In this document: positions 1-64,000 of the stretch, in pieces
Numbering within the stretch: position 1 is the stretch's first letter
How the letters are laid out: every line of letters begins with the position of its first letter
DNA from: Halomicrobium urmianum
Lineage (GTDB): Archaea > Halobacteriota > Halobacteria > Halobacteriales > Haloarculaceae
NCBI RefSeq assembly: GCF_020217425.1
Contig: NZ_CP084090.1
Location: 2,418,001 to 2,482,000 of the forward strand
Length of the DNA: 64,000 nucleotides
Direction of reading: 5' to 3'
The notes under the pieces: generated by a model
Told to the model about the DNA's origin: nothing
Databases searched by the model: none
What the model saw: the letters and a program-made list of their open reading frames with translations, nothing else
Program-made: the position numbers and the translations under genes

Positions 1-195
1 GCGCTCGCCGTCGGTCGTCGGGCTCGTCGGCTTCACCTCGGCGATCAGCGGCACGCGCCCGTCCGCCTCCGCCGCGGCGAACGCCTCGGGCAGCGACCGC
101 GCGTCCACGTCCACGCGCCCGTCGCCGCCCCCGCGTTCCCGCGCCGTCTCCAGGATGGAGCGGACGGCCGGTGCCATCTCCTCACTGTCGTCCAT
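1..195 (-). CDS. trpC: Indole-3-glycerol-phosphate synthase, N-terminal 65 codons (cut by window edge)
   Basis: This enzyme of tryptophan biosynthesis closes the indole ring of CdRP to give indole-3-glycerol phosphate in the cytoplasm. Only 65 codons are visible, from the ATG at 195 to the window edge. The segment [13 protein letters not shown] (about residues 49-61) matches the first beta strand of the TrpC TIM barrel, which carries the catalytic Lys of the conserved IAEVK motif. The preceding helix ([16 protein letters not shown]) is typical of haloarchaeal TrpC. An AT-rich stretch (CTTATGTCC on the minus strand, about 223-231) lies about 30 nt upstream and may be the TATA box. In haloarchaea trpC commonly heads a trpCBA operon, so trpB and trpA may lie outside the left edge (inference). 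Confidence 0.85.
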
Positions 196-302
196 CTATG
201 TACATTGACGGACAGACATGGACATAAGAGTTGCCCTTGGCCGGCGGCGGCGGTCGCCTTCCTGCCACAAAATAGAAACGTCGCCGAGACGCACCCGCGG
301 GC

Positions 303-674
303 ATGGGCTACCACGTCGTCGACCCGGCCGCGCTGGACCCCGATCCGGACCGACCCTCCGAGATGCAGTATATAAGCGAAGCGGCGGACATGGACCAGAT
401 GGGCCTGCGCGTGTACTCGGTCGACCCCGGCGAGGAGGTTCCCCTCTCCGGCCTCCACTACCACGAGACCCAGGAGGAGGTCTTCTACGTCATCGAGGGC
501 GTCCTGAGCGTGGAGACGCCCGAAGCGGTCTACCGCGTCGAACCCGACCAGTTCTTCGTCGCCGAACCCGAGAGCCCGCACCGCGCGCACGTGGCCGAGA
601 GCGCCGACGAGTCGGCACGGGTGATCGGAGTGGGCGCGCCGCCGGTGAGCGACGGGCACGGCGTCGAGGAGTAA
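303..674 (+). CDS. Cupin-domain protein
   Basis: This is a single-domain cupin of 123 residues, a small metal-binding beta barrel. Cupin motif 1 is visible as GLHYHETQEEVFYVIEG (residues 50-66), with His52, His54 and Glu58 as likely metal ligands. Motif 2 is weaker and has His93 in the SPHR segment. The length is normal for stand-alone cupins. The substrate cannot be read from sequence: cupins of this size include isomerases, dioxygenases and sugar-binding regulators. The gene is divergent from trpC and has no operon partner. The start is the first ATG after the trpC promoter region. Confidence 0.8.
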   Translation: MGYHVVDPAALDPDPDRPSEMQYISEAADMDQMGLRVYSVDPGEEVPLSGLHYHETQEEVFYVIEGVLSVETPEAVYRVEPDQFFVAEPESPHRAHVAESADESARVIGVGAPPVSDGHGVEE

Positions 675-749
675 CGCAACACCCGTCTGGCGACCGGTGC
701 CGCCCCGATAGTGCGAATCTTCAAGGCCTGCACGGGCGGAGTAGCGAGC

Positions 750-1217
750 ATGAACGGAGTCGCCGACGCCGGCATCTACGCGCGCGAGTCGGACTACCTT
801 GACCGGTATGTCCAGGTGGGAGCGGCCGGAGAGAAGGTCATCAGCCTGTCATTCCCGACGACGCCGGACGAGGACGCCAGCGAGGACCACCTGCTGCTCG
901 ATCGGATCGACGAATACCTCCACAGCGAGGAAGACGACTTCCGCGACGTCGACGTCGGCCTGACCGTCCCGACCGACCGGCGGGCCGTCCTAGAGGCGAC
1001 CCGGGAGGTCCCCTACGGACAGCAGGCCAGCGTCGAGCAGGTGGCCAACATGGCGGCCGGACTGGACGCCGACGACGAGGACGACGTCGCGACCGTCCGC
1101 GAGGCGCTGGCCGACAACCCCGTCCCGCTGGTGATCCCGGATCACCGCGTCCGAGACGGCCCCAGCGGGGCACCGCCCGAGGTGGAGCAGAAGCTACGCA
1201 GCCTCGAAGGGCTCTAG
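750..1217 (+). CDS. MGMT-fold protein lacking the alkyl-acceptor cysteine
   Basis: The 155-residue product has the fold signature of the DNA-binding domain of O6-alkylguanine-DNA alkyltransferase: EVPYGQQASVEQVA (residues 86-99) and NPVPLVIPDHRV (123-134). In active alkyltransferases the second motif reads PCHR and the Cys accepts the alkyl group. Here the position is Asp131, and the protein contains no cysteine at all. The Arg-finger RAVG motif is also not recognisable. Alkyl transfer is therefore not expected. Alkyltransferase-like proteins carry Trp at this position and act by binding damaged DNA, so a non-catalytic DNA-binding role is possible (inference). ATG 750 was preferred over the in-frame GTG at 711, which would start in the likely promoter. 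Confidence 0.75.
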   Translation: MNGVADAGIYARESDYLDRYVQVGAAGEKVISLSFPTTPDEDASEDHLLLDRIDEYLHSEEDDFRDVDVGLTVPTDRRAVLEATREVPYGQQASVEQVANMAAGLDADDEDDVATVREALADNPVPLVIPDHRVRDGPSGAPPEVEQKLRSLEGL

Positions 1218-1235
1218 GTCCCGACAGCGGGGCGG

Positions 1236-1793
1236 TTACAGATCGTCGTTGGGCCGGTCGGGTTCGATCCCCGGTGCCGACGCCAGCCCGGCGATCCAGT
1301 CGGTCGGGATCAGTTTCGCGTCCGTCCCGGTGTCGATCTCCACCGCGCCCTCGATGGGCTCCTTGTGCTGCTTTCGGATCGGCGGCGTGTCTGTCACGAC
1401 TGCCTCCGTCGTGTACCCGTACACGCCGCTGTCGGGCCCGTCGACGTGGTAGACGATCCGGTCCCCCTCCGACACCGGATCGTGGCGGGGCGACCCGCCC
1501 GACAGGTCTGGCCTGGTGCCGCCGCCTTCGGCCGCCCCCCGGTACTGGGGCTCGACGCGCCGAACGCTGAACCCCTCGATGGTGTCGACGTCGTCGCGCT
1601 CACGCCGCCAGTCCGCCAGCGCCGACCTGATGCGGTTGGGCCCGAGTTCCTCGGCGTCGTCGACGTCGATCGGACAGTTTCGGCGCCTGGGATTGCCCTC
1701 CGGATCGGTGTAAGCCACCAGCAGATCGTACCATTCCCCCCCGTCGACGTCCTCGACGTCGAACGTCGGCTCGTCGGTCGCTATCTCACCCAT
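1236..1793 (-). CDS. Hypothetical acidic protein
   Basis: I do not recognise this family. The 185-residue product is soluble and acidic, with no signal peptide or membrane segment. The middle (about residues 100-125) contains DRIVYHVDGP and a YGYTTEAVV strand pattern, suggesting a small beta-rich domain. The C-terminus ends in a low-complexity PDRPNDDL tail. The start is well supported: the ATG at 1793 is preceded by an AT-rich promoter with a TATA-like TATATTTAAG (minus strand, about 1818-1827) at leaderless spacing. The gene stands alone between convergent and same-strand neighbours. Confidence 0.6.
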   Translation of the reverse strand: MGEIATDEPTFDVEDVDGGEWYDLLVAYTDPEGNPRRRNCPIDVDDAEELGPNRIRSALADWRRERDDVDTIEGFSVRRVEPQYRGAAEGGGTRPDLSGGSPRHDPVSEGDRIVYHVDGPDSGVYGYTTEAVVTDTPPIRKQHKEPIEGAVEIDTGTDAKLIPTDWIAGLASAPGIEPDRPNDDL

Positions 1794-1827
1794 ATATAAT
1801 ATTATATCCCAGAACTACTTAAATATA
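1794..1827 (-). promoter_or_regulatory. AT-rich promoter with 14-bp palindrome
   Basis: Positions 1794-1807 read ATATAATATTATAT, a perfect 14-bp palindrome abutting the start codon at 1793. A TATA-like TATATTTAAG lies at about 1818-1827, placing the transcript start at or beside the ATG. The AT content stands out in this GC-rich window. The palindrome could be an operator or only part of an AT-rich initiator. Confidence 0.5.
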
Positions 1828-1953
1828 ACAGAACATCGGGTAGAACTCGAATGCGTTCGATCCAATTGTCATTCTCGAAGATTCAGTTTTCACTGGAAAC
1901 GTATCTGTGATAGATCGCTGCGTGGCTGCGAGGCGGAGAGCGCGGGGACGCCG

Positions 1954-2760
1954 TCACCCACCGGGGCGGCCGATTCCGAGTCCCTCGTGGACGGTCAGTT
2001 CGAGCGCGTTGACGAGGTAGTGGGCGACGGCGACTGCCAGCAGGCTGTCCGTGACGACGAACAGGGCGGCCAGTGCCATCCCGAGGCTGCCCGTAACGAC
2101 CATGCCGACGCGACCCTGGGCGCCGTGTGCGGCCCCGAAGGCGATCGAGGAGACGATCGCCATCGGCCACGGTGAGATGCCCAGGCCCGCCTCGACGACG
2201 CCGATGGCCGCGGCCCGGAAGACGAACTCCTCAACGACGGCGATGATCGGCAGGACGCCGACCAGCAGGAGACCCCACCCGCGGGCGTCGTCCGGCGCCA
2301 GCATCTCGCGCAGGGACTCGTCGTAATCGACGCCGACGCGCCTGGCGGTCAGCCCGGCCAGCTCGTTGCCGATCCACAGCGCGACGCCGGCGGCGACCCC
2401 CACCGCTACGGCGGGGGTCCCCGTCGACAGCGGGTCTGCGGCGATGCCGAAGGCCCAGGCCGGAATCCCGAAGTAGAACGCCCCGGCCGCGAGCACGGTG
2501 CCGAACAGGCCCTGCGTGAGCGCGACGTTGGCGAGCAGGGCCCCGGTCGACAGCTCCAGCTCGATCGGCTCGGGGTCGTCGAAGCGCGGGATGACGGGGT
2601 CGCCGGGACGGGGGTTCCGCGTCGCGGGCCCGGCGAGGGCGCCCATCCGCTCCGGATCGACGGCGCCGTCGCTGACGGTGTCCTGCGTCAGGCGCGCGAG
2701 AGCGAGAAGGATAGAAACGGCGACGCCCGTCAGGCCGACGAAGGCGGCCCAGCGGGCCAT
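1954..2760 (-). CDS. CPBP-family intramembrane metalloprotease (CAAX protease-like)
   Basis: This is a 268-residue multi-pass membrane protein with the motifs of the CPBP (Abi/Rce1-like) protease family. Motif 1 is VVEEFVFRAA, with Glu177, Glu178 and Arg182. Motif 2 is SSIAFGAAHG, with His212. Motif 3 is VAHYLVNALE, with His247 and Asn251. These Glu and His residues form the intramembrane catalytic site in the family. About six to eight hydrophobic helices are visible, including residues 5-22, 75-105, 117-135 and 163-178. The start lies 6 nt after the lonB stop on the same strand, so the two are probably co-transcribed, coupling two membrane proteases. The substrate is unknown. Confidence 0.85.
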   Translation of the reverse strand: MARWAAFVGLTGVAVSILLALARLTQDTVSDGAVDPERMGALAGPATRNPRPGDPVIPRFDDPEPIELELSTGALLANVALTQGLFGTVLAAGAFYFGIPAWAFGIAADPLSTGTPAVAVGVAAGVALWIGNELAGLTARRVGVDYDESLREMLAPDDARGWGLLLVGVLPIIAVVEEFVFRAAAIGVVEAGLGISPWPMAIVSSIAFGAAHGAQGRVGMVVTGSLGMALAALFVVTDSLLAVAVAHYLVNALELTVHEGLGIGRPGG

Positions 2761-2766
2761 GCGGCG

Positions 2767-4863
2767 TTACTGCGGGCTGGGCGAGCCGCCCTGGCGGCCC
2801 ACCTCGTGGTCGAGTGCCTTGCCGGTGATGGACTTCAGCCGGTCGACCAGCGAGTCCTTCTCGGGTTCGCCGGCCAGCGCCACGTCCAGCACCTCGGAGA
2901 TGTGCGAGACCGGGATGATCTCGATCATCTCCTCGTACTCCTCCTCGATCATGACGTCCTGGGTGTTGGCCTCGGGGATGATGACCGTGTCCAGTCCCGC
3001 CTTCGCGGCGGCCTCGATCTTGTGGGTGACGCCGCCGACGGGCAGCACGTCGCCCCGGACCGACAGCGAGCCGGTCATGGCGATGTTCTGCTCGACGGGG
3101 ACGTCCTCCAGCGCGGAGATGACGGCCGTCGCGACCGTGATGGAGGCGGAGTCGCCGTCGACGCCGCCCTCGCCGGCCTGGACGAACTGGATGTGGACGT
3201 CCTTCTCCGAGATGTCCTCGTCGGAGAACTTCTTGATGATCGCGGAGACGTTCTGGACGGCCTCTTCGGCCATCTCCTGGAGCTGACCGGTGGCGATCAC
3301 CTGACCGGGCCCCTGCGAGGGGGCGACCTCGGCCATGACGGGCAGGACGATGCCGGAGTCCTCGCCCATCACCGCGAGACCGTTGACGCGGCCGATCACG
3401 TCGCCCTCGTTGACGGTCAGCTCGTAGTCCTTGCGCCGCTCGATGTAGTCGTCGGCGAGCTGCTGCTCGATGGAGCGGCTGCGGTTCTTGGCCTGGAGCA
3501 CGTCCTCGCGAGTGGTGTACTCGCGGTCGTCGGCGCGCGCGATGTCGCCGGCGACCCGCACGAGTCCGCCGAGTTCGCGGAACTTCAGGGTGAGGTGCTC
3601 CTTGCGGCCGGCGCGACGCCGGGCCTCCAGGATGAGCTCCTCGGCGGCCTCCCGGGTGAAGTGGGGGAGGCGTCCGTCGCGCTCGATCTCCTGGGCGATA
3701 AAGCGGGCGTACTTCCGGCGCATCTCGGGGGTGTCCTCGATGGTGTCGTCCATGTACACCTCGTATCCGTAGCCCTTGATCCGGGAGCGCAGGGCCGGGT
3801 GCATGTTCTCCATGGCGTCGAGGTTCCCCGCCGCGATCATGATGAAGTCACAGGGGACGGGCTCGGTCTGGACCATCGCGCCCGAGGAGCGTTCGGACTG
3901 GCCCGTGATGGAGAACTCGCCCTCCTGGATCGCGGTCATCAGCTTCTGCTGGCTGCGGATGTCCAGCGTGTTGATCTCGTCGACGAACAGGACGCCCTTG
4001 TTGGCCTTGTGGATCGCGCCGGGCTCGACGCGGTCGTGGCTGGGCGTCTCCATGCCGCCGGACTGGAACGGGTCGTGGCGGACGTCGCCCAGCAGGGCAC
4101 CGGCGTGGGCGCCGGTGGCGTCCTCGAAGGGCGCGGTCTGCTGGTTCGCGCGGTTGACCAGCAGGTTCGGGATCATCGCGTCGTTACCGCGGGAGCCGTA
4201 CCGGAAGGCGAGATAGATGACGCCGGCCGCGAGGATGCCCAGCAGGATCTGCTGGACCAGGATCAGGGCGTAGCCGATGACGATGGCGATGATGATCCAC
4301 ATGAGGAAGGTCCGCATCTGGTTGCGCTTGCGGGCCTCCTCCTTGTGGGCCTCGACGATCTGTTCGCCCTTGCCCGCGGGGACGGTGCGGACCTTGGGCT
4401 CGTTGCCGTCGTCGGGGTTGTGGTAGACCAGAACGTCCTGCAGCTCCTCCTGGGGGAGCAGCTGGGACATCGCCTTGGCCAGCATCGACTTGCCCGTCCC
4501 GGGCGAGCCGATCATCATCACGTGGCGTCGTTGCTTGGCTGCCTTCTTGATCACGTCGCGGGCGTGGTCCTGCCCGATGACCTGGTCGACGAGGCGGTCC
4601 GGGACCTCGATCTCGCCGGTGGTGTCGATGTCGAGGCCGCCGAGCAGGCCCGCCTCCTCGTCCTCGTCGACGATGGCGTCGCCCTCGACGTCGACCTCGA
4701 CGCTGCTGCCCAGATCGGACAGGCTGCCGTCGTCACCTTCGTCGCCCGCGCCGTCGGCGTCGGTCCCCTCCTCGGGGACCTCGGCGGCGACGTCGTCCGC
4801 GGGCGCGTCGGTCACCTCCCGCTCTGACTCGGGAGTGTCGTCGGTCTCAGTGTTGTCGCTCAT
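2767..4863 (-). CDS. lonB: Membrane-anchored ATP-dependent protease LonB
   Basis: LonB is the archaeal AAA+ protease that degrades unfolded and regulatory proteins at the membrane. The 698-residue protein has an acidic disordered N-terminus (1-78), Walker A GSPGTGKS (119-126), two membrane helices inserted in the ATPase domain (about 186-220), Walker B GVLFVDEIN (290-298), and a C-terminal protease domain with Ser572 (GDSAS) and Lys615 (GGVTHKIEAA), the Ser-Lys dyad. The start was set at ATG 4863, because the upstream in-frame extension runs through the promoter. A TATA-like AAGTATATC lies on the minus strand at about 4899-4907. In haloarchaea lonB is reported to be essential and to influence membrane pigments. 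Confidence 0.97.
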   Translation of the reverse strand: MSDNTETDDTPESEREVTDAPADDVAAEVPEEGTDADGAGDEGDDGSLSDLGSSVEVDVEGDAIVDEDEEAGLLGGLDIDTTGEIEVPDRLVDQVIGQDHARDVIKKAAKQRRHVMMIGSPGTGKSMLAKAMSQLLPQEELQDVLVYHNPDDGNEPKVRTVPAGKGEQIVEAHKEEARKRNQMRTFLMWIIIAIVIGYALILVQQILLGILAAGVIYLAFRYGSRGNDAMIPNLLVNRANQQTAPFEDATGAHAGALLGDVRHDPFQSGGMETPSHDRVEPGAIHKANKGVLFVDEINTLDIRSQQKLMTAIQEGEFSITGQSERSSGAMVQTEPVPCDFIMIAAGNLDAMENMHPALRSRIKGYGYEVYMDDTIEDTPEMRRKYARFIAQEIERDGRLPHFTREAAEELILEARRRAGRKEHLTLKFRELGGLVRVAGDIARADDREYTTREDVLQAKNRSRSIEQQLADDYIERRKDYELTVNEGDVIGRVNGLAVMGEDSGIVLPVMAEVAPSQGPGQVIATGQLQEMAEEAVQNVSAIIKKFSDEDISEKDVHIQFVQAGEGGVDGDSASITVATAVISALEDVPVEQNIAMTGSLSVRGDVLPVGGVTHKIEAAAKAGLDTVIIPEANTQDVMIEEEYEEMIEIIPVSHISEVLDVALAGEPEKDSLVDRLKSITGKALDHEVGRQGGSPSPQ

Positions 4864-5017
4864 ACAAGCGTTGCTACAATGACGGAAGGACCCTCCACTG
4901 ATATACTTTCTCCCCGCAACCGGCGCCGAAAGCGGGCCGAAACCGCCAGATAGCGACCGGTTCCGTCGGTTCGTCCCCACTCGCCGTCTTTATACCAGTC
5001 CGGTCCGGAGAGAGGAT
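4864..5017. promoter_or_regulatory. Divergent promoter region, lonB / nadM
   Basis: The 154-bp spacer separates two divergent start codons. For lonB, AAGTATATC lies on the minus strand at about 4899-4907, about 40 nt upstream of the ATG. For nadM, CTTTATACC on the plus strand at 4988-4996 is centred about 26 nt upstream of ATG 5018, which predicts a leaderless or nearly leaderless transcript. Confidence 0.6.
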
Positions 5018-5596
5018 ATGCGCGGCTTCTACATCGGCCGGTTCCAGCCGTACCACAACGGCCACCACACGGTAATCGAGACCATCGCCGGGGAGGTGGA
5101 CGAACTCGTCCTGGGGATCGGGAGCGCCGGCGACTCCCACTCGACGCGCAACCCCTTCACCGCCGGCGAGCGGATCATGATGATCACGAAGGCCGTCCGC
5201 GAGTTCGAGCGGGAACACGACCTCGTCACCTACGTCGTCCCCATCGAGGACCTCAACCGCAACTCCGTCTGGGCGAGCCACGTCGAGAGCATGTGTCCCA
5301 GTTTCGACGTCGCCTACTCGAACAACCCCCTCGTCATCAGGCTGTTCGAGGAGGCCGGCATCGAGGTCCGCCAGTCGAAGATGTTCGAACGCGACCGACT
5401 GGAGGGCAGCGACATCCGCGACGCGATGATCGACGGCGAGGACTGGCGAGATCGCGTCCCCGACGCCGTCGTCGAAACCATCGAGGAGATCAACGGCATC
5501 CAGCGCATCCGCGCCGTCGCTGAGGACGACGTCGTCGAGCGGTGGGAGACCGAGAACGACGACGGCGCCCGGGACGAGCGCCGACGGGAGGACTGA
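5018..5596 (+). CDS. nadM: Nicotinamide-nucleotide adenylyltransferase (archaeal type)
   Basis: NadM joins ATP and NMN to make NAD, the last step of NAD synthesis and salvage. The 192-residue protein begins with the nucleotidyltransferase signature GRFQPYHNGHH (residues 7-17), whose (H/T)xGH-type motif binds ATP. It has NPFTAGERIMMI (about 46-57) and the C-terminal LEGSDIRDAM motif that replaces the bacterial ISSTxxR. The length fits archaeal NadM plus an acidic tail. The stop overlaps the next start in an ATGA, so translation of the downstream SAM hydrolase gene is probably coupled. Confidence 0.93.
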   Translation: MRGFYIGRFQPYHNGHHTVIETIAGEVDELVLGIGSAGDSHSTRNPFTAGERIMMITKAVREFEREHDLVTYVVPIEDLNRNSVWASHVESMCPSFDVAYSNNPLVIRLFEEAGIEVRQSKMFERDRLEGSDIRDAMIDGEDWRDRVPDAVVETIEEINGIQRIRAVAEDDVVERWETENDDGARDERRRED

Positions 5597-6360
5597 TGAT
5601 CACGCTCAGTTCCGACTTCGGCTCGCCGTACCCAGCGGCGATGAAGGGCGTGATCCTGCGGGAATCGGGCGCTCGCCTCGTCGACGTCTCCCACGAGTTC
5701 CCCCGGCAGGACGTCCGCGCCGCCGCCTTCTGGCTCCGCGAGGTGCTCCCTCACTTCCCGCCCGCGGTCCACTGCGTCGTGGTCGACCCCGGCGTCGGGA
5801 CCGACCGGGCGGCCCTGGCGATCAGGGTCGGTGACCACGCCCTCGTCGCGCCCGACAACGGCGTCGCGCTCCCGGTCGCCCGCGAACTCGCCGGCGACGG
5901 CGACGTCATCGAGGTGTTCGAGATCGAATACGAATCGCCAGAGAGCGCCACCTTCCACGGCCGGGACGTGTTCGCCCCGGCGGCGGCCCGCGTCCACGAG
6001 GCCGGCGTCGACGCCGTCCACGAAATCGAGGGCTTCGAGCGTGCCGACGGCTACGAGGACCTGACCTTCCCGGAACCGACGGTCGGGAACACGGGCGCCA
6101 GCGGCGAGGTGCTGGTCGTCGACGACTTCGGCAACAGCGTCACCAACGTCCCCGGAGATGTCCTCGACGACCGCTGGGGAGACCAGGTCCGGATCAACGG
6201 CGAACCGGCCCCCGTCCGCCGGACCTACGCGGCGGTCGACCCCGGCCAGCGGCTGGTCACCGTCGGCAGCCACGGCAACGTCGAACTCGCCGTCAACCGC
6301 GGCCGCGGCGACGAGGCCTTCGATGTCGGCCGCGGCGCGCGCGTCGAACTGAACTTCTGA
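5596..6360 (+). CDS. S-adenosyl-L-methionine hydrolase (SAM hydroxide adenosyltransferase, DUF62)
   Basis: Proteins of this family split SAM into adenosine and methionine by hydroxide attack and are related to fluorinases. The 254-residue product has the N-terminal SSDFGSPY motif, HEFPRQD, the signature VDPGVGTDR with Asp64 and Arg71 seven residues apart, PDNGV (86-90) and His121 in FHGRDVF. These correspond to the Asp-Arg-His set that activates water in characterised archaeal members. The start ATG overlaps the nadM stop by 4 nt. Pairing with nadM suggests a role in nucleoside or cofactor recycling (inference). Confidence 0.9.
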   Translation: MITLSSDFGSPYPAAMKGVILRESGARLVDVSHEFPRQDVRAAAFWLREVLPHFPPAVHCVVVDPGVGTDRAALAIRVGDHALVAPDNGVALPVARELAGDGDVIEVFEIEYESPESATFHGRDVFAPAAARVHEAGVDAVHEIEGFERADGYEDLTFPEPTVGNTGASGEVLVVDDFGNSVTNVPGDVLDDRWGDQVRINGEPAPVRRTYAAVDPGQRLVTVGSHGNVELAVNRGRGDEAFDVGRGARVELNF

Positions 6361-6453
6361 GCCGCGCCGCTGCTACGACTCTGTCCTTCGATCGGAACCG
6401 GAGTGAAACTCGGGGTTCGGAAGCGAAAACGGGGTTCGAGCGTCATTTCGCTT

Positions 6454-6690
6454 GCTCGGCCGATTGATCGCCGCTGACTGCGGCTTCGCGACGAAACGCT
6501 CGACCGTTTACTCAGCAGTCTGATCTCCGCTGACCACGGTCTCGCGATGAAACGCTCGACCGTTTACTCAGCAGTCTGATCTCCGCTGACCACGGTCTCG
6601 CGATGAAACGCTCGACCGTTTACTCAGCAGTCTGATCTCCGCTGACCACGGTCTCGCGATGAAACGCTCGACCGTTTACTCAGCGGAGAT
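6454..6690 (-). repeat. 56-bp tandem repeat carrying RNA hairpins at the thermosome 3' end
   Basis: Three identical 56-bp units run from 6510 to 6677, preceded by a degenerate copy (about 6454-6509). Read in the thermosome sense, each unit contains ACGGTC-GA-GCG-TTTCAT-CGC-GA-GACCGT, a hairpin with a 6-bp stem, opposed GA/GA pairs, a 3-bp stem and a 6-nt loop. The hairpins lie at 6536-6563, 6592-6619 and 6648-6675. The one nearest the gene begins 1 nt after the stop codon (TAA, 6678-6676). It is wrapped by a further 11-bp stem, 6635-6645 pairing with 6680-6690, which lies in coding sequence. The remaining spacer, 6361-6453, shows nothing else. Confidence 0.85.
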
Positions 6691-8259
6691 GACGTCGTCG
6701 ATCCGCGCGATCATCGTCGCCGCCTCGGTGGCGGACTCGACGGCCTCGTGCTTGACCGCAGCGGGGTCGAGGACGCCGTAGTCGACGGGGTCGTCGATGA
6801 CGCCCGTCTGGCCCTCGCTGATGATGCCTGCGCGGCCCTCGCTCTCGTAGCGGCTGCGGAGGTCGACCAGCGCGTCGATGGGGTCCATGCCGGTGTTCTC
6901 GGCCAGCGTGCGCGGCAGGACGTCGACGGCGTCCGCGAAGGCCTCGACAGCCAGCTGCTTGCGGCCCTCGATGGAGGCCGCTTCGTCGCGGATGTAGTCG
7001 GCGACGGCGATCTCGGTGGCGCCGGCGCCGGGGACGACGCCGCCCTCGTCGAGGGCGGCCGTCACGACGTCGAGCGCGTCCTGCAGGGCGCGCTCCAGTT
7101 CGTCGGCGACGTGCTCGGTGCCGCCGCGGGCGAACACCGTCACCGTCTCGGAGGTGTCGCCGCCCTGGACGAAGACGAGCTCGTCGCCGTCGCCGAACTT
7201 CTCGATGGAGACATCGTCGGTGTGGCCGAGGTCGCCGGACTCGAGAGCCTCGACGGACCCGACGCGGCTGGCACCGGTCGAGTCGACCACGGCGGCGACG
7301 TCGTCGTCGCCGACGCTCGCGAAGGCCAGCATGCCGGCCTTGGCGAGCTCGGAGGCCACCAGGTCCTCGATGTTACCGGTGACGAAGGCGACGTCGGCGC
7401 CGGTGTCGATCAGGTCCTGGGCGTAGCCGCGCAGCTCCTCCTCCTCGGCGTCCAGCGCCGCGTTGAACTGGTCGACGCTGGAGACGTTGTACTCGGCGTC
7501 GATGTTGCTCTCGCGGACCTCGAGGTCGGCGTCGACGACGGCGATGTTGGCGTCCTCGACGGACGTCGGCATGTTGTCGTGGGCAGGGTCCTCCTCGAAG
7601 ATGACGCCCTCGACCAGTTCCGTGGCCGACGAGGCGGCACCGGTCTGGGTCCGGACGGCGACGTTGTCGCGGACGACGCCGGACTCGTTCTGGGCCTGGC
7701 GGACGGCGTCGACGACCGTCTCGGCGAGCCGGCTGGCGGCGACGTCGCCCGTGCCCTTGCCGGTCATGGAGGACTCGGCGACGGAGACGAGCGTCTCGTC
7801 GTCCAGCTCGTCGTCGAGAACCTCGCCCTCGATGGCCTCGCGGGCCAGCTGGGAGGCCTCGTGGTAGCCCTCGACGATTGTCGTCGGGTGGACGTCGTCG
7901 TCCAGCAGGTCCTCGGCCTGGGCCAGCAGCTGGCCGGCGAGGACGGAGGCCGTCGTCGTGCCGTCGCCGACCTCCTCCTCCTGGGTGTCGGCGACCTCGA
8001 CGATCATCTGGGCCGCGGGGTGCTCGATGTCCATCTCGTCGAGGATGGTGGCGCCGTCGTTCGTGATGACGACGTCGCCCGAGTCGGAGACGAGCATCTT
8101 GTCCATCCCTCGCGGGCCCAGCGTCGTCCGTACGGACTCGCTGACGGCCTTCCCTGCGGAAATGTTCGAACTCTGTGCGTCCTTACCTTGCGTACGCTCC
8201 GTATCTTCGTTGAGAATGAAGAGGGGCTGTCCCCCCATGCGTCGCTGGCCCTGTGACAT
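6676..8259 (-). CDS. Thermosome subunit (group II chaperonin)
   Basis: The thermosome is the archaeal ATP-driven protein-folding chamber, related to eukaryotic CCT. The 527-residue subunit has the group II hallmarks: [11 protein letters not shown] (45-55), TNDGATIL (66-73) with catalytic Asp68, and GDGTTT (98-103). It covers equatorial, intermediate and apical domains and ends in [10 protein letters not shown] without a Gly-Met-rich tail. Haloarchaea carry several paralogues, and the sequence alone does not show which subunit this is. A strong TATA box (TTTATATA, minus strand, 8296-8303) lies about 40 nt upstream. The stop codon sits inside a stem-loop continued by tandem repeats. Confidence 0.95.
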
Positions 8260-8295
8260 AGGTATGTACCTCGTTATATGGGTCGTTTGCAGTTC

Positions 8296-8303
8296 TATAT
8301 AAA
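8296..8303 (-). promoter_or_regulatory. TATA box of the thermosome gene
   Basis: TTTATATA on the minus strand, with an A-rich flank just upstream, sits 37-44 nt before the ATG at 8259. This predicts a short leader of about 12-15 nt. Heat-shock control by an archaeal HSR or TFB variant is plausible for this gene class, but no specific operator is visible. Confidence 0.6.
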
Positions 8304-8422
8304 GTTTTTGCTAGTGCGACGCAGTGGGGCTACTCCCGGCGCAGTTCGGCAGATATCCGTCCGACGCCGAGTCGATAGCCGTACCTGTAAAGAGCGTTCC
8401 GGCATCGGTTCTGACGCACTGC

Positions 8423-8504
8423 ATAGTAGAAATTAAACGCAATGACCGGCTCGAAGGACACCTGGGCCGCCCTTCGACGCGTGGATAGTTTCAATTTCTA
8501 CTAT
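8423..8504. repeat. Nested inverted repeats in the thermosome-amidohydrolase spacer
   Basis: The outer arms are ATAGTAGAAATTAAAC (8423-8438) and its complement at 8488-8504, with one bulged base. The innermost 12 bp of each arm (8423-8434 and 8493-8504) match perfectly. A second perfect inverted repeat, TCGAAGG / CCTTCGA (8451-8457 and 8471-8477), is nested inside. The arms are AT-rich in a GC-rich spacer of about 365 bp (8260-8624) whose remainder holds only promoters. It could fold as a cruciform or a small RNA, or be a remnant of a mobile element. Confidence 0.65.
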
Positions 8505-8624
8505 ACTGTGTGCTCTGTTGCTCCGGTCGGAAAGTGTGGCGGGCGCGTGAAAACGCGTCGGAGCGGCGGAACGACTGCCGTCCTGCCGATGGTTTAATAC
8601 CGGGAACCGACATTGCCCACCACA

Positions 8625-9434
8625 ATGCTGGAGTTGGAACACGGGTTCCGCGTGGTCGACGTCCACGCCCGCCTGGAGCCCGACGAGGAGCGCCGGCCCC
8701 GCGAGGGCATCGGGGACCCGGAGGGGCTCGAACGCGAGATGCACCAGGCCGGGGTGGTCCGCGCCGTCGCCGCCCCCGGTCAGCGCGACGACGGCTACCT
8801 CAAGGCCAACAACGCGGTCGCGCGGATGAGCGTCGGCCGTCCCCTCGTCGCCTTCGCGCGCATCAACGGCGCTCGCAATCCAGGCGAGAGCGCGGGCTCG
8901 CGCCTCCGGAACCTCGCCGCCTCCCGGAAAGGACACCACACCTCGCCAGAGGACGTCGAGCAGTACGCCTACGACGACCGCTTCGCCGGCTTCACTCTCC
9001 ACCCCGCGAAGGACGGCCTCCCCGACGACGAGGTCCTCGACGAACTCTCCGAGACGGGTAAGCCGCTGCTGGTCCACGGCGGCACGACGTTCCCGCCCGA
9101 GGCCGTCGAGCGGGCCCTGCTCGACCACGACTTCCCCGTGATCATCGGTCACTTCGGCGCCCACCCGCTCCAGCGCGACCTCATGCACGAGGCCATCGAC
9201 CTGCTGGACCGCCACGACGACTGCTACCTCGACACCAGCACCGTCCGTTACCGCGACCCGCTGGAGCGAGCGATCATGGAACACCCCGACCGCGTCCTCT
9301 TCGGATCCGGCGCACCCTCCGTCCACCCCAACGTCGCCGTCATGGAGATTCTCACCCTCGACGTCCCCGAGGACGCCATGAAGAAGGTCTTCTCGAAGAA
9401 CCCCGGGCGCGTCGTCGAGGAGCTGGCGCCCTGA
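8625..9434 (+). CDS. Amidohydrolase family protein (TIM-barrel metal-dependent hydrolase)
   Basis: The 269-residue protein looks like an amidohydrolase_2 family member. It has an N-terminal VVDVHARL (DxH metal-binding strand), FTLHPAKD, PLLVHGGTTF, PVIIGHFG with a conserved His, DTSTVRY, and a terminal strand RVLFGSGAPS followed by KKVFSKNPGRVV, the usual ending of this family. The substrate is unknown; relatives include decarboxylases and lactonases. ATG 8625 was chosen over an upstream in-frame TTG (8613) because TTTAATA (8593-8599) sits at leaderless TATA distance. No operon partner is evident. Confidence 0.8.
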   Translation: MLELEHGFRVVDVHARLEPDEERRPREGIGDPEGLEREMHQAGVVRAVAAPGQRDDGYLKANNAVARMSVGRPLVAFARINGARNPGESAGSRLRNLAASRKGHHTSPEDVEQYAYDDRFAGFTLHPAKDGLPDDEVLDELSETGKPLLVHGGTTFPPEAVERALLDHDFPVIIGHFGAHPLQRDLMHEAIDLLDRHDDCYLDTSTVRYRDPLERAIMEHPDRVLFGSGAPSVHPNVAVMEILTLDVPEDAMKKVFSKNPGRVVEELAP

Positions 9435-9504
9435 GGGCGCGGTCGAGCATACCGATCGCCGGAGGCGAGCGGTTTCACTTCTCGCGAGGGAGCGCAGCGA
9501 CCGA

Positions 9505-9540
9505 GCGAGAAGGCCGTTTTTCGCCCACGTTTTTGTGAGG
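9505..9540 (+). terminator. Probable T-rich terminator after the amidohydrolase gene
   Basis: Two runs of five Ts within GC-rich flanks, CCGTTTTTCG (about 9513-9522) and CGTTTTTGTG (about 9529-9538), follow the stop codon by 80-100 nt on the plus strand. U-rich tracts of this type terminate transcription in haloarchaea. The rest of the spacer to 9647 contains no gene that I can support. Confidence 0.4.
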
Positions 9541-9647
9541 GGGGTCGGCGCTGGCGACCATCCGAAGTAACTCTGGGGCCAGCCTGTGCGGCCTTTCTTA
9601 AGCGACTGGCCGAGCGGCGTAGCCCGTCGAAGGCGGCGTCGCGGCAG

Positions 9648-10547
9648 TCAGCGCTCGTCGTAGACGGCGACGGCGCGGTCGGCGCGCGTCGACCGGCCGT
9701 TGGGGTTGCGCCGCCAGCTGCGGTCCCTGAACCGGGCGACCAGCCCGTCCTTGCTGCCCGCGGCGATCTGGCCGGTGACCGAGCGGCCGGTTCCGAGCCA
9801 CTCGGAGGGGTCGGAGTCGCCGGCGAGGACGCCGCGCAGCCCCTCGACGGCGTCCCGGCCGGCCGATCCGAGGACGCGCCCGACGACGGTCGGACGGAGG
9901 CCGTAGTTCTTCACGAGCCGGTAGGACAGCGAGCGGTACTTCGGCCCCCACTCCGTCTCCCGGACGCCGCCGTCGGCCCCGTACTCGCGGCGGACGCTCA
10001 TGTCGCTGTTCCAGGCCACGTCGTGGCCGGCGCCGGCGAGGCGGTGGGCCAGGTCGCGGGCGCCGGCGTCGAGGTACTCGTCGAACCCGTCCATCGCCTC
10101 CAGGACGGATCGCTCGAAGGCGACGTTACCGGGGTTGAAGAAGGACACGTCGCGCCCGACGACGGTGGCGTTCTCGGCGGATTCGGTCGTCATCCCGGCC
10201 GCGAGCTGCTCGTGAGTCGGTCCAGTAACGACGGCCGCGTCGCCGATGCCGTCGGTCACGGCGTCGAACCAGCTCGCCTCGACGGTGTACGAACGGTCCA
10301 GCAGCGCCACGACGTCGCCGTCCGCGCGGTCGATGCCGGCGTTGCGGGCCGCGCTGGTGGACCGATCGGAGATCTCGACGAGTACGTCGACGTCGCTGCG
10401 CTCCCGCACCATGCCCGTGGTGCCGTCCGACGACGGACCGTTGACAACGACCGTCTCGGCGTCGGGGACGTGGTCGGCGAGCGCGTCGAGACAGCGCGCC
10501 AGCTCCTCCCGACCGTTCAGCGTCGGGACGACCACGGACACTTCCAT
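9648..10547 (-). CDS. Glycosyltransferase family 2 (GT-A fold)
   Basis: The 299-residue cytoplasmic protein starts with the GT2 signature MEVSVVVPTLNGREEL and has the nucleotide-sugar domain over about residues 1-200, including TSAARNAGIDRADGDVVALLD. Where classical GT2 enzymes have a DxD metal motif the sequence reads LLDRS, so the second acidic residue is missing. FFNPGNVAFERSV and the ARDLAHRLAGAGH segment resemble the acceptor region. No membrane anchor is seen. The methyltransferase gene follows upstream on the same strand, so the two may act on one glycan or lipid (inference). Haloarchaeal GT2 proteins often serve S-layer glycosylation. Confidence 0.85.
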   Translation of the reverse strand: MEVSVVVPTLNGREELARCLDALADHVPDAETVVVNGPSSDGTTGMVRERSDVDVLVEISDRSTSAARNAGIDRADGDVVALLDRSYTVEASWFDAVTDGIGDAAVVTGPTHEQLAAGMTTESAENATVVGRDVSFFNPGNVAFERSVLEAMDGFDEYLDAGARDLAHRLAGAGHDVAWNSDMSVRREYGADGGVRETEWGPKYRSLSYRLVKNYGLRPTVVGRVLGSAGRDAVEGLRGVLAGDSDPSEWLGTGRSVTGQIAAGSKDGLVARFRDRSWRRNPNGRSTRADRAVAVYDER

Positions 10548-10625
10548 ACCCCCCAGTAGTCGTCCGGAGGGGTATAAAACTCGTGCACTGTCTCGCCGAA
10601 ATCCGAGCGTACTCGGCGCCGGCGG

Positions 10626-11330
10626 TCAGACGCGCGCGTCCCAGTAGGAGACGGAGGCCAGCGGGTCGCCCACGGGGCTGGCCCCGATGGCGGTGTCGAT
10701 CGACCGGAATCCGGCGGCCAGGCTACCCGGAATCTTTCGGTAGAAGCCGTAGGGCAGGACGAAGTCGTGTTCGTCGCCGGCCAGCTCCAGGTCGGCCCCG
10801 TCGAGCAGGCGGTCGACCTCCCAGCGGGAGTACAGCCGCGACCCCATTGGGAGCGCCCAGTTGTACAGCGAGCGCGTCGAGAACCGATTGAAGGTGTCGA
10901 AGAAGACCTGTTTCTTCGAGACGCGACGCATCTCCGCCAGGAAGGCCGCGGGCGTGTCCGCGAGGTGGAAAAAGCGCATCGCGACGACGGCGTCGAAGTG
11001 ATCGTCGGGGAACGGCAGGCGGGCGGCGTCGCCGCGCATGAACTCGACGCTGTCGGACAGGCCGGCCGAGCGGGCCTTCTCGCGGCCCTGCTGGAGCATC
11101 GGACCCGAGATGTCCAGCCCGACGACGTCCGCGCCCCGGTCGGCGAGCATGACGGTGAACCGGCCGGTCCCGCAGGCCACCTCAAGCACCGACTTCCCGT
11201 CGACGGGGCCGATGGCGTCGAGGACCGCCTCCTTCTCACGGCGATCGATCAGCTGTCCGCCCCGGGAGAACCGCTTCGCCTCGTACTCTTGGGCGACGTC
11301 GTCGGCCTGGTACCACTCCTGCCCTTTCAC
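10626..11330 (-). CDS. Class I SAM-dependent methyltransferase
   Basis: The 234-residue protein has the Rossmann methyltransferase fold. Motif I is VLEVACGTGRF (48-58), an acidic residue follows at the end of strand 2 (VVGLDIS), and FPDDHFDAVVAMRFFHL corresponds to motifs II and III, as in UbiE/COQ5-like enzymes. The acceptor substrate is unknown. The gene is transcribed in the same direction as the glycosyltransferase, separated by 78 bp with a possible internal promoter. ATG 11330 is the only good start, preceded by an AT-richer spacer. Confidence 0.85.
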   Translation of the reverse strand: MKGQEWYQADDVAQEYEAKRFSRGGQLIDRREKEAVLDAIGPVDGKSVLEVACGTGRFTVMLADRGADVVGLDISGPMLQQGREKARSAGLSDSVEFMRGDAARLPFPDDHFDAVVAMRFFHLADTPAAFLAEMRRVSKKQVFFDTFNRFSTRSLYNWALPMGSRLYSRWEVDRLLDGADLELAGDEHDFVLPYGFYRKIPGSLAAGFRSIDTAIGASPVGDPLASVSYWDARV

Positions 11331-11423
11331 GCTCCAACTGTTGGAAACCCGGGGATTAAAACGATACTGCTTTCCCCGGCGGAAATCGGCGTTCGGGGCC
11401 GGGTGGCGGGTCCGCCCCGTTCC

Positions 11424-11819
11424 TCAAGACGTGACTACGCGGTCGGGTTCGATGGCCACGATCACGCGCGGGTTCTCGTCCTCGTTGGGATACTCGTCGA
11501 CGTCCAGATAGCGCCGGGCCAGTTCGTCGATGTGTTCCTCGGCCCCCTCTTCGCGCAGCTCGACGACCTCGCCCCGCACCGAGAGGAACCGGTAGGGGTC
11601 GTCCGGGTCGGTCATGCTGAGTCCGACCCGCGGATCCTCCGAGAAGAACCGCTCCTTGGCCCGGCCGCGGACGGTGTTGACGAGGACGTGGCCGGCCTCG
11701 TCGTCGTAGTCGACCCAGACGGGCGTCACGTGGGGCGCGCCGTCCGGGGGCATCGCCGCGACGTGCGCGAACGTCTTCTTCTCGAACAGTTCGTGAAACT
11801 CCTCCGGGATGGACGCCAT
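11424..11819 (-). CDS. PPOX-class (F420-/FMN-binding split-barrel) oxidoreductase
   Basis: This is a 131-residue single-domain split barrel of the pyridoxamine 5'-phosphate oxidase-like superfamily. It shows the family pattern FAHVAAMPPDGAPHVTPVWV near the N-terminus, then the strand HVLVNTVRGRAKERF and the segment PRVGLSMTDPDDPYRFLSVRGEV that lines the flavin site. Actinobacterial and archaeal members of this length usually use F420 and are annotated as F420-dependent. Haloarchaea make F420, so this is plausible but not proven. The substrate is unknown. It faces an HTH gene across a 139-bp AT-rich spacer. Confidence 0.8.
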   Translation of the reverse strand: MASIPEEFHELFEKKTFAHVAAMPPDGAPHVTPVWVDYDDEAGHVLVNTVRGRAKERFFSEDPRVGLSMTDPDDPYRFLSVRGEVVELREEGAEEHIDELARRYLDVDEYPNEDENPRVIVAIEPDRVVTS

Positions 11820-11899
11820 ACACGCGCTTGGGGCGCGACACTGAAGAAATCGGTACCCAGATCAGGATATAAGGGTACATTATACAGACTTGAGAATCC

Positions 11900-11922
11900 C
11901 TATTGTATGGTCTTCCATATAG
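11900..11922. promoter_or_regulatory. Imperfect inverted repeat between PPOX and HTH genes
   Basis: CTATTGTATGG (11900-11910) and CCATATAG (11915-11922) form an imperfect dyad around TCTT, inside an AT-rich divergent spacer that also has a TTATAC at about 11880. It could be an operator for the adjacent HTH protein. The dyad is short and the call is tentative. Confidence 0.3.
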
Positions 11923-11958
11923 CCAAGTTTTACCATCAGTGGTCGGGCACCGCCTCGT

Positions 11959-12228
11959 ATGAGCACGACGAGCGAGGAAGCCAAGCCGTCCGCGTTCGCG
12001 GAACCGGAGTTCCGCGAACGGCTCCGCGAGCTCCCGCCGAGCGCGAAGCTCGTGGCCAAGGTACTGGAGAGCGACGCGCCCCTCTCCCAGAGCCAGCTGG
12101 TCGACCAGTCGCTGCTGCCCGACCGGACCGTCCGGTACGCGCTGAACCGCCTGGAGGAGTCCGACCTGGTCGACTCCCGGTACAGCTTCACGGACGCGCG
12201 CAAGCAGGTGTACTACCTGACCGATTGA
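11959..12228 (+). CDS. Small winged-helix (MarR-like) transcriptional regulator
   Basis: The 89-residue protein is a stand-alone winged helix. LPPSAKLVAKVLESDAP forms helix 1, LSQSQLVDQSLLPDRTVRYALNRLEESDLV gives the helix-turn-helix, and the wing is SRYSFTDARKQVYYLTD. No ligand domain is present. Such mini-regulators are abundant in haloarchaea. The divergent PPOX gene and its imperfect dyad are possible targets (inference). ATG 11959 gives the whole fold. Confidence 0.82.
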   Translation: MSTTSEEAKPSAFAEPEFRERLRELPPSAKLVAKVLESDAPLSQSQLVDQSLLPDRTVRYALNRLEESDLVDSRYSFTDARKQVYYLTD

Positions 12229-12369
12229 TACGGGCTGTCGTAGCCGCGTCCCGGTTCGACTGCTCGATCCCGGGCGGTCGTCCCAGTCGTGACCGACAAC
12301 AGTCCGATGCCGGGGCCGACCGACCGCAAAGTTTCAGCCTCGGAGAGGAGAAGAGATGCGCGTAACGGT

Positions 12370-13152
12370 ATGAGCGAAGACCACGCGACGATCCGACGAG
12401 TCCCCGTCGAGACCGGCTCGCCCAGCGGCGCGACGAACGCCTACCTCGTCGGGTCGGATCCGACGCTGCTGATCGATCCGGGCGCCCGGAGCGACGGCTT
12501 CGACGCCGCGCTGGCCGACCGAACGGTCGAACACGTCGCCGCGACCCACCACCACCGGGACCACGTCGGCGCTCTCGCCGACTACGCCCGCGCACACGAC
12601 GCGACAATCTGGTGCCGCGCCGGCCGCGCGGACGACTTCGCAGCGGCGACCGGCGTCGAACCGGACCGGACGTTCCGCGAGGGGACAGTGATTCCCGCCG
12701 CCGACGGAGTCGAGGCCCTGGAACTGCCTGGCCACTCCCCGGAACACGTCGGGTTCGCCACCGGCGGCGGCGTGCTCGCCGGCGACCTGGTCGTCGCCGA
12801 GGGCAGCGTCGCCGTGGCCGCCCCGGAGGGCGACCTTCGGGCCTACTGCACCTCGCTGCGGCGCCTGCACACGAGGACGCCGCCGCGGCTCTATCCGGGC
12901 CACGGACCCGCCGTCGACGACCCGCGAGCGACCTGTCGACGACTGCTCCGGCACCGCCTCGACCGGGAGGAGCGGATCCGCGCGGCCGTCGCCGGCGGCG
13001 CCGAGACGGTCGACGAGGTGCTCGCGGCGGCCTACGAGAAGGACCTGACCGGTGTGCGAGAACTGGCGCGCGCGACCGTCCGCGCCCACCTGGTGAAGCT
13101 CGCCGTCGAGGACGCCGTCGTCTGGGACGGAACGCTCGCGGAGCCCGCGTGA
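12370..13152 (+). CDS. MBL-fold metallohydrolase
   Basis: The 260-residue protein is a metallo-beta-lactamase-fold hydrolase. The signature HxHxDH is present as HHHRDH (residues 60-65), followed by LPGHSPEH, a Gly-Asp metal ligand in LAGDLVV, and LYPGHGP. A C-terminal winged-helix-like tail (about 190-260, DEVLAAAYEKDL..VRAHLVKL) is typical of the LACTB2-like subgroup. These include endoribonucleases and thioesterases, so the substrate cannot be assigned. An upstream in-frame extension exists, but ATG 12370 fits the family start. Confidence 0.85.
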   Translation: MSEDHATIRRVPVETGSPSGATNAYLVGSDPTLLIDPGARSDGFDAALADRTVEHVAATHHHRDHVGALADYARAHDATIWCRAGRADDFAAATGVEPDRTFREGTVIPAADGVEALELPGHSPEHVGFATGGGVLAGDLVVAEGSVAVAAPEGDLRAYCTSLRRLHTRTPPRLYPGHGPAVDDPRATCRRLLRHRLDREERIRAAVAGGAETVDEVLAAAYEKDLTGVRELARATVRAHLVKLAVEDAVVWDGTLAEPA

Positions 13153-13219
13153 CGGCCGGCCGGATCGATCACTCGGCCGAGGGCGCGGGGCTTTTGCGCC
13201 TCGGCGCGGAAGGGTAATC

Positions 13220-13984
13220 GTGGAATCACTGGAGGACGAACTCGCGCGCGCACACGACCTCGATGTCGCGGAACTGGCCGACGCCGTCGAGTCGATCGGG
13301 TTCGAGTGCACGCGCTGTGGCGCCTGCTGCAAAGCCGAGACGAGTTGCGGGAGCGGCGGTGACGCCGAGAGCGGCGACGCCGACGGCGACGAGGCAGAGA
13401 CCGAGCCACACACGGCGACCGTCTTCCCAGACGAGATCCGCCGGCTGCAGGACGCGGGCGACTACGACTTCCGCGACGTGGCCCGCCCGATGCCCTACGG
13501 CCTGACCGAGGGCGAGGACGGCCCCGAGGGCGAGACGTTCGAGTGGGCGCTCCAGACCGACGGCTGCGGCGACTGCGCGTTCTACGAAGAGGGAGCGACG
13601 TCGGAGACGCCACACGGAGACGGCGGCGCTGCCGGAGAGGCGGGCACGGGCGCCTGCACGGTCCACGACGACCGACCGCTGATCTGCCGGACCTATCCAT
13701 TCTCGGTGGCGCTGGGCGGGACCAGCCAGCCGATGGGCGAGGCCGTAGACGAGGAGGGCGTCGTCCGCGCGCACGAGTGCGAGGGGTTGGGCCGGGACAT
13801 CGACCGCGACGAGGCCGAGGAACTGGCCGCGGCGCTCAGGGAGCGCGCTGTCCGGGAACTGGAGGAGGCCATCGCCGTCCGGGAGAACTACGAGCCGGTA
13901 GACGTGGACGGCGACGTGGTGGTACACGATTCCGAGGGGGCGAAACGCCCCGACGGAACTCCCTTCGACGCTACTCCTCGATAA
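13220..13984 (+). CDS. YkgJ-family cysteine-cluster (putative Zn/Fe-S binding) protein
   Basis: The N-terminus carries CTRCGACC (Cys30, 33, 36, 37), the CxxCxxCC signature of the YkgJ family. Later conserved cysteines occur in DGCGDCAFY and in ACTVHDDRPLICRTYPFSV, the family's second and third clusters. At 254 residues it is longer than typical because of acidic Gly/Asp-rich insertions between the clusters (about residues 43-60 and 135-150). Function is unknown; a metal cluster is likely. It starts at GTG 13220. Its last 14 bp overlap the convergent TRAM gene. Confidence 0.85.
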   Translation: MESLEDELARAHDLDVAELADAVESIGFECTRCGACCKAETSCGSGGDAESGDADGDEAETEPHTATVFPDEIRRLQDAGDYDFRDVARPMPYGLTEGEDGPEGETFEWALQTDGCGDCAFYEEGATSETPHGDGGAAGEAGTGACTVHDDRPLICRTYPFSVALGGTSQPMGEAVDEEGVVRAHECEGLGRDIDRDEAEELAAALRERAVRELEEAIAVRENYEPVDVDGDVVVHDSEGAKRPDGTPFDATPR

Positions 13985-14387
13985 TCTCGCCGACGGCGAA
14001 GTTGGACTTGACCTCGGTGACCTCGATCTTGACCCGCTCGCCGATCTCGGCCCCGGGGACGATGATGACGTAGCCGCGCTCGACGCGCGCGATGCCGTCG
14101 CCCTGCTTGCCGATGTCCTCGACCTCGACGTACCGGATCTCCCCCTCTTCGACTGGCGGCTGGGGCTCCGAGGGCGTCCCGGAAGAACCGCTCTCGCTCT
14201 CGTCGCTCTCCCCCTCGGCGGCGATGAGCGCGACGCGATAGGTGTCGCCGGACTGTACGGACCCCGTCTCCACTTCCCGACGTGGCACCTCGACGACGTA
14301 GCGGTCGTCGTCGTCGGTGACTTCGGCGCTGAACAGACACAGGAGTTTCTCTGAGATTTCCACAGTGTAGACCTCCACTCGCGGCAT
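13971..14387 (-). CDS. TRAM-domain RNA-binding protein
   Basis: The 138-residue protein ends in a TRAM domain (about 80-138): VEDIGKQGDGIARVERGYVIIVPGAE then GERVKIEVTEVKSNFAVGEII. This OB-like module binds RNA, and stand-alone TRAM proteins of archaea act as RNA chaperones. The first 50 residues form another small beta domain, joined by a Ser/Glu-rich linker (about 57-78). The 3' end overlaps the convergent YkgJ-like gene by 14 bp, so the two mRNAs can pair there. Confidence 0.88.
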   Translation of the reverse strand: MPRVEVYTVEISEKLLCLFSAEVTDDDDRYVVEVPRREVETGSVQSGDTYRVALIAAEGESDESESGSSGTPSEPQPPVEEGEIRYVEVEDIGKQGDGIARVERGYVIIVPGAEIGERVKIEVTEVKSNFAVGEIIEE

Positions 14388-14692
14388 GCGTGGCCTCTGA
14401 TATAGTTGTTGCCGTCTCGACGGGACTGAGGCACCCGTCCGCGACCGCCCCGCTCGATTGGTTCGCGTTACTCCCAGCTAACCCGACGTTACTGCGGGGC
14501 CCGCAGTCACGTCCAGCGTTACCCGCCCGTACCAACCGCCGCGGTGAGGCGGTCCGGCGACGGGCGCGCGACCGGTGCGACGTCGGCCGCGAACGGACGG
14601 CGACGCGTCGTGCCGGCCGAAAACCGCAGGACAGGAGCGGGTTAACCGACTGTACCAAACGCACTAAGACCGAACCACCTCTACGAATTTTC
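14388..14692. other. Spacer, 305 bp, no gene
   Basis: No convincing ORF is present. A GC-rich dyad CTGCGGG-G-CCCGCAG lies near 14491-14505, and a few CGTTAC words occur around it. The 3' end carries the promoter of the small HTH gene at 14693. I see no RNA gene. Confidence 0.5.
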
Positions 14693-14938
14693 ATGAGCAC
14701 GACAGCGAACGTAACGGTCGACGCCGGACTCTCCGAGAAGCAAGCCCACATCCTCGAGTTCCTCCGCGAGAACGCGGACACGCAGACGTACTTCAAGTCC
14801 CGGCTCATCGGCGAGGAACTCGGGCTCTCGGCGAAGGAAGTCGGCACGAACATGACCGCCATCGCCGAGGGCGACTTCGACGTCGACGTCGAGAAGTGGG
14901 GCTACTCCTCGGCGACGACCTGGAAGGTCACGACCTGA
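14693..14938 (+). CDS. Small haloarchaeal winged-helix protein
   Basis: The 81-residue protein reads as a winged-helix domain: LSEKQAHILEFLRENAD (helix 1), KSRLIGEELGLSAKEVGTNMTAI (helix-turn-helix) and a wing ending YSSATTWKVTT. It resembles a short conserved haloarchaeal family of unknown function (probably the DUF7123 type; this name is from memory). No ligand domain is present. ATG 14693 was chosen because the upstream in-frame sequence back to 14390 has no coding character. Confidence 0.8.
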   Translation: MSTTANVTVDAGLSEKQAHILEFLRENADTQTYFKSRLIGEELGLSAKEVGTNMTAIAEGDFDVDVEKWGYSSATTWKVTT

Positions 14939-14951
14939 TTCCCCCTATCTT

Positions 14952-15051
14952 CCCCCCTGCGACGACCTCCCATCGTCGCCCGGGCCTCCACGGCGCGCTC
15001 CCCCCCTGCGCTCCCCTGCGGTAGCGTCCACTTCGCGTTCTCCCCCCTGCG
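14952..15051. repeat. Three copies of CCCCCCTGCG in a spacer
   Basis: The decamer CCCCCCTGCG occurs at 14952-14961, 15001-15010 and 15042-15051, in the 254-bp gap between two convergent regulator genes. A partial CCCCTGCG adjoins the second copy. On the minus strand these read CGCAGGGGGG. No gene is visible in the gap. Confidence 0.55.
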
Positions 15052-15192
15052 ACAGGCGTCGCCCCCGCCCGTCGCTGTCGGGCTCTCCTCACACGTCCCT
15101 CAGCGGCGCGACTCCGCGCCGGTCGCGCGAACCGCCGGTTCTTCGACCACGCGAACGGGCGACGGAATCCGAGAACTGACCGCGGACCCCGA

Positions 15193-15795
15193 TCAGGGGT
15201 CGTAGGAAACGAGGTCGGCGGACTCGCGCGCGAGCGCGGCCGCCTCGTCGCCGAAGGAGTCGGCGTACCTGAGCACGAGCACCAGCAGCGTCTCCGGGAC
15301 GGCGACGGTGTAGTCCTCGCGGTCGAGCAGCCCGGCCTCCTCCAACTCGGCGGCGTACTTGCTGACGGTCGGGCGGGAGACATCGACGCGATCGGCGAGG
15401 TCGCCGGCGGACAGCGTCGGATCCCGAAGCAGGGCCACGAGCATGCCTCGCGGCGTCTCCCGGCGGAGGTACCCCAGCGCCACCTTCTCGCGCTCGGTGA
15501 ACTCGCCGGCCAGGAAGAAGCGCCGGTAGTCGCCGTCACGGCGACTCTCGACGGTGTCCTCGCCCTCGAGTTCGCGGAGGTGGTGCTGGGTCTCGCCGGT
15601 TCCCAGTTGCAGGTCGTCGCGGATCTTCGAGAAGTGCGCGCCGGGCGTCGTCGAAACGTACCCGGCGATCGCGCTTCGGGCGTCGCTGTCGCTGTCGTCG
15701 GACGAGAAGCGTACGAGCGGGCTCGACGCGCCCAGGGCGGCGAACCGCCGGAGCGTCGCCCGCTTCGACTCGTCGACCCCACCGTCACCAGCCAT
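15193..15795 (-). CDS. Two-domain winged-helix transcriptional regulator
   Basis: The 200-residue cytoplasmic protein contains two winged-helix units. The first is about residues 40-100 (ARSAIAGYVSTTPGAHFSKI, QHHLRELEGEDTV, YRRFFLAGEF). The second is about 105-165 (REKVALGYLRRETPRG, SAGDLADRVDVSRPTVSKYAAELEEAGLL). A helical tail (PETLLVLVLRYADSFGDEAA) probably dimerises. This architecture is common among haloarchaeal regulators such as GlpR- or TrmB-adjacent wHTH proteins. The target is unknown; it is convergent with the small wHTH gene. Confidence 0.82.
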   Translation of the reverse strand: MAGDGGVDESKRATLRRFAALGASSPLVRFSSDDSDSDARSAIAGYVSTTPGAHFSKIRDDLQLGTGETQHHLRELEGEDTVESRRDGDYRRFFLAGEFTEREKVALGYLRRETPRGMLVALLRDPTLSAGDLADRVDVSRPTVSKYAAELEEAGLLDREDYTVAVPETLLVLVLRYADSFGDEAAALARESADLVSYDP

Positions 15796-15834
15796 CGTTG
15801 CGTTATACGGGGACCAGTAATTTAACCGCTTCGC

Positions 15835-17013
15835 CTAGGACCCCTCTCCGTCGCCGGTCGGGCCGGCGCCGGCGTCGTCGTTCCCGGTCGCCTGCGACCC
15901 GAACTCCTGGTCCATCTCGTCGATGACCTCGTCCGGGTCCGAGATCTCGTTGGGGTCCTGGCCGTGCTTGACGGCCTGTGCCTCCTGCTCCATCTCCTCG
16001 ACGTCGACGTCGGCCTCTTGGTCGATCTGGCCGAGGATCTCCTCGATGTCGTCGAGCCCGAGCATCTCGCGGGACTCCTCGTCGAAGTCCAGCGCCTCGA
16101 GAACGTGGCCGTTCTCCTTCACGTCGGAGCCGGTGAGGTGCTTGCCGTAGCGGCCGACCAGCGACGTGACCTCCTGGGGCAGGACGAAGGTCGTGGACTC
16201 GCTCTGACCGATGCCTTCCAGCGTCTCCATCCCCTTGTCGATGATGGCGCGTTCGCCCATCGCCTCGGCGGACTTCGCGCGGAGGACGGTCGAGATGGCG
16301 TCACCCTGGGCTTCCAGGATCTGGCTCTGCTTCTCACCCTGGGCGCGGATGATGTTGGACTGCTTGTCACCCTCGGCGGTCTCGATGGCGGAGCGCCGTT
16401 CACCCTGTGCTTCTAGGATCATGGCGCGGCGCTTCCGCTCCGCGGAGGTCTGCTGCTCCATGGCCTGCTGGACGTCCTTCGAGGGGTTGACCTCGCGGAC
16501 CTCGACGGACTCGACGCGGATCCCCCACTCGTCGGTGGGCTCGTCGAGTTCCTGGCGGATCCGGGAGTTGATCTCGCCTCGCTTGTTGAGCGTGTCGTCC
16601 AGTTCCATGTCGCCCAGCACCGCCCGCAGCGTCGTCTGGGCGAGGTTGGAGGTCGCGCGCTCGTAGTTCTCGACCTCGAGGAACGCCTTCTTGGGGTTCA
16701 TCACCTTGATGTAGACCACGGCGTCGGCGGTCACCGGCGAGTTGTCGCGGGTGATGGCCTCCTGGCGCGGGACGTCCAGCGTCTGGGTCCGCATGTCGAA
16801 TCGCGTGACGTCCGAGACGAAGGGATAGATGAAGTGAATCCCCTGGTCGAGGAGCCCGCGGTAGGACCCGAGGACCGTGTATGCTCCCTGCTGATACGGT
16901 CGGATGATGACGATGCTCGAGTACACCACTGCGATCGCCAGCAAGAGGAGGACGACCGCGATCAGACCGAGACCGAGGCCGGCACCTCCCTGGAGGGCTA
17001 CGCTTGGTAGCAT
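15835..17013 (-). CDS. SPFH/Band-7 (stomatin-like) membrane protein
   Basis: The protein is a 392-residue membrane scaffold. One N-terminal helix (about 13-37) is followed by the SPFH domain (VIIRPYQQGAYTVLG, IHFIYPFVSDVTRFDMRTQTL, YIKVMNPKKAFLEVENY). A long charged coiled coil follows with repeated EAQGE/RAQGEKQ words (about 195-245), then an acidic C-terminal tail (about 310-392) longer than in most stomatins. The NfeD partner gene ends 83 bp upstream on the same strand, the usual stomatin-NfeD pair linked to membrane quality control. Confidence 0.93.
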   Translation of the reverse strand: MLPSVALQGGAGLGLGLIAVVLLLLAIAVVYSSIVIIRPYQQGAYTVLGSYRGLLDQGIHFIYPFVSDVTRFDMRTQTLDVPRQEAITRDNSPVTADAVVYIKVMNPKKAFLEVENYERATSNLAQTTLRAVLGDMELDDTLNKRGEINSRIRQELDEPTDEWGIRVESVEVREVNPSKDVQQAMEQQTSAERKRRAMILEAQGERRSAIETAEGDKQSNIIRAQGEKQSQILEAQGDAISTVLRAKSAEAMGERAIIDKGMETLEGIGQSESTTFVLPQEVTSLVGRYGKHLTGSDVKENGHVLEALDFDEESREMLGLDDIEEILGQIDQEADVDVEEMEQEAQAVKHGQDPNEISDPDEVIDEMDQEFGSQATGNDDAGAGPTGDGEGS

Positions 17014-17096
17014 AACGTGCGGAACTCAGAGAGCCTGAAATAAAAGTGTTCTGTCAGCCGTTCACACAGTGCTGGCCGTTCGCGCCGGGCGAGCCG

Positions 17097-17672
17097 TCAG
17101 GCCGCGTCGGACTCCACGTCGCGGTCACGGTCCGCCTCGTCGTCGGCGTCCACGCCGTTCGCCCGATCGCGCGCGAGTTCGCGGTCGATCTCGTCGGTGC
17201 TCGCGACGCGCTCGACCGTCAGGACGTTACCGCCGCCGGGGTCGACGACCATCACTTCCTCGCCCTCCTCGATCACCCCGTCGACGCTGCGGGCCCGGAA
17301 GTAGGGGTTGAATCCGCCGTCCTCGAGCTTGACCTCGCCGTCGGAGTGGGTGACCCGTTCGGTGACCCGGCCGAACTGGCCCCGAAGCGAGTTCGAGTCG
17401 GTCGTACTCGCCGCGCCCTCGCCGCCGTGCAGGTCGATCTGTCGGTAGCCCCACAGCGTCAGGGCCGTCGCCGCCAGCACGACCACCGCGAGGATGATCG
17501 GCGCGAGGATGCCCAGTCCGCCGGGCATGAGCAGCCCCACGATCCCCGCCACGAGGAGGGCGACCCCCAGGACGAAGAAGTGCGCGCCCGGCGCGAGCGC
17601 CTCTGCGACGAGGAGGATGGTCCCCCCCAGCAGGAGCAACGTGGACACCGACTCGCTGAACAGGGACGCCAT
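17097..17672 (-). CDS. NfeD-family membrane protein
   Basis: The 191-residue protein has an N-terminal helix, three to four closely spaced membrane segments (about 5-75, including LLLLGGTILLVAEALAPG and LGILAPIILAVVVLAATAL) and a C-terminal OB-fold. The fold shows as GQFGRVTERV, ARSVDGVIEEGEEVMVVD and NVLTVERV. This is the short NfeD form without a serine-protease domain. The start at ATG 17672 places the first helix correctly. It lies just upstream of the SPFH gene, its usual partner. Confidence 0.9.
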   Translation of the reverse strand: MASLFSESVSTLLLLGGTILLVAEALAPGAHFFVLGVALLVAGIVGLLMPGGLGILAPIILAVVVLAATALTLWGYRQIDLHGGEGAASTTDSNSLRGQFGRVTERVTHSDGEVKLEDGGFNPYFRARSVDGVIEEGEEVMVVDPGGGNVLTVERVASTDEIDRELARDRANGVDADDEADRDRDVESDAA

Positions 17673-17697
17673 GGTCGGCCCTTGGGCTGCTGCGAAA

Positions 17698-18054
17698 TTA
17701 AGTCCCCGGGTTGACGACACCGAAGAAAGCGAACAGGGCGAGCGTCCCCACGAGCGCGCCTGCGGCGACGAAGGCGACGGTGGAAAGCGCCAGACCCGAC
17801 AGGTCGACGAACAGCGCCGAGATGGCCAGCGCGCCGACGTACACGCCGACGGCGACGAACAGCGCGTTCTCCAGGGTCGGCTGCTCCGGTTCGACCTCGC
17901 CGTAGCCGGTCAGCGTGCCGGCGGCGCCGTGCTCCGCCTCTGGATCGTCCCCGTCGGCCGCGCCGTCGTCGCCGTTCTCGACGACGCCGTCCGGGCCGAC
18001 CTCGTCGACCGAGAAGCGCCACTCGCGCTCGCCGTCTCCCGCGTCCTCGACCAT
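17698..18054 (-). CDS. Haloarchaeal two-helix membrane protein of unknown function
   Basis: The 118-residue protein has an acidic soluble N-terminus (1-60, rich in Asp/Gly/Glu) and two predicted membrane helices at the C-terminus (about 62-83 and 87-112). The family is conserved in haloarchaea but functionally unassigned. It lies 26 bp upstream of nfeD on the same strand and downstream of metG, so it may share a transcript with the NfeD/SPFH pair. Confidence 0.75.
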   Translation of the reverse strand: MVEDAGDGEREWRFSVDEVGPDGVVENGDDGAADGDDPEAEHGAAGTLTGYGEVEPEQPTLENALFVAVGVYVGALAISALFVDLSGLALSTVAFVAAGALVGTLALFAFFGVVNPGT

Positions 18055-18130
18055 GCGCGACCGTACGCGGTCCGGCTACAAAAGCTCCGTCGAGATGGAT
18101 CGGCGCTCGCTCGCGATAGCGAGGGCGCTC

Positions 18131-20269
18131 TCAGCGAATCTTCGTGCCGAGGGGCGCGTCCTCGTGAGTGGTCAGCAGGTCGGCGTCCTCGCCGGCCGCG
18201 AGGACCATGCCGTCGGACTCGTGACCGAACAGCTCCGCCTTCTCCATGTTCGCCAGCAGGATCACGCGGGTGCCCTCGAGGTCGTCGGCCTCGTGGAGGC
18301 CCTGGAGGCCGGCCACGACCTGCCGGGTCTCGACGCCGATGTCGACCTCCAGCAGCATGAGGTTGTCAGAGTCCTCGATGGGGTCGGCCGACAGGATCTC
18401 GCCGACGCGCATGTCGACGTCCTGGAACTCCTCGAAGCTGATCCGCTCGTCCGCGATGGGTTCGAGGTCCATGCCGTCGGCCTCGTCCTCGTCGTCCGTA
18501 TCGGCTTCGCTTTCCTCGTCCTCGCCGGCGGCCTCGACGCGCTTGCGGAGCTGATCGTTGAGCGCCGCGACGTGCTCGTCCTCGATCTGGGAGAACAGCT
18601 CCGTGGGCTCGTCGAACTCGGCGGGCGGGCGCTCCAGCGCGGTCTCGAGCGGGACGTCGGCGACCGAGCCCTGTTCGCCGAGCTGGCCCCAGACGCGCTC
18701 GGCCTTCTCCGGCAGGACGGGCTGGGCCAGCACGGCGACGGCCTTCGACAGCTGGACGCAGTCGCGGATGACCTGTTCGGCCCGCTCCGGGTCGTCGTCG
18801 ACGAGGTTCCAGGGCTCGTTGCGCTGGATGTACTCGTTGCCGTAGTCGGCGAGGTCGACGGCGACGTCCGCGAGCACCCGGAGGTCGTACTCACGGACGG
18901 CGGTCTCGAACTCGCCGACGGCGTCCTCGATGCGGGCCTCGACCTCGTCGCTGGTGGCGACGTCGGGCGTGCCGCCGTAGTTGCGCTGGGCGAACAGCAG
19001 CGACCGGTAGAGGAAGTTGCCGAGGTTGCCGACGAGCTCGCCGTCGACGCGCTCGGCGAAGCGGTCCCAGGAGAAGTCGACGTCCGACTCCAGGCCCGAC
19101 CCCGAGAGGATGTAGTAGCGGAACAGGTCGGGGTGGAAGCCGGCGTCGAGGTACTCCTCGGCCCACACCGCGCGGTTGCGCGACGTCGAGAGGGACTTGC
19201 CGTCGATGCCGACGAATCCGGAGGCGAGGATCGCCCGGGGCTCGTTGTAGCCGGCGCCCCGCAGCATGGCGGGCCAGAAGACGGCGTGGTGCTGGATGAT
19301 GTCGCGCCCGATCACGTGGACGATCTCGGCGGCCTCGTCGTGCCAGTCGTCGTCCCACTCGGTGCCGTGGCGCTTCTCGCCGCCGATCTTCCAGACCCGC
19401 TCCCAGTCGTACTCGTCGGCGCCGACGCGCTCGCTGTACTGCTTGGTGGAGGCGACGTACTCGATGGGGGCGTCGACCCAGACGTAGAGGACGAGGTCTT
19501 CCGCGCCGTCACCGTCCTCGGCGTCGCCGGGGTAGTCGATGCCCCAGTCGAGGTCCCGCGTGATACAGAGGTCCTCCAGCTCCCCCTCGATCCACTCGCG
19601 GGGCTGGTTGCGGGCGTTGTCGCTCCCTTCGAGGCGGTCGATGAACCCCTGGAGGTACTCCTGAAAGTCCGACAGGCGGAGGAACTTGTGCTCGCGCTCG
19701 CGGTACTCGGCGGGGTTGCCCGTGATGGTGCTCGTGGGGTCCTCGATCTCGCCGGGTTCGAGGTGCCGCTGACAGCCCTCGTCGCACTCGTCGCCGCGGG
19801 CGTGCTCGCCGCAGTAGGGGCAGGTGCCCTCGACGAGCCGGTCGGGCAGCCACTGGTCGGCGTCGGGGTCGTAGGCGACCTGGATCTCCTTCTCGACGAC
19901 GTGGTCGTTGTCGATCCACGACCGGACGAACTCCTTCGTGAGTTCGGTGTTGGTCTCGTCGTGGGTGTGGCCGTAGTTGTCGAACTCGACGTTGAACTTC
20001 GGGAACGTCTCGGCGTACTGCTCGTGGTACTCCAGGGCGAACTCCTCGGGGTCGACGCCCTCCTCGGCGGCGTTGACCGCGATGGGCGTCCCGTGCATGT
20101 CCGACCCGCAGACGAAGGCGGTCTGCTGGCCGACGCGTCGGAGCGCCCGGGCGTAGGCGTCGCCCTGGACGTACGTGCGGAGGTGACCGACGTGCAGGTC
20201 CCCGTTGGCGTAGGGGAGCCCGCAGGTCACCACCGCGGGTCGATCAGTGGGGAACTCCTCGTGGCTCAT
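18131..20269 (-). CDS. metG: Methionyl-tRNA synthetase
   Basis: MetRS charges tRNA-Met. The 712-residue protein has the HIGH motif as HVGH (26-29), a zinc-knuckle region (CPYCGEHARGDECDEGC, about 146-162) and the KMSKS-like GKSLSTSRN. It has the anticodon-binding helical domain, an acidic linker (about 575-605), and a C-terminal EMAP-II-type tRNA-binding domain (about 610-712, FQDVDMRVGEILSADPI, LLANMEKAELFGHES). Having this domain in cis is common in haloarchaea. The start is ATG 20269 with MSHEEFPTDRPAVVTCGLPY. Confidence 0.97.
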   Translation of the reverse strand: MSHEEFPTDRPAVVTCGLPYANGDLHVGHLRTYVQGDAYARALRRVGQQTAFVCGSDMHGTPIAVNAAEEGVDPEEFALEYHEQYAETFPKFNVEFDNYGHTHDETNTELTKEFVRSWIDNDHVVEKEIQVAYDPDADQWLPDRLVEGTCPYCGEHARGDECDEGCQRHLEPGEIEDPTSTITGNPAEYREREHKFLRLSDFQEYLQGFIDRLEGSDNARNQPREWIEGELEDLCITRDLDWGIDYPGDAEDGDGAEDLVLYVWVDAPIEYVASTKQYSERVGADEYDWERVWKIGGEKRHGTEWDDDWHDEAAEIVHVIGRDIIQHHAVFWPAMLRGAGYNEPRAILASGFVGIDGKSLSTSRNRAVWAEEYLDAGFHPDLFRYYILSGSGLESDVDFSWDRFAERVDGELVGNLGNFLYRSLLFAQRNYGGTPDVATSDEVEARIEDAVGEFETAVREYDLRVLADVAVDLADYGNEYIQRNEPWNLVDDDPERAEQVIRDCVQLSKAVAVLAQPVLPEKAERVWGQLGEQGSVADVPLETALERPPAEFDEPTELFSQIEDEHVAALNDQLRKRVEAAGEDEESEADTDDEDEADGMDLEPIADERISFEEFQDVDMRVGEILSADPIEDSDNLMLLEVDIGVETRQVVAGLQGLHEADDLEGTRVILLANMEKAELFGHESDGMVLAAGEDADLLTTHEDAPLGTKIR

Positions 20270-20521
20270 GTGTCTGTGCTACCTCCGAACTCGTGGAAAG
20301 GCTGCCGGTTTAGCATGGCTGTGACTGTGTCTCGTCGGTCGGAAGCGGTGCGAGAACCGGGCGGCCGAGGTTCGCCGGCCGCGCTCGGGGGCCGTCCTAC
20401 CGGCCGCCGACCGCCGCCCGGGTCCACCCGGCGCTCCCGTGGCGACGCATACGCATCGGGATGCCGGTGTGGACCCCCATCTCGGCCGGTACTGGCCCGC
20501 GGAGCGACAAAAGCGGTTCGG

Positions 20522-21205
20522 TCAGTCCTCGACCGCCACTCCGCCGAAGGCGACCAGACCGGTCACGACCAGGTCGACCTCGTCGTGGACGTCGGCGCTG
20601 CGGACGCGATCGTCGCTGACGCCGCCGAGGATCGGCAGGACGTCCAGCCTGACGTTCCACTCCCGCGGCACGACGATCTCGACGCCGCCGAACATCGCGA
20701 TCGCGTTCACGTGCGCCGGCTTCTCCGGAACGGTCGCGTCGCGGAGGTCGACGGTCGCCGCGCCGAAGAGAGCCGTCAGATCGGCACCGGTGAACTGGTC
20801 GGTCGTCACGCGCGTCTCGCTACCGCCGAGGACGGCCATCGAGGAGACGTGCGAGTCGGGCGTCGCGGCGGGGCTCCGGCGGTAGTGGCTGAGTAGCAGC
20901 GAGAGCCCGAACAGGACCACCAGCAGCGGCCACAGAGATCCGAGTTCCGCTGCGTCGACCAGTCCGAGCGCGGAGAGCTGCCAGAGGCCGGCGACGATCA
21001 CCACCACGACCGGTCCGAAGAGGTTGCGGAAGCCGCTGACCGCGATGGCGTACAGTCCGAGCAGGACGAACAGCGACGGGACGAACCGCCAGAGGACCGA
21101 CGTGTCGTACGTGCCGGTGGTGTCGAGCAGGAGCAACAGGCCCGCGAGGAGGACTGCGAGCCCGAACAGGACCTGAGTGGGGACGCGTCGACGGGCGGTC
21201 GACAT
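20522..21205 (-). CDS. LiaF-like membrane protein
   Basis: The 227-residue protein has four N-terminal membrane helices (about 9-28, 38-58, 62-82, 88-106) and a C-terminal beta-helical domain (about 118-225). The C-terminal part has repeats of the pattern MAVLGGSETRV, LTALFGAATVDL and AIAMFGGVEIVVP, the signature of the LiaF C-terminal/toastrack-like fold used in bacterial envelope stress sensing. Function in archaea is unknown. It is monocistronic, divergent from the metG-upstream spacer. Confidence 0.82.
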   Translation of the reverse strand: MSTARRRVPTQVLFGLAVLLAGLLLLLDTTGTYDTSVLWRFVPSLFVLLGLYAIAVSGFRNLFGPVVVVIVAGLWQLSALGLVDAAELGSLWPLLVVLFGLSLLLSHYRRSPAATPDSHVSSMAVLGGSETRVTTDQFTGADLTALFGAATVDLRDATVPEKPAHVNAIAMFGGVEIVVPREWNVRLDVLPILGGVSDDRVRSADVHDEVDLVVTGLVAFGGVAVED

Positions 21206-21298
21206 GACCGCCCGGACGCGCCCGCGAGTGATAAGTACAGACTCGTTATCGAACGCTACGCGATCGTTACTCGCCCGGCCGCCCCGCGAGCCGCCCGC

Positions 21299-21868
21299 TC
21301 AGAACGCCAGAGAGGCCCCGCCGATGAGGCCAAGCGTCACGAGCAGTCGCCCGACGCTGCCGGCGAATGTGGCCAGCGCGAACTTCAGGTAGTCCTCCTC
21401 CAAGACGGAGAAGGCGTAGATGGAGAGCGTGTCGGGGAAGCCGGGGACGCTCAGGGCCAGCGCGAGCCCGACGTAGCCGAACTGCTGGGCGAGTTCGACG
21501 GTCCGGCGCTCGGACCAGGCGACGACGTCGAACCGGGACCGCCGGAGGAACCGAACGACGGGGCCGGATTGCTTTGCCTCCTGGCCGAGGTGGAAGGCGA
21601 AGACGCTCCCGGCGGCCTTGCCCAGCCCGGAGATCACGATGACCACCGCGAGGTCGAGGCTCGTCGGGAGCCCCAGGCGGAGCGACGAGGCCGGGGCCAG
21701 CACGATCTCGCTCGGCAGCGGGAGGACGAACGCGATCAGGAAGGAGTAGACTCCGATGAGGAGCAGGCCGACGGGCCCGGTCGCGGTACAGACCGCCCGC
21801 TCGAAGCCGACGGGATCGCCCGTCGTCGGGCAACTGGCGAGCAACACTGGGAGGCCCTCGAGTGGCAC
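21299..21868 (-). CDS. VTT/DedA-type membrane protein
   Basis: The 189-residue multi-pass protein resembles the YqaA/DedA (VTT domain) family, whose members include lipid scramblases and transporters. Features are the re-entrant-type segment FVLPLPSEIVLAPASSLRLG (about 47-66), the Gly-rich AVVIVISGLGKAAGSVFAF helix, the charged loop with VAWSERRTVELAQQFG, and the PGFPDTLSIYAFSV segment, where the family has a conserved Pro-Gly. It is shorter than bacterial DedA. The substrate is unknown. Confidence 0.78.
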   Translation of the reverse strand: MPLEGLPVLLASCPTTGDPVGFERAVCTATGPVGLLLIGVYSFLIAFVLPLPSEIVLAPASSLRLGLPTSLDLAVVIVISGLGKAAGSVFAFHLGQEAKQSGPVVRFLRRSRFDVVAWSERRTVELAQQFGYVGLALALSVPGFPDTLSIYAFSVLEEDYLKFALATFAGSVGRLLVTLGLIGGASLAF

Positions 21869-21949
21869 AACTACTTTCAGTAGGGCCCCGGTCCTAAACT
21901 TTGATATTCGCCATTCGGGAGCGACGACTCTCTCGGCCCACCGACCGCG

Positions 21950-22999
21950 TCAGTACCAGTCGAGGTCGTCGACGAACGAGCGCAGCATCGACCGGGTGAC
22001 GTGGGGCATGCAGACGACGCGCAACTCGCCCGCAGACGTCTTGGAGACGCGCCAGTCCCGCTCCCGGAGCTCCGCGGCCATCGGTCGCGACAGGTCGGCG
22101 GCGACCAGCGGGAGTTCCGGCCCGACGACGTCGTGGCCGCGGGCGGCCAGCTGGTCGGCGAGCCACTCCGCGTTGTCCATCTCCCGGTCGTAGGTCTCGC
22201 GGTAGCCGTCCGGCCACAGCGCGTCCATGGCTGCGACGGCGCTGGCGACGCCCGCGCCGGAGCGCGTGCCGGTCAGCGTCACCTGTGACGTCGACTCCAG
22301 GTAGGGCGTGTCGATGGCGAGTTCGTCCAGCAGATCGGCCGACCGCACAAGCAGGCCGCCGGCGGGCACCGCCGCCTGGCCGACCTTGTGGGGGTCGATG
22401 GTGAGCGTGTCCACGTCGGCGTGGCCGAAGTGCCAGCGGTGGTCGGTGAAGGGGAGGTAGAAGCCGCCCCACGCCGCGTCGACGTGACACAGCGCGCCGG
22501 CGTCGGCCGCCAGGTCGGCGATGGCCGGGATCGGATCGACCTGACCGTACTCCGTCGTGCCGGCGACGCCGACGACGCAGACGGTGTCGCCGTCGATCAG
22601 CTCCGCCATCGCGTCGACGTCGGCGCGGTAGTTGGTGGCGGGCGCGGTCCGCAGTTCCACGCTCAGTGTCTCGGCCGCCTTCCGGAAGGAGAAGTGGGCG
22701 TGCTCCGGCGCGACGACGTTCGGATCGTCGGTCTCCGCCCGGTTGCGCGCGATGCGGACGGCCTGGATATTGGCCTCCGTGCCGCCGCTAGTGACGTACC
22801 CCTCCGGTTCGGGCAGGCCCGTGATCGTTCCGAGGGTCTCGACGGCCTCGGCCTCCAGTTCGGCGACCCGCTCGTACGTGCCGGGGTCGCCCGGGTTGGT
22901 GGCGAGGAACCGCTCCGCGGCCTCGCGGGCCGCCGGGTGCGGTTCGGTACACATCGAGGAGAGGACCCGCTCGAACTCCTGGGGCTCGGCCCGCTGCAT
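21950..22999 (-). CDS. mfnA: L-aspartate / L-tyrosine decarboxylase (PLP-dependent)
   Basis: The 349-residue group II PLP decarboxylase has the cofactor signature [14 protein letters not shown] with the Schiff-base Lys in [35 protein letters not shown] and HVDAAWGG. Archaeal MfnA makes tyramine for methanofuran in methanogens. In archaea without methanofuran it acts as an aspartate 1-decarboxylase supplying beta-alanine for CoA. This window also carries pantoate kinase and phosphopantothenate synthetase, so the CoA role fits best here. It starts at ATG 22999. Confidence 0.92.
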
Positions 23000-23138
23000 T
23001 CGTTCACGAACTCGTCCCGGATTCGTTTATCCGTTGCGCTCCGGCCGGACGCGCTGTTCTGGACGAACGATCGGGATAAATATCGCAGTACGGCGCTCGA
23101 ACGCAACAGTGAAACGACCGAGTCCCCCTGGATCGGGT

Positions 23139-23339
23139 ATGCCTGGTATCGCCGTCACCATCGGACTGCTGCTCGTCAATCTCGGGCTCCTCGGGGCGGT
23201 CTTCGCGTTCGGTCGGACGGACGGCCTGGCGTCGTCCGATCGGTGTTACGTCTGCTCGACGGCCGACCCGGGGACGGCAGTGAGCGGCGTGCCGGTCTGT
23301 CCTGCCTGCAGGGACGAGTACTTCGCCGCCGTGGCCTGA
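23139..23339 (+). CDS. Small membrane-anchored zinc-ribbon-like protein
   Basis: This 66-residue protein has one N-terminal membrane helix (residues 4-25, GIAVTIGLLLVNLGLLGAVF) followed by two CxxC pairs, CYVC (36-39) and CPAC (54-57), a likely zinc ribbon. High GC at third positions supports translation. A TATA-like GATAAATATC lies near 23073-23082, about 60 nt upstream. The gene sits between mfnA (divergent) and ppsA (convergent). Function is unknown; a small membrane regulator or adaptor is possible. Confidence 0.68.
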   Translation: MPGIAVTIGLLLVNLGLLGAVFAFGRTDGLASSDRCYVCSTADPGTAVSGVPVCPACRDEYFAAVA

Positions 23340-23375
23340 TCCCGGTGTCCGTCGGCAGCGAAACGGGGCAGCGGC

Positions 23376-25745
23376 CTATTCCCGAACCGATTCGAGCAGG
23401 AGTCGCTGCTCGACGCGCTTGACCTCCTGCTGGACGTCGCGGACGGCGTCGACGTTGGCCGAGATGGAGGTGACGCCCTCGTCGACGAGGAACTGGACCA
23501 TCTCCGGCTTCGAGCCGGCCTGGCCGCAGATGCTCGTGGCCACGTCGTGGTCGTTGCAGACGTCGATGGTCCGCTCGATGAGGTCCAGCACGGCCGGGTG
23601 CAGTTCGTCGAAACGGCCGGCGACCCGCTCGTTGTTCCGGTCGACGGCGAGGGTGTACTGCGTGAGGTCGTTCGTTCCGAACGAGGCGAAGTCGATGCCC
23701 GTCTCGCACAGCTCCTCGACGCCGAGCGCACTGGCGGGCGTCTCGACCATGACGCCCCAGGTCCGCTTGTCGGGGTCGATGCCCGCCTCTTCCATGAGCG
23801 ACTTCGCGCGGACGACGTCCTCCGCGTCGGTGACCAGCGGGAGCATCAGCTCGACGTTGTCGTAGCCCATGTCGTAGAGCTTCCGGACGGCCGACAGCTC
23901 CAGTCGGAACGGGTCGGGCTGGTCGAGGCTCCGCCTGATCCCCCGGTAGCCCAGCATGGGGTTGTGCTCGTCGGGCTCGTCGGCGCCGCCGTCGAGCTGG
24001 CGGAACTCGTCGGTCGGGGCGTCCAGCGTCCGGACGCGGACCGGCCGCGGGTAGAACGCCTCGGCGACCTCCCGGATGCCGTCGACGAGCTCCTCGACGT
24101 AGGCGTCCTCGCCGTGGTCCTCGACGTAGCGCCGCGGCGTCTTGCCCGTCGAGAGCACCATGTGCTCGATGCGCAGGAGACCGACGCCGTCGGCCCCGGT
24201 GGCCGCCGCCCGCTCGGCCGCCTCCGGGATGGAGACGTTGACCTTGATCTCCGTGCCCGTCATGGGCTTGGGGGTCGGCGACGGTCCGGCGGCCGCGCCG
24301 GCCCCGGCGTCGGCGGCCGTCTGGTCCGTCGCTGCGTCGTCCCCGGTCGCCGGATCGGACTCGCCGCCGGCCGCCTCGTCGCCGGCCCGGACCGTGCCGG
24401 TGTCGCCGTCGACGGTGACCCGCTGGCCGTCGCGCAGGCGGTCCGAAGCGCCGTCGGTTCCAACGACGGCGGGGACGCCCAGTTCTCGGGAGACGATGGC
24501 GGCGTGGCTGGTCATCCCGCCCTCGTCGGTGACGATGGCGGCGGCCCGCTTCATCGCCGGTACCATGTCCGGGGTCGTCATCTCCGTGACGATGACGTCG
24601 CCCCCTTCGACCTTGTCCAGCTGGTCGAGCTTCCGGACGAGCCTGACCGTGCCCGTCGCGGCGTTGGGGCTGGCGCCGACGCCGGACGCGAGGACGCCCG
24701 TCTCCCCCTGGGCGGTCATCGCGCCGCCGTCTGCCACGCCGCCCGCCTCGCCATCTGCCGCGCCGTCGGCGTCGGCCGCGACGGCGTCGTCGATGGTCGT
24801 GATCGGCCGGGACTGGAGGAGGTAGACCCGGGGGTCGTCACCGCCCTCGCTCGCGGGGTCGCCGGTGATGGCCCACTCGACGTCCTGGGGTTCGCCGTAG
24901 TGGTCCTCGACGCGCTCGCCGACGGCGAGCAGGCGGTCCAGCAGGTCCTCGGTGAGGACGCGCTCCTCGCGGCGGTCGTCCGGGACGGCCCGTTCGACCG
25001 TCTCGCCGCCGTCGCGGACGAACTTCGTCTTCTTGTCGGCGACAGTCACCTCGGCGACCTCGCCGGCCTGGCGGTCGACGACGTAGTTGTCCGGTGAGAC
25101 GGACCCGGAGACGACGCCCTCGCCCAGCCCCCAGGCGGCCTCGATGACGGCCTGCGGCGCGCCGGTCGAGGGATGGCTCGTGAACATCACGCCGCTCGCG
25201 TCCGCGTCGACCATCGCCTGAACGACGACGGCGACGTCGACCGTGTGGTGGTCGAACCCCTGCTCCGCCCGGTAGTAGATGGCCCGCTGGGTGAACAGCG
25301 ACGCCCAGCACTCCCGGACGCGGTCCAGCAGGTCGGCCCGCTCGACGTTGAGGAACGTCTCCTGCTGACCGGCGAAGGAGGCGTCGGGGAGGTCCTCCGC
25401 GGTGGCCGACGAGCGGACGGCGACGGCCTCGTGATCGAGGTCCTCGTGCGCCGAGAGAATCTCCTCGCGTACCGACTCCGGGAGGTCAGTGCCGGTGATC
25501 AGTTCCCGGGCGCGCTCGGCGGCCTCGGCCAGCGCCTGGGAGTCCTCGGGATCGACGTCGACCGCGTCGAACAGTTCCTCGTCGATCCCGGTGGACTCGA
25601 CGAACGTGCGGTAGGTGTCGGCGGTGACCACGAAGGCCGGCGGGACCGGCAGGCCCGCGCCGGCGAGTTCGCCGAGCGAGGCCGCCTTGCCACCGACGGA
25701 CGCGAGGTCGTCGGCCGTGATGTCTTCGAGCCAGCGTACTGGCAT
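23376..25745 (-). CDS. ppsA: Phosphoenolpyruvate synthase
   Basis: PpsA converts pyruvate and ATP to PEP for gluconeogenesis. The 789-residue protein has the N-terminal ATP-grasp domain (1-320, VGGKAASLGEL, VAVRSSATAEDLPDASFAGQQ), the swivelling phosphohistidine domain with His414 in GGMTSHAAIVSRELG, and the C-terminal TIM barrel (about 500-789) ending in Cys740 of SICGQAGS. Two Ala/Asp/Gly-rich linkers (about 321-345 and 456-495) separate the domains and look like haloarchaeal expansions. The start ATG is at 25745. It is monocistronic, convergent with the small zinc-ribbon gene. Confidence 0.96.
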   Translation of the reverse strand: MPVRWLEDITADDLASVGGKAASLGELAGAGLPVPPAFVVTADTYRTFVESTGIDEELFDAVDVDPEDSQALAEAAERARELITGTDLPESVREEILSAHEDLDHEAVAVRSSATAEDLPDASFAGQQETFLNVERADLLDRVRECWASLFTQRAIYYRAEQGFDHHTVDVAVVVQAMVDADASGVMFTSHPSTGAPQAVIEAAWGLGEGVVSGSVSPDNYVVDRQAGEVAEVTVADKKTKFVRDGGETVERAVPDDRREERVLTEDLLDRLLAVGERVEDHYGEPQDVEWAITGDPASEGGDDPRVYLLQSRPITTIDDAVAADADGAADGEAGGVADGGAMTAQGETGVLASGVGASPNAATGTVRLVRKLDQLDKVEGGDVIVTEMTTPDMVPAMKRAAAIVTDEGGMTSHAAIVSRELGVPAVVGTDGASDRLRDGQRVTVDGDTGTVRAGDEAAGGESDPATGDDAATDQTAADAGAGAAAGPSPTPKPMTGTEIKVNVSIPEAAERAAATGADGVGLLRIEHMVLSTGKTPRRYVEDHGEDAYVEELVDGIREVAEAFYPRPVRVRTLDAPTDEFRQLDGGADEPDEHNPMLGYRGIRRSLDQPDPFRLELSAVRKLYDMGYDNVELMLPLVTDAEDVVRAKSLMEEAGIDPDKRTWGVMVETPASALGVEELCETGIDFASFGTNDLTQYTLAVDRNNERVAGRFDELHPAVLDLIERTIDVCNDHDVATSICGQAGSKPEMVQFLVDEGVTSISANVDAVRDVQQEVKRVEQRLLLESVRE

Positions 25746-25870
25746 GCAACCCGACGTTCACGCACCGACAGCAAGCCCGTGTCGGTTCCGGCACTTTCGG
25801 GTGGGGAGTAACTCGGATTCGAGTACTCTATCTCGAAACGAACGGCGAAAACTGGACGGGCTTGAGCCGG

Positions 25871-26776
25871 TCACGCGACGACGATGTCGTCGTCGTCGTT
25901 CTCCGGGACCGTGATCTCCCCGTCCATCGCGGTGACCGCGCGGCCGCCGACCCGGACGTCGTGGCCGTCGGTCTCGACGCGGACCGTGCCCGGGCGGTCC
26001 AGCAGGTGGCCCTGCTCGACGGCGATCTCGTCGAACTCGCCGTCGAGCGCGCCGTGGCGCCGGAGGTAGGCCCCGCAGGCGCCCGCTCCCGTCCCCGTGA
26101 CCGGGTCCTCCGGGATGCCCGCCAGCGGAGCGAACGCCCGCGCGTGCAGCGTCGACTCGCGGTCGAGGGCGTCGAAGGTGAAGGCGTACAGCCCCCTGGC
26201 GTCGGCCCGCTCGCAGAGGTCGGCGATCGCCCCCTGGTCCGGGCTCGCGTCGCGCAGGTGCTCGAAGTAGTTGACGGGCACTACCAGGAAGGGAAAGCCC
26301 GTCGACGCCCGGGCCAGCGGGAGGTCGGCCCCGACGTCCCGCAGGGCCGCCACGTCGATCCCCAGCGCGTCGGCCGCGTCGGCGTGGTCGACGTCGACGG
26401 CCGCCACCTCCGCCGCGGCCTGCTCCATCCAGACCTCGTCGTCCTCGCCGACGTCGACGGCCAGGTCACCCGCGGCCGTCTGCGCGGTGTGCGTCCCGGC
26501 GTCGATCTCGCCCCGCTCGAAGAGGGCCGCGTAGGTCGCAATCGTCGCGTGGCCGCAGAGATCGACCTCCTCCTCGGGCGTGAAGTAGCGGACCTCGCGG
26601 CCCTCGCCCTCGTCGCCCGGCCGGACGAACGCCGTCTCGCTGGCACCCAGTTCGCTCGCGACCGCGCGCATCTGGTCCTCGGTCAGCCCGGCCGCGTCGG
26701 GAACCACGCCGGCGGGGTTGCCCGAGAGCGGCTCGTCGGCGAAGGCGTCCACCAGCAGCGCCCGTCGTGTCTCCAT
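25871..26776 (-). CDS. PhzF-family isomerase
   Basis: The 301-residue protein is a two-lobe PhzF/YddE-like protein with diaminopimelate-epimerase fold. The start METRRALLVDAFADEPLSGNPAGVV holds the conserved FtxxpfxGNPaaV motif. SETAFVRP, FTPEEEVDLCGHATIATY and DPVTGTGAGACGAYLRRHG are the other family motifs. Glu in the SETAF motif is the usual catalytic acid. Its metabolic role is unknown in most organisms. The upstream in-frame extension to 26860 was rejected because METRR matches the family start. It is divergent from the AEC carrier gene. Confidence 0.9.
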   Translation of the reverse strand: METRRALLVDAFADEPLSGNPAGVVPDAAGLTEDQMRAVASELGASETAFVRPGDEGEGREVRYFTPEEEVDLCGHATIATYAALFERGEIDAGTHTAQTAAGDLAVDVGEDDEVWMEQAAAEVAAVDVDHADAADALGIDVAALRDVGADLPLARASTGFPFLVVPVNYFEHLRDASPDQGAIADLCERADARGLYAFTFDALDRESTLHARAFAPLAGIPEDPVTGTGAGACGAYLRRHGALDGEFDEIAVEQGHLLDRPGTVRVETDGHDVRVGGRAVTAMDGEITVPENDDDDIVVA

Positions 26777-26911
26777 GCCCGCCCGTTCGGTCACTCCCGG
26801 GAAAACGCTTTCCCGGCGCGGCCCACCTCCTCCGTCCCAGAAGACACGTCTATCTGACACGCCGTGAGGCGTTCCGGAAACGTTGTATCCCGGGCGCGTT
26901 CAGACCTCGGC

Positions 26912-27880
26912 GTGTCGCTGCTGAGCATCTTCGCCTCGTCCATCCTCCCAGTGGTCGCGATGGCCGCGACGGGCTACGCCCTCGCGCGGATCACCGACGT
27001 CGAGGCGGACGCGCTGAACACGGTCACGGTGTACGTCCTCGCGCCGGCGCTGGTCGTCCACAGCCTGACCACGTCGGCGCTGGGCGGTGGGACCATCGTC
27101 CGGGTCGTCGGCGTCGTCGGCGCGTTCACGCTCGCGATGCTCGTCGTCTCGGAGGGGTTCGGTCGCCTCTCCGGGCGCTCCGAGCCGCTGCTGGGCGCGT
27201 TCGTCCTCGTAACGATTTTCCCGAACACCGGCAACTACGGCATCCCGCTGGCCGACTTCGCCTTCGGCCCGGAGGGCCGGAGCACGGCCGTCCTCGTCAC
27301 GGCGCTACAGGGGGTCATGTTGTACACGCTCGGGATCTACGTCGCCGCGCGCGGCGGCGAGGGCGACGCGCTGTCGAGCATGCGCCGCGTGTTCAGCGTC
27401 CCGCTGGTGTACGCCGTCGTCGTCGCGCTGGCGGCCCGCTGGCTCGGCCTCGTCCCGCCGACGGAGGGGACGCTGATGTCGACGCTGGAACTGCTGGGCA
27501 ACGCCTCCATCCCGATCATGCTGCTCATCCTCGGGATTCAACTGGCCAACGCAGACGTGAGCGGCGCCCTCCGGCCCGTCGCCGGCGCGTCGGCCATGCG
27601 GCTCCTGATCGCCCCCGTCGTCGCGCTGGCCGTGACGCTGGGAACGGCCTCCCTGATCGGCTTCGAGAATCAAGTCGTCGCGCGCGTGGTCGTCCTCTTG
27701 CTGGGGACGCCCACCGGCGTGACTCCGATCATCCTCGTCGGCGCCTTCAGTAGCATCGGCGCTGACGACGGCCTCTCGCCCAGTGCGTTCGTCAGCGCGA
27801 CCGTGCTCGTGACGACCGTCGCCAGCGTCGTCACGGTGACGGCGCTGGTCGCTCTCCTCCAGTCCGGAGCCGTCCTCTAG
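26912..27880 (+). CDS. AEC-family (auxin efflux carrier-like) transporter
   Basis: The 322-residue protein has about ten membrane helices and the AEC family features: GYALARITDVEADALNTVTVYV (loop after helix 1), FPNTGNYGIPLADFAFG with the conserved NTGNxGxP motif, and NASIPIMLLILGIQLAN in the second half. Such carriers export organic anions such as malate in bacteria; the substrate here is unknown. GTG 26912 gives the usual family N-terminus (SLLSIFASSILPVVAMAATG). An upstream GTG at 26864 would add 16 residues without family support. Confidence 0.88.
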   Translation: MSLLSIFASSILPVVAMAATGYALARITDVEADALNTVTVYVLAPALVVHSLTTSALGGGTIVRVVGVVGAFTLAMLVVSEGFGRLSGRSEPLLGAFVLVTIFPNTGNYGIPLADFAFGPEGRSTAVLVTALQGVMLYTLGIYVAARGGEGDALSSMRRVFSVPLVYAVVVALAARWLGLVPPTEGTLMSTLELLGNASIPIMLLILGIQLANADVSGALRPVAGASAMRLLIAPVVALAVTLGTASLIGFENQVVARVVVLLLGTPTGVTPIILVGAFSSIGADDGLSPSAFVSATVLVTTVASVVTVTALVALLQSGAVL

Positions 27881-27934
27881 AAGAGCGTTTTCAGCGGCCG
27901 CTCCCGACTCGCCCCGTCCGCGCTCCGCCGACGG

Positions 27935-28051
27935 TCACCGGCGGTGACTGCGGCCGTCGTCGCGGACGTACTGGAGCGCCTCCAGAAACTGCTCCGTGTC
28001 CATCCGGTCCCGCCGTTCCTCCAGGCGCTCCCGGAACTTTGTCGGAGTCAT
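27935..28051 (-). CDS. Short charged protein (38 residues), putative
   Basis: This small ORF reads MTPTKFRERLEERRDRMD at its N-terminus, with an ending RDDGRSHRR. It has GC-rich third positions in most codons and a helical, highly charged composition. An AT-rich stretch upstream (TATTATGATC and CATTACATATC on the minus strand, 28058-28086) could be its promoter. I recognise no family. It fills the gap between the AEC carrier and scpA and is a plausible real small protein, but there is no homology evidence. Confidence 0.5.
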   Translation of the reverse strand: MTPTKFRERLEERRDRMDTEQFLEALQYVRDDGRSHRR

Positions 28052-28200
28052 GCCTATGGCCAGATATGTAATGAACGATCATAATAGTTTCGCGGACGTG
28101 CGTCCAGCGGGTGGGCCGGGCCGACGCCTCTCCGGTCGGTGACACCGCTATCGCGTCCGGTCCGTTGGCAGAAGCCGCTGCCGGCGCACACCGGAGTCCG

Positions 28201-29382
28201 TCAGTCCGCGACGGCCTCGTCGGAGCCCGTCGCCGCGTCGGGGTTCCGGATCCACAGGTCGCCGAACAGGTCGTCCTGACGGAGTTCGACGCGGCCGCGG
28301 TGGGCCAGAAAGAGCAGGCCGAGGAACGTCTCGACGCGCGACCCGCCGACCTCCTCGACTTCGCGGTACAGCACCTCGTCGCGGCCGGCGTCGAACTGCT
28401 CGCGGACCGCCGCCATGACGTCGTCGACGATGGCGTCCATGTCCTCGCCGTGGGTGTTGGCGGTCACCTCGTCGGCCGTCGGCTCGTCGTCCATCCGCAG
28501 GTCGTCGGCCCCGCGGTAGTCCAGCTCCTGTGTCCCCCGCCGGAAGCCCGAGGGAGAGTCGCTGGTGTCGTAGCTCCGGGACTCCTTCCACCAGGAGTCG
28601 CGCTCGGCCTCCCGGAGGTCGTGAACCAGTTCGTCCAGCGTCTGGGGCATCCCGCGGGCGCGCTTGCGCTCCAGCCGCCGGTCCATCTCCCGGTCGAGCG
28701 CGGAGAAGGGGTCGGGCTGGTCCAGCGACTCCTCGCCCCGCATCGCCGCCTCCCAGGGCTCTTCGGGCTCCTCCTCGTCCTCGTCGTCGCCGAGCATCGC
28801 GTCGCTCTTCATCCGGATCAGCACCGACGCGTAGAACAGCGCCCGACCGGACGTCTGGAGGTCCGACTCGTCGATGACCTCGAGGAACTTGTCGGTGACC
28901 TGCACCACGTCGATGTCCCACGGATCGATCTCGCCCTCCTCGGCCAGCTGGACGAGGACCTCGACGGGTTCGACCTCCTCGTCGCCGTCCGCGTCGTCAG
29001 CGGCTTCGGCGGCTGCGGGCGTCTCGCCGTTCTCAGAGGAGTCGTCGGAGCCTGAATCAGCCGACGCGTCGTCGCCGAACAGGTCGCCGGCGTCGGATTC
29101 TCCGGGCGGGTCGCGATCCTCGTGGCCTGCGATGTTCAGAGGAATGTTGTCGCCAGATTCCCCATCGTCCCGCTCGCGGGTCGCTTCGCTCCCCGCTCGC
29201 GTTTCCGAGGGCTCCGGCTCACTCCGTTCGCGGGTCGTGCCTCCCCGCTCACTATCCGAGGCCTCACTACGCTCGGCCTCGCTCTCGCCGGACCCCTCGC
29301 TATCTCGCGGGTCGCTCCGCTCCCCGCTCGATGTTGTCGAGCCCCCCTCGTCCCGTTGGTCCTCGGGCGACTCGCTAGTCAT
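28201..29382 (-). CDS. scpA: Segregation and condensation protein A (ScpA/kleisin)
   Basis: ScpA is the kleisin subunit bridging the SMC dimer in chromosome condensation. The 393-residue protein has the conserved N-terminal ScpA helices (EPVEVLVQLAEEGEIDPWDI, from about residue 138), the middle acidic linker, and the C-terminal winged helix (about 330-385, VETFLGLLFLAHRGRVELRQ). The first 140 residues are unusual. After MTSESPEDQRDEGG comes a Ser/Glu/Arg-rich extension of about 65 residues encoded by repeated GC-rich elements, and only then the conserved NIAGHEDR segment. The ATG overlaps the smc stop by 8 bp, so translation is probably coupled. Confidence 0.93.
   Translation of the reverse strand: MTSESPEDQRDEGGSTTSSGERSDPRDSEGSGESEAERSEASDSERGGTTRERSEPEPSETRAGSEATRERDDGESGDNIPLNIAGHEDRDPPGESDAGDLFGDDASADSGSDDSSENGETPAAAEAADDADGDEEVEPVEVLVQLAEEGEIDPWDIDVVQVTDKFLEVIDESDLQTSGRALFYASVLIRMKSDAMLGDDEDEEEPEEPWEAAMRGEESLDQPDPFSALDREMDRRLERKRARGMPQTLDELVHDLREAERDSWWKESRSYDTSDSPSGFRRGTQELDYRGADDLRMDDEPTADEVTANTHGEDMDAIVDDVMAAVREQFDAGRDEVLYREVEEVGGSRVETFLGLLFLAHRGRVELRQDDLFGDLWIRNPDAATGSDEAVAD
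29174..29327 (-). repeat. Three copies of a GC-rich element inside scpA
   Basis: On the plus strand, 29174-29196 and 29305-29327 are 23-bp copies differing at one base. They begin TCGCGGGTCGCT and end CGCTCCCCGC. A third, diverged copy with TCGCGGGTCG and CCTCCCCGCTC lies at about 29228-29250. Related GCGGAGCGA words are common in haloarchaeal spacers (for example 55651-55662 in this window). Here they are translated in frame within the N-terminal extension of ScpA. Confidence 0.7.
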
Positions 29383-32300
29383 CAGCGGCCACCTCCGGCT
29401 CACCCGAATCGCCCGACAGGTCGATCCCGGTGACCGCGGAGACGTTGTCGTTCTGCATGGTGACGCCGATGGCCCGCTCGGAGCGGTCCAGCATGGCCGA
29501 GCGGTGGGAGACGACGACGAACTGGGCCTCGCCGGCGAGTTCGTCGACCATCTCGCCGACGAGCTCGGCGTTCGCGGCGTCGAGGAAGGCGTCGACCTCG
29601 TCCAGCGCGTAGAACGGTGCCGGGTTGTGCCGCTGGATGGCGAAGATGAAGGCCAGCGCCGTCAGGGACTTCTCTCCGCCGGACATGGCGTCGAGCCGCT
29701 GGATCGGCTTGTCGCCGGGCTGGGCCTTCATCGTCAGCCCGCCGTCGAAGGGGTCCTCCTCGTCCTCCAGGTGGAGGTGGCCGGAGCCGTCCGAGAGGCG
29801 CTCGAAGATGTCCTGGAAGTGGGCGTCGATGGCCTCGTAGGCCTCCATGAAGGTGTCCTTCTTCCGCTGCTCGTAGCTGTCGATCCGGTCGCGGATGCCG
29901 TCAGCCTCCTCCTCCAGGGTGGCCTTCTTGTCCTCGAGGTCGGCGAGGTCGTCGGCCACGGCGTCGTACTCGTCGATGGCCCGCATGTTCACGGGTTCGA
30001 GCGTCTCCATCTCCGCCTCGAGGCGACCGATCTCGGACTCGACCTCGTGGTGGTCCGGGATCTCCTCGGGGTCGTAGTCGCCGACCTCGGCCTCCAGTTC
30101 GTCGATCTCCCAGTCGAGGCGCTCGTACTCCTCGCGCAGGTCGTCGAGGTCGCGCTCGACCTCGTCGACTTCGGACTGCTGCTCGTCGCGGGCCGCCTTC
30201 GCCGCCTTCAGCTCCTCGCGGCGGTCCTCGCGCTCGCTCTTGAGGTCGGCCAGTTCCTCCTCGAGCTCGGCGACCTCCGCTTCCTTCTCGGTCTTCTTCT
30301 CCCGCTGGGCCTCGATCTCGTCCTCGAGCTCGGCCATCTGCTCTTGGGCCTCGGCCTTGCGGTTCTGCGCGTCCTCGATGTCCTCGTGGAGCTCCTCGAT
30401 GGCCTCCTCGGCGTACTGCTTCTCCAGTTGCAGTTCGTTGAGGTCGGCGTCGAGGTCGTCCTCGCGGTCCTCCAGACCGTCGATCTCGGCCTTCAGCGAG
30501 TCGGCCTGCTCGGTCAGGTCCGGCAGCTCGGAGTCGGCGACCTCGGCCTCCAGCTCGTCGATGTCCGACTGCAGCGCGTCGATCTCGTCGTCTTTCTCGG
30601 CGATCTCGGCCTCCAGCTCGTCCATCTCGTCGGAGACCTCCTCGCGCTCGGCCTCGATCTCCGCCAGTTCCGCTTCGAGTCGTTCAACCTTCTCCTCGGC
30701 GTCCTCGATGGCCGACCGCTTGCGCCCCATCGCGCTCTGGATCTCGCGGACCTGGTCTGCGGCGTCGGTCTGCCGGTCGCGGGCGTCGTCCAGGCGCTCC
30801 TCGACGTCGCGCAGCTCCTCGCGGAGGTCGGCGCGTTCGTCCTCCAGGTCGTTGATCCGCTGGGCCACGCGTTCGAGCTTGCCCTGGCCGCCGGAGAAGG
30901 AGTAGCGCGTCCCAGACGAGGACCCGCCGGTCATGGCGCCGGACTTCTCGACGAGGTCGCCGTCGAGGGTCACCATCCGGCAGTCGCCCATGAGGTCCCG
31001 GGCGGTGCTCATGTCGTCGACGACCAGCGTGTCGCCCAGCACGTAGGCGAACACGCCCGCGTACCGGGAGTCGAAGTCCACCAGGTTGTACGCGAAGTCG
31101 ATCACGCCCTCGTGGCTCGGCAGCGACGGCAGCGACCGCTGGTGCATCTCCGTGATGGGCAGGAACGTGGCGCGGCCGGCGTTGCGCGACTTGAGGTACT
31201 CGATGCCCCGCTGGCCGACGCTGTCGTCGTCCACGACGACGTGGGCCAGCCGGCCGCCGGCGGCGGTCTCCGCGGCGGTGGCGTACTCGGCGTCGACGGC
31301 GCCCAGCTGGCCCACGGTGCCGTGGACGCCGTCCATGTCCGCGTTGAGGACGGTCGTCACCGCGCGGCCGTACGAGGAGTCGCCGTCCTGCCCGGCCTTG
31401 GCCTCCAGCTCGGCGTACTCCTGCTGGAGGCCCGAGATCTCGTCCTCGAGGTCGTCGATATCGGCCTGTAGCTCGCGCCTCTCCTCCTTGAGGTCCTCGA
31501 CGACGTCGGTGATCGTCGCCTTGTTCTTCTTCGCCTTCTCCTGCTCGATCTCGAGGTCGTCGATATCGGCCTCCAGTTCGGGAATCTCGGCCTCGGCCTC
31601 CTCGATGGCCTCCCGCTTCTCGCGCTGCTCGTTGGAGCGCCGGCGGGCCTCGTCGAGCAGACGGTCCTGCTCGCGCTGGAGGTCGTTCTTCTCCGATTTG
31701 AGCGTCTCGAGGCGATCGCGCTTGTCCTCGAGTTCCTCCTTGACCTCCTCGAACTCCTCGCCGACCTCGTCGATGCGCTCCTGGACTTCCGCCAGGTCGG
31801 CCTCCTTTCCCTGGATCTCGGCCCTGACGTTGGACTTCTCGACCTTGGTCTCGCGGATGTCCGACTCCAGGCCGTCGATGGTCTCCTGCTTGCGGTCGAC
31901 CTGGACGAACGCCTGCCGGCGCTCGTTCTCGGCGTCCTCGACCTGCTCCTCGGCGGCCGCGACCTTGTCTTCGAGCCGGCTGATCTCGCCTTTGATCTCC
32001 TCGATCTCGCGCTTGATGGCCAGCTGCTCGTCCTCGCCCTTGCGCTCGATCTCGGCGTTGAGGTCCTCCAGGTCCTCCTCCAGGCGGACGACCTTGCCCT
32101 GGCGCTCGTCGAGTTCGACCTGTAGCTCCTCGAGCTCGTCCTCGAGGTCGTCGATATCGGCCTGCACCTCGTCGCGCTCCTCGCGCTTGTCCTCGAGTTC
32201 GGCGGCCTTGCGGTAGCCCTCGTACTCCTCCTTCTGTTCGCGCAGCTCCTGATATTCGAGGGCGGTCTCGCGCTCGTCCTCCAGTTGATCGAGGCGGGTC

Positions 32301-32959
32301 TGTTTCTCCTCGATGCGCAGTTCCGCCTCGTCGATGCGCTGCTGGACGACCTCCAGTTCGTCGAAGGCGTCGGCCTTCTTGGCGTCGAACTGCGCGACGC
32401 CGGCAATCTCGTCGATGATCTCCCGGCGGGAGCCGGGCGTCATGTTGATGATCTCGGTGACGTCGCCCTGCATGACGACGTTGTACCCCTCCGGCGTGAC
32501 GCCGGCCTGGGCCAGCAGGTCCTGGATGTCCGAGAGGTTGACCGAGCGGCCGTTGATGTAGTAGTACGAGTAGTAGTTGTCCTCGGTCTGCTTGACCCGG
32601 CGGCGGATCGAGATCTCGTCGACGTCGCCGACGTCCTCGCTGCCGGCGGCGTTGACGACCTGCGACCGCTCGAGGGTCCGGTCGGCGTTGTCGAGTATCA
32701 CCTCGACGACGGCCTCCCGCTCGCCGCCCACGTCGGTCTCCTCGTCGGCGTGGCCGGGGTTGTAGATGAGGTCGGTCAGCTTCTCTGCGCGGATGCCCGA
32801 GGTGCGAGCGAGCCCCAGCGCGAAGAGCACGGAGTCGATGATGTTCGACTTCCCCGACCCGTTCGGCCCGGTGACCACAGTGAAGTCCTCGTAGAAGGGG
32901 ATGCGAGTCTTCCGGCCGAAGCTCTTGAAGTTGTCGAGGACGAGCTCTTTGATGTGCAT
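29375..32959 (-). CDS. smc: Chromosome segregation ATPase SMC
   Basis: The 1194-residue SMC forms the core of the archaeal condensin-like complex. It has Walker A GPNGSGKS (31-38), long heptad coiled coils (about 170-510 and 680-1030), the hinge (about 510-680, DGVHGTVGQLGAVDAEYATA), and the C-terminal head with the ABC signature MSGGEKSLTALAF and Walker B YALDEVDAFLDAAN. The length is normal. The stop codon lies inside the scpA start region. A short coiled-coil gene ends 21 bp upstream, so three genes form one operon. Confidence 0.98.
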   Translation of the reverse strand: MHIKELVLDNFKSFGRKTRIPFYEDFTVVTGPNGSGKSNIIDSVLFALGLARTSGIRAEKLTDLIYNPGHADEETDVGGEREAVVEVILDNADRTLERSQVVNAAGSEDVGDVDEISIRRRVKQTEDNYYSYYYINGRSVNLSDIQDLLAQAGVTPEGYNVVMQGDVTEIINMTPGSRREIIDEIAGVAQFDAKKADAFDELEVVQQRIDEAELRIEEKQTRLDQLEDERETALEYQELREQKEEYEGYRKAAELEDKREERDEVQADIDDLEDELEELQVELDERQGKVVRLEEDLEDLNAEIERKGEDEQLAIKREIEEIKGEISRLEDKVAAAEEQVEDAENERRQAFVQVDRKQETIDGLESDIRETKVEKSNVRAEIQGKEADLAEVQERIDEVGEEFEEVKEELEDKRDRLETLKSEKNDLQREQDRLLDEARRRSNEQREKREAIEEAEAEIPELEADIDDLEIEQEKAKKNKATITDVVEDLKEERRELQADIDDLEDEISGLQQEYAELEAKAGQDGDSSYGRAVTTVLNADMDGVHGTVGQLGAVDAEYATAAETAAGGRLAHVVVDDDSVGQRGIEYLKSRNAGRATFLPITEMHQRSLPSLPSHEGVIDFAYNLVDFDSRYAGVFAYVLGDTLVVDDMSTARDLMGDCRMVTLDGDLVEKSGAMTGGSSSGTRYSFSGGQGKLERVAQRINDLEDERADLREELRDVEERLDDARDRQTDAADQVREIQSAMGRKRSAIEDAEEKVERLEAELAEIEAEREEVSDEMDELEAEIAEKDDEIDALQSDIDELEAEVADSELPDLTEQADSLKAEIDGLEDREDDLDADLNELQLEKQYAEEAIEELHEDIEDAQNRKAEAQEQMAELEDEIEAQREKKTEKEAEVAELEEELADLKSEREDRREELKAAKAARDEQQSEVDEVERDLDDLREEYERLDWEIDELEAEVGDYDPEEIPDHHEVESEIGRLEAEMETLEPVNMRAIDEYDAVADDLADLEDKKATLEEEADGIRDRIDSYEQRKKDTFMEAYEAIDAHFQDIFERLSDGSGHLHLEDEEDPFDGGLTMKAQPGDKPIQRLDAMSGGEKSLTALAFIFAIQRHNPAPFYALDEVDAFLDAANAELVGEMVDELAGEAQFVVVSHRSAMLDRSERAIGVTMQNDNVSAVTGIDLSGDSGEPEVAADD

Positions 32960-32980
32960 GGGGCGCTCGTGGAGGGAGCG

Positions 32981-33271
32981 CTACGCGACGATGATGTCGT
33001 CGTCGGCGTCGCTCTCCTCCGTGTCGTCTCCTTTCTGGGTTCCCGCCGGCTTAGACCCTTCGGCTTCCGACGGCGAGGGCTCGACGATGTCCGAGCCGGT
33101 GTCCTCGTCGGTATCGCCGGCGCCGCTCTCGAACCCGAGGTCGTCGTCGACCGCGTCCTCCATCTCGCGGAGGCGGACCTTGCACTCGACGAGTTCGTCG
33201 GTCAGCCCCTCGATGGAGGCTTCGAGTTCCTTGACGCGCGCTTCGAGCTCCTCGACGCGGTTGCCGCACAT
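32981..33271 (-). CDS. Small coiled-coil protein of the smc operon
   Basis: The 96-residue protein has a coiled coil over residues 1-40 (NRVEELEARVKELEASIEG, ELVECKVRLREMEDAV), then a disordered acidic Asp/Glu/Ser tail ending DADDDIIVA. It lacks known domains. It is 21 bp upstream of smc on the same strand and is probably its operon leader. Similar small genes precede smc in other haloarchaea (from memory), which suggests an SMC accessory factor, but no function is established. Confidence 0.78.
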   Translation of the reverse strand: MCGNRVEELEARVKELEASIEGLTDELVECKVRLREMEDAVDDDLGFESGAGDTDEDTGSDIVEPSPSEAEGSKPAGTQKGDDTEESDADDDIIVA

Positions 33272-33399
33272 ACTGTACGAGGCCGGCTCCTGTCACTTAA
33301 CCCTACGTCAGACATCGGAAGGTTTTCTGATAGGTGCGCCGGGCGGAGAGACGACTGCGACCGGACTCGTCTCGGAGGAATCGGCCGAGAGAGACGACG

Positions 33400-34152
33400 C
33401 TACCGGTGATACGTCTCGGCGAGGTAGGCGGCGATCCGGTCGACGGTCTCCGGATCGAACATCCAGACGCCAGTCCACTCGTTCGGTCCACTCTCCTCGG
33501 CCACGAGCGCGGCCTTCACGTCGGGCGGGCAGTCCGCGTTGACGACGAACCACGTGCGTCGAATCTCCTCAGCGTCGTTCGCGTGGACGTGTGCGTCTCC
33601 CGGTAGATCCGGTACCGCGTCCGGAACGCCGTAGAGGTGCACGTCGACGCCCGCCTCGACCAGTCGCTCGTAGACGCGCCGCGTCCCCCGCTCGTCGTCG
33701 ATCCGCGAGAGGGACTGGAACCCCGCGTGAATCGTGCTCCCGGCCGACCGGTGGGCGAGCGCCTCGACGTGGCGCGACAGCTCGATCAACAGCATCTTCT
33801 GCTTGCCCGCAACGGTGAACGTCGTCCCGTGCAGGCCCGCCAGCACGTCGGGCGTGTCCACCTCGTCGAGCGACCGGGTGCCCGTCACGTACAGGTCCGA
33901 GTTGACCATCAGGACGCTGTCCCCCACGTCCGCGATAGTCGAGACGGCCAAGCGCTGCTCGTCCGCGTCGCCTTCCAGGAGCACGAAGTTCGCCGGGCCG
34001 CACTCTGGCGGTTCTGCCTCTCGGACGGTCACGTCGGGCGCGTCGACCATCCGCTTCAGCATCCGGACGACGGGCTCGGGTTCGTCGCGGTTGACGACCG
34101 TCAGCGTGGGCTCCCGGGTGCCGATCTCGTCGATGACCTCCGACAGTGTCAC
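33400..34152 (-). CDS. DICT sensory-domain protein
   Basis: The 250-residue soluble protein fits the haloarchaeal DICT-domain family. Its features are the N-terminal LSEVIDEIGTREPTLTVVNR, ANFVLLEGD, STIADVGDSVLMVNSDLYVTG, the segment GKQKMLLIELSRHVEALAHRSAG, RRVYERLVEAGVDVHLYG and the ending WTGVWMFDPETVDRIAAYL. DICT domains are predicted sensory modules linked to light or redox signalling. Here it stands alone, with no attached HTH or kinase. It is monocistronic in the same direction as the smc operon. Confidence 0.75.
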   Translation of the reverse strand: MTLSEVIDEIGTREPTLTVVNRDEPEPVVRMLKRMVDAPDVTVREAEPPECGPANFVLLEGDADEQRLAVSTIADVGDSVLMVNSDLYVTGTRSLDEVDTPDVLAGLHGTTFTVAGKQKMLLIELSRHVEALAHRSAGSTIHAGFQSLSRIDDERGTRRVYERLVEAGVDVHLYGVPDAVPDLPGDAHVHANDAEEIRRTWFVVNADCPPDVKAALVAEESGPNEWTGVWMFDPETVDRIAAYLAETYHR

Positions 34153-34254
34153 GGGCGCGCTTGGCGGCGGTCACTGATATACCCGTCTCCGATCTCACAC
34201 GTCTGGTAGTGAAGGGGTCAGTGGCGGACGAACGGACGGTGACGGGATCGGGTG

Positions 34255-34710
34255 TTACGAACTGGCGGTGTCACCCTCGTCGTCGCTGTCCGACGGATCG
34301 TACCGCGACTGCGCGGCCGCGACCAGCCCGCCCACAAGCGCTCCGAGGGGGACCGTGAGGGCGCCCAGGAGCGCGATGCCGACCGCCGAGTAGGCGGCGA
34401 TCTGGAGGACGTCCGACGACCGCGGGCCCCAGGCCCGGAACGGGCGCGCGCCCCACAGCAGCAAGAGCGACCAGTACGTGACGTGGGTCACCAGCCCCGT
34501 GAACCCGCCGGCCAGGAGGCCGCGGCGGACGGTGCTCCCCTCGTCGGTCGTCGCGACCCACCAGACCGCGGTCCCGGTGAGGAACGCCGCAACGGCCAGG
34601 AACGGTGGAACGACGCCCGGGAGCAGCAGTCCGAACAGCGCCGCCGCCGCTGCCATCGCGGTGCCGGCGACGAGCGACCAGCGAACGCGCGCCCGTTGCA
34701 GCGTAGTCAC
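34255..34710 (-). CDS. Four-helix membrane protein, unknown
   Basis: The 151-residue protein has about four membrane helices (10-28, 32-50, 65-87, 104-135) separated by short loops with RRGLLAGGFTGLVTHVTYW, and a short acidic C-terminal tail. No family is recognised with confidence; it resembles the DUF5518-type haloarchaeal membrane proteins in layout. It lies 45 bp after the end of the next gene upstream on the same strand, so it may belong to the cluster with the Tat-exported protein. Confidence 0.7.
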   Translation of the reverse strand: MTTLQRARVRWSLVAGTAMAAAAALFGLLLPGVVPPFLAVAAFLTGTAVWWVATTDEGSTVRRGLLAGGFTGLVTHVTYWSLLLLWGARPFRAWGPRSSDVLQIAAYSAVGIALLGALTVPLGALVGGLVAAAQSRYDPSDSDDEGDTASS

Positions 34711-34755
34711 GGTGAGTCGTAGCTCCCGGTTCGGTATCGTGTTTCGGGTTCCCGG

Positions 34756-35982
34756 TCAGGTCGTTCCGGACCACGGGAACAGCGGCGAGTCGAACGACTC
34801 GAGGACGGTCTCCGCGGAGAGGGCGTCGCCGTCCTCGGCGTGCGCGATCGTCGGATGCGACTGCGGCGTGATCCCGGGGGTGTCCGCGTCCCAGTTCTCC
34901 TCGTACGCCCCGGGCAAGTGCGGCGAGAACGGTTCGTGCCCGGTCGCCAGCGTCGACTGATTGACCCAGGGGACGAACCGCTCCAGGTTCATGTTCTGGT
35001 TGCGGACCCAGTTGCCGTCTTCGACCGTCCTCGTCAGATCGAGGCCGTCGCCGCGGACGAATCCGTTGTCCATTCCGTCCGGTTCCCGCTTCCCGTTCAC
35101 GTACAGGAAGTGCTGCGGATAGGGGCTCGAGTCCCACACGCGCGCGGCGACGGCCCCGTCGGCCGTGACGATCAGGTCGAGGAACGTGTACATCGTGGGC
35201 GGCGTCTGGACGAACGAGGGCACGTCCTCGGGCCCGGAGTCGGGGAACTCCCGCTGGAAGCGGACGGGGTCCCGGTAGAACAGTTCGTTGAGCTTCCTGA
35301 TGTACGAGTCCTGTCCGCCCACGATGGCCGAGACGCGCACGCCCTCCACGCGCTCCCCGTCGGGACTCTCGACGGAGACGCGGTTCAGGTCCTCGCTCCG
35401 GGGCGCGTAGCCGTCCCCGTCCTCCACGACGTCGCCGTCGTACCGTATCACGTGAGCCCGTGCCTTCTCCCGCCCGTCGAACCAGGACCAGAAGTCGCTC
35501 GGCGGCCGCTCGATCAGCGTCCGCATCGCGTTCCCCTCGCCGTGTTCCGTCTCTCCTTCGACGCAGACGTAGGACGGTTCCTCCTCGTCGAGGGCGACGT
35601 CGACGGACTCCCAGTCGTCGATCGTTCGCCCGTCGCTCGACCTGAAGGACACCGCCAGGCGGTTCTTCATCCGGTAGGCCCTGAACTCCTCGCCGGGGTA
35701 CTCGGGGAACGTCTTGGTGACGGCCAGCGCCTCGTCGAGGTCCGTCGGGAGGTCCGACCGCTGGTCCCCGAGGAACCACGCGTCGAGGCCCATCCCCCAG
35801 TAGTCCGGCATGGCGCTGTCGAGATCGTCGGTCTCGCCCTCGGGACAGCCGTCGCGATGGTCCGTGCAGGCGTCGCCGCTCCACTCGGAACTGCCCTCGC
35901 CGTCGCCGGGAATGAGCGTCAGCGTCGTCGCCGATCCGGACACGGTCCCGCGCTCGCGTTCGGCTGATTCGGGCGCGCTCAC
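34756..35982 (-). CDS. Unrecognised 408-residue protein of the Tat-protein cluster
   Basis: I do not recognise this family. The protein is acidic and Trp/Tyr-rich, with no signal peptide or membrane helix. Notable segments are MPDYWGMGLDAWFLGDQR, FPEYPGEEFRAYRMKNRLAV, TPPTMYTFLDLIVTADGAVAAR, a Cys pair in ACTDHRDGC, and an unusual Asn/Gln-rich ending (NWVRNQNMNLERFVPWVNQ). The pattern suggests a beta-rich domain. GTG 35982 is taken as start because it overlaps the upstream stop as GTGA; GTG 35988 is also possible. Tight coupling to the exported protein suggests a joint function (inference). Confidence 0.65.
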   Translation of the reverse strand: MSAPESAERERGTVSGSATTLTLIPGDGEGSSEWSGDACTDHRDGCPEGETDDLDSAMPDYWGMGLDAWFLGDQRSDLPTDLDEALAVTKTFPEYPGEEFRAYRMKNRLAVSFRSSDGRTIDDWESVDVALDEEEPSYVCVEGETEHGEGNAMRTLIERPPSDFWSWFDGREKARAHVIRYDGDVVEDGDGYAPRSEDLNRVSVESPDGERVEGVRVSAIVGGQDSYIRKLNELFYRDPVRFQREFPDSGPEDVPSFVQTPPTMYTFLDLIVTADGAVAARVWDSSPYPQHFLYVNGKREPDGMDNGFVRGDGLDLTRTVEDGNWVRNQNMNLERFVPWVNQSTLATGHEPFSPHLPGAYEENWDADTPGITPQSHPTIAHAEDGDALSAETVLESFDSPLFPWSGTT

Positions 35983-36977
35983 GCCCACTCACCCCCGAAC
36001 CGGTAGACCGTCTCGCCGATCACCTGTCGCGTCTCCTCACCGGGGTGGGTCTCGTACGCGTACGGGACCGTCGACCCGTCCTCGAACACGAACTCGCCCG
36101 TCTCGCCGTGCTCGTCCCGGTCGATCACGTTCGTCCGCCGGTACGGCCCGCGGGACCGCTTGAGGGACTCCCACTGGCCAGCCATCCGGACGACTTCGGT
36201 CCGCTCCCGGTCGTCGCTGAGGTGGACGTCGTCGAACACGACCGACTCCTCGAAGCCGGGTCCCGAATCGCGACCCCGGGGACTCGTCTCCGGCGGCCGC
36301 CCCTCGGGATACCAGACGATTTCGAGGCGCTTCGCGCTGGCTCGCTTCGCCTCGTCGACGGCGCTCGTGTCCCAGGTGAGCACGCTGGAGACGTGCGGCG
36401 GGACGGTGATCTCCTCCGACTCCACGACGGGCGCGCCGCGGTCCCGGCTATCGGGTTTACGGCCAGCACGCCCGTCGCCGCCGGAACGGCCGTCGCCTGC
36501 ACGTCCGTCGCCGCCGGTACGCCTCTCGTGGTCGGAACTCCCGCCGCCGGACCGCCCTTCCCGAGAGTAGCGCAGTCGGAACCGGAAAGTGACGCTCGAA
36601 CCCGCGTCGGCGACGCGGCCGGGCGTGACCCCCGCGAAGAGGTACGGGTACTCGACGAGGTCGCTGTCGGCCACGCGCCGCTCGTTGGCGATCATCGGAA
36701 CGACGTCGCCGTTCGCCGTCACCTGCAGCGCGCGCTCGCCGCTCCTGACGGCCGTCGGCCGCGATGCCCGGCCGACGCGTTCCAGCGTCGCCCCGCCGTT
36801 CGTCCGCCAGCCGTCGAGCCCCGACTCGAAGTCGCCCAGCACGGTGACCTCGCCGGCGTCCGCGCTCGCACTCGCCGGGAGCGCGCTCCCGAGCAGCGTC
36901 CCGATACCGGTCGCTCCGATCCCTCGCAGTACGTCCCGTCGCGTGCTCGACACATCTTGTTCCCCGTTATCTACCAT
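35979..36977 (-). CDS. Tat-exported beta-rich protein
   Basis: The 332-residue protein starts with a twin-arginine signal: RRDVLRGIGATGIGTLLGS, then an ALPASASADA cleavage region (about residue 40). The mature part looks like a carbohydrate-binding-type beta sandwich (VTVLGDFESGLDGWRTNGG; FRFRLRYSREG). It is interrupted by a Gly/Arg/Asp-rich repeat segment (about 145-175, units like GGDGRAGDGRSG). FEESVVFDDVHL near the end is typical of galactose-binding-like domains. Ligand and function are unknown. The next gene overlaps its stop by 4-10 bp. Confidence 0.75.
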   Translation of the reverse strand: MVDNGEQDVSSTRRDVLRGIGATGIGTLLGSALPASASADAGEVTVLGDFESGLDGWRTNGGATLERVGRASRPTAVRSGERALQVTANGDVVPMIANERRVADSDLVEYPYLFAGVTPGRVADAGSSVTFRFRLRYSREGRSGGGSSDHERRTGGDGRAGDGRSGGDGRAGRKPDSRDRGAPVVESEEITVPPHVSSVLTWDTSAVDEAKRASAKRLEIVWYPEGRPPETSPRGRDSGPGFEESVVFDDVHLSDDRERTEVVRMAGQWESLKRSRGPYRRTNVIDRDEHGETGEFVFEDGSTVPYAYETHPGEETRQVIGETVYRFGGEWA

Positions 36978-37087
36978 TCTCTCGTCGTATCGATACGTCC
37001 CTCAATAAAGGAACGGGGGAGCGCCCGACGTCCTCGACCGCCCGTCAGCGGGGAGGGAGGGCCAGCACGCCCCGACGGGGGTCGTTA

Positions 37088-37096
37088 CCCTTTAGC
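37088..37096 (+). promoter_or_regulatory. TATA box of gatB
   Basis: CCCTTTAGC lies 25-33 nt upstream of ATG 37121, the spacing of leaderless haloarchaeal promoters. Confidence 0.5.
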
Positions 37097-37120
37097 CGGC
37101 GGCTCCCGAATCCCGGTCCA

Positions 37121-38635
37121 ATGAGCCAGCGAGCCCAGCAGGACGCGGACCTCGAGACGGTCATCGGCCTGGAGGTCCACGTCCAGCTCGAGACGGAGAC
37201 GAAGATCTTCTGCGGGTGCTCGACGGAGTCCGCGGCGGAGCCCAACACGAACACCTGCCCGGTGTGCCTGGGCCTGCCCGGCGCCCTCCCGGTGGTCAAC
37301 GAGGCGGCCGTCGAGGCCGCGGTGAAGGTGGGGAAGGCCATCGACGCCGACATTCCGGCGGAGACGACCTTCCACCGGAAGAACTACTACTACCCGGACC
37401 TGCCGAAGAACTTCCAGATCACCCAGTACGACGCGCCGATCTGTCAGGACGGGCAACTGGAGTTCGCCCACGAGGGGCAGCGCCGCAGCGTCGGCATCCG
37501 CCGCGCCCATCTGGAAGAGGATCCCGGCTCGATCAAGCACGTCCGCGAGGGCACCGGGCCGCTCGAATCGAGGACCTGCTCGATCGACCGCGCGGACTAC
37601 ACCCTGATCGACTACAACCGCGCCGGCACGCCCCTGATGGAGGTCGTCACCCGGCCGGACTTCCGCGACCCCGGCGAGGTGCGGGCCTTCCTGGAGAAAC
37701 TGGAGGAGGTCCTGGAGTACCTCGGCGTGTTCGACCCCGCGCGAGACGGCAGCCTCCGCATCGACGCGAACCTCTCGCTGGTCGACGCCGCCGACGTGAA
37801 CGAGGACGGCAGCATCGACGAGGACGTGCTGGCGGACGCCAACCGCACCGAGGTCAAGAACATCTCCAGCCACAGGGGCGCGGAGGACGCGCTCGCCTAC
37901 GAGGCCTCCCGGCAGAAGAAGCTGATCCAGTCCGGCCGCGAGGTCGAGCAGGAGACCCGCCACTTCAACGAGACCCACGGCAACACCGTCGGGATGCGCT
38001 CGAAGGAGGAGGAGAAGGACTACCGCTACTTCCGCGAGGCCGACCTCCCGCCCCTGCAGGTCTCCGACTGGAAGCAGGAGATCGCCATCCCCGAGCTGCC
38101 CGACGCCCGCCGCGAGCGCTTCGTCGAGGAGTACGGCCTCAGCGAGGAGGCCGCGTCGAAGCTCACCAGCACCAAGCAGGTCGCCGACTTCTTCGAGGAC
38201 GTCGCCGAGCGCTTCGACGCCGACCTCGCGGCCACCTGGGTCGCCGACGAGCTACTGGGCGAGCTCAACTACCGCGACATGCGGATCACGGACGTCTCGG
38301 ACCGCTTCGACGAGGTGACCCGCCTCGTCGAACTCGTCGCCGAGGACGAGATCACGGCCAAGAACGCCCGCGAGACCGTCCTCCGGGACATGCTCGACGA
38401 GGGCGACGCGCCCGACGACGTCGTCGAGCGCGAGGACCTCGGCAAGACCAGCGGCGACGAGGTCCAGCAGGCCGTCGTGGCCGCCATCGACGAGAACCCC
38501 GACGCCGTCGAGGACTTCCACGACGGCGAGGGCGGCGCCATCAACTTCCTGGTGGGGCAGGTCATGCAGAAGACCGGCGGTTCGGCGGACCCCGGCGAGG
38601 TCAACGGCCTGCTGCGCGAGGAACTCGAAGGGTAG
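37121..38635 (+). CDS. gatB: Asp-tRNA(Asn)/Glu-tRNA(Gln) amidotransferase subunit B
   Basis: GatB phosphorylates the misacylated aminoacyl end and accepts ammonia from GatA, converting Asp-tRNA(Asn) or Glu-tRNA(Gln) to the amidated form. The 504-residue protein has the signature ETVIGLEVHVQLETETKIFC, a Cys-rich zinc region (CGCSTES, NTCPVCLG), ITQYDAPICQDG, IRRAHLEEDPGS, DYNRAGTPLMEVVT, and a C-terminal YqeY-like tRNA-binding domain (about 360-504). GatA and GatC are not adjacent. Its presence with aspS suggests tRNA-dependent Asn formation (inference). Confidence 0.96.
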   Translation: MSQRAQQDADLETVIGLEVHVQLETETKIFCGCSTESAAEPNTNTCPVCLGLPGALPVVNEAAVEAAVKVGKAIDADIPAETTFHRKNYYYPDLPKNFQITQYDAPICQDGQLEFAHEGQRRSVGIRRAHLEEDPGSIKHVREGTGPLESRTCSIDRADYTLIDYNRAGTPLMEVVTRPDFRDPGEVRAFLEKLEEVLEYLGVFDPARDGSLRIDANLSLVDAADVNEDGSIDEDVLADANRTEVKNISSHRGAEDALAYEASRQKKLIQSGREVEQETRHFNETHGNTVGMRSKEEEKDYRYFREADLPPLQVSDWKQEIAIPELPDARRERFVEEYGLSEEAASKLTSTKQVADFFEDVAERFDADLAATWVADELLGELNYRDMRITDVSDRFDEVTRLVELVAEDEITAKNARETVLRDMLDEGDAPDDVVEREDLGKTSGDEVQQAVVAAIDENPDAVEDFHDGEGGAINFLVGQVMQKTGGSADPGEVNGLLREELEG

Positions 38636-38727
38636 CCGCGGTCACGACAGTCGTTTTCGCCGGATTTCTCCGCGGGGAATCGCCCGCCGCTCTGGAAGAC
38701 GGAGTACCGATCCCGTCCGGTTCCCGC

Positions 38728-39066
38728 TCAGAAGAAGAGCAGTCGGACCGTCCAGAGCGCCCCCATGCCGACGGCGATCGTCGCGAAGACGTCCTCCGTG
38801 CGCCACGCGACCACGCCGGCGAGCGCCCCGGCGAACAGTCTGTCGACTGCGAGCGTTCCCGACGCCGGATCGACGGCGACGATCGACGGCAGGACGAGCG
38901 CCGCGAGGACGGCGGGCGGGACGTACCGGAGGACGCGGCGGACGCGCGGCGGGATCTCGTCCAGCCGGCCGAACAGCGCGATGAAGGAGAACCGGATGGC
39001 GAACGTCACCGCGGCGATCGCGGCGATCGCGCCCACGACGGCGGGATCGGAGTAGCTAGTCGGCAT
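38728..39066 (-). CDS. azlD: AzlD-family transporter subunit
   Basis: The 112-residue protein has three to four membrane helices and the AzlD pattern ITFAIRFSFIALFGR-like (here AAVTFAIRFSFIALFGRLDE) followed by VRRVLRYVPPAVLAALVLPS. AzlD is the small partner of AzlC in branched-chain amino-acid export. ATG 39066 lies inside the end of azlC (11-bp overlap). A GTG at 39072 is the alternative start. The pair is probably translated together. Confidence 0.85.
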   Translation of the reverse strand: MPTSYSDPAVVGAIAAIAAVTFAIRFSFIALFGRLDEIPPRVRRVLRYVPPAVLAALVLPSIVAVDPASGTLAVDRLFAGALAGVVAWRTEDVFATIAVGMGALWTVRLLFF

Positions 39067-39745
39067 CGGCACCTCCCAGCGTCTCCGTCCCGACGCCGGC
39101 GACGACGCCCAGCGACGCGCCCACGAGTAGTCCGACGTCCAGCGGGAGACCCCCGCTCACGGTAGCGGCCGGCCCGCCTACGACGGCCGCGACGGCGGTC
39201 GGCCGGTCCTCGACGGCCGACGTCGTGAGCGCGAGGAAGACGAGCGGGACCGTGAAGTCGAGGGCGAGCGCGTCGGGGACCTCCGCCCCGAGAACCACGC
39301 CGGCGACGGTCGTCACCTGCCAGATCACCCAGAGCGTGACGGCGGCCCCGAGGTAGTAAGCGCGCCGGTCGATCGACTCGTCGGTCCGAAACGCGGCGAT
39401 CGAGAGCGCGTAGGCGGGATCGGTGAGGAGGAAGGCGAGACCGGCCCGCCACCGCATCGAGAACGCCCGGAAGTAGGTGGCGATCGAGGCCGAGTACATC
39501 AGCATCCGCAGGTTGACGACCCCCGCCGTCACGACGACCACGGCGAGCGGAGCGTCCGACGCCAGCAGGTCCAGCGCGGCCAGTTGCGATGCGCCCGCGA
39601 AGACGACGGCGGACATGCCGACGGCCTGCACGAGGTCCAGGCCGGCGTTCGCGGCGGCGATCCCGACGACGAAGCCGAAGGGGATCATCCCGAGCAACAG
39701 CGGGGCGACGTCGCGAACGCCTCGGCGCAGGTCGGCAGCGTCCAT
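39056..39745 (-). CDS. azlC: AzlC-family branched-chain amino-acid export permease
   Basis: The 229-residue membrane protein has about six to seven helices and the AzlC signature LLGMIPFGFVVGIAAANAGL near the N-terminus, with VVFAGASQLAALDLLASDAP and NLRMLMYSASIATYFRA, where the family has a conserved NLR..YS motif. It works with AzlD to export branched-chain or related amino acids. It is co-directional and overlapping with azlD. Confidence 0.9.
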   Translation of the reverse strand: MDAADLRRGVRDVAPLLLGMIPFGFVVGIAAANAGLDLVQAVGMSAVVFAGASQLAALDLLASDAPLAVVVVTAGVVNLRMLMYSASIATYFRAFSMRWRAGLAFLLTDPAYALSIAAFRTDESIDRRAYYLGAAVTLWVIWQVTTVAGVVLGAEVPDALALDFTVPLVFLALTTSAVEDRPTAVAAVVGGPAATVSGGLPLDVGLLVGASLGVVAGVGTETLGGADAD

Positions 39746-39790
39746 GCCCGGGGTTGGGCGGGCGGTTCTAATACCGTCTTCGGCGGTGCC

Positions 39791-40300
39791 CTACTCAGCC
39801 GTCCGCTCTCGCGCGTCCGGGTCTGCGCTGAGCAGGACCGCGAACACCGCCACGGCGGTCAGTTCGACCGTCTTGATGACCCCCTCGATCGGTTCGGTCA
39901 CGTAGTGATCGTAGATAGTGTACAGCACGGACCCGCCGTGGCTGTGACCCGAGTCCGTCTCGGGGGCCGGGAGGTCGGCGAACAGCGCCCCGTGGCCCGT
40001 CTCGTGCCAGACGACCCAGGCGAGGAAGGACAGTATCATCAGCGCGAGGCCGGCCTGGTAGGCCCGACGCAGGGAGACCACGTCCCTCGTGACGAGGTAC
40101 GGGCCGGCCAGCACCGCGACGGCGAACGCGACGAACAGGAACGGCCGGGGATCCGGCGGGATGCCCTGCCCGGCCAGCGCGGCCGTCGCCTGCAGGTAGA
40201 CCAGCATGCGCGGGAACCCCCACCAGAGGTGGTAGGCCGCGGTGGCGAAGACCAGCGCCGCGGCGGCCCCTCGGAGCCAGCGGACGGTGCGGTCGTCCAT
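39791..40300 (-). CDS. Four-helix membrane protein, unknown
   Basis: The 169-residue protein has four predicted membrane helices (about 8-27, 50-67, 80-100, 138-155). The loop between helices 3 and 4 contains histidines (WHETGHGALF, SGHSHGG) that might bind a metal. No family is recognised. The start was set at ATG 40300 rather than the longer in-frame extension, which runs into basic non-coding-like sequence. It follows azlC on the same strand with a 45-bp gap. Confidence 0.7.
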   Translation of the reverse strand: MDDRTVRWLRGAAAALVFATAAYHLWWGFPRMLVYLQATAALAGQGIPPDPRPFLFVAFAVAVLAGPYLVTRDVVSLRRAYQAGLALMILSFLAWVVWHETGHGALFADLPAPETDSGHSHGGSVLYTIYDHYVTEPIEGVIKTVELTAVAVFAVLLSADPDARERTAE

Positions 40301-40476
40301 ACGCCGAGAATACGACGGAGCACGTATGAGTGCGTCGAAGCGCTCTCGCGACCACACAGACAGCAGCGGAGACGTTCGGCACACGGCCGTCGGCAGCAGC
40401 GGGCAGACGAGTCGAAGGCCGACGTCGCGGCGATCCAGTCGCCTGAAGCGCCGGGACCGACATCCGTGCGTTTGCC

Positions 40477-41627
40477 TCACTCCACCGGCCGGGCTTCGGG
40501 GAACTGATAGCGCCCGTCGAGAACCGGCTCGCGTGGCCGGTAGAGTCGGACGATGTACTGCCAGTCCTCCGGCGTGTAGATGAAGTTCGGCTGGTCGGTG
40601 TCGCCGCCGAAGTGGATGGTGACGCTGCCGTCGTCGTCCCGCTCGGCGGTCACGTTGCTGATCGAGTACGCCTCGTACTCGTTCGGCTCGAGTAACCAGT
40701 CGCTATTGTAGACGGTGACCGGCCAGAACCCGTCGACGGGGACGCTGTTCGGATCGTCGATGGTGAGCGTGTACGGCGTTTCACCGTCGTTCTGTTCGGG
40801 ATAGCGCATCACGAGCAACGCCTCCGACGGTTCCGGAATTCCACCCGGTCCAAACGCCACGGAGCCGACGTAATGCTTGACGGGGTCGACTTCGTCGACG
40901 TCGCCGTAGACGCCTGCCAAGTCATCCATCGTTTCCCCGACTGTGACGAGCGCTTCGCGGAGTTCTCCGAGCGATTCTCGGTCCCAGTTGGGAACCTCGA
41001 ACGTTCCTGACGATTGTTGGCTTACCGTCGTCGCGTCCTGTAGTCGATGGGCCTCCTCCATATCGTCTGGATCGCTACGGTCCACGAACGTACGCATGAG
41101 GGCACTGACGTACCGGGTTCCGACCTCGTCCTGCGTCAACGTGTACTCGCCAGAATCGTAGAGAACTCCCTTCACGTACTGGTCTTGGTTGGTGAGAACG
41201 ATCGACTAGTATCGGTCACCGGTGTCTGGTTTCGTGATGGTGAGCGGTTCGGTGAGGTCGAATATACCCCACGAATACAGCGCGTCAGCAATCGGGGCCT
41301 TGGGTTGGGTTTGTTGCTCCTCGGCGGGTGGGAAATCACGGTAGTGCTCGAACGCGCCTAGTCCATCGCTTTCGACATGTGACTCGAAGTAGGTGTCCGT
41401 CTGGGCGCGAACGACGTTCTCCCACGTCACCGGAATCGACTCGTCATCGTCTATCGTCCCGGTTTCACTCTGGTGGTCGTCTCCGGGGAGTCCTTGCTGG
41501 CAGTGACGCTGCCAACACCGAGTGCAAGTAATCCTGCGAGGCCCGCCCCGCGAAGCGCGGTTCGGCGGGTCGCCCGTAGCAGTTCGGCGTTGGATTCAGC
41601 TGTCGTATCGTGTGTATCGTCGCTCAT
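40477..41627 (-). pseudogene. DUF1254/DUF1214 protein, broken by a frameshift and an in-frame stop
   Basis: The reading frame opens at ATG 41627 with a Tat-like signal (TRRTALRGAG), shifts frame near 41465-41490, and continues as MTWENVVRAQTDTYFESH. It then meets an in-frame TAG at 41208-41206 and resumes in the same frame with SIVLTNQDQYVKGVLYDSG to 40477. The C-terminal part is a DUF1214 domain (VDGFWPVTVYNSDWLL, NFIYTPEDWQYIVRLYRP). The intact neighbour at 41730-43250 has the same domain order. Two independent lesions argue for a pseudogene rather than a programmed event. It probably arose by duplication or transfer. Confidence 0.85.
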
Positions 41628-41729
41628 GACTATCGATTATCTCTTTGATTGGAATCTGTTCGCACGAACCTGCGGCATGCCGAGGATGCAGCAGGCCACC
41701 TCTCCGGTTGAAGACGATGGTTGCACTCA

Positions 41730-43250
41730 TCACTCCTCCACGGGGGTGACCTCCGGCATATCGTAGGAGCCGTCGACCAACGACCAGCGGGGGCCGTAGA
41801 ACCGGGCTGCGAAGCGCATGCCCCCTTCGGGGGCCGGCAGCCAGTTCCTCATCTGCTCGGGAGCGGCCGGTCGCTCGTGCTGGACGTAGATGACGAGTTC
41901 GCCGCTTTCAGTGTGCAACTGGCCCGATTCGAGCATGTAGCTGTTGATGGTGTAGCGGTCAAGTTCGTTGTCGACGAAGTAGCCCTGCGCGTCGTAGATG
42001 GGAATCGACCAGAACTCGGTGACCGGCGGGAGGTCGTCGAGGTCGAACGTGATGGTGTATCGCTCCGACCCGTCGAGTTGCTCGCCGTTCGCGTCGGTGA
42101 ATCGGAGCGCGCCGACGTGGGAGCTGGGCGAGTCGGGGCCCGCATAGCCGAAGTCGGCCAGGATGGCCCGCTTCAGCCAGTCGGTCCTGAAGTCCCCCGT
42201 CGGCGCAAAGATCTGCCAGCCGTTCATGTCGATCAGGCTCTCCTGAGCAGCGCCTCTTACGCGCTCGAACCCGCTCTCGAATCCGGTGGTCAGCGCCTCT
42301 TGCACGTCGGTATCGAGGCTAGACCAGTCGAACTCCATTCCAGGGCCGATGCCGACCCGTTCCAACCGGTCGAGCATCGCGGCCTCCTTGCGAGAATCGT
42401 CGATGAGCGACAGGCTCGGGTCGTTCAGGACGAGGTCAAGCAGGGTGAAGAAGTCCGCTGCGGTCTGGGTTTCGACCTGCCTGGTCGTGAGTTCCTCCAT
42501 CCGCGGGAATGTCTCGTAGTCGCCGGCGGCGACCGGCCTCTCCGACCGAGGGACCCCAGAGTAGCCGTTTTCGAGCCACTGGCTGAGCGGGGTGATAGTG
42601 GTCTGCTCGTGGAGGTCGTTGATGTGAGCTATTTCGGATTCGTCCGTTTGATCTTTTAGCGCGTACCGGACGATGATGAACAGACTCTTCGTCTCTGCCT
42701 GAGCGACGTCGGTCGCAGGGAACTCGCTCGGAATCTCGCCGTCGTAGCCGTCCGGTAGTATCAGGTACGACCGCGCGTCGGTGCCGTTGAACTGGTTCCC
42801 GGCGTAGAGGGGAAAGATGCCGTACTGATTCATCAACTGCAGGGAGAAGTACCGGTCGGTGACCTCGGGCATCTCGATGACGACGGGTTCGTCCTGGAGG
42901 TCGAGGAACCCCGCACCGTACAGGGTGGTGGCGTTCGGGGTGACGATAGCCGTGAAGTCGGCCGTTATCGGTCGGCCCTCGTTGGGACGGTGGAACCGAT
43001 TGACGCCCGCGAAGTCGTCGCTGTCCTCGTTCTGCGTGAAGTTGAAGCGGGTCTCGTAGAAGATGACCTGCTGGAGGCCGTAGCGGTACGCGTCTTCTGC
43101 GATCGATGCCACTTCGGTATCCGTACCGGCGTCCTGACTCTTTTTGGACTCCCGATCGGCGGCGACTGTCCGCGTCACCGGTGGTCCGCCGAGCGCGAGT
43201 GCTGCGATTCCGCCTCTCCGGAGCGTCTGTCGGCGTGTCAGTCGATCCAT
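41730..43250 (-). CDS. Tat-exported DUF1254/DUF1214 protein
   Basis: The 506-residue protein begins with a twin-arginine signal (TRRQTLRRGGIAALALGG). DUF1254 follows (about 45-180, YRYGLQQVIFYETRFNF, ATTLYGAGFLDLQDEPVVIEMP, YFSLQLMNQYGIFPLYAG) and DUF1214 lies at the C-terminus (about 375-495, FWSIPIYDAQGYFVDN, YVQHERPAAPEQMRNWLP). Members occur in bacteria and archaea with no defined reaction. Lower GC at third positions than neighbouring core genes suggests acquisition. The broken paralogue follows 102 bp downstream on the same strand. Confidence 0.85.
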   Translation of the reverse strand: MDRLTRRQTLRRGGIAALALGGPPVTRTVAADRESKKSQDAGTDTEVASIAEDAYRYGLQQVIFYETRFNFTQNEDSDDFAGVNRFHRPNEGRPITADFTAIVTPNATTLYGAGFLDLQDEPVVIEMPEVTDRYFSLQLMNQYGIFPLYAGNQFNGTDARSYLILPDGYDGEIPSEFPATDVAQAETKSLFIIVRYALKDQTDESEIAHINDLHEQTTITPLSQWLENGYSGVPRSERPVAAGDYETFPRMEELTTRQVETQTAADFFTLLDLVLNDPSLSLIDDSRKEAAMLDRLERVGIGPGMEFDWSSLDTDVQEALTTGFESGFERVRGAAQESLIDMNGWQIFAPTGDFRTDWLKRAILADFGYAGPDSPSSHVGALRFTDANGEQLDGSERYTITFDLDDLPPVTEFWSIPIYDAQGYFVDNELDRYTINSYMLESGQLHTESGELVIYVQHERPAAPEQMRNWLPAPEGGMRFAARFYGPRWSLVDGSYDMPEVTPVEE

Positions 43251-43917
43251 GTTATCGATCCCGTGTTGTGGCCTCGTCCCACTGCTTCGATCTACGTTAG
43301 GCTGCCCGGAGTCACATTGTTATGAACCGTTCCCGGGGCCGTATTCTGGTCTTTCCACGGAGGGATTGACGCTGACTGGCCGCGGTGGGCGGTGATCGAT
43401 ATTCCGCTCCTCCCCACCACGGCAGTACGCTCTCCGAATACTCGGTAGCGTGTCCGTTGTGAGCGAGTGTCCGTGTCGAACCCGTCGGCAAACCCTCCAG
43501 TTGAGCCGCTCGCCCGGAGGACGAGAGTCAACTGCAGTCTACCGGAACGGTCGTGCGGGACGGGCACCCGCTGTCCAGCACGGCTGGTGAACCCCTCCAT
43601 CGATCGAGGAGTCTAACAGCGCCAAACCCTTCGTTTTCGCGACTGCGAGAGCGGAGTTCGCTCGAACGACGCTACTCACTCCGTCGCGGTGCTCGCGTCT
43701 CCCGGGAGATTTCGGTGTCCTCACCGCCGTCGCGCCTGCAGCGCATCCGACCGTGAGAGAGGGAGGGAAAAGCCGGGAATCCTAGTGGCCCACCGCACGC
43801 CCGCGCACACGAGCGAACGCGCCCGCCCGCAAGTGCCCGCGAGCGTCCGCACACCCGCGCTATCCGCCGATTTCGCGCCGAAAGGCTTTAGGAGCGAGTC
43901 GGACCTATCTGGGGGTG
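43251..43917. other. Spacer of about 670 bp between the DUF1254 gene and topA
   Basis: Several short frames exist but none shows convincing coding character, family similarity or a good promoter. The 3' part (about 43790-43870) is dense in CGCCCGC and CGCACAC words. A TATA-like GGCTTTAGG lies at 43884-43892 for topA. Short dyads such as GAGCGGAGTTCGCTC (about 43651-43665) occur. I see no RNA gene. Confidence 0.5.
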
Positions 43918-43953
43918 ATGACCGAACGGACGGGTGATGAGCCGTGGAACTGA
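43918..43953 (+). CDS. 11-codon leader ORF overlapping the topA start
   Basis: ATG at 43918 opens an ORF reading MTERTGDEPWN and stopping at TGA 43951-43953, 10 nt into topA. The TATA-like GGCTTTAGG (43884-43892) is centred about 30 nt upstream, so a transcript would begin at or just before this ATG, as haloarchaeal leaderless mRNAs do. Ribosomes finishing this ORF would be positioned at the topA GTG. Translation is inferred from layout only. Confidence 0.4.
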   Translation: MTERTGDEPWN

Positions 43954-46433
43954 TCATCACCGAGAAGGAGAACGCGGCCCGGCGCATCGCCGAGATCCTC
44001 AGCGAGGGGACCGCGGAGGCCGAGCGACGCAACGGCGTCAACGTCTACCGCTGGGGCGGCAAGCGCTGCGTCGGCCTGTCGGGCCACGTCGTCGGCGTCG
44101 ACTTCCCGCCGGAGTACGCCAACTGGCGGGACGTCGAGCCGGTGGAACTGGTCGACGCCGACGTGACCAAGGAGCCGACCCAGGAGAACATCGTCGCGAC
44201 GCTGCGCGAGCAGGCGCGCAAGGCGGAGTCGGTCACCATCGCGACCGACTACGACCGCGAGGGCGAGCTCATCGGCAAGGAGGCCTACGAGCTGGTCCGC
44301 GAGGAGACCGACGCGCCCGTGGATCGGGTGCGGTTCTCCTCGATCACCGAGCGCGAGGTGCGGGAGGCCTTCGCCGACCCCGACGAGATCGACTTCGACC
44401 TCGCGGCGGCCGGCGAGGCCCGCCAGACGATCGACCTGGTGTGGGGCGCCGCGCTCACGCGCTTTCTCTCGCTGTCGGCGCGGCAACTGGGCGACGACTT
44501 CATCTCCGTCGGCCGGGTGCAGTCGCCGACGCTGAAGCTCATCGTCGACCGCGAGCGGGAGATCCAGGCGTTCGAGCCCGACGACTACTGGGAGATCTTC
44601 GCGGACCTGACCAAGGACGGAACGGCCTTCGAGGCCCAGTACTTCTACGACGACGACGGCAGCGAGGCCGAGCGCGTCTGGGACGAGGACGCCGCCGACG
44701 CGGCCTTCGAGGACCTGCGGAGCGCCGACAGAGCGACCGTCACCTCCGTCCGCCGGCGGACCCGCACCGACGCGCCGCCGGAGCCGTTCAACACCACGGC
44801 CTTCATCTCCGCCGCGGGGTCGCTGGGCTACTCCGCCCAGCGCGCCATGTCGCTGGCCGAGGAGCTGTACACCGCCGGCTACATCACCTACCCGCGGACC
44901 GACAACACCGTCTACCCGGAGGACCTCGACCCCGAGGCGCTGCTGGACTCGTTCGTCGGCAGCCGCCAGTTCGGCGACGACGCCGAGGCGCTGCTGGAGC
45001 AGGAGGAGGTCGTCCCCACCGAGGGCGACGAGGAGACGACCGACCACCCGCCGATCCACCCGACCGGCGAACTTCCCTCCAGCAACGAACTGGACGAGGA
45101 CGCCGCGGAGGTGTTCGAACTCGTGGTGCGGCGGTTCTTCGCGACCGTGGCCGAGCCCGCGACTTGGGCGCACCTGCGCGTCGTCGCGGAGGCCGAGGGC
45201 CGGACGATGAAGGCCAACGGCAAGCGCCTCCTCGAGGAGGGGTACCACGCCGTCTACCCCTACTCCAGCGCGGACGAGACGTTCGTCCCCGAGGTCGAGG
45301 AGGGCGAGGACCTCGCCATGAGCGACGTCGAACTCGAGGCCAAGCAGACCCAGCCGCCGCGCCGGTACGGCCAGTCGCGACTCATCCGCAAGATGGAGGA
45401 GATGGGGCTGGGGACGAAGGCGACCCGCCACAACACCATCGAGAAGCTCTACGACCGCGGGTACATCGAGGGCGACCCGCCCCGGCCGACCGCGCTGGCC
45501 GACGCCGTCGTCGAGGCCGCCGAGGAGTACGCCGATCGCGTCGTCAGCGAGGAGATGACCGCCCAGCTGGAGCGGGACATGACCGCCATCGCCGAGGGCG
45601 AGGAGACCCTCGACGAGGTCACCGACGAGTCCCGCGAGATGTTAGAGCGGGTGTTCGAGGAGCTGCGGGCCTCCCGCGAGGAGATCGGCGACTTCCTCCA
45701 GGAGTCGCTGAAGGCCGACAAGACCCTCGGCCCCTGCCCCGACTGCGGCGAGGACCTCCTCGTACGCAGCTCCCGCCACGGCTCCTATTTCGTCGGCTGC
45801 GACGGCTTCCCGGACTGCCGGTACACGCTCCCGCTGCCCTCGACCGGCGAGCCCCTCGTGCTGGACGAGGTCTGCGACGAGCACGACATGCACCACGTCA
45901 AGATGCTCGCCGGCCGGGACACCTTCGTCCACGGCTGCCCACGCTGCGAGGCCGAGAAGGCCGACGAGACCGACGACGAGGTGATCGGGACCTGTCCCGA
46001 ATGCGGTGAAGAGCACGGCGGGGAACTCGCCATCAAGCGCCTCCGCTCGGGCTCCCGACTGGTCGGCTGTACGCGCTACCCCGACTGCGACTACTCGCTG
46101 CCGCTCCCGCGCAACGGCGACGTCGTCGTCACCGACGAGGTCTGCGACGAGCACGACCTGCCCGCGCTGGAGATCCACGACGAGGAGGACGACGACGACC
46201 CGTGGGAACTGGGCTGTCCCATCTGCAACTACGCCGAGTATCAGGCCCGCAACGCCGTCGACGACCTCGAGGACCTCTCCGGCATCGGCTCCGCCACCGC
46301 CGAGAAACTCGAAGCCGTCGGCGTCGAGGACCCCGAGGACCTGACCGAGGTCGACCCCGGCGACGTCGCCGCCAACGTCCAGGGCGTCAGCGCCGACCAG
46401 ATCGAGGACTGGCAGGCGGAACTCGCCGACTGA
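43944..46433 (+). CDS. topA: DNA topoisomerase I (type IA)
   Basis: TopA relaxes negatively supercoiled DNA by cutting one strand. The 829-residue protein has the Toprim domain (MELIITEKENAARRIAEIL, then TIATDYDREGELIGKEAY with the DxD-type acidic pair) and the catalytic Tyr316 in GYITYPRTDN. Three topoisomerase zinc-finger repeats follow (CPDCGEDLL, CPECGEEHG and CPICNYAEY regions), and a C-terminal helix-hairpin-helix (LSGIGSATAEKLEAVGVED). The start codon is GTG 43944, which matches the family N-terminus. A short upstream ORF overlaps it. Confidence 0.96.
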   Translation: MELIITEKENAARRIAEILSEGTAEAERRNGVNVYRWGGKRCVGLSGHVVGVDFPPEYANWRDVEPVELVDADVTKEPTQENIVATLREQARKAESVTIATDYDREGELIGKEAYELVREETDAPVDRVRFSSITEREVREAFADPDEIDFDLAAAGEARQTIDLVWGAALTRFLSLSARQLGDDFISVGRVQSPTLKLIVDREREIQAFEPDDYWEIFADLTKDGTAFEAQYFYDDDGSEAERVWDEDAADAAFEDLRSADRATVTSVRRRTRTDAPPEPFNTTAFISAAGSLGYSAQRAMSLAEELYTAGYITYPRTDNTVYPEDLDPEALLDSFVGSRQFGDDAEALLEQEEVVPTEGDEETTDHPPIHPTGELPSSNELDEDAAEVFELVVRRFFATVAEPATWAHLRVVAEAEGRTMKANGKRLLEEGYHAVYPYSSADETFVPEVEEGEDLAMSDVELEAKQTQPPRRYGQSRLIRKMEEMGLGTKATRHNTIEKLYDRGYIEGDPPRPTALADAVVEAAEEYADRVVSEEMTAQLERDMTAIAEGEETLDEVTDESREMLERVFEELRASREEIGDFLQESLKADKTLGPCPDCGEDLLVRSSRHGSYFVGCDGFPDCRYTLPLPSTGEPLVLDEVCDEHDMHHVKMLAGRDTFVHGCPRCEAEKADETDDEVIGTCPECGEEHGGELAIKRLRSGSRLVGCTRYPDCDYSLPLPRNGDVVVTDEVCDEHDLPALEIHDEEDDDDPWELGCPICNYAEYQARNAVDDLEDLSGIGSATAEKLEAVGVEDPEDLTEVDPGDVAANVQGVSADQIEDWQAELAD

Positions 46434-46517
46434 GCTGAACTCTTTTCCGGGGACGTCTGTTGCCACTCCGGCACATCTTCAGTTGAGAACCAGTGGTGGT
46501 GACAGCATCAGTTGTTC

Positions 46518-46940
46518 CTAGAACCCGATGTGTGAGGTAGAGCTCGGGCCGTCGTCCTCGTCGTCGCCCGCCTCGCGCTCGCCCTCGTGCAGGAAGTCGT
46601 AGTCGCCGTCGACGAGGTAGACGGTCCCTTCGTCCGTCTCGATGTCGACGTCGGGCAGGGTGGTGTCCGCGGCCGGACCGTTGTCGCAGTAACCCGAGCA
46701 GCCGTCGAACAGGGACCCGTGGCGGGGGCAGATGATCTTGCCGTCGCGCATCGCCGCCCCGCGACCCGTATCCAGGCGCTGGTTCTGGTGGGTACAGCGG
46801 TTGAGCCACGCCTCGACGCCGTCCTCGCAGGGCACCAGCAGCGCCTCCTCGGCGTCGCCGCGCTCGTTCGTCGCAGTGAACAGCCACGACCCCTCCTCGC
46901 GGACCGTCTCGACGCTCGTGAGTTCCGTGCGGCCGGCCAT
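46518..46940 (-). CDS. Rieske [2Fe-2S] ferredoxin-like protein
   Basis: The 140-residue soluble protein has the Rieske cluster ligands Cys49-x-His51 (RCTHQNQRL) and Cys71-xx-His74 (ICPRHGSLFD), with two more cysteines in GCSGYC (81 and 85). Such small Rieske proteins carry electrons for oxygenases or serve as stand-alone redox adaptors. The acidic C-terminus (about 120-135) is disordered. The start is ATG 46940. A perfect 20-bp palindrome (47020-47039) lies 80 bp upstream and may control it. Confidence 0.88.
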   Translation of the reverse strand: MAGRTELTSVETVREEGSWLFTATNERGDAEEALLVPCEDGVEAWLNRCTHQNQRLDTGRGAAMRDGKIICPRHGSLFDGCSGYCDNGPAADTTLPDVDIETDEGTVYLVDGDYDFLHEGEREAGDDEDDGPSSTSHIGF

Positions 46941-47008
46941 ACCCGTTGCAAGCGCCGTCCCGGACAAAGAGCTTCCGTCGGGTTCGAGCAGACCGTTGCC
47001 CGCTATCG

Positions 47009-47039
47009 TACTTCTGAGTATGATACTCTAGAGTATCAT
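47009..47039. promoter_or_regulatory. 20-bp perfect palindrome with a second half-copy, candidate operator
   Basis: Positions 47020-47039 read ATGATACTCTAGAGTATCAT, a perfect palindrome. The word TACT-N3-GAGTA occurs twice with 15-bp spacing, at 47009-47020 and 47024-47035. It lies in the 334-bp divergent spacer, 80 bp upstream of the Rieske gene and about 235 bp upstream of the Usp gene. The spacer otherwise holds an AT-rich segment (about 47155-47190) that is a likely Usp promoter. The binding protein is unknown. Confidence 0.7.
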
Positions 47040-47274
47040 TCTCGCAGTTCCCGACCTCGCCAGGGTGCGAACTGGAGACCCCGAACGGCGGATCCATCAT
47101 CGGTCGACAGGGATTCGACGCCCGAATTCTCGACGTATAGGCGCTCAACGACCATTATAATTGATATCGGTGTCGAAAATATTTGCGTTCTGGTAGGTCG
47201 TAGTGTAGAGTAGACACCGCCCGGTCGCGACCGCGCCGTCGAACGTCGTCGCGGCCGCGCGGGCACCTCCCACC

Positions 47275-47835
47275 ATGTCCGTAGAGACCCCATCCGCACA
47301 GGCACAGACCGGAGCCGTCGACCGCGTGGTCGCCGCGGCGGCCAGCGAGGACGAGGCCGCCGTGCTGAGCGAGACCGTCAGCGCCGTCGCCCCCGGCGCG
47401 ACCGTCCACGCGCTGTACGTCGTCGACACCGCCGCAGAGATGGACCACTTCGACCCGGTCGTCGAGCGCGCCGAGCGCCGCGGCGAGGCCGCCGTCGACG
47501 CGCTGGCCGAGGCGCTGGCACCCGACCACGACGTGGTCCGGCACTTCCGCTACGGCGGGCCGGGCGAGGAGATCACCGCCTACGCCGCCGACCACGACGC
47601 CGACATGGTCGTGGTCGGCAATTACCGGCGGACCGGACTGGACCAGCTGAAACACGGGGCCAGCGTCGTGGGGACGGTTCGGCGGCGCGCCGACGTACCC
47701 GTGCTGGCCGTTCCCGTTGGAAGTGACAGTACAGAAGAGCAGAAACGTTCTCTTACACGCTCTCAGCGTCGGACGACCTTTTTGCTTCGACCATCTCGCT
47801 CTACAGTGACATCTGGGAGAACAGTCAGCCACTGA
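47275..47835 (+). CDS. Universal stress protein (UspA family) with an abnormal C-terminus
   Basis: The 186-residue protein contains one Usp domain (about 15-150) with the ATP-binding-type pattern VVGNYRRTGLDQLKHGASVVGTVRRRADVPVLAVP near its end. Usp proteins normally stop within a few residues of the VPVLAVP strand. Here the frame runs on for about 36 basic residues ([19 protein letters not shown] and beyond), the last 24 codons of which are antisense to the end of the convergent Mrr-like gene. The tail looks like read-through into acquired DNA after loss of the native stop. Confidence 0.8.
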   Translation: MSVETPSAQAQTGAVDRVVAAAASEDEAAVLSETVSAVAPGATVHALYVVDTAAEMDHFDPVVERAERRGEAAVDALAEALAPDHDVVRHFRYGGPGEEITAYAADHDADMVVVGNYRRTGLDQLKHGASVVGTVRRRADVPVLAVPVGSDSTEEQKRSLTRSQRRTTFLLRPSRSTVTSGRTVSH

Positions 47836-48812
47836 ACGACTGTACTCGCCCGACGCTGGACACTCGATTCAGAGAGCGTCGTCTCCGAAGCCATAATCCC
47901 ACGGACGTCGTCGTAGCCCAGTTCGCCGTTTTCACCGAGATCCGCGTAAATTCGCTGCACGATCTCGACGTTTCGAATCGCGTCCGCCAGGAGTGCCGTC
48001 GCTGAGGTCTCGTCCCCACTGTCGTGGAGCGCTAGATACTCGACGCCGCCTCTCGTCAGTCCCCAGCGCCGAACCTCGCGATTGTCTACGATTTTCGGTG
48101 TATCTTTGTGAACAAATCCCAGTAGCCAGCCCGCTGTGCCGTACAGGTCAGCGTGACGGGCAGCGAACGATTCGCCGAGTTCAGTATTGACGTAGGACGT
48201 GATCTTCTCTTTCGACCCGTCCGTGGCATCGATAGCCCGAAGGAAGAGCCGGAGCGTCTCGAAGCTATTGGCTAGCGGGACTTCGTTAGACGGGACCACG
48301 TCCTCCTGTTCTGGTTTCTCGAACGCCTGCCAGAATTCCGGCGCTGTTTCCAGGCCGGCACTCGTCTCCGTGATCCCGATACCGCTGTCCACCATGATCC
48401 CAGCGAGCGTTCCGCCATCTACGAGACAAAGTTGAGCGTCATCGGCCTCCTCAACCGCTGGGCCGGTAAAAGAACTCGACGTGATGTACGTGCCAATTTG
48501 GTGGTCGCCGCGTGCGAGAGCCCCTCGAAATCTCTGTAGCGAACCGAGTCCAACGGTGTTTCCCTCCGAATATTGCTTGACCTGCACACCGAGCCACGCT
48601 CGGATAATTCCCTCATCGATAATCCCCTCGATGTCGATCCCCTCGTCTTGCCGGAACGCGGTGACCTCCAGAGACTCCGTGTCCAGACGACGAACCAGAA
48701 CCATCTTGCAGAGAACTTCGAACTGGTCCGGCGACACCTCGTAGATCCGGTCCTGGAGGTGATCGTGCATCGCGGCTGCCTGCATAGCGCACGCGTCAAT
48801 ACGCGGCCGCAT
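47763..48812 (-). CDS. Mrr-like restriction endonuclease family protein (solitary)
   Basis: The 349-residue protein has a PD-(D/E)xK-type nuclease core near its N-terminus: the segment [10 protein letters not shown] with Asp60 followed by GVQVKQY with the QxK pair (Gln77, Lys79), then LQRFRGAL, the Mrr_cat layout. The rest (about 180-349) is helical and ends in a winged-helix-like domain. No methyltransferase or specificity subunit lies nearby, so a type IV enzyme against modified DNA or a defence orphan is possible. Base composition is visibly less GC-biased than neighbours. Alternative starts are ATG 48785 and 48770. Confidence 0.8.
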
Positions 48813-48879
48813 AAGCGTTCGTCTGAACTCCGGCCGGACCGCAATCGCGCTGCAAGTGCTTGGCTACCCTTCCGAAGCG

Positions 48880-48886
48880 GTTATAC
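48880..48886 (+). promoter_or_regulatory. TATA box of the GGGP synthase gene
   Basis: GTTATAC lies 24-30 nt upstream of ATG 48910, predicting a leaderless transcript. Confidence 0.55.
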
Positions 48887-48909
48887 GCCCCCGCCAGAGT
48901 CACTCCGTT

Positions 48910-49623
48910 ATGAGCACGTGGGCGGACTGGGATCACGTCGTGAAGATCGACCCGGACAAGAGCCTGGTCGAGGGCGAGACGTTCGAGGACGTCTGCGAGA
49001 CCGGGACGGACGCGCTGGAGATCGGCGGGACGCTGGACGTCACCAGCGAGAAGATGGAGCGGGTGATCGACGCCTGCGCGAAGTACGACGTCCCGCTGTA
49101 CCAGGAACCGTCCAACCCCTCGGTCGTCGTGGAGGACGAGGCCGTGGACGGCTACCTCGTCCCGACCGTCCTCAACGCCGGCGACCTCGCCTGGACGACG
49201 GGCTTCCACAAGGAGTGGGTCAAGACCAGCGACGTCGACTGGGACCGGACGACGACGGAGGCGTACGTCATCCTCAACCCCGACTGCAGCGCCGCCCAGC
49301 TGACCCAGGCCGACACCGATCAGGACGCCGACGACGTGGCGGCCTACGCCGAGATGGCCGAGCAGATGCTGGGCCAGGAGATCGTCTACGTCGAGTACTC
49401 GGGTACGCTGGGCGACCCCGAGAAGGTCCGGGCCGCCCACGAGGCGCTGGAGGAGTCGACCCTGTTCTACGGCGGCGGCATCCGCGACTACGAGTCCGCC
49501 CGCCAGATGGGCGAGGTCTCGGACGTCGTCGTGGTCGGTGACCTCGTCCACGACGAGGGCGTCAACGCCGTCCGCGAGACCGTCGAGGGGGCGGCCGACG
49601 CGGCGGCGACGGCCGAGCGCTGA
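48910..49623 (+). CDS. Geranylgeranylglyceryl phosphate synthase
   Basis: GGGP synthase attaches geranylgeranyl diphosphate to sn-glycerol 1-phosphate, the first committed step of archaeal ether-lipid synthesis. The 237-residue TIM-barrel protein has [75 protein letters not shown] and [12 protein letters not shown], which hold the phosphate- and prenyl-binding loops. ATG 48910 has a TATA box at leaderless distance; the longer frame from 48856 is rejected for that reason. Confidence 0.94.
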
Positions 49624-49776
49624 GCAGCCCCGTTCGTCACAACGGCGGACGAGCAGTTTCCGTCTGACGCACTCCACCAGAGGTGTGCGCGGATAATTTT
49701 ACCTACATTTGGACAGAACCATCCTCTAGAGACCGGGCACTGGGGTCGGGGGTCGGCCGTGCGCTCGGCGAGGACA

Positions 49777-51041
49777 ATGACGCGCGAGACCGGAGACAGA
49801 TCGCGAACGGGGGAATCGGAGACGAACGGCGGGGGGACGCCACACCGCACGGGGCGGCGGGCGTTCCTGAAGGCCGGACTGGTCGGCCTGGGCACCGTCG
49901 CCGCGGGCGGCCGGGCCGTCGGCCGCGCGGCGGCCGTCGCGAAGGACGACTACAACCTGGCCCACGCGCTCCAGCAGTCGCTGTACTTCTTCGACGCGAA
50001 CGAGTGTACACCTACTACGGCGAGGGCGACGAATCGGTCGAGGGCTTCCCGCCGGACGAGGAGCCCATCGACCCCTACTTCGTCGAGGCCCGGGTCGAGA
50101 CCGACTCCTCCGAGATCGCCGAGATCGAGGCCTTCGTCGACAACGTCGCGATCCACCCGCCGCGCTTCGAGGACGGCCTGAGCGTCCGGTACTACTTCGA
50201 CGCGAGCGGCATCGACGAGCCGGAGGGACTGACGGTGGACGTCTACTACGACCAGACCGACGCGCAACCCGGACAGGCCGCTGAGGTCGTCGGGCCGGGA
50301 CCCTACGACGAGTCCGGGGACGTCTACTACGTCGAGTTCGACTACTCGGGGATCCAGATCGCCGGCTAATACGGACTGACCGTCGCGCTCAGCGACTACG
50401 CGAACGCCAGCCTCGACGCCAGTAGCGACTGGAGCTTCCAGGGGCTCGACGACGAGCGCGCGAAGACGGAGTACGTGCCGGTCTACGTCGACGGCGAACT
50501 CGCGTTCGGCCGCGAACCCGGCGGTGACGCGCCCGACGAGACCGCACCCGCACCTCCGACGCCGCTCTCGGTGACCGGCATCGGCCCGACCGCGATCGGT
50601 CTCTCCTGGAGCGCGGTCACCGACGACGGCTCCGGCATCGAGCACTACGCCATCTCCGGCGACGGAATCCAGCGGACCACCGTGCCCGCGGGCACGACCT
50701 CGACGACGCTGGAGATGCTCTCGCCGGCGACCGACTACGAGGTCGCCGTCCGGGCCGTCGATGGCGCCGGCAACGGCTCCGAGCTGGCGACGGGGTCCGC
50801 GACGACCGCCACAGTCGAGGACGGCCCCGACCCGCTCGACGGGACCGAGCCGACCGACCCCGACGAAGACGGCGTCTACGAGGACCTCAACGGCAACGGC
50901 GAGACCGACTACTCCGACGTCGTGCGCTACTTCGACGAGATCGACGGCGAGTACTTCGCGGAGAACGCCGAGTACTTCGACTTCAACGGCAACGGCGAGG
51001 CCGACTACAGCGACCTCGTCGCCCTGTTCCAGGCGGTGTAG
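49777..51041 (+). pseudogene. Remnant of a GH9-CBM3-FnIII-dockerin cellulase, catalytic domain deleted
   Basis: The gene starts at ATG 49777 with a Tat signal (GRRAFLKAGLVGLGTVAAGG). It reaches the first GH9 helix (DDYNLAHALQQSLYFFDANE, up to about 50004), then jumps in another frame to a linker and a CBM3-like module (about 50070-50518: DPYFVEARV, VRYYFDASGI, VYYVEFDYSGIQI, WSFQGLDDE). That module is interrupted by TAA at 50367-50369. A fibronectin type III domain (about 50544-50815) and a dockerin-like pair (DLNGNGETDYSDVV and DFNGNGEADYSDLV, about 50860-51041) follow. About 400 residues of catalytic domain are missing. It cannot encode an active cellulase. Confidence 0.85.
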
Positions 51042-51117
51042 GCGGGACGACGGTGGGGGAGACCGGACGCGGACCGCGTTCGGAGCCCGGTTGCGACCTG
51101 GCCGCCGTTCCGCCCCG

Positions 51118-53322
51118 TCAGAACACGAACCGCTCGACGATTCGGCGGAGGGGTCCGGGCCGTTCCGATTCCCGGGGCTGGATCTGGATCGCGGTGCAGT
51201 CGACGGTGTCGACGATCCGGTCGGCGGGGCGGCCGAACAGGCGGCCCCGGAGCCGGCCGCCGTCGGTGCCGATGACCAGCACGTCGGCGGGGTCGGTCAG
51301 GTCGACGAAGTCGCTCGCCCGGTCGTCGGACTCGACGACCGATCGCTCGACCGGGACCGAGCACAGCCCCTCCAGCTCCGCCAGGTACTCGTCGATCGTC
51401 GCCCGCTGGGCCTCGGTCGCGTCGGCGTCGACCCGGTAGACGAGGTCGATCGGCGAGCCCGTCTCGCTGGCCAGCGCGTTCGCGACGGCGATCTTCTGGG
51501 GGTCGAAGGGCCCCCGGTCGGCGACGACCGAGACTGACTCGACCTCGGCGAGGTCCCGTTCCTCGACGAGCAGGACGTCGCAGGGCGCGTTCCGGGTGAT
51601 CCACTCAGTGGTCGATCCGAACAGGGAGGCGTACAGCGGTTCGTCGGTCCGCTCGACGACGAGGAAGTCGGCGTCCTCGTGGGCGGCGAAGTTGACGACG
51701 GCGTGTTTCGTGTCGTGGCTGACGATCTCCCCGTAGTGGACGGGAACGTCGAACTCCTCGGTGAGGTCCGCCGTCCGGCGCTCGAACTCGACGTCGGCGG
51801 CCGACTGCACCTCGGAGGCGTGTTCCAGCGGCTCCTGGTCTGGCACTTCGTCGAACTGGACGACGGTGACAGAGCCGTCGTTCTCGCGGGCGATGTCGGC
51901 CGCGATCCGCAGGAGCGACCGCTCGCGGGCCTCGCTCGTGTCCTCGGTGATCGCGACCAGCACCTCGTATCCGTCGACGTCCTCGAACAGCGACCGGGTG
52001 CGCTCGACGGCCTGCCGGCCGACCGAGCGGCGGACGACGTCCGTGGCGGCCCCCTCACGCTCGACGCGGTCGCGGGCGTAGTAGAAGTACCACAGGACGG
52101 AGCCGACGGTGATGACGGCCGCCCCCACGAGCGGGACGGTCCCCATGAAGCCGATCAGCAGCAGGCCGCCGAGGATGCCGAGGATCTGCGTCCACGGGTA
52201 CAGCGGCGACTCGAAGCTCGGATCGTAGTCGGCCGCCCCCTCGCGGAAGGCGATCACGGCACCGTTGACCAGCGCGAACACGACGATCTGGAAGGCGCTG
52301 GCCAGTTTGGCGATGTCGGAGACGGGGACGAAGGCGATCAGGAAGAGCATGACCGCGCCCGTGAGCGTGATGGCCCGCGCGGGCGTCCCGAACCGGTCGT
52401 GGACCTCGGTCAGCGACTCCGGGGCGAGGGCGTCGCGGGCCATCGCGAAGGGGTACCGCGACGAGGAGAGGATGCCGGCGTTGGCCGTGCTGATCAGCGC
52501 CAGCACCGCGGCCAGGATGATGGCGACGACGCCCGGCCACGCCAGCGCCGCCTCCGCCGCGTCGATCATCGGGACCGACTCGCTGAGGCCGCCGGGCTCG
52601 GTCACGCCGACCATCACGACGACGATCAGCACGTACAGCAGCGTCGTGACACCCAGCGACGCGAGGATCCCCAGCGGGAGGTTGCGGTCCGGGTTCTCGA
52701 CCTCCTCGGCGACGCTGGCCACCTTGGTCACGCCGGCGTAGGAGACGAACACGAAGCCCGTCGCCGCCAGCAGGCCGGTCGGCCCCTCCGCGAAGAAGTT
52801 CCCGTAGCTCGCTGCGTTCGTCGCCGGGAGGCCGCCGACCACGAACCACGCCATCGCCGCGAGCATGACGACGACGATGCCGACCTGCAGGCGGCCGGTC
52901 TGCTTGGCGCCGACGATGTTCACGACGATCAACAGCGCCGCCAGCGCCAGCGCGACGGGCGTCTCCGGCAGGTCCGTCAGGTACAGCAGGTAGGGGATCC
53001 CGCCGACCAGCGCCAGCGCGCCCTTGAAAGAGAGCGAGAACCAGGTGCCGACGCCGGCGATCGTGCCCAGAAGCGGCCCCATCCCGCGCTCGATGTAGAT
53101 GTACGTCCCCCCGGCCTCTGGCATCGCAGTGGCCATCTCCGACTTCGAGAGCGCCGCCGGGAGCACGAGCAGGCCGGCCAGCAGGTACGCCACGATGACG
53201 GCCGGGCCCGCCATCTTCAGGGCCAGCCCCGGGAGGATGAAGATGCCGCTCCCGATCATCGCGCCGATCGAGATGGCGATCACCGCCGGCAGGCCGAGGT
53301 CCCGTTCGAGTTCCTTCCCCAT
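51118..53322 (-). CDS. APC-family amino-acid permease fused to two Usp domains
   Basis: The 734-residue protein has an N-terminal amino acid-polyamine-organocation transporter of about 12 helices (1-430), with the first-helix motif AISIGAMIGSGIFILPG and FVFVSYAGVTKVASVAEEVENP. Two cytoplasmic Usp-like domains follow (about 455-590 and 595-715, the second ending VLVIGTDGGRLRGRLFG). Fusions of this type are known in haloarchaea and may let nucleotides or stress modulate uptake. The substrate is probably a neutral or cationic amino acid (inference). A palindrome and TATA-like element lie about 230-260 bp upstream. Confidence 0.92.
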   Translation of the reverse strand: MGKELERDLGLPAVIAISIGAMIGSGIFILPGLALKMAGPAVIVAYLLAGLLVLPAALSKSEMATAMPEAGGTYIYIERGMGPLLGTIAGVGTWFSLSFKGALALVGGIPYLLYLTDLPETPVALALAALLIVVNIVGAKQTGRLQVGIVVVMLAAMAWFVVGGLPATNAASYGNFFAEGPTGLLAATGFVFVSYAGVTKVASVAEEVENPDRNLPLGILASLGVTTLLYVLIVVVMVGVTEPGGLSESVPMIDAAEAALAWPGVVAIILAAVLALISTANAGILSSSRYPFAMARDALAPESLTEVHDRFGTPARAITLTGAVMLFLIAFVPVSDIAKLASAFQIVVFALVNGAVIAFREGAADYDPSFESPLYPWTQILGILGGLLLIGFMGTVPLVGAAVITVGSVLWYFYYARDRVEREGAATDVVRRSVGRQAVERTRSLFEDVDGYEVLVAITEDTSEARERSLLRIAADIARENDGSVTVVQFDEVPDQEPLEHASEVQSAADVEFERRTADLTEEFDVPVHYGEIVSHDTKHAVVNFAAHEDADFLVVERTDEPLYASLFGSTTEWITRNAPCDVLLVEERDLAEVESVSVVADRGPFDPQKIAVANALASETGSPIDLVYRVDADATEAQRATIDEYLAELEGLCSVPVERSVVESDDRASDFVDLTDPADVLVIGTDGGRLRGRLFGRPADRIVDTVDCTAIQIQPRESERPGPLRRIVERFVF

Positions 53323-53549
53323 CGTTACCTCCGCCGCCGGCGGTCGCCGTCGCTACCGGGTCGCTCCGGTGGTCCGATTCCGCCGGCGGCTCCGTCGAGA
53401 GGTGTCGTATAGCAGGTCATGGTGGGTGGAGCGTCGGTCGCGGACAGTCGAGTCCGGCGACGCCCGGACGCCGAGCGGTGGCCGTCGATCGCCGTTGGCC
53501 GTCCAGTGGTCGCCGCTGCCCGTCGCTATCTGAACTCTTCTTCCGGAAC

Positions 53550-53583
53550 GGGATAAAGAGTGCTATTGTAGTCCGGATCCGGA
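53550..53583 (-). promoter_or_regulatory. Promoter with 12-bp palindrome upstream of the permease gene
   Basis: TCCGGATCCGGA at 53572-53583 is a perfect palindrome, and TTCCGGAA occurs nearby (about 53540-53547). Between them, on the minus strand, CTTTATCC (about 53550-53557) resembles a TATA box. The palindrome lies just upstream of it, the position of an archaeal activator or repressor site. The leader to ATG 53322 would be about 200 nt. The Lrp gene next door could be the regulator (inference). Confidence 0.45.
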
Positions 53584-53620
53584 AATGAACGAATGGTATA
53601 TTCCTGTATCGGAAGTATAG

Positions 53621-54118
53621 CTAGTCGGCCTCGCCCTCGGCGTCGACCTCGGTCGCCGTCGGGCCGAACAGGTGGAGGGGCTGCTCGTACTCGTTGCGGA
53701 TCAGGTCCTCGTCGACGACTTCGAGGCCGACGTCGTTGAGCTCTCGCCCGATGCGGCTGAGGTCGTTGCCGTCGACCCCGACGACCTCGACCTGCACGTT
53801 CTCCGCCCCGGTCATCACCTCCCGGACGGCGACGACGCCGGGCACCTCCAGGGCGCGCCTGGCGATCTCCTCGCGCTCGTGGATCGGCGCGGTGCAGACG
53901 ATCAGGGTGTGTAACTGGTAGCCAGCGGCCTCGTAGTTGACCTGCGCGCCGTACCCCTCGATGATGCCCGCCTCCTCCAAGCGCTCGATCCGGTTGCGGA
54001 CGGTCCGCGGCGAGACGTCCGCCGACTCGGCCACGTCGCTGGCGGCCGTCTTGCGCGAGTTGTGCTGGAGCGCGTGGAGGATGCGCCTGTCCAGGTCGTC
54101 TATCGGACGGTCGACCAT
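53621..54118 (-). CDS. Lrp/AsnC-family transcriptional regulator
   Basis: The 165-residue protein has the Lrp layout: an N-terminal HTH ([52 protein letters not shown]) and a C-terminal RAM/AsnC ligand-binding domain (about 60-150, [30 protein letters not shown]). Lrp proteins respond to amino acids. The gene lies between the amino-acid permease and divergent aspS, so both are candidate targets (inference). ATG 54118 matches the family start; ATG 54136 is an alternative. Confidence 0.9.
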
Positions 54119-54192
54119 ACCGGCCGGCTTCGTCATCCCCCCACCTAAGCGTACTGTCGGCCGCTGGCCCGGCCGGCGGGCTCGAAAGACTG

Positions 54193-54200
54193 TTCTTAAG
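54193..54200 (+). promoter_or_regulatory. TATA box of aspS
   Basis: TTCTTAAG lies 25-32 nt upstream of ATG 54225, predicting a leaderless aspS transcript. It also lies in the 106-bp divergent spacer shared with the Lrp gene. Confidence 0.5.
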
Positions 54201-54224
54201 TCACGTCCTCCAGAACGGACGCCC

Positions 54225-55523
54225 ATGGACGAGCGAACCTACACCGCGGACGCCGAGCCCGGCAAGACAGTCACCGTGGCCGGCTGGGTCCACGAGATCC
54301 GGGACCTCGGCGGCATCGCCTTCCTGATCCTCCGGGACAAGTCCGGGAAGATTCAGGTCAAGTTCGAGAAGGACGAGATGGACGAGGACCTCGTGGAGAC
54401 GGGGCTGAACGTCCACCGGGAGTCCGTGCTCACCGTCACTGGCGACGTCGAGGAGGAGCCCCGCGCGCCCACCGGCGTCGAGGTCACGCCCGACTCGCTG
54501 GAGGTCGTCTCCGAGGCCGACCCCGAACTGCCGCTCGACCCCTCCGGCAAGGTCGACGCGGAACTCTCAACGCGGCTGGACAACCGCACGCTGGACCTCC
54601 GCAAGGACGAGGTCAAGGCTATCTTCGAGATCCGCGCCGAGGTCCTGCGCGCCGTCCGCGAGCAGTTCCGCGAGCTGGGCTGCACGGAGATCAACACGCC
54701 GAAGATCGTCGCTACCGGCACCGAAGGCGGCACGGAGCTGTTCCCGATCACCTACTTCGGCCAGGAGGCCTTCATGAACCAGAGCCCCCAGCTGTTCAAG
54801 CAGCTGATGGTCGGCTCCGGCCTGGAGCGGGTGTTCGAGATCGGCCCGATCTTCCGCGCCGAGGAGCACAACACGCCGCGGCACCTCAACGAGGCCACCT
54901 CCATCGACTTCGAGTCGGCCTTCTACGACCACGAGGACGCCATGGACGCCTGCGAGTCGGTCGTCCGCGCCGCCTACGAGGTCGTCGAGGCAAACTGCCA
55001 GGAGCAGCTGGAAGCCCTCGACCTGCAGGACGACTTTTCGGCCCCCGCCGAGAGCTTCCCCCGGCTCACCTACGAGGAGGCCATCGACCGCATCAACGCC
55101 ACCGGCGAACTCGACGAGCCGCTCGTGTGGGGCGACGACCTCTCCACCGAGGCCGAGCACGCCCTCGGCCAGGACGTCGGCCAGCACTACTTCATCACCG
55201 ACTGGCCCAGCGAGATCAAGCCCTTCTACATCATGGACAAGGACGACGAGGTCTCCACCGGCTTCGACATGATGCACCCCGAGATGGAGCTGGTCTCCGG
55301 CGGCCAGCGTGAGCACCGCCACGACCAGCTCGTCCAGGGCTTCGAACAGCAGGGCCTGGACCCCGAGGCCTTCGAGTACTACACCAAGATGTTCAAGTAC
55401 GGCATGCCGCCCCACGCCGGCTGGGGCCTCGGCGGCGAGCGCCTCATCATGACGATGCTCGGCCTCGGCAACATCCGCGAGGCGGTGCTGTTCCCGCGAG
55501 ACCGACAGCGACTCAGTCCGTAG
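54225..55523 (+). CDS. aspS: Aspartyl-tRNA synthetase (archaeal type)
   Basis: AspRS charges tRNA-Asp, and in archaea with GatCAB often also tRNA-Asn. The 432-residue protein has the OB-fold anticodon domain ([20 protein letters not shown]), motif 2 as [21 protein letters not shown], and the class II motif 3 [15 protein letters not shown] near the end (about 408-422). The archaeal/eukaryotic type is indicated by the short length without the bacterial GAD insertion. Its ending [10 protein letters not shown] is typical. A small hairpin (55514-55528) covers the stop codon. Confidence 0.96.
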
Positions 55524-55670
55524 GACTGGTCGCTGGCCGTCGAGCGGGAGCTCGGGAGAGCTTTGCTCTCTCGGTGTTCCCGCGGGATCGCCAGCGTTTG
55601 TCGCCGTAAGCGACAAACCTTGGAGCCAGCGAGACGAGCGGTGCGTGGTTCGAGCGGAGCGAGAACCACG
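55514..55670. repeat. Cluster of hairpins between aspS and the AIM24 gene
   Basis: Three dyads occur in 157 bp. CAGTCC-GTA-GGACTG at 55514-55528 includes the aspS stop codon. GTTTGTCGC-CGTAA-GCGACAAAC at 55596-55618 has a 9-bp stem. GTGGTTC/GAACCAC at 55645-55651 and 55663-55669 has a GCGGAGCGA-type loop. A short CGGC-GAA-GCCG follows near 55680. The rest of the 310-bp spacer (55524-55833) has no gene. These may end or stabilise the aspS transcript or be repeat-derived. Confidence 0.65.
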
Positions 55671-55833
55671 AGTGCGAACGGCGAAGCCGTGAGCGGAGCC
55701 AGTCTCGCAGGACCGCCAGCGTCTGAGCCCGCAGGCGAGGACTCCGACACTGCGATTCGCACGGACCGCGACCGAACCTTCTTTCTCCCGTCGCTGCGAC
55801 GCGCCGAGCGAGCCGCCCTGGCTCCCTGATACC

Positions 55834-56496
55834 ATGGACATCGAAGACTTCGCCTCCGAGAACGAACCGACCGAGACCGACGCGCCCTTCGAACTGGAGA
55901 ACAGCTACACCCTTGACGTGGACGTCGACGGGACCGTCCTGGCCAAGGCCGGGTCGATGGTCGCCTACACGGGCGATCTGTCCTTCACCGGCAAGGCCTC
56001 CGCGGAGGGCGGGATCACCGGCTTCCTCAAGGAGGCCGCAACCGGCGAGGGAACGCCCGTGATGACCGTCGAGGGCGACGGCCACGTCTACCTCGCGGAC
56101 CGCCAGAAGAAGGTGCAGGTCCTCGAACTCGACGCCGACGACGCCATCACGGTCAACGGCGAGGACGTCCTGGCCTTCGAGTCGGACCTCTCCTACGAGA
56201 TCAGCACCATCGACAGCCTCGCGGGCTCCTTCGCCGGCGGCCTCACCAACGTCTACCTCGAGGGCCCGGGGTACGTCGCGCTGACCACCCACGGCGACCC
56301 GCTGGTGCTGGAGCCGCCCGTCTCCACCGACCCCAGCGCCACGGTCGCCTGGAGCGGGACGTCGCCGGACGTCGAGGTCAACAAGAACCTCTCGGACATG
56401 ATCGGCCAGGAGTCCGGCGAGCGATTCCAGATGAACTTCGACGGCGACGGCGGCTTCGTCGTCGTCCAGCCCTACGAGGAACACGGCGGGGCCTGA
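55834..56496 (+). CDS. AIM24-family protein
   Basis: The 220-residue protein belongs to the TIGR00266/AIM24 family of beta-rich trimer-forming proteins. It shows the family pattern AKAGSMVAYTGDLSFTGK, GEGTPVMTVEGDGHVYLADRQK, VNGEDVLAFESDLSYEISTI and FVVVQPYEE. Mitochondrial AIM24 affects inner-membrane organisation; archaeal and bacterial members have no established role. The start ATG 55834 follows the hairpin cluster by about 160 bp. Confidence 0.85.
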   Translation: MDIEDFASENEPTETDAPFELENSYTLDVDVDGTVLAKAGSMVAYTGDLSFTGKASAEGGITGFLKEAATGEGTPVMTVEGDGHVYLADRQKKVQVLELDADDAITVNGEDVLAFESDLSYEISTIDSLAGSFAGGLTNVYLEGPGYVALTTHGDPLVLEPPVSTDPSATVAWSGTSPDVEVNKNLSDMIGQESGERFQMNFDGDGGFVVVQPYEEHGGA

Positions 56497-56562
56497 CTCC
56501 CTGCCGGAACCGCCGCGGACAGTCGCGCCAGTCCTTTCTTCCTGCCCGGCCAACCGCGAGTG

Positions 56563-57183
56563 ATGGAGTGGACGGTGTACAACTTCGAGTGCGCCGACGC
56601 GGACGCGCGGGAGTCACTGCTCGAGTGGTTCGAGGCGACCAGCCCGGTCGAGATTCCCGAAGACGACGACAGCGTCCATGGCGTGCTCACCGACGCCGGC
56701 GGCGAGGAGATCAGGGCGGATCTGGCGTGGATCGCCGAGTACGTCTACGTCCTGACGAATCCGCGGGTCGACGGCCTGCTCGACGACTCCGCCGACCGCT
56801 GGGAGCGGGCCGTCGTCGCCGAGTTCGACAGCACGACCGAGACCTGTGAGGAAGCGACGCTGTACCGCAGCGAGGGCGGTGAGGCCGTCGAACAGGCCCG
56901 CTACGAGGGCGTCGAGGAACTGGGCGGGCAGGGGATGGTCTACCGCTTCGCCATGGACCACCAGTTCCGCTTCCGGGCGTTCGCGCACGCGCCGCCGGCC
57001 CCCACGATCACGAAGCACTTCGGCGCGTTCGACGCCGTCGTCGGACTGGGCTGGGGCAGCGACGGGACGGACGTCTTCGAGCGCGAAACCGGCGTCTCAC
57101 CGACGGCGCAGGGCGTGGCGTTCCTGGAGGACGACCCGGTTCTCGACGAGGGCGAGTTCTACGAGGCGGACGGTTCGAGGTGA
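56563..57183 (+). CDS. Conserved haloarchaeal protein of unknown function
   Basis: I recognise no named family. The 206-residue soluble acidic protein starts MEWTVYNFECADADARESLLEWFE and has alternating beta strands (VYVLTNPRVDG, FAMDHQFRFRAFAHAPPAP, HFGAFDAVVGLGWGSDG). No catalytic motif is evident. GTG 56560 and ATG 56563 are adjacent starts; ATG is preferred. It lies between the AIM24 gene and the convergent toxin-antitoxin pair, with a 14-bp gap to the latter. Confidence 0.65.
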   Translation: MEWTVYNFECADADARESLLEWFEATSPVEIPEDDDSVHGVLTDAGGEEIRADLAWIAEYVYVLTNPRVDGLLDDSADRWERAVVAEFDSTTETCEEATLYRSEGGEAVEQARYEGVEELGGQGMVYRFAMDHQFRFRAFAHAPPAPTITKHFGAFDAVVGLGWGSDGTDVFERETGVSPTAQGVAFLEDDPVLDEGEFYEADGSR

Positions 57184-57196
57184 GTCCACCGTTCAG

Positions 57197-57709
57197 TCAC
57201 TCGGCGACTTCTCCCACTGCCCGCTCCCGGAGTTCGCCGGTCATGTGGAGGCCGTGCTGGTCGATCCGGCGGACGATGCGCTTGGCCTGGCTGGGCTTGA
57301 GGTACTTGTCCTCGATGGTCGCCCGGACGACGACGCCGAAGCTACTGGAGACCTCGGCGCCCAGGCCCTGTGCCAGCCGGCGGACGGTGCGGTCCTGCGA
57401 GAGGACGGCGACGGCCGTCCGGTCCTCGGGGTCGCGGTGGGCGAGCACGCCGGCGATCACGGCGACGCTGGCTCCCAGCGGGCGGCCGAGCAGCGAGCGG
57501 GCTTGCTCGGCGTGCTCCCCGTCCGCGGTCGTCTCGACGTCGCCGGCGTCGAGGTATCCTTCGAGGTTCGTCGCCGCGGGCTCGACGTCCACGGCGTCGG
57601 CGACGGCCTCGGGGATCACCACGTCGCCGTCGAACGCGTCCAGCAGCGAGAGCTCCCCCACCTGGCCGAGGTCGTACAGCGTCGTCGGGCCGACGTAGAT
57701 GCGCGTCAT
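57197..57709 (-). CDS. PIN-like toxin of a toxin-antitoxin pair
   Basis: The 170-residue protein has a PIN-like/DUF3368-type layout: DGDVVIPEAVADAV, a central region with GASVAVIAGVLAHRDPEDRTAVAVLSQD (an acidic ligand in the last strand), and the tail segment TIEDKYLKPSQAKRIVRRI. PIN toxins are Mg-dependent ribonucleases that cleave tRNA, rRNA or mRNA. The partner gene encodes a UPF0175-type antitoxin and its stop overlaps this ATG as ATGA. The usual acidic PIN residues are only partly recognisable, so activity is inferred. Confidence 0.78.
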   Translation of the reverse strand: MTRIYVGPTTLYDLGQVGELSLLDAFDGDVVIPEAVADAVDVEPAATNLEGYLDAGDVETTADGEHAEQARSLLGRPLGASVAVIAGVLAHRDPEDRTAVAVLSQDRTVRRLAQGLGAEVSSSFGVVVRATIEDKYLKPSQAKRIVRRIDQHGLHMTGELRERAVGEVAE

Positions 57710-58008
57710 AGTTCAGTCGCGGTGTCGGCGTCGATCTCCAGATCGGAGAGGTCCAGTTGCGTCGTGAGGTTGCGCTCGCGGGCCACGTCCAGCCACTCGG
57801 CGATCGAGAGATCGGCGATCTCGGCCGCCTCCGCCGCGGAGACGTCGCCCGACTGGTACCGCTCGACGGCGACCCGCACCCGCAGCGTCTCCAGGCCCTC
57901 CCGCAGGGCCTTCCGGATGGTGGTCGATCGGTCCTCCGAGAGCATGTCCGCGACCGCGTCCAGTTCCTCCTTCTCCTCGGCCGGCAGCCGCGCGCTGATC
58001 GTCGGCAT
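57706..58008 (-). CDS. UPF0175-family antitoxin
   Basis: The 100-residue protein matches UPF0175 antitoxins. A ribbon-helix-helix-type N-terminus (ISARLPAEEKEELDAVADML, STTIRKALREGLETLRV) is followed by a helical region with RYQSGDVSAAEAAEIADLSIAEWLDVARERN, a helix-turn-helix-like segment used in DNA binding and toxin neutralisation. It is transcribed before the toxin, with a 4-bp ATGA overlap, the usual order of such pairs. Autoregulation of the pair is likely (inference). Confidence 0.85.
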   Translation of the reverse strand: MPTISARLPAEEKEELDAVADMLSEDRSTTIRKALREGLETLRVRVAVERYQSGDVSAAEAAEIADLSIAEWLDVARERNLTTQLDLSDLEIDADTATEL

Positions 58009-58081
58009 GTGTGCGTCCGATTACGGCGTCACACATAAGCGCACCGGGGGACCGTCCGGGCGACGTGTCGGGACCGTCAGC

Positions 58082-58088
58082 GCTTAAT
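58082..58088 (+). promoter_or_regulatory. TATA box of the pantoate kinase gene
   Basis: GCTTAAT lies 24-30 nt upstream of ATG 58112, predicting a leaderless transcript. Confidence 0.5.
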
Positions 58089-58111
58089 CGCCGCGGCGGC
58101 AGGAGTGAGCC

Positions 58112-58939
58112 ATGACCGAGGCCACGGCGTTCGTCCCGGGACACGTCACCGGCTTCTTCACCGCGGAACCGGCCGAGGACCCGATCGAGGCGGGCTCGCG
58201 CGGGGGCGGCCTCGCGCTGGGAGACGGCGTGAGGGTGACCGTCAGCCCCGCCGACGAGCGGTCGGTCCGGCTGAACGGCGAGGCGATCGAGGTCGGCGCC
58301 GTCGAGCGCGTCCTCTCGGCGCTCGACGCGACCGTCGCGGTCCGGGCGGAGACGGACCTGCCGCTCGGATCGGGGTTCGGCGTCTCCGGGGCGACGGCGC
58401 TGGGCGCGGCCCTCGCGGCCAACGCCGCGCTCGATCGGGGCCTCTCGGAGAACGAACTCGTCGCCGTCGCCCACGGCGCCGAGGTCCAGGCCGGGACCGG
58501 ACTGGGCGACGTGGTCGCGCAGGCCCGCGGCGGCGTCCCGCTCCGGCTCGAGCCCGGCGGACCGGAGTACAACTACGTCGACGCCGTGCCCGCCCGCGGG
58601 CGCGTCGAGTACCTCGTCCGCGGCGAACTCGATACGGAGGACGTCATCACCGGCGACACGGAAGAGCTGACCGCGGCCGGCGAGCGGGCGCTCTCGCGGG
58701 TAGTCCGCGAGCCCACGATGGACGGGTTCATGCGCGCCTCGCGGCGGTTCGCCCGCGAGGCCGATCTGCTGACGCCCGCGGTCCGCTCGGTCGTCGAGGA
58801 CGTCATCGAGGCCGGCGGCGACGCCTCGATGGCGATGCTCGGCGAGACCGTCTTCGCGCTCGGCACGGGGCTGACCGACGCCGGCTACGACGCCGGCGTC
58901 ACCGAGATCCACCCCGGCGGCGCGACGCTGGAACCGTGA
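58112..58939 (+). CDS. Pantoate kinase (archaeal CoA pathway)
   Basis: The enzyme phosphorylates pantoate to 4-phosphopantoate, replacing the bacterial pantothenate synthetase/kinase order. The 275-residue GHMP kinase has the ATP-binding motif DLPLGSGFGVSGATALG (about 81-97), the N-terminal AFVPGHVTGFFTAE typical of this subgroup, GAEVQAGTGLGDVVAQARGG, and a C-terminal GHMP domain. The next enzyme, 4-phosphopantoate-beta-alanine ligase, is encoded 3.4 kb downstream at 62309. Confidence 0.92.
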   Translation: MTEATAFVPGHVTGFFTAEPAEDPIEAGSRGGGLALGDGVRVTVSPADERSVRLNGEAIEVGAVERVLSALDATVAVRAETDLPLGSGFGVSGATALGAALAANAALDRGLSENELVAVAHGAEVQAGTGLGDVVAQARGGVPLRLEPGGPEYNYVDAVPARGRVEYLVRGELDTEDVITGDTEELTAAGERALSRVVREPTMDGFMRASRRFAREADLLTPAVRSVVEDVIEAGGDASMAMLGETVFALGTGLTDAGYDAGVTEIHPGGATLEP

Positions 58940-58954
58940 GAATCGGAGGGGTCG

Positions 58955-60364
58955 TCAGTCGTCCGCCTCGTCGCCGACCGCGCCGGCGGGCGTCGACCCG
59001 ACGCTCGCGCGGAGGTCGGCCTCGATGGCCTCCAGCGAGCGGCCCTTCGTCTCCGGGACGTACCGGTAACTGAAGACCAGTGCGACGACGCTGCAGGCGC
59101 CGAACAGCCAGAAGGTCCACGACTGGCCGACGCTGGACCGCAGCATCGGGAAGGCCAGCGAGACGATCAGGTTCGCCAGCCAGTTGGCGACGGTCACCAG
59201 CCCCATCGCGCTGCCCCGGACGGACAGCGGGTAGATCTCCGAGGCCAGCAGCCAGAACACCGGTCCGAGGCCGATGGCGAAGAAGGCGACGAACAGCATC
59301 AGGCTACCCGTGGCGGCCCAGCCGAGAACGCCGTCGAAGCCCGGAAGGTAGAAGACGGCGCCGAGGATCCCCAGGGTCGCGACCATGCCGCCGATGCCGA
59401 CCAGAAGCAGCGCGCGGCGGCCGACGCGGTCGATCAGCGCGATGGCGACGATCGTCATGATCACGTTGACGGCGCCGATGCCGACCGTCGCGAGGATCGA
59501 GGTGACGTCGCCGAAGCCGGTCGACTCGAGGACGGTCGGCGCGTAGTACATGACGGCGTTGATGCCGGTCACCTGCTGGAAGACGGCGAGCCCGAGGCCG
59601 ACGATCAGAGCCGGGCGGAGCCACGACTCGAACAGGTCGCTCAGTCCCGTCCCGGACTGCTTTGCGACCGTCTCCTCGATCTCCGCGAGTTCCTCCTCGA
59701 CGCCGCTCTGGCGAGTGCGCCGGAGGACCGCCCGGGCCTCGTCCTCGCGCCCGCGCTCGTAGAGCCAGCGGGGGCTCTCGGGCATCTTGGCCATTCCGAC
59801 GGCGAGGACGACGGCCGGGACCATCCCGGCACCGAGCATCCACCGCCAGGCGCCCGCGCCGGCGAAGGCGTAGTTGACGAAGTACGACGCCAGGATGCCC
59901 ACGGTAACCATCAGCTGGTTCAGCGACGTGAGCGCGCCGCGGATCCGCGGCGGTGCGATCTCCGAGATGTACAGCGGCCCAACGATCGACGCGAACCCGA
60001 TGGCGAGCCCGTCGATCAGCCGCCCTGCGACGAGCACGGGGACGTTCGGGGCGACGGCCATCAGGAACGACCCGACGAAGAACACGCCCGCGCCCAGCAG
60101 GATCAGCCGCCGGCGACCGAGGCGGTCGGACAGGCGACCGCCGACGGCCGCCCCGAGTGCCGCTCCCGCCATCGCGCCGCTGACGACGATTCCCTCCACC
60201 AGCGGGGACATGGTGAACGTGTCCTGAATGTAGAGGAACGCGCCGGAGATGATTCCGGTGTCGAACCCGAACAGGAGCCCGTTGAGCGCCGCCAGCGCCG
60301 CGGCGAGGTAGATGAACCGCCCACCCTCGCCGTCGACGAGACGGCGTACGTCTGCCATTGACAT
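58955..60364 (-). CDS. MFS sugar porter
   Basis: The 469-residue protein has 12 membrane helices and the sugar-porter signatures GRLSDRLGRRRLILLGAG (loop 2-3), PESPRWLYERGR (after helix 6), FQQVTGINAVMYYAPTV (helix 7), LIDRVGRRALLLVG (loop 8-9) and VPETKGRSLEAIE at the C-terminus. It probably imports a hexose or pentose by cation symport; the exact sugar cannot be told. ATG 60364 (alternatively ATG 60358) is used. It is followed by nothing on its strand and converges with pantoate kinase. Confidence 0.92.
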   Translation of the reverse strand: MSMADVRRLVDGEGGRFIYLAAALAALNGLLFGFDTGIISGAFLYIQDTFTMSPLVEGIVVSGAMAGAALGAAVGGRLSDRLGRRRLILLGAGVFFVGSFLMAVAPNVPVLVAGRLIDGLAIGFASIVGPLYISEIAPPRIRGALTSLNQLMVTVGILASYFVNYAFAGAGAWRWMLGAGMVPAVVLAVGMAKMPESPRWLYERGREDEARAVLRRTRQSGVEEELAEIEETVAKQSGTGLSDLFESWLRPALIVGLGLAVFQQVTGINAVMYYAPTVLESTGFGDVTSILATVGIGAVNVIMTIVAIALIDRVGRRALLLVGIGGMVATLGILGAVFYLPGFDGVLGWAATGSLMLFVAFFAIGLGPVFWLLASEIYPLSVRGSAMGLVTVANWLANLIVSLAFPMLRSSVGQSWTFWLFGACSVVALVFSYRYVPETKGRSLEAIEADLRASVGSTPAGAVGDEADD

Positions 60365-60558
60365 AGTTGCGAACGGGATAATTCTATCTAACGTTGGTAA
60401 AGAAGGGTTACGGTTTTGTTGTGGATAATCTTTGCTAGAAAATAGCCGGACGGCGCCGTGGTCGTGGGTGATAGAATGAGATAGTTAGCGGCGGTCGAAC
60501 GAGAGAGTTGACGGCACGGGTCGGAACGATTCCGGCGCTCTGTCCGGGCGCGACTGGA

Positions 60559-61992
60559 CTACCCGGACGCCGAGACGGACACGTTCGCCGACGCTTCGGC
60601 CGTTCCGCCCTCGCCGACGTTCACGGCCTCGACGGTTACGTCGTTTCCAACGTTAACTGCTCCTGAGGTCGCGTTCTCCCCGACGGTAACGTCGTCGGAG
60701 GTCGCGACGCCGGCGTCGCCGGCGTCGGCCGTCACGTCGCCGCCGGTCGAGGCGTCGATCGTGACGCTGCTCGTCGCGTCGTCCGAGGTGGCCTCGAGGT
60801 CGACGGACGCACTACCGTCCGTCGCAGTCACGTAGAGGTCGTTGACGGCGACGCCGTCAGCGACGGACTCGTCCGCCGAGGTTCGCAGCGCGGCGTCGGT
60901 GACGGTGCCGCTGACGGTCGTCCCGTCGATCCTGACGGTCTCGAGGACGTTGCCGGTTGACTCGTTCGTCGCGTGGATCGCCCACGCCGAGTTGCCGGTC
61001 AGCGTCACGTTCCGGTACTCGCCCTCGCTGGCGTCGTCGAGGTTGATCCCCGCCGGCTCGGCGTACGGGGCCGGGACCTCGGCGAGGGACTCCGGCACGT
61101 CGCCGGTCGTGTTCGCCACCGTGCTGTCCGTTACGGCGACGCGGTCGGAGCCGAACACGCCGAGACCGGTGTGGGCGCTGTCGGTGACCGTGGCGTTGCG
61201 GACCTGGCTGTCGTTCGAGACGAGCAGTTCGATCCCGACCGGGGAGCCCGAGACCGTGGCCCCGTCGATCGTCAGCCCCGGCGCGTACACCGCACCGACG
61301 GCGTTGACGCCGTTCGACTCCGCGGTGACGTTCGTGACGTCGCTCTCTGTCACGTTCACCGCCCAGAGCCCCCACTGGTTGTCGACCAGTCGGCTGTCCG
61401 CTGCGGTCACGTTCGTCGAGTCGAAGACGTCCATCCCGTCGGCGTTGGCCTCCGCGGTGACGTTCTCCATCCGAACGTCGGAGACGCCGTCCAGATAGAC
61501 GCCGAAGTATAGCCCCGTGACGGTGACGTCGCGGACAGTGACGTTCTCCGAACCGGCGGCGGCGACGCCGACGTTCGCCCACCGCTCGTCCGTGGCTACC
61601 GGGTAGTTCGCCAGCACCTCCGCGACGAGCGTCTCGTCGGCGGCCGTCTCGTTCTCGCTGAAGACGACCGACGGGGCCAGCGAGGCCGCCCGGAAAGCGG
61701 CGACGTCGCTCTCGTTCTGGCCGCCAGCGATCGCGTGTCCGTTCCCGTCCAGGACGACGTCGTCGGACGCGATCTCGATGCAGGTCCCGTTCGCGCCCTC
61801 GAGATCCGCGGCGAGGACGTAACTGCCCGGTTCAGTGATCGTCGTGCAGGCGTCGATCTCCGTCGGGCCCTGGGCGGCCTCCGTCTCCTGCGCTGCGGCC
61901 GCGCCCGTCGCCGCCCACCCGAGGCCGACGACCGACGCGACCAGCAGCACCGATGCGACGACTGTAGCTACCCGCGTGCTGTCTCGTGGCAT
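60559..61992 (-). CDS. Secreted right-handed parallel beta-helix protein (NosD-like)
   Basis: The 477-residue protein has an N-terminal Sec-type signal (VATVVASVLLVASVVGLGWA, about 8-27, ending in AAAAQE). Repeated beta-helix (PbH1/NosD) coils follow, rich in NVT and DVTN words such as SENVTVRDVTVTGLYFGVYL, VRMENVTAEANADGMDV and LTIDGATVSGSPVGIELL. Many NxT/S sequons suggest glycosylation. The C-terminus (about 400-477) is a Thr/Asp/Val-rich low-complexity region. ATG 61992 is chosen because the upstream in-frame sequence is basic and Pro-rich, unlike coding sequence. It is probably a surface protein binding polysaccharide (inference). Confidence 0.85.
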   Translation of the reverse strand: MPRDSTRVATVVASVLLVASVVGLGWAATGAAAAQETEAAQGPTEIDACTTITEPGSYVLAADLEGANGTCIEIASDDVVLDGNGHAIAGGQNESDVAAFRAASLAPSVVFSENETAADETLVAEVLANYPVATDERWANVGVAAAGSENVTVRDVTVTGLYFGVYLDGVSDVRMENVTAEANADGMDVFDSTNVTAADSRLVDNQWGLWAVNVTESDVTNVTAESNGVNAVGAVYAPGLTIDGATVSGSPVGIELLVSNDSQVRNATVTDSAHTGLGVFGSDRVAVTDSTVANTTGDVPESLAEVPAPYAEPAGINLDDASEGEYRNVTLTGNSAWAIHATNESTGNVLETVRIDGTTVSGTVTDAALRTSADESVADGVAVNDLYVTATDGSASVDLEATSDDATSSVTIDASTGGDVTADAGDAGVATSDDVTVGENATSGAVNVGNDVTVEAVNVGEGGTAEASANVSVSASG

Positions 61993-62308
61993 GCCCGGAT
62001 CCACCGACGGCGACGCCTTTGCTATGACGCGGATAGTCGGCGACAACGACCGGTTACCGATCCGCCCCGGGCGCGGCGGGCGGGTTCGGTCGGTCGACGG
62101 GCGGGCGGAACCTCCGGCACTGGCGATTTCGGGGAGTTCCCCGGCGTTCCGAGCACGACCCGCTAACGCCGACGTAAACGACGCGCTATCCGGATCAAAT
62201 CGGCGATTGAATGCGGGGTGAGCCGGTCGGCAGGTCCGGTCCGGCACGGTTCTCCACGATCGTCGCGGATAGCGGGCCGTTTTTTACCCCTCGCGCGGAG
62301 GTGAGACC
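61993..62308. promoter_or_regulatory. Divergent spacer with the phosphopantothenate synthetase start signals
   Basis: The 316-bp spacer holds no gene. At its right end GGAGGTGA (62297-62304), a full Shine-Dalgarno, stands 4 nt before ATG 62309. A T-rich TTTTTTACCC (about 62279-62288) sits at leaderless TATA distance, so this start carries both leadered and leaderless features. A promoter for the NosD-like gene is expected at the left end but is not clear. Confidence 0.5.
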
Positions 62309-63046
62309 ATGAGCGACGTGGACGTTCCGGAGAGTCACCCTCGCTACGAGTCGCTGCTGACGCGACACCGGATCGAGGCGGGGGTCGAGAAGGGCATCAC
62401 GTCCCGGCAGGGGCTGATCGCCCAGGGCCGGGGTGAGGCCTTCGACTACCTACTGGGGGAGGAGACCGTCGAGAGCGCCGACCGGGCGGCGCGAGCCGCG
62501 GCGGCGCACCTGCTGCTGGCCGACCACCCAGTAATCTCGGTCAACGGCAACGCGGCCGCGCTGGTGCCCGGGGAACTGGTCGAACTGGCCGACGCGACCG
62601 GCGCCGACCTCGAGGTTAACCTGTTCAACCGCACCGAGGAGCGCATGGAGGCCATCGCCGACCACCTCCGCGAGCACGGCGCCGAGGACGTGAAGGGACT
62701 CGCCGCGGACGGGCGCATCCCCGGCCTCGACCACGAGCGCGCGACGGTCGACGCCGACGGCATCGGCGACGCCGACGTGGTCGTGGTCCCGCTCGAGGAC
62801 GGCGACCGCGCCGAGGCGCTGGCCGAGATGGGCAAGACAGAGGTCGTGATCGACCTGAACCCGATGTCGCGGTCGGCGCGGAGCGCCGCCGTCCCCATCG
62901 TGGACAACATCGTCCGGGCCGTCCCGAACGTGACCGAACACGCCCGCGACCTGGCGGGCGATACTGCCGCCCAGCGCGACGCCGTCGAGGCCTTCGACGC
63001 CGAGGACGCGCTCGCGGCCGCCGAGCGAGCCATCAGAGAATCATGA
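62309..63046 (+). CDS. 4-phosphopantoate-beta-alanine ligase (archaeal phosphopantothenate synthetase)
   Basis: The enzyme condenses 4-phosphopantoate with beta-alanine to 4-phosphopantothenate, the archaeal CoA step after pantoate kinase. The 245-residue protein has the family N-terminus (SHPRYESLLTRHRIEAGVEKGITS then GLIAQGRGEAFDYLLGE), ADHPVISVNGNAAALVPGEL, the EVNLFNRTEERM segment, and VIDLNPMSRSARSAAVPIVDNIVRA near the end. A strong Shine-Dalgarno (GGAGGTGA) precedes the ATG. Its stop overlaps the AAA+ ATPase start as ATGA. Confidence 0.92.
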   Translation: MSDVDVPESHPRYESLLTRHRIEAGVEKGITSRQGLIAQGRGEAFDYLLGEETVESADRAARAAAAHLLLADHPVISVNGNAAALVPGELVELADATGADLEVNLFNRTEERMEAIADHLREHGAEDVKGLAADGRIPGLDHERATVDADGIGDADVVVVPLEDGDRAEALAEMGKTEVVIDLNPMSRSARSAAVPIVDNIVRAVPNVTEHARDLAGDTAAQRDAVEAFDAEDALAAAERAIRES

Positions 63047-64000
63047 GCCTGCCGCCGTACGTCTACGCCGACCGTCGCCTGCCCGACGCCGACGAGGTCC
63101 GCGCGGCGCTCCGGCGGCGCGACCTGACGAAGTTCGGCGGCGACGAGCGACTGGAGCGGCTCCACCGCGTGTTCTACCCCGTCTTCCGCGTCGAGTACGA
63201 GTACGAGACCGGCCGCGGGAAGCTCTTCGGGACGGACACCAAGCAGGCGGTCGCGCTGCTGGACGGCCTGTGGGACGACAACGACGAGCCCCTCTCGCAG
63301 TACGCCGGGGGCACCGACGACGTCGTCCGCCGGGCCACCGACGACTACGACTTCGGGACGGACCACCCCGGGCTGGGGCGGTCGGTGCTCCTGCAGTTCC
63401 AGGTGCCCACCGAGGAGGCCGAGTCGCTGCTCCCCCGCCGGATCACGGAGTACCGCGAGCAGTCCGGCGACGCCGCGAACGTCTTCCACCGGAAGCTCCG
63501 GGAGTCCTACGGGCTACCGGCCGACTTCGACCCCGCGGGCTTCGAGGACGTCGTCGACGTCGAGCGGTTCTACCTCCCGTTCTGGCTGGCCGAGTACCAC
63601 TCGCCCCACAGCGACGACGTCGTGATGCTCTCGCTGCGCGACCCCGATCAGGACGAGGCGGCGTTCCACCGGGACGCCTGGCTCGCCGAGTTCGTCAGCG
63701 CCGACCCGCGGCGGCTCGCCGAGTACGGCTACGAGGTCGACCGCGACCGGATCGAACAGAACATCCGGGAACGCATCGGCGGCGGGGACGGTGACGAGCG
63801 CGGGGGCGGTGAGGCCGTCGAGGACGGCAGGCGCGACCGGGATCGGTCGGCCGACGACGGGGCACCGACGATAAACCTCGAGTCACCCGACGACGGCGGC
63901 GTCGTCCAGCCCGACGGCGTCGACATGGAGGCCGAGGGGCTGGTCGAGCCGAGCCCGGAGCGGAGCTTCGCCGACGTCGGTGGCATGAGCGGCCTGAAGG
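63043..64000 (+). CDS. AAA+ ATPase with a novel N-terminal domain (partial, cut by window end)
   Basis: About 319 codons are visible. The N-terminal 250 residues form a domain I do not recognise. It has basic helices (EVRAALRRRDLTKFGG), the segment LHRVFYPVFRVEYEYETG, and later an acidic Gly/Asp/Arg-rich linker (about 247-285). The last visible residues, SFADVGGMSGLK, are the start of an AAA+ domain of the Cdc48/PAN class (xxDVGG motif before the Walker A). The start ATG overlaps the upstream stop, so the two genes are probably co-transcribed. The ATPase core lies beyond the window. Confidence 0.78.
   Translation, partial: MSLPPYVYADRRLPDADEVRAALRRRDLTKFGGDERLERLHRVFYPVFRVEYEYETGRGKLFGTDTKQAVALLDGLWDDNDEPLSQYAGGTDDVVRRATDDYDFGTDHPGLGRSVLLQFQVPTEEAESLLPRRITEYREQSGDAANVFHRKLRESYGLPADFDPAGFEDVVDVERFYLPFWLAEYHSPHSDDVVMLSLRDPDQDEAAFHRDAWLAEFVSADPRRLAEYGYEVDRDRIEQNIRERIGGGDGDERGGGEAVEDGRRDRDRSADDGAPTINLESPDDGGVVQPDGVDMEAEGLVEPSPERSFADVGGMSGLK

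Follow-up and report, generated by a model that had tools for sequence, protein, structure and literature searches.

A twice-broken GH9-CBM3c-dockerin cellulase gene in Halomicrobium urmianum, probable decay across the dockerin-tagged gene set, and a candidate haloarchaeal scaffoldin

The window, a stretch of 64,000 nucleotides from the Halomicrobium urmianum genome (4.25 Mb, 6 contigs, 99.3% complete), contains at 49777-51041 (contig C1, 2467777-2469041) the pieces of a modular secreted protein between two intact genes (Table 1). Read in frame 1 from 49777, the 5' piece opens with the TAT-type leader RRAFLKAGLVGLGTVAAGG, with its RR at about 49855, and continues with DYNLAHALQQSLYFFDANEC. Over 49777-50003 only frame 1 has positive coding log-odds (+25.8), over 50004-51036 frame 3 reaches +193 with the runner-up frame at +9, and a codon-usage HMM trained on this same genome places the frame change exactly at 50003/50004. 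Frame 3 encodes a CBM_3 module (PF00942; 39.0 bits, above the curated cut-off of 22.4) that is interrupted by a TAA codon. Its best matches in a PDB search (8u49, E 4e-18; T. fusca E4, 1js4, E 2e-15) fall on the C-terminal CBM3 parts of GH9-type endoglucanases. The dockerin-like 3' end scores 20.7 bits against Pfam Dockerin_1 (PF00404), slightly under the curated cut-off of 22.9 that two sister copies in the genome pass (23.7 and 26.7 bits), and 101 bits against profile A1, built from haloarchaeal dockerins and including this domain among its rows.

Table 1. Positions of the surviving pieces, their neighbours and related loci (window positions unless a contig or locus is named)
Feature	Location	Strand	Content and basis
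Left neighbour	48916..49623	+	PcrB family (geranylgeranylglyceryl phosphate synthase type), intact; Pfam PcrB, 195 bits
Surviving 5' piece	49777..50003	+	Start codon, TAT-type leader, first GH9 residues to DANEC; translation and alignment
Deletion junction	50003..50004	+	GACGCGAACGAGTGTACACCTACTAC; about 1.39-1.42 kb of GH9 gone, frame altered
GH9 end and linker	50007..50081	+	YTYYGEGDESVEGFPPDEEPIDPYF; aligned to corresponding part of L026-L028
CBM3c module	50082..50522	+	Pfam CBM_3 core at 50082-50339
Second lesion, in-frame TAA in CBM3c	50367..50369	+	Stop within the still-coding frame
FnIII domain	50553..50783	+	Pfam fn3, 49.8 bits, cut-off 25
Dockerin-like domain	50850..51038	+	Two DxNGNG calcium-loop repeats; stop codon 51039-51041
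Right neighbour	51118..53322	-	Amino-acid permease with two Usp domains, intact; Pfam
Broken GH9 gene	49777-51041	+	Deletion/frameshift and TAA
Broken GH16 gene	C1:748.9k		TGA within catalytic domain
Broken GH10 gene	C2:344.3k		Profile positions 8-83 in one frame, 95-307 in another
Broken second GH10 gene	C3:388.5k		Frameshift close to N-terminus
Broken GH5-fn3 gene	C1:919.7k		Frameshift upstream of its own cohesin-like domain and dockerin
Broken pectate-lyase-like gene	C1:3000k		TAG and two frameshifts
Broken SASA-type acetylesterase gene	C1:120.7k		Frameshift upstream of dockerin
Candidate scaffoldin	L029 12105-15224; C1:2396.1-2399.2k	-	1040 aa, TAT leader, five cohesin-like repeats (C1:2396.4-2398.5k), C-terminal dockerin; intact
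Single-cohesin-like gene	L029 15404-16126		241 aa, C-terminal TM-like stretch; beside candidate scaffoldin
Gene pair, G001	L254 5065-8524		Cohesin-dockerin exoprotein and small single-cohesin-like protein
Gene pair, G019	L255 4600-8076		Cohesin-dockerin exoprotein and small single-cohesin-like protein
Multi-cohesin-like proteins, G052	L250 3576-5885; L251 7940-10096; L253 3318-7424; L252 4163-9178

The GH9 nature of the 5' piece is indicated by alignment with relatives together with a weak PDB match. The piece carries the GH9 N-terminal start YN.A.ALQ.S..F.DA, 14-16 of its last 19-21 residues are identical to those of three intact haloarchaeal GH9 proteins (L026, L027, and L028), and endoglucanase 2yik is matched at E 0.025; a Pfam search of the 76-residue N-terminal piece, which is too short, made no GH9 call. 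The GH9 catalytic domain (PF00759) is absent from the locus and, in a domain search of the assembly, from the whole genome. The remnant is a former GH9 member and not a working GH9, with just the first residues and the tail left.

CBM_3 is rare in the family, being found in 3 of 146 genomes, and it is in two of the other genomes that the intact layout occurs. One relative (G052) carries two intact GH9-CBM3-dockerin genes, one of them with fn3, and another (G072) carries one GH9-CBM3 gene with the order GH9-CBM3-FnIII. Module order in these genes is that of the pseudogene, with roughly 36-42% identity over the C-terminal part and a conserved junction region, but their frames are intact over 845-1000 aa, and the dockerin of the G072 gene is missing in the alignment. 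The two pieces of the pseudogene align to opposite ends of the intact proteins, with 462-473 residues missing between the junction columns; in the relatives, 1389-1422 nt span the distance from just past the DANxC codon to the GALAGF end. The join GAGTGTACACC is compatible with a short TGT or GTGT common to both edges, although microhomology is only a guess. T. fusca E4/Cel9A and clostridial Cel9G exemplify the combination of GH9 and CBM3c in endo- or processive cellulases. The pseudogene shares with the E4/Cel9A type the order GH9 start, GH9 end, linker, and CBM3c, as well as the CBM3c matches to 1js4 and 8u49, and differs from it in the deleted catalytic domain, the broken frame, the added FnIII and haloarchaeal dockerin, and the TAT leader.

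GH9 is present in five of the six other genomes of the genus and absent from this one. Two congeners (G005 and G006) have kept the PcrB and permease-Usp flanks with no trace of GH9 or CBM3 between them, and thus the gene was either gained in the present lineage or cleanly lost elsewhere. A search with the GH9 alignment against the contigs of other genomes, among which near genomes may be omitted, returned bacterial homologues only, the nearest being clostridial (best Ruminiclostridium, 47% identity), and the CBM3 piece found no match in the same kind of search, with the same possible omission.

We read the locus as a secreted GH9-CBM3c-FnIII-dockerin cellulase gene that has become a pseudogene through two hits, with a probability of about 0.93, given two independent inactivating lesions and the existence of intact homologues (L026-L028) elsewhere. 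The TAA at 50367 is a lesion independent of the deletion. A deletion within the gene, about 1.4 kb long, removed nearly all of GH9 and joined the remainder out of frame, and because of this join, translation would yield only a short, secreted, and useless product of about 135 residues ending near 50184; the nonsense codon further cuts CBM3c. The decay would have followed once growth on plant polymers was no longer under selection, and the dockerin would formerly have bound cohesin-like domains that the genome still encodes. The earlier note had proposed a cellulase remnant devoid of its GH9 catalytic domain, with the leader and a GH9-like N-terminal segment fused out of frame to the linker and CBM3, a later stop in CBM3, and FnIII and paired dockerin-like DxNGNG repeats retained, and had suggested seeking the intact gene in relatives. 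All of this is borne out above, whereas its estimate of about 400 deleted residues proved too low.

The pseudogene is not an isolated case. Profile A1, with which dockerin genes were collected, identifies 16 full dockerin domains in the genome, compared with one to six in each of five congeners; the tagged genes encode mostly polysaccharidases, which supports the suggestion in the earlier note of an ancestor that used plant polymers. A weak partial match at C1:2794840-2794935 (profile positions 3-34, 28 bits, three stops) is either a decayed copy or chance. Frame-by-frame reading, combined with Pfam searches of the pieces, revealed that at least 7 of the 16 tagged genes are broken, with lesions that differ from gene to gene. 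The GH9 pseudogene is thus one case in a wider decay of dockerin-tagged, nearly all polysaccharidase genes. Among the tagged genes, three of GH5 and one of GH10 are still open; the dockerin of one intact GH5 lies at C1:2391607-2391795. An in-frame GH5-dockerin gene (L039 5017-6639, minus strand; C1:1327.0k) reads HTP and TS.G in place of the catalytic NEP and TE.G, and its leader is apparently out of frame; it is possibly a pseudoenzyme or another decayed gene, and this gene (C1:1327034) was left out of the broken count though its catalytic motifs look lost. In a further gene (L035 10897-14142, plus strand; C1:3199.2k) the dockerin lies close to the N-terminus, D-x-D-x-DG repeats are abundant in the protein, and the coding signal continues beyond stops at L035 14143 and 15805.

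As a control we used a 444-kb sample of the same genome with about 381 coding segments, which, with the target's own events excluded, gave at most 15 suspicious events, about 8 of them natural gene ends on inspection. These flags were sorted into real and not by eye from translations, and most 'stop' flags were rejected as natural gene ends with the next gene in the same frame; all 15 were nevertheless kept in the statistic as a conservative choice. Two genuine control breaks (L113 9161 and 12002, in C1:2550001-2570000) are frameshifted genes in a sugar-acid/xylan utilisation cluster; named by reading the sequence and not by family search, they are polysaccharide-deacetylase-like and SGNH-esterase-like. 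Lesions are about 11-fold denser in the dockerin genes than in the control (0.36 versus 0.034 per kb). Of 30 dockerin genes in G052, not one carries a break upstream of its dockerin; all five flagged genes were rejected because the flag fell 3' of the dockerin or where the following gene begins. Likewise, all 14 dockerin genes of the five congeners are in open frames of 662-1758 aa. The 7 of 16 broken genes differ significantly both from the control (Fisher, p = 5e-6) and from G052 (p = 2e-4), and we consider it likely that the decay is targeted to the dockerin-tagged set. The decay looks recent, since dockerins of the broken genes still score 88-108 bits, near most intact ones. According to a comparative study, true cellulotrophic haloarchaea require several GH5, GH10, and GH9 enzymes (PMC10267330), a rule under which the present strain would be impaired. 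The same study records growth of Halomicrobium zhouii on amorphous cellulose.

An assembly or sequencing error, by which the gene would be intact in the organism and its catalytic domain lost in mis-assembly, is very improbable. Several of the sister-gene lesions are indels of the single-base type, some of them in or near homopolymers (CCCCCC in the esterase), and sequencing error could mimic such indels one at a time. However, the second lesion at our locus is of the substitution type and lies 360 bases off, and the missing 1.4 kb has no second copy, as the genome contains no other GH9 with which it could have collapsed. The completeness of 99.3%, the few genuine frameshifts in the control, and the approximately 11-fold excess of lesions in dockerin genes also argue against error. 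Even less probable is a functional remnant, in which either the 188-aa FnIII-dockerin ORF at 50475-51041 or some recoded product would fill or compete for cohesin sites. GC3 in the FnIII-dockerin part is still 0.94, and its calcium loops are conserved, but recent inactivation predicts high GC3 equally well; moreover, the ORF has no signal peptide and so would not be exported, and two lesions lie between it and the leader. Enzymes of this sort often undergo module shuffling, and at the DNA level the genome's dockerin ends are 72-81% alike from one gene to another, yet the idea that GH9 was never present, with a leader and helix shuffled onto a CBM3-FnIII-dockerin cassette, is the least credible of all because the edges (DANxC and the C-terminal GH9/linker YYxxG..FPPxEEPID) match both ends of one GH9-CBM3c protein in the right order.

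The pseudogene reading leaves the matter of what its dockerin might have bound, and the question of an archaeal cohesin partner posed by the earlier note now has a positive lead. The genome gives 11 profile matches to cohesin-like domains, some of them in predicted membrane-anchored proteins. One protein, at C1:1746.9k, exceeds the Pfam cut-off for Cohesin (PF00963; 30.4 bits, cut-off 24.1) and carries a PGF-CTERM-like tail that scores 22.0 bits, under the cut-off of 24.5. The repeats of the candidate scaffoldin go unrecognised by Pfam when taken singly and align with the C1:1746.9k domain in profile A3, repeat 1 being 42% identical. The candidate scaffoldin gene also adjoins a GH5-fn3-cohesin-like-dockerin gene and a GH5-dockerin gene, a cluster that may have the layout of a scaffoldin with its enzymes. 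No recognised CBM match was obtained for the scaffoldin N-terminal domain; its sole PDB match, an engineered spike construct, looks spurious, and a CBM was rejected there. A domain of about 145 aa (LVVxDFxGDPxW...) with no Pfam match is common to the scaffold (L029, N-part), a short dockerin protein (L033 6521-7297), and the G072 GH9 protein (L026, C-terminus), and is possibly a new binding module. Pfam detects Cohesin in two of nine cohesin-like domains, the best PDB match is the Scaffoldin C cohesin 5lxv at E 0.04, and profile comparison with one Pfam-grade archaeal cohesin gives a probability of 33%. Hence the cohesin assignment of these haloarchaeal domains is a remote one, made from sequence.

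Profile A3, built from the haloarchaeal cohesin-like domains, was searched in the 146 genomes of the family and matched 52, of which 50 also encode dockerins; both domains are absent from 85 genomes (Fisher, 3.5e-27). At the level of genera (22 in all), the 10 with cohesins all fall among the 12 with dockerins (p = 1e-4). Both p-values overstate the association, since many A3 matches share a chain with the dockerin and the genomes are related and not independent. The chains that bear both domains also account in part for the strength of the A3 signal; for Pfam-grade cohesins (30 genomes), co-occurrence with dockerins is weak by eye. Cleaner evidence comes from a hand count of 27 genomes in four genera in which a separate single-cohesin ORF and a cohesin-dockerin protein lie no more than about 200 bases apart. 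In two such pairs (G001 and G019), the larger protein is a PhoX-type phosphatase, as judged by Pfam in the former and by a similar N-terminus in the latter, and the small neighbour ends in a PGF-CTERM-like or TM-like tail. G052 has 43 dockerin matches and further multi-cohesin-like proteins, one of which has a TAT leader, three repeats, and a dockerin, whereas others end in PGF-CTERM (38.4 bits in one) or TM. Likely partners of the dockerin are therefore encoded in the genome, and we infer that they bind it. A working cohesin-dockerin system with a scaffoldin in haloarchaea is a tentative proposition, to which we give slightly less than an even chance.

In the clostridial cellulosome, a scaffoldin with a CBM, repeated cohesins, and a dockerin gathers dockerin enzymes, and anchoring cohesins complete the system. 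The candidate scaffoldin, a TAT protein whose five cohesin-like repeats are followed by a C-terminal dockerin, lies beside two dockerin GH5 enzymes and resembles this arrangement, as do the single-cohesin proteins with predicted membrane anchors. In contrast, anchoring would be by PGF-CTERM or TM instead of SLH, the scaffold lacks a CBM3, and the haloarchaeal domains are remotely assigned, putative cohesins (Pfam in 2 of 9 domains). Archaea bearing cohesin or dockerin domains were held to lack scaffoldins (Peer et al. 2009, as cited in PMC9012536), and proteins with up to five cohesins were described in ANME archaea in 2022 (PMC9012536). Those proteins, like the haloarchaeal candidate, combine a dockerin and several cohesins on one archaeal chain; the common dockerin proteins of ANME, however, are ABC substrate-binding components, whereas in this genome dockerins sit mostly on polysaccharidases. 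Type I dockerins of haloarchaea have been described as substrate-binding modules (PMC10963439, PMC13260240), dockerins go unmentioned in the study of polysaccharide-eating haloarchaea (PMC10267330), and we found no paper on a haloarchaeal scaffoldin in the open-access literature, subscription papers being outside the scope of our search.

In conclusion, there is nothing unusual in the pseudogene as such; what is notable is the probable targeted decay, together with the candidate haloarchaeal cellulosome-like system. Co-occurrence, conserved gene pairs, and the scaffoldin-like gene suggest that dockerins hold exoenzymes at the cell surface, a role that would contrast with the published substrate-binding view. 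Conceivably, with odds that we place just short of even, haloarchaea have a cellulosome-like system in which dockerin-bearing polysaccharidases, the dead GH9 once among them, assemble on scaffoldins and on cohesin-like proteins anchored by PGF-CTERM or TM, in a lineage that is now losing the enzymes first. If this is true, the loss of enzymes ahead of an intact scaffold and anchors means that an archaeal cellulosome-like system has been caught mid-decay. For the study of how a polymer-degrading lifestyle is lost, the broken and intact genes of this genome form a natural series.
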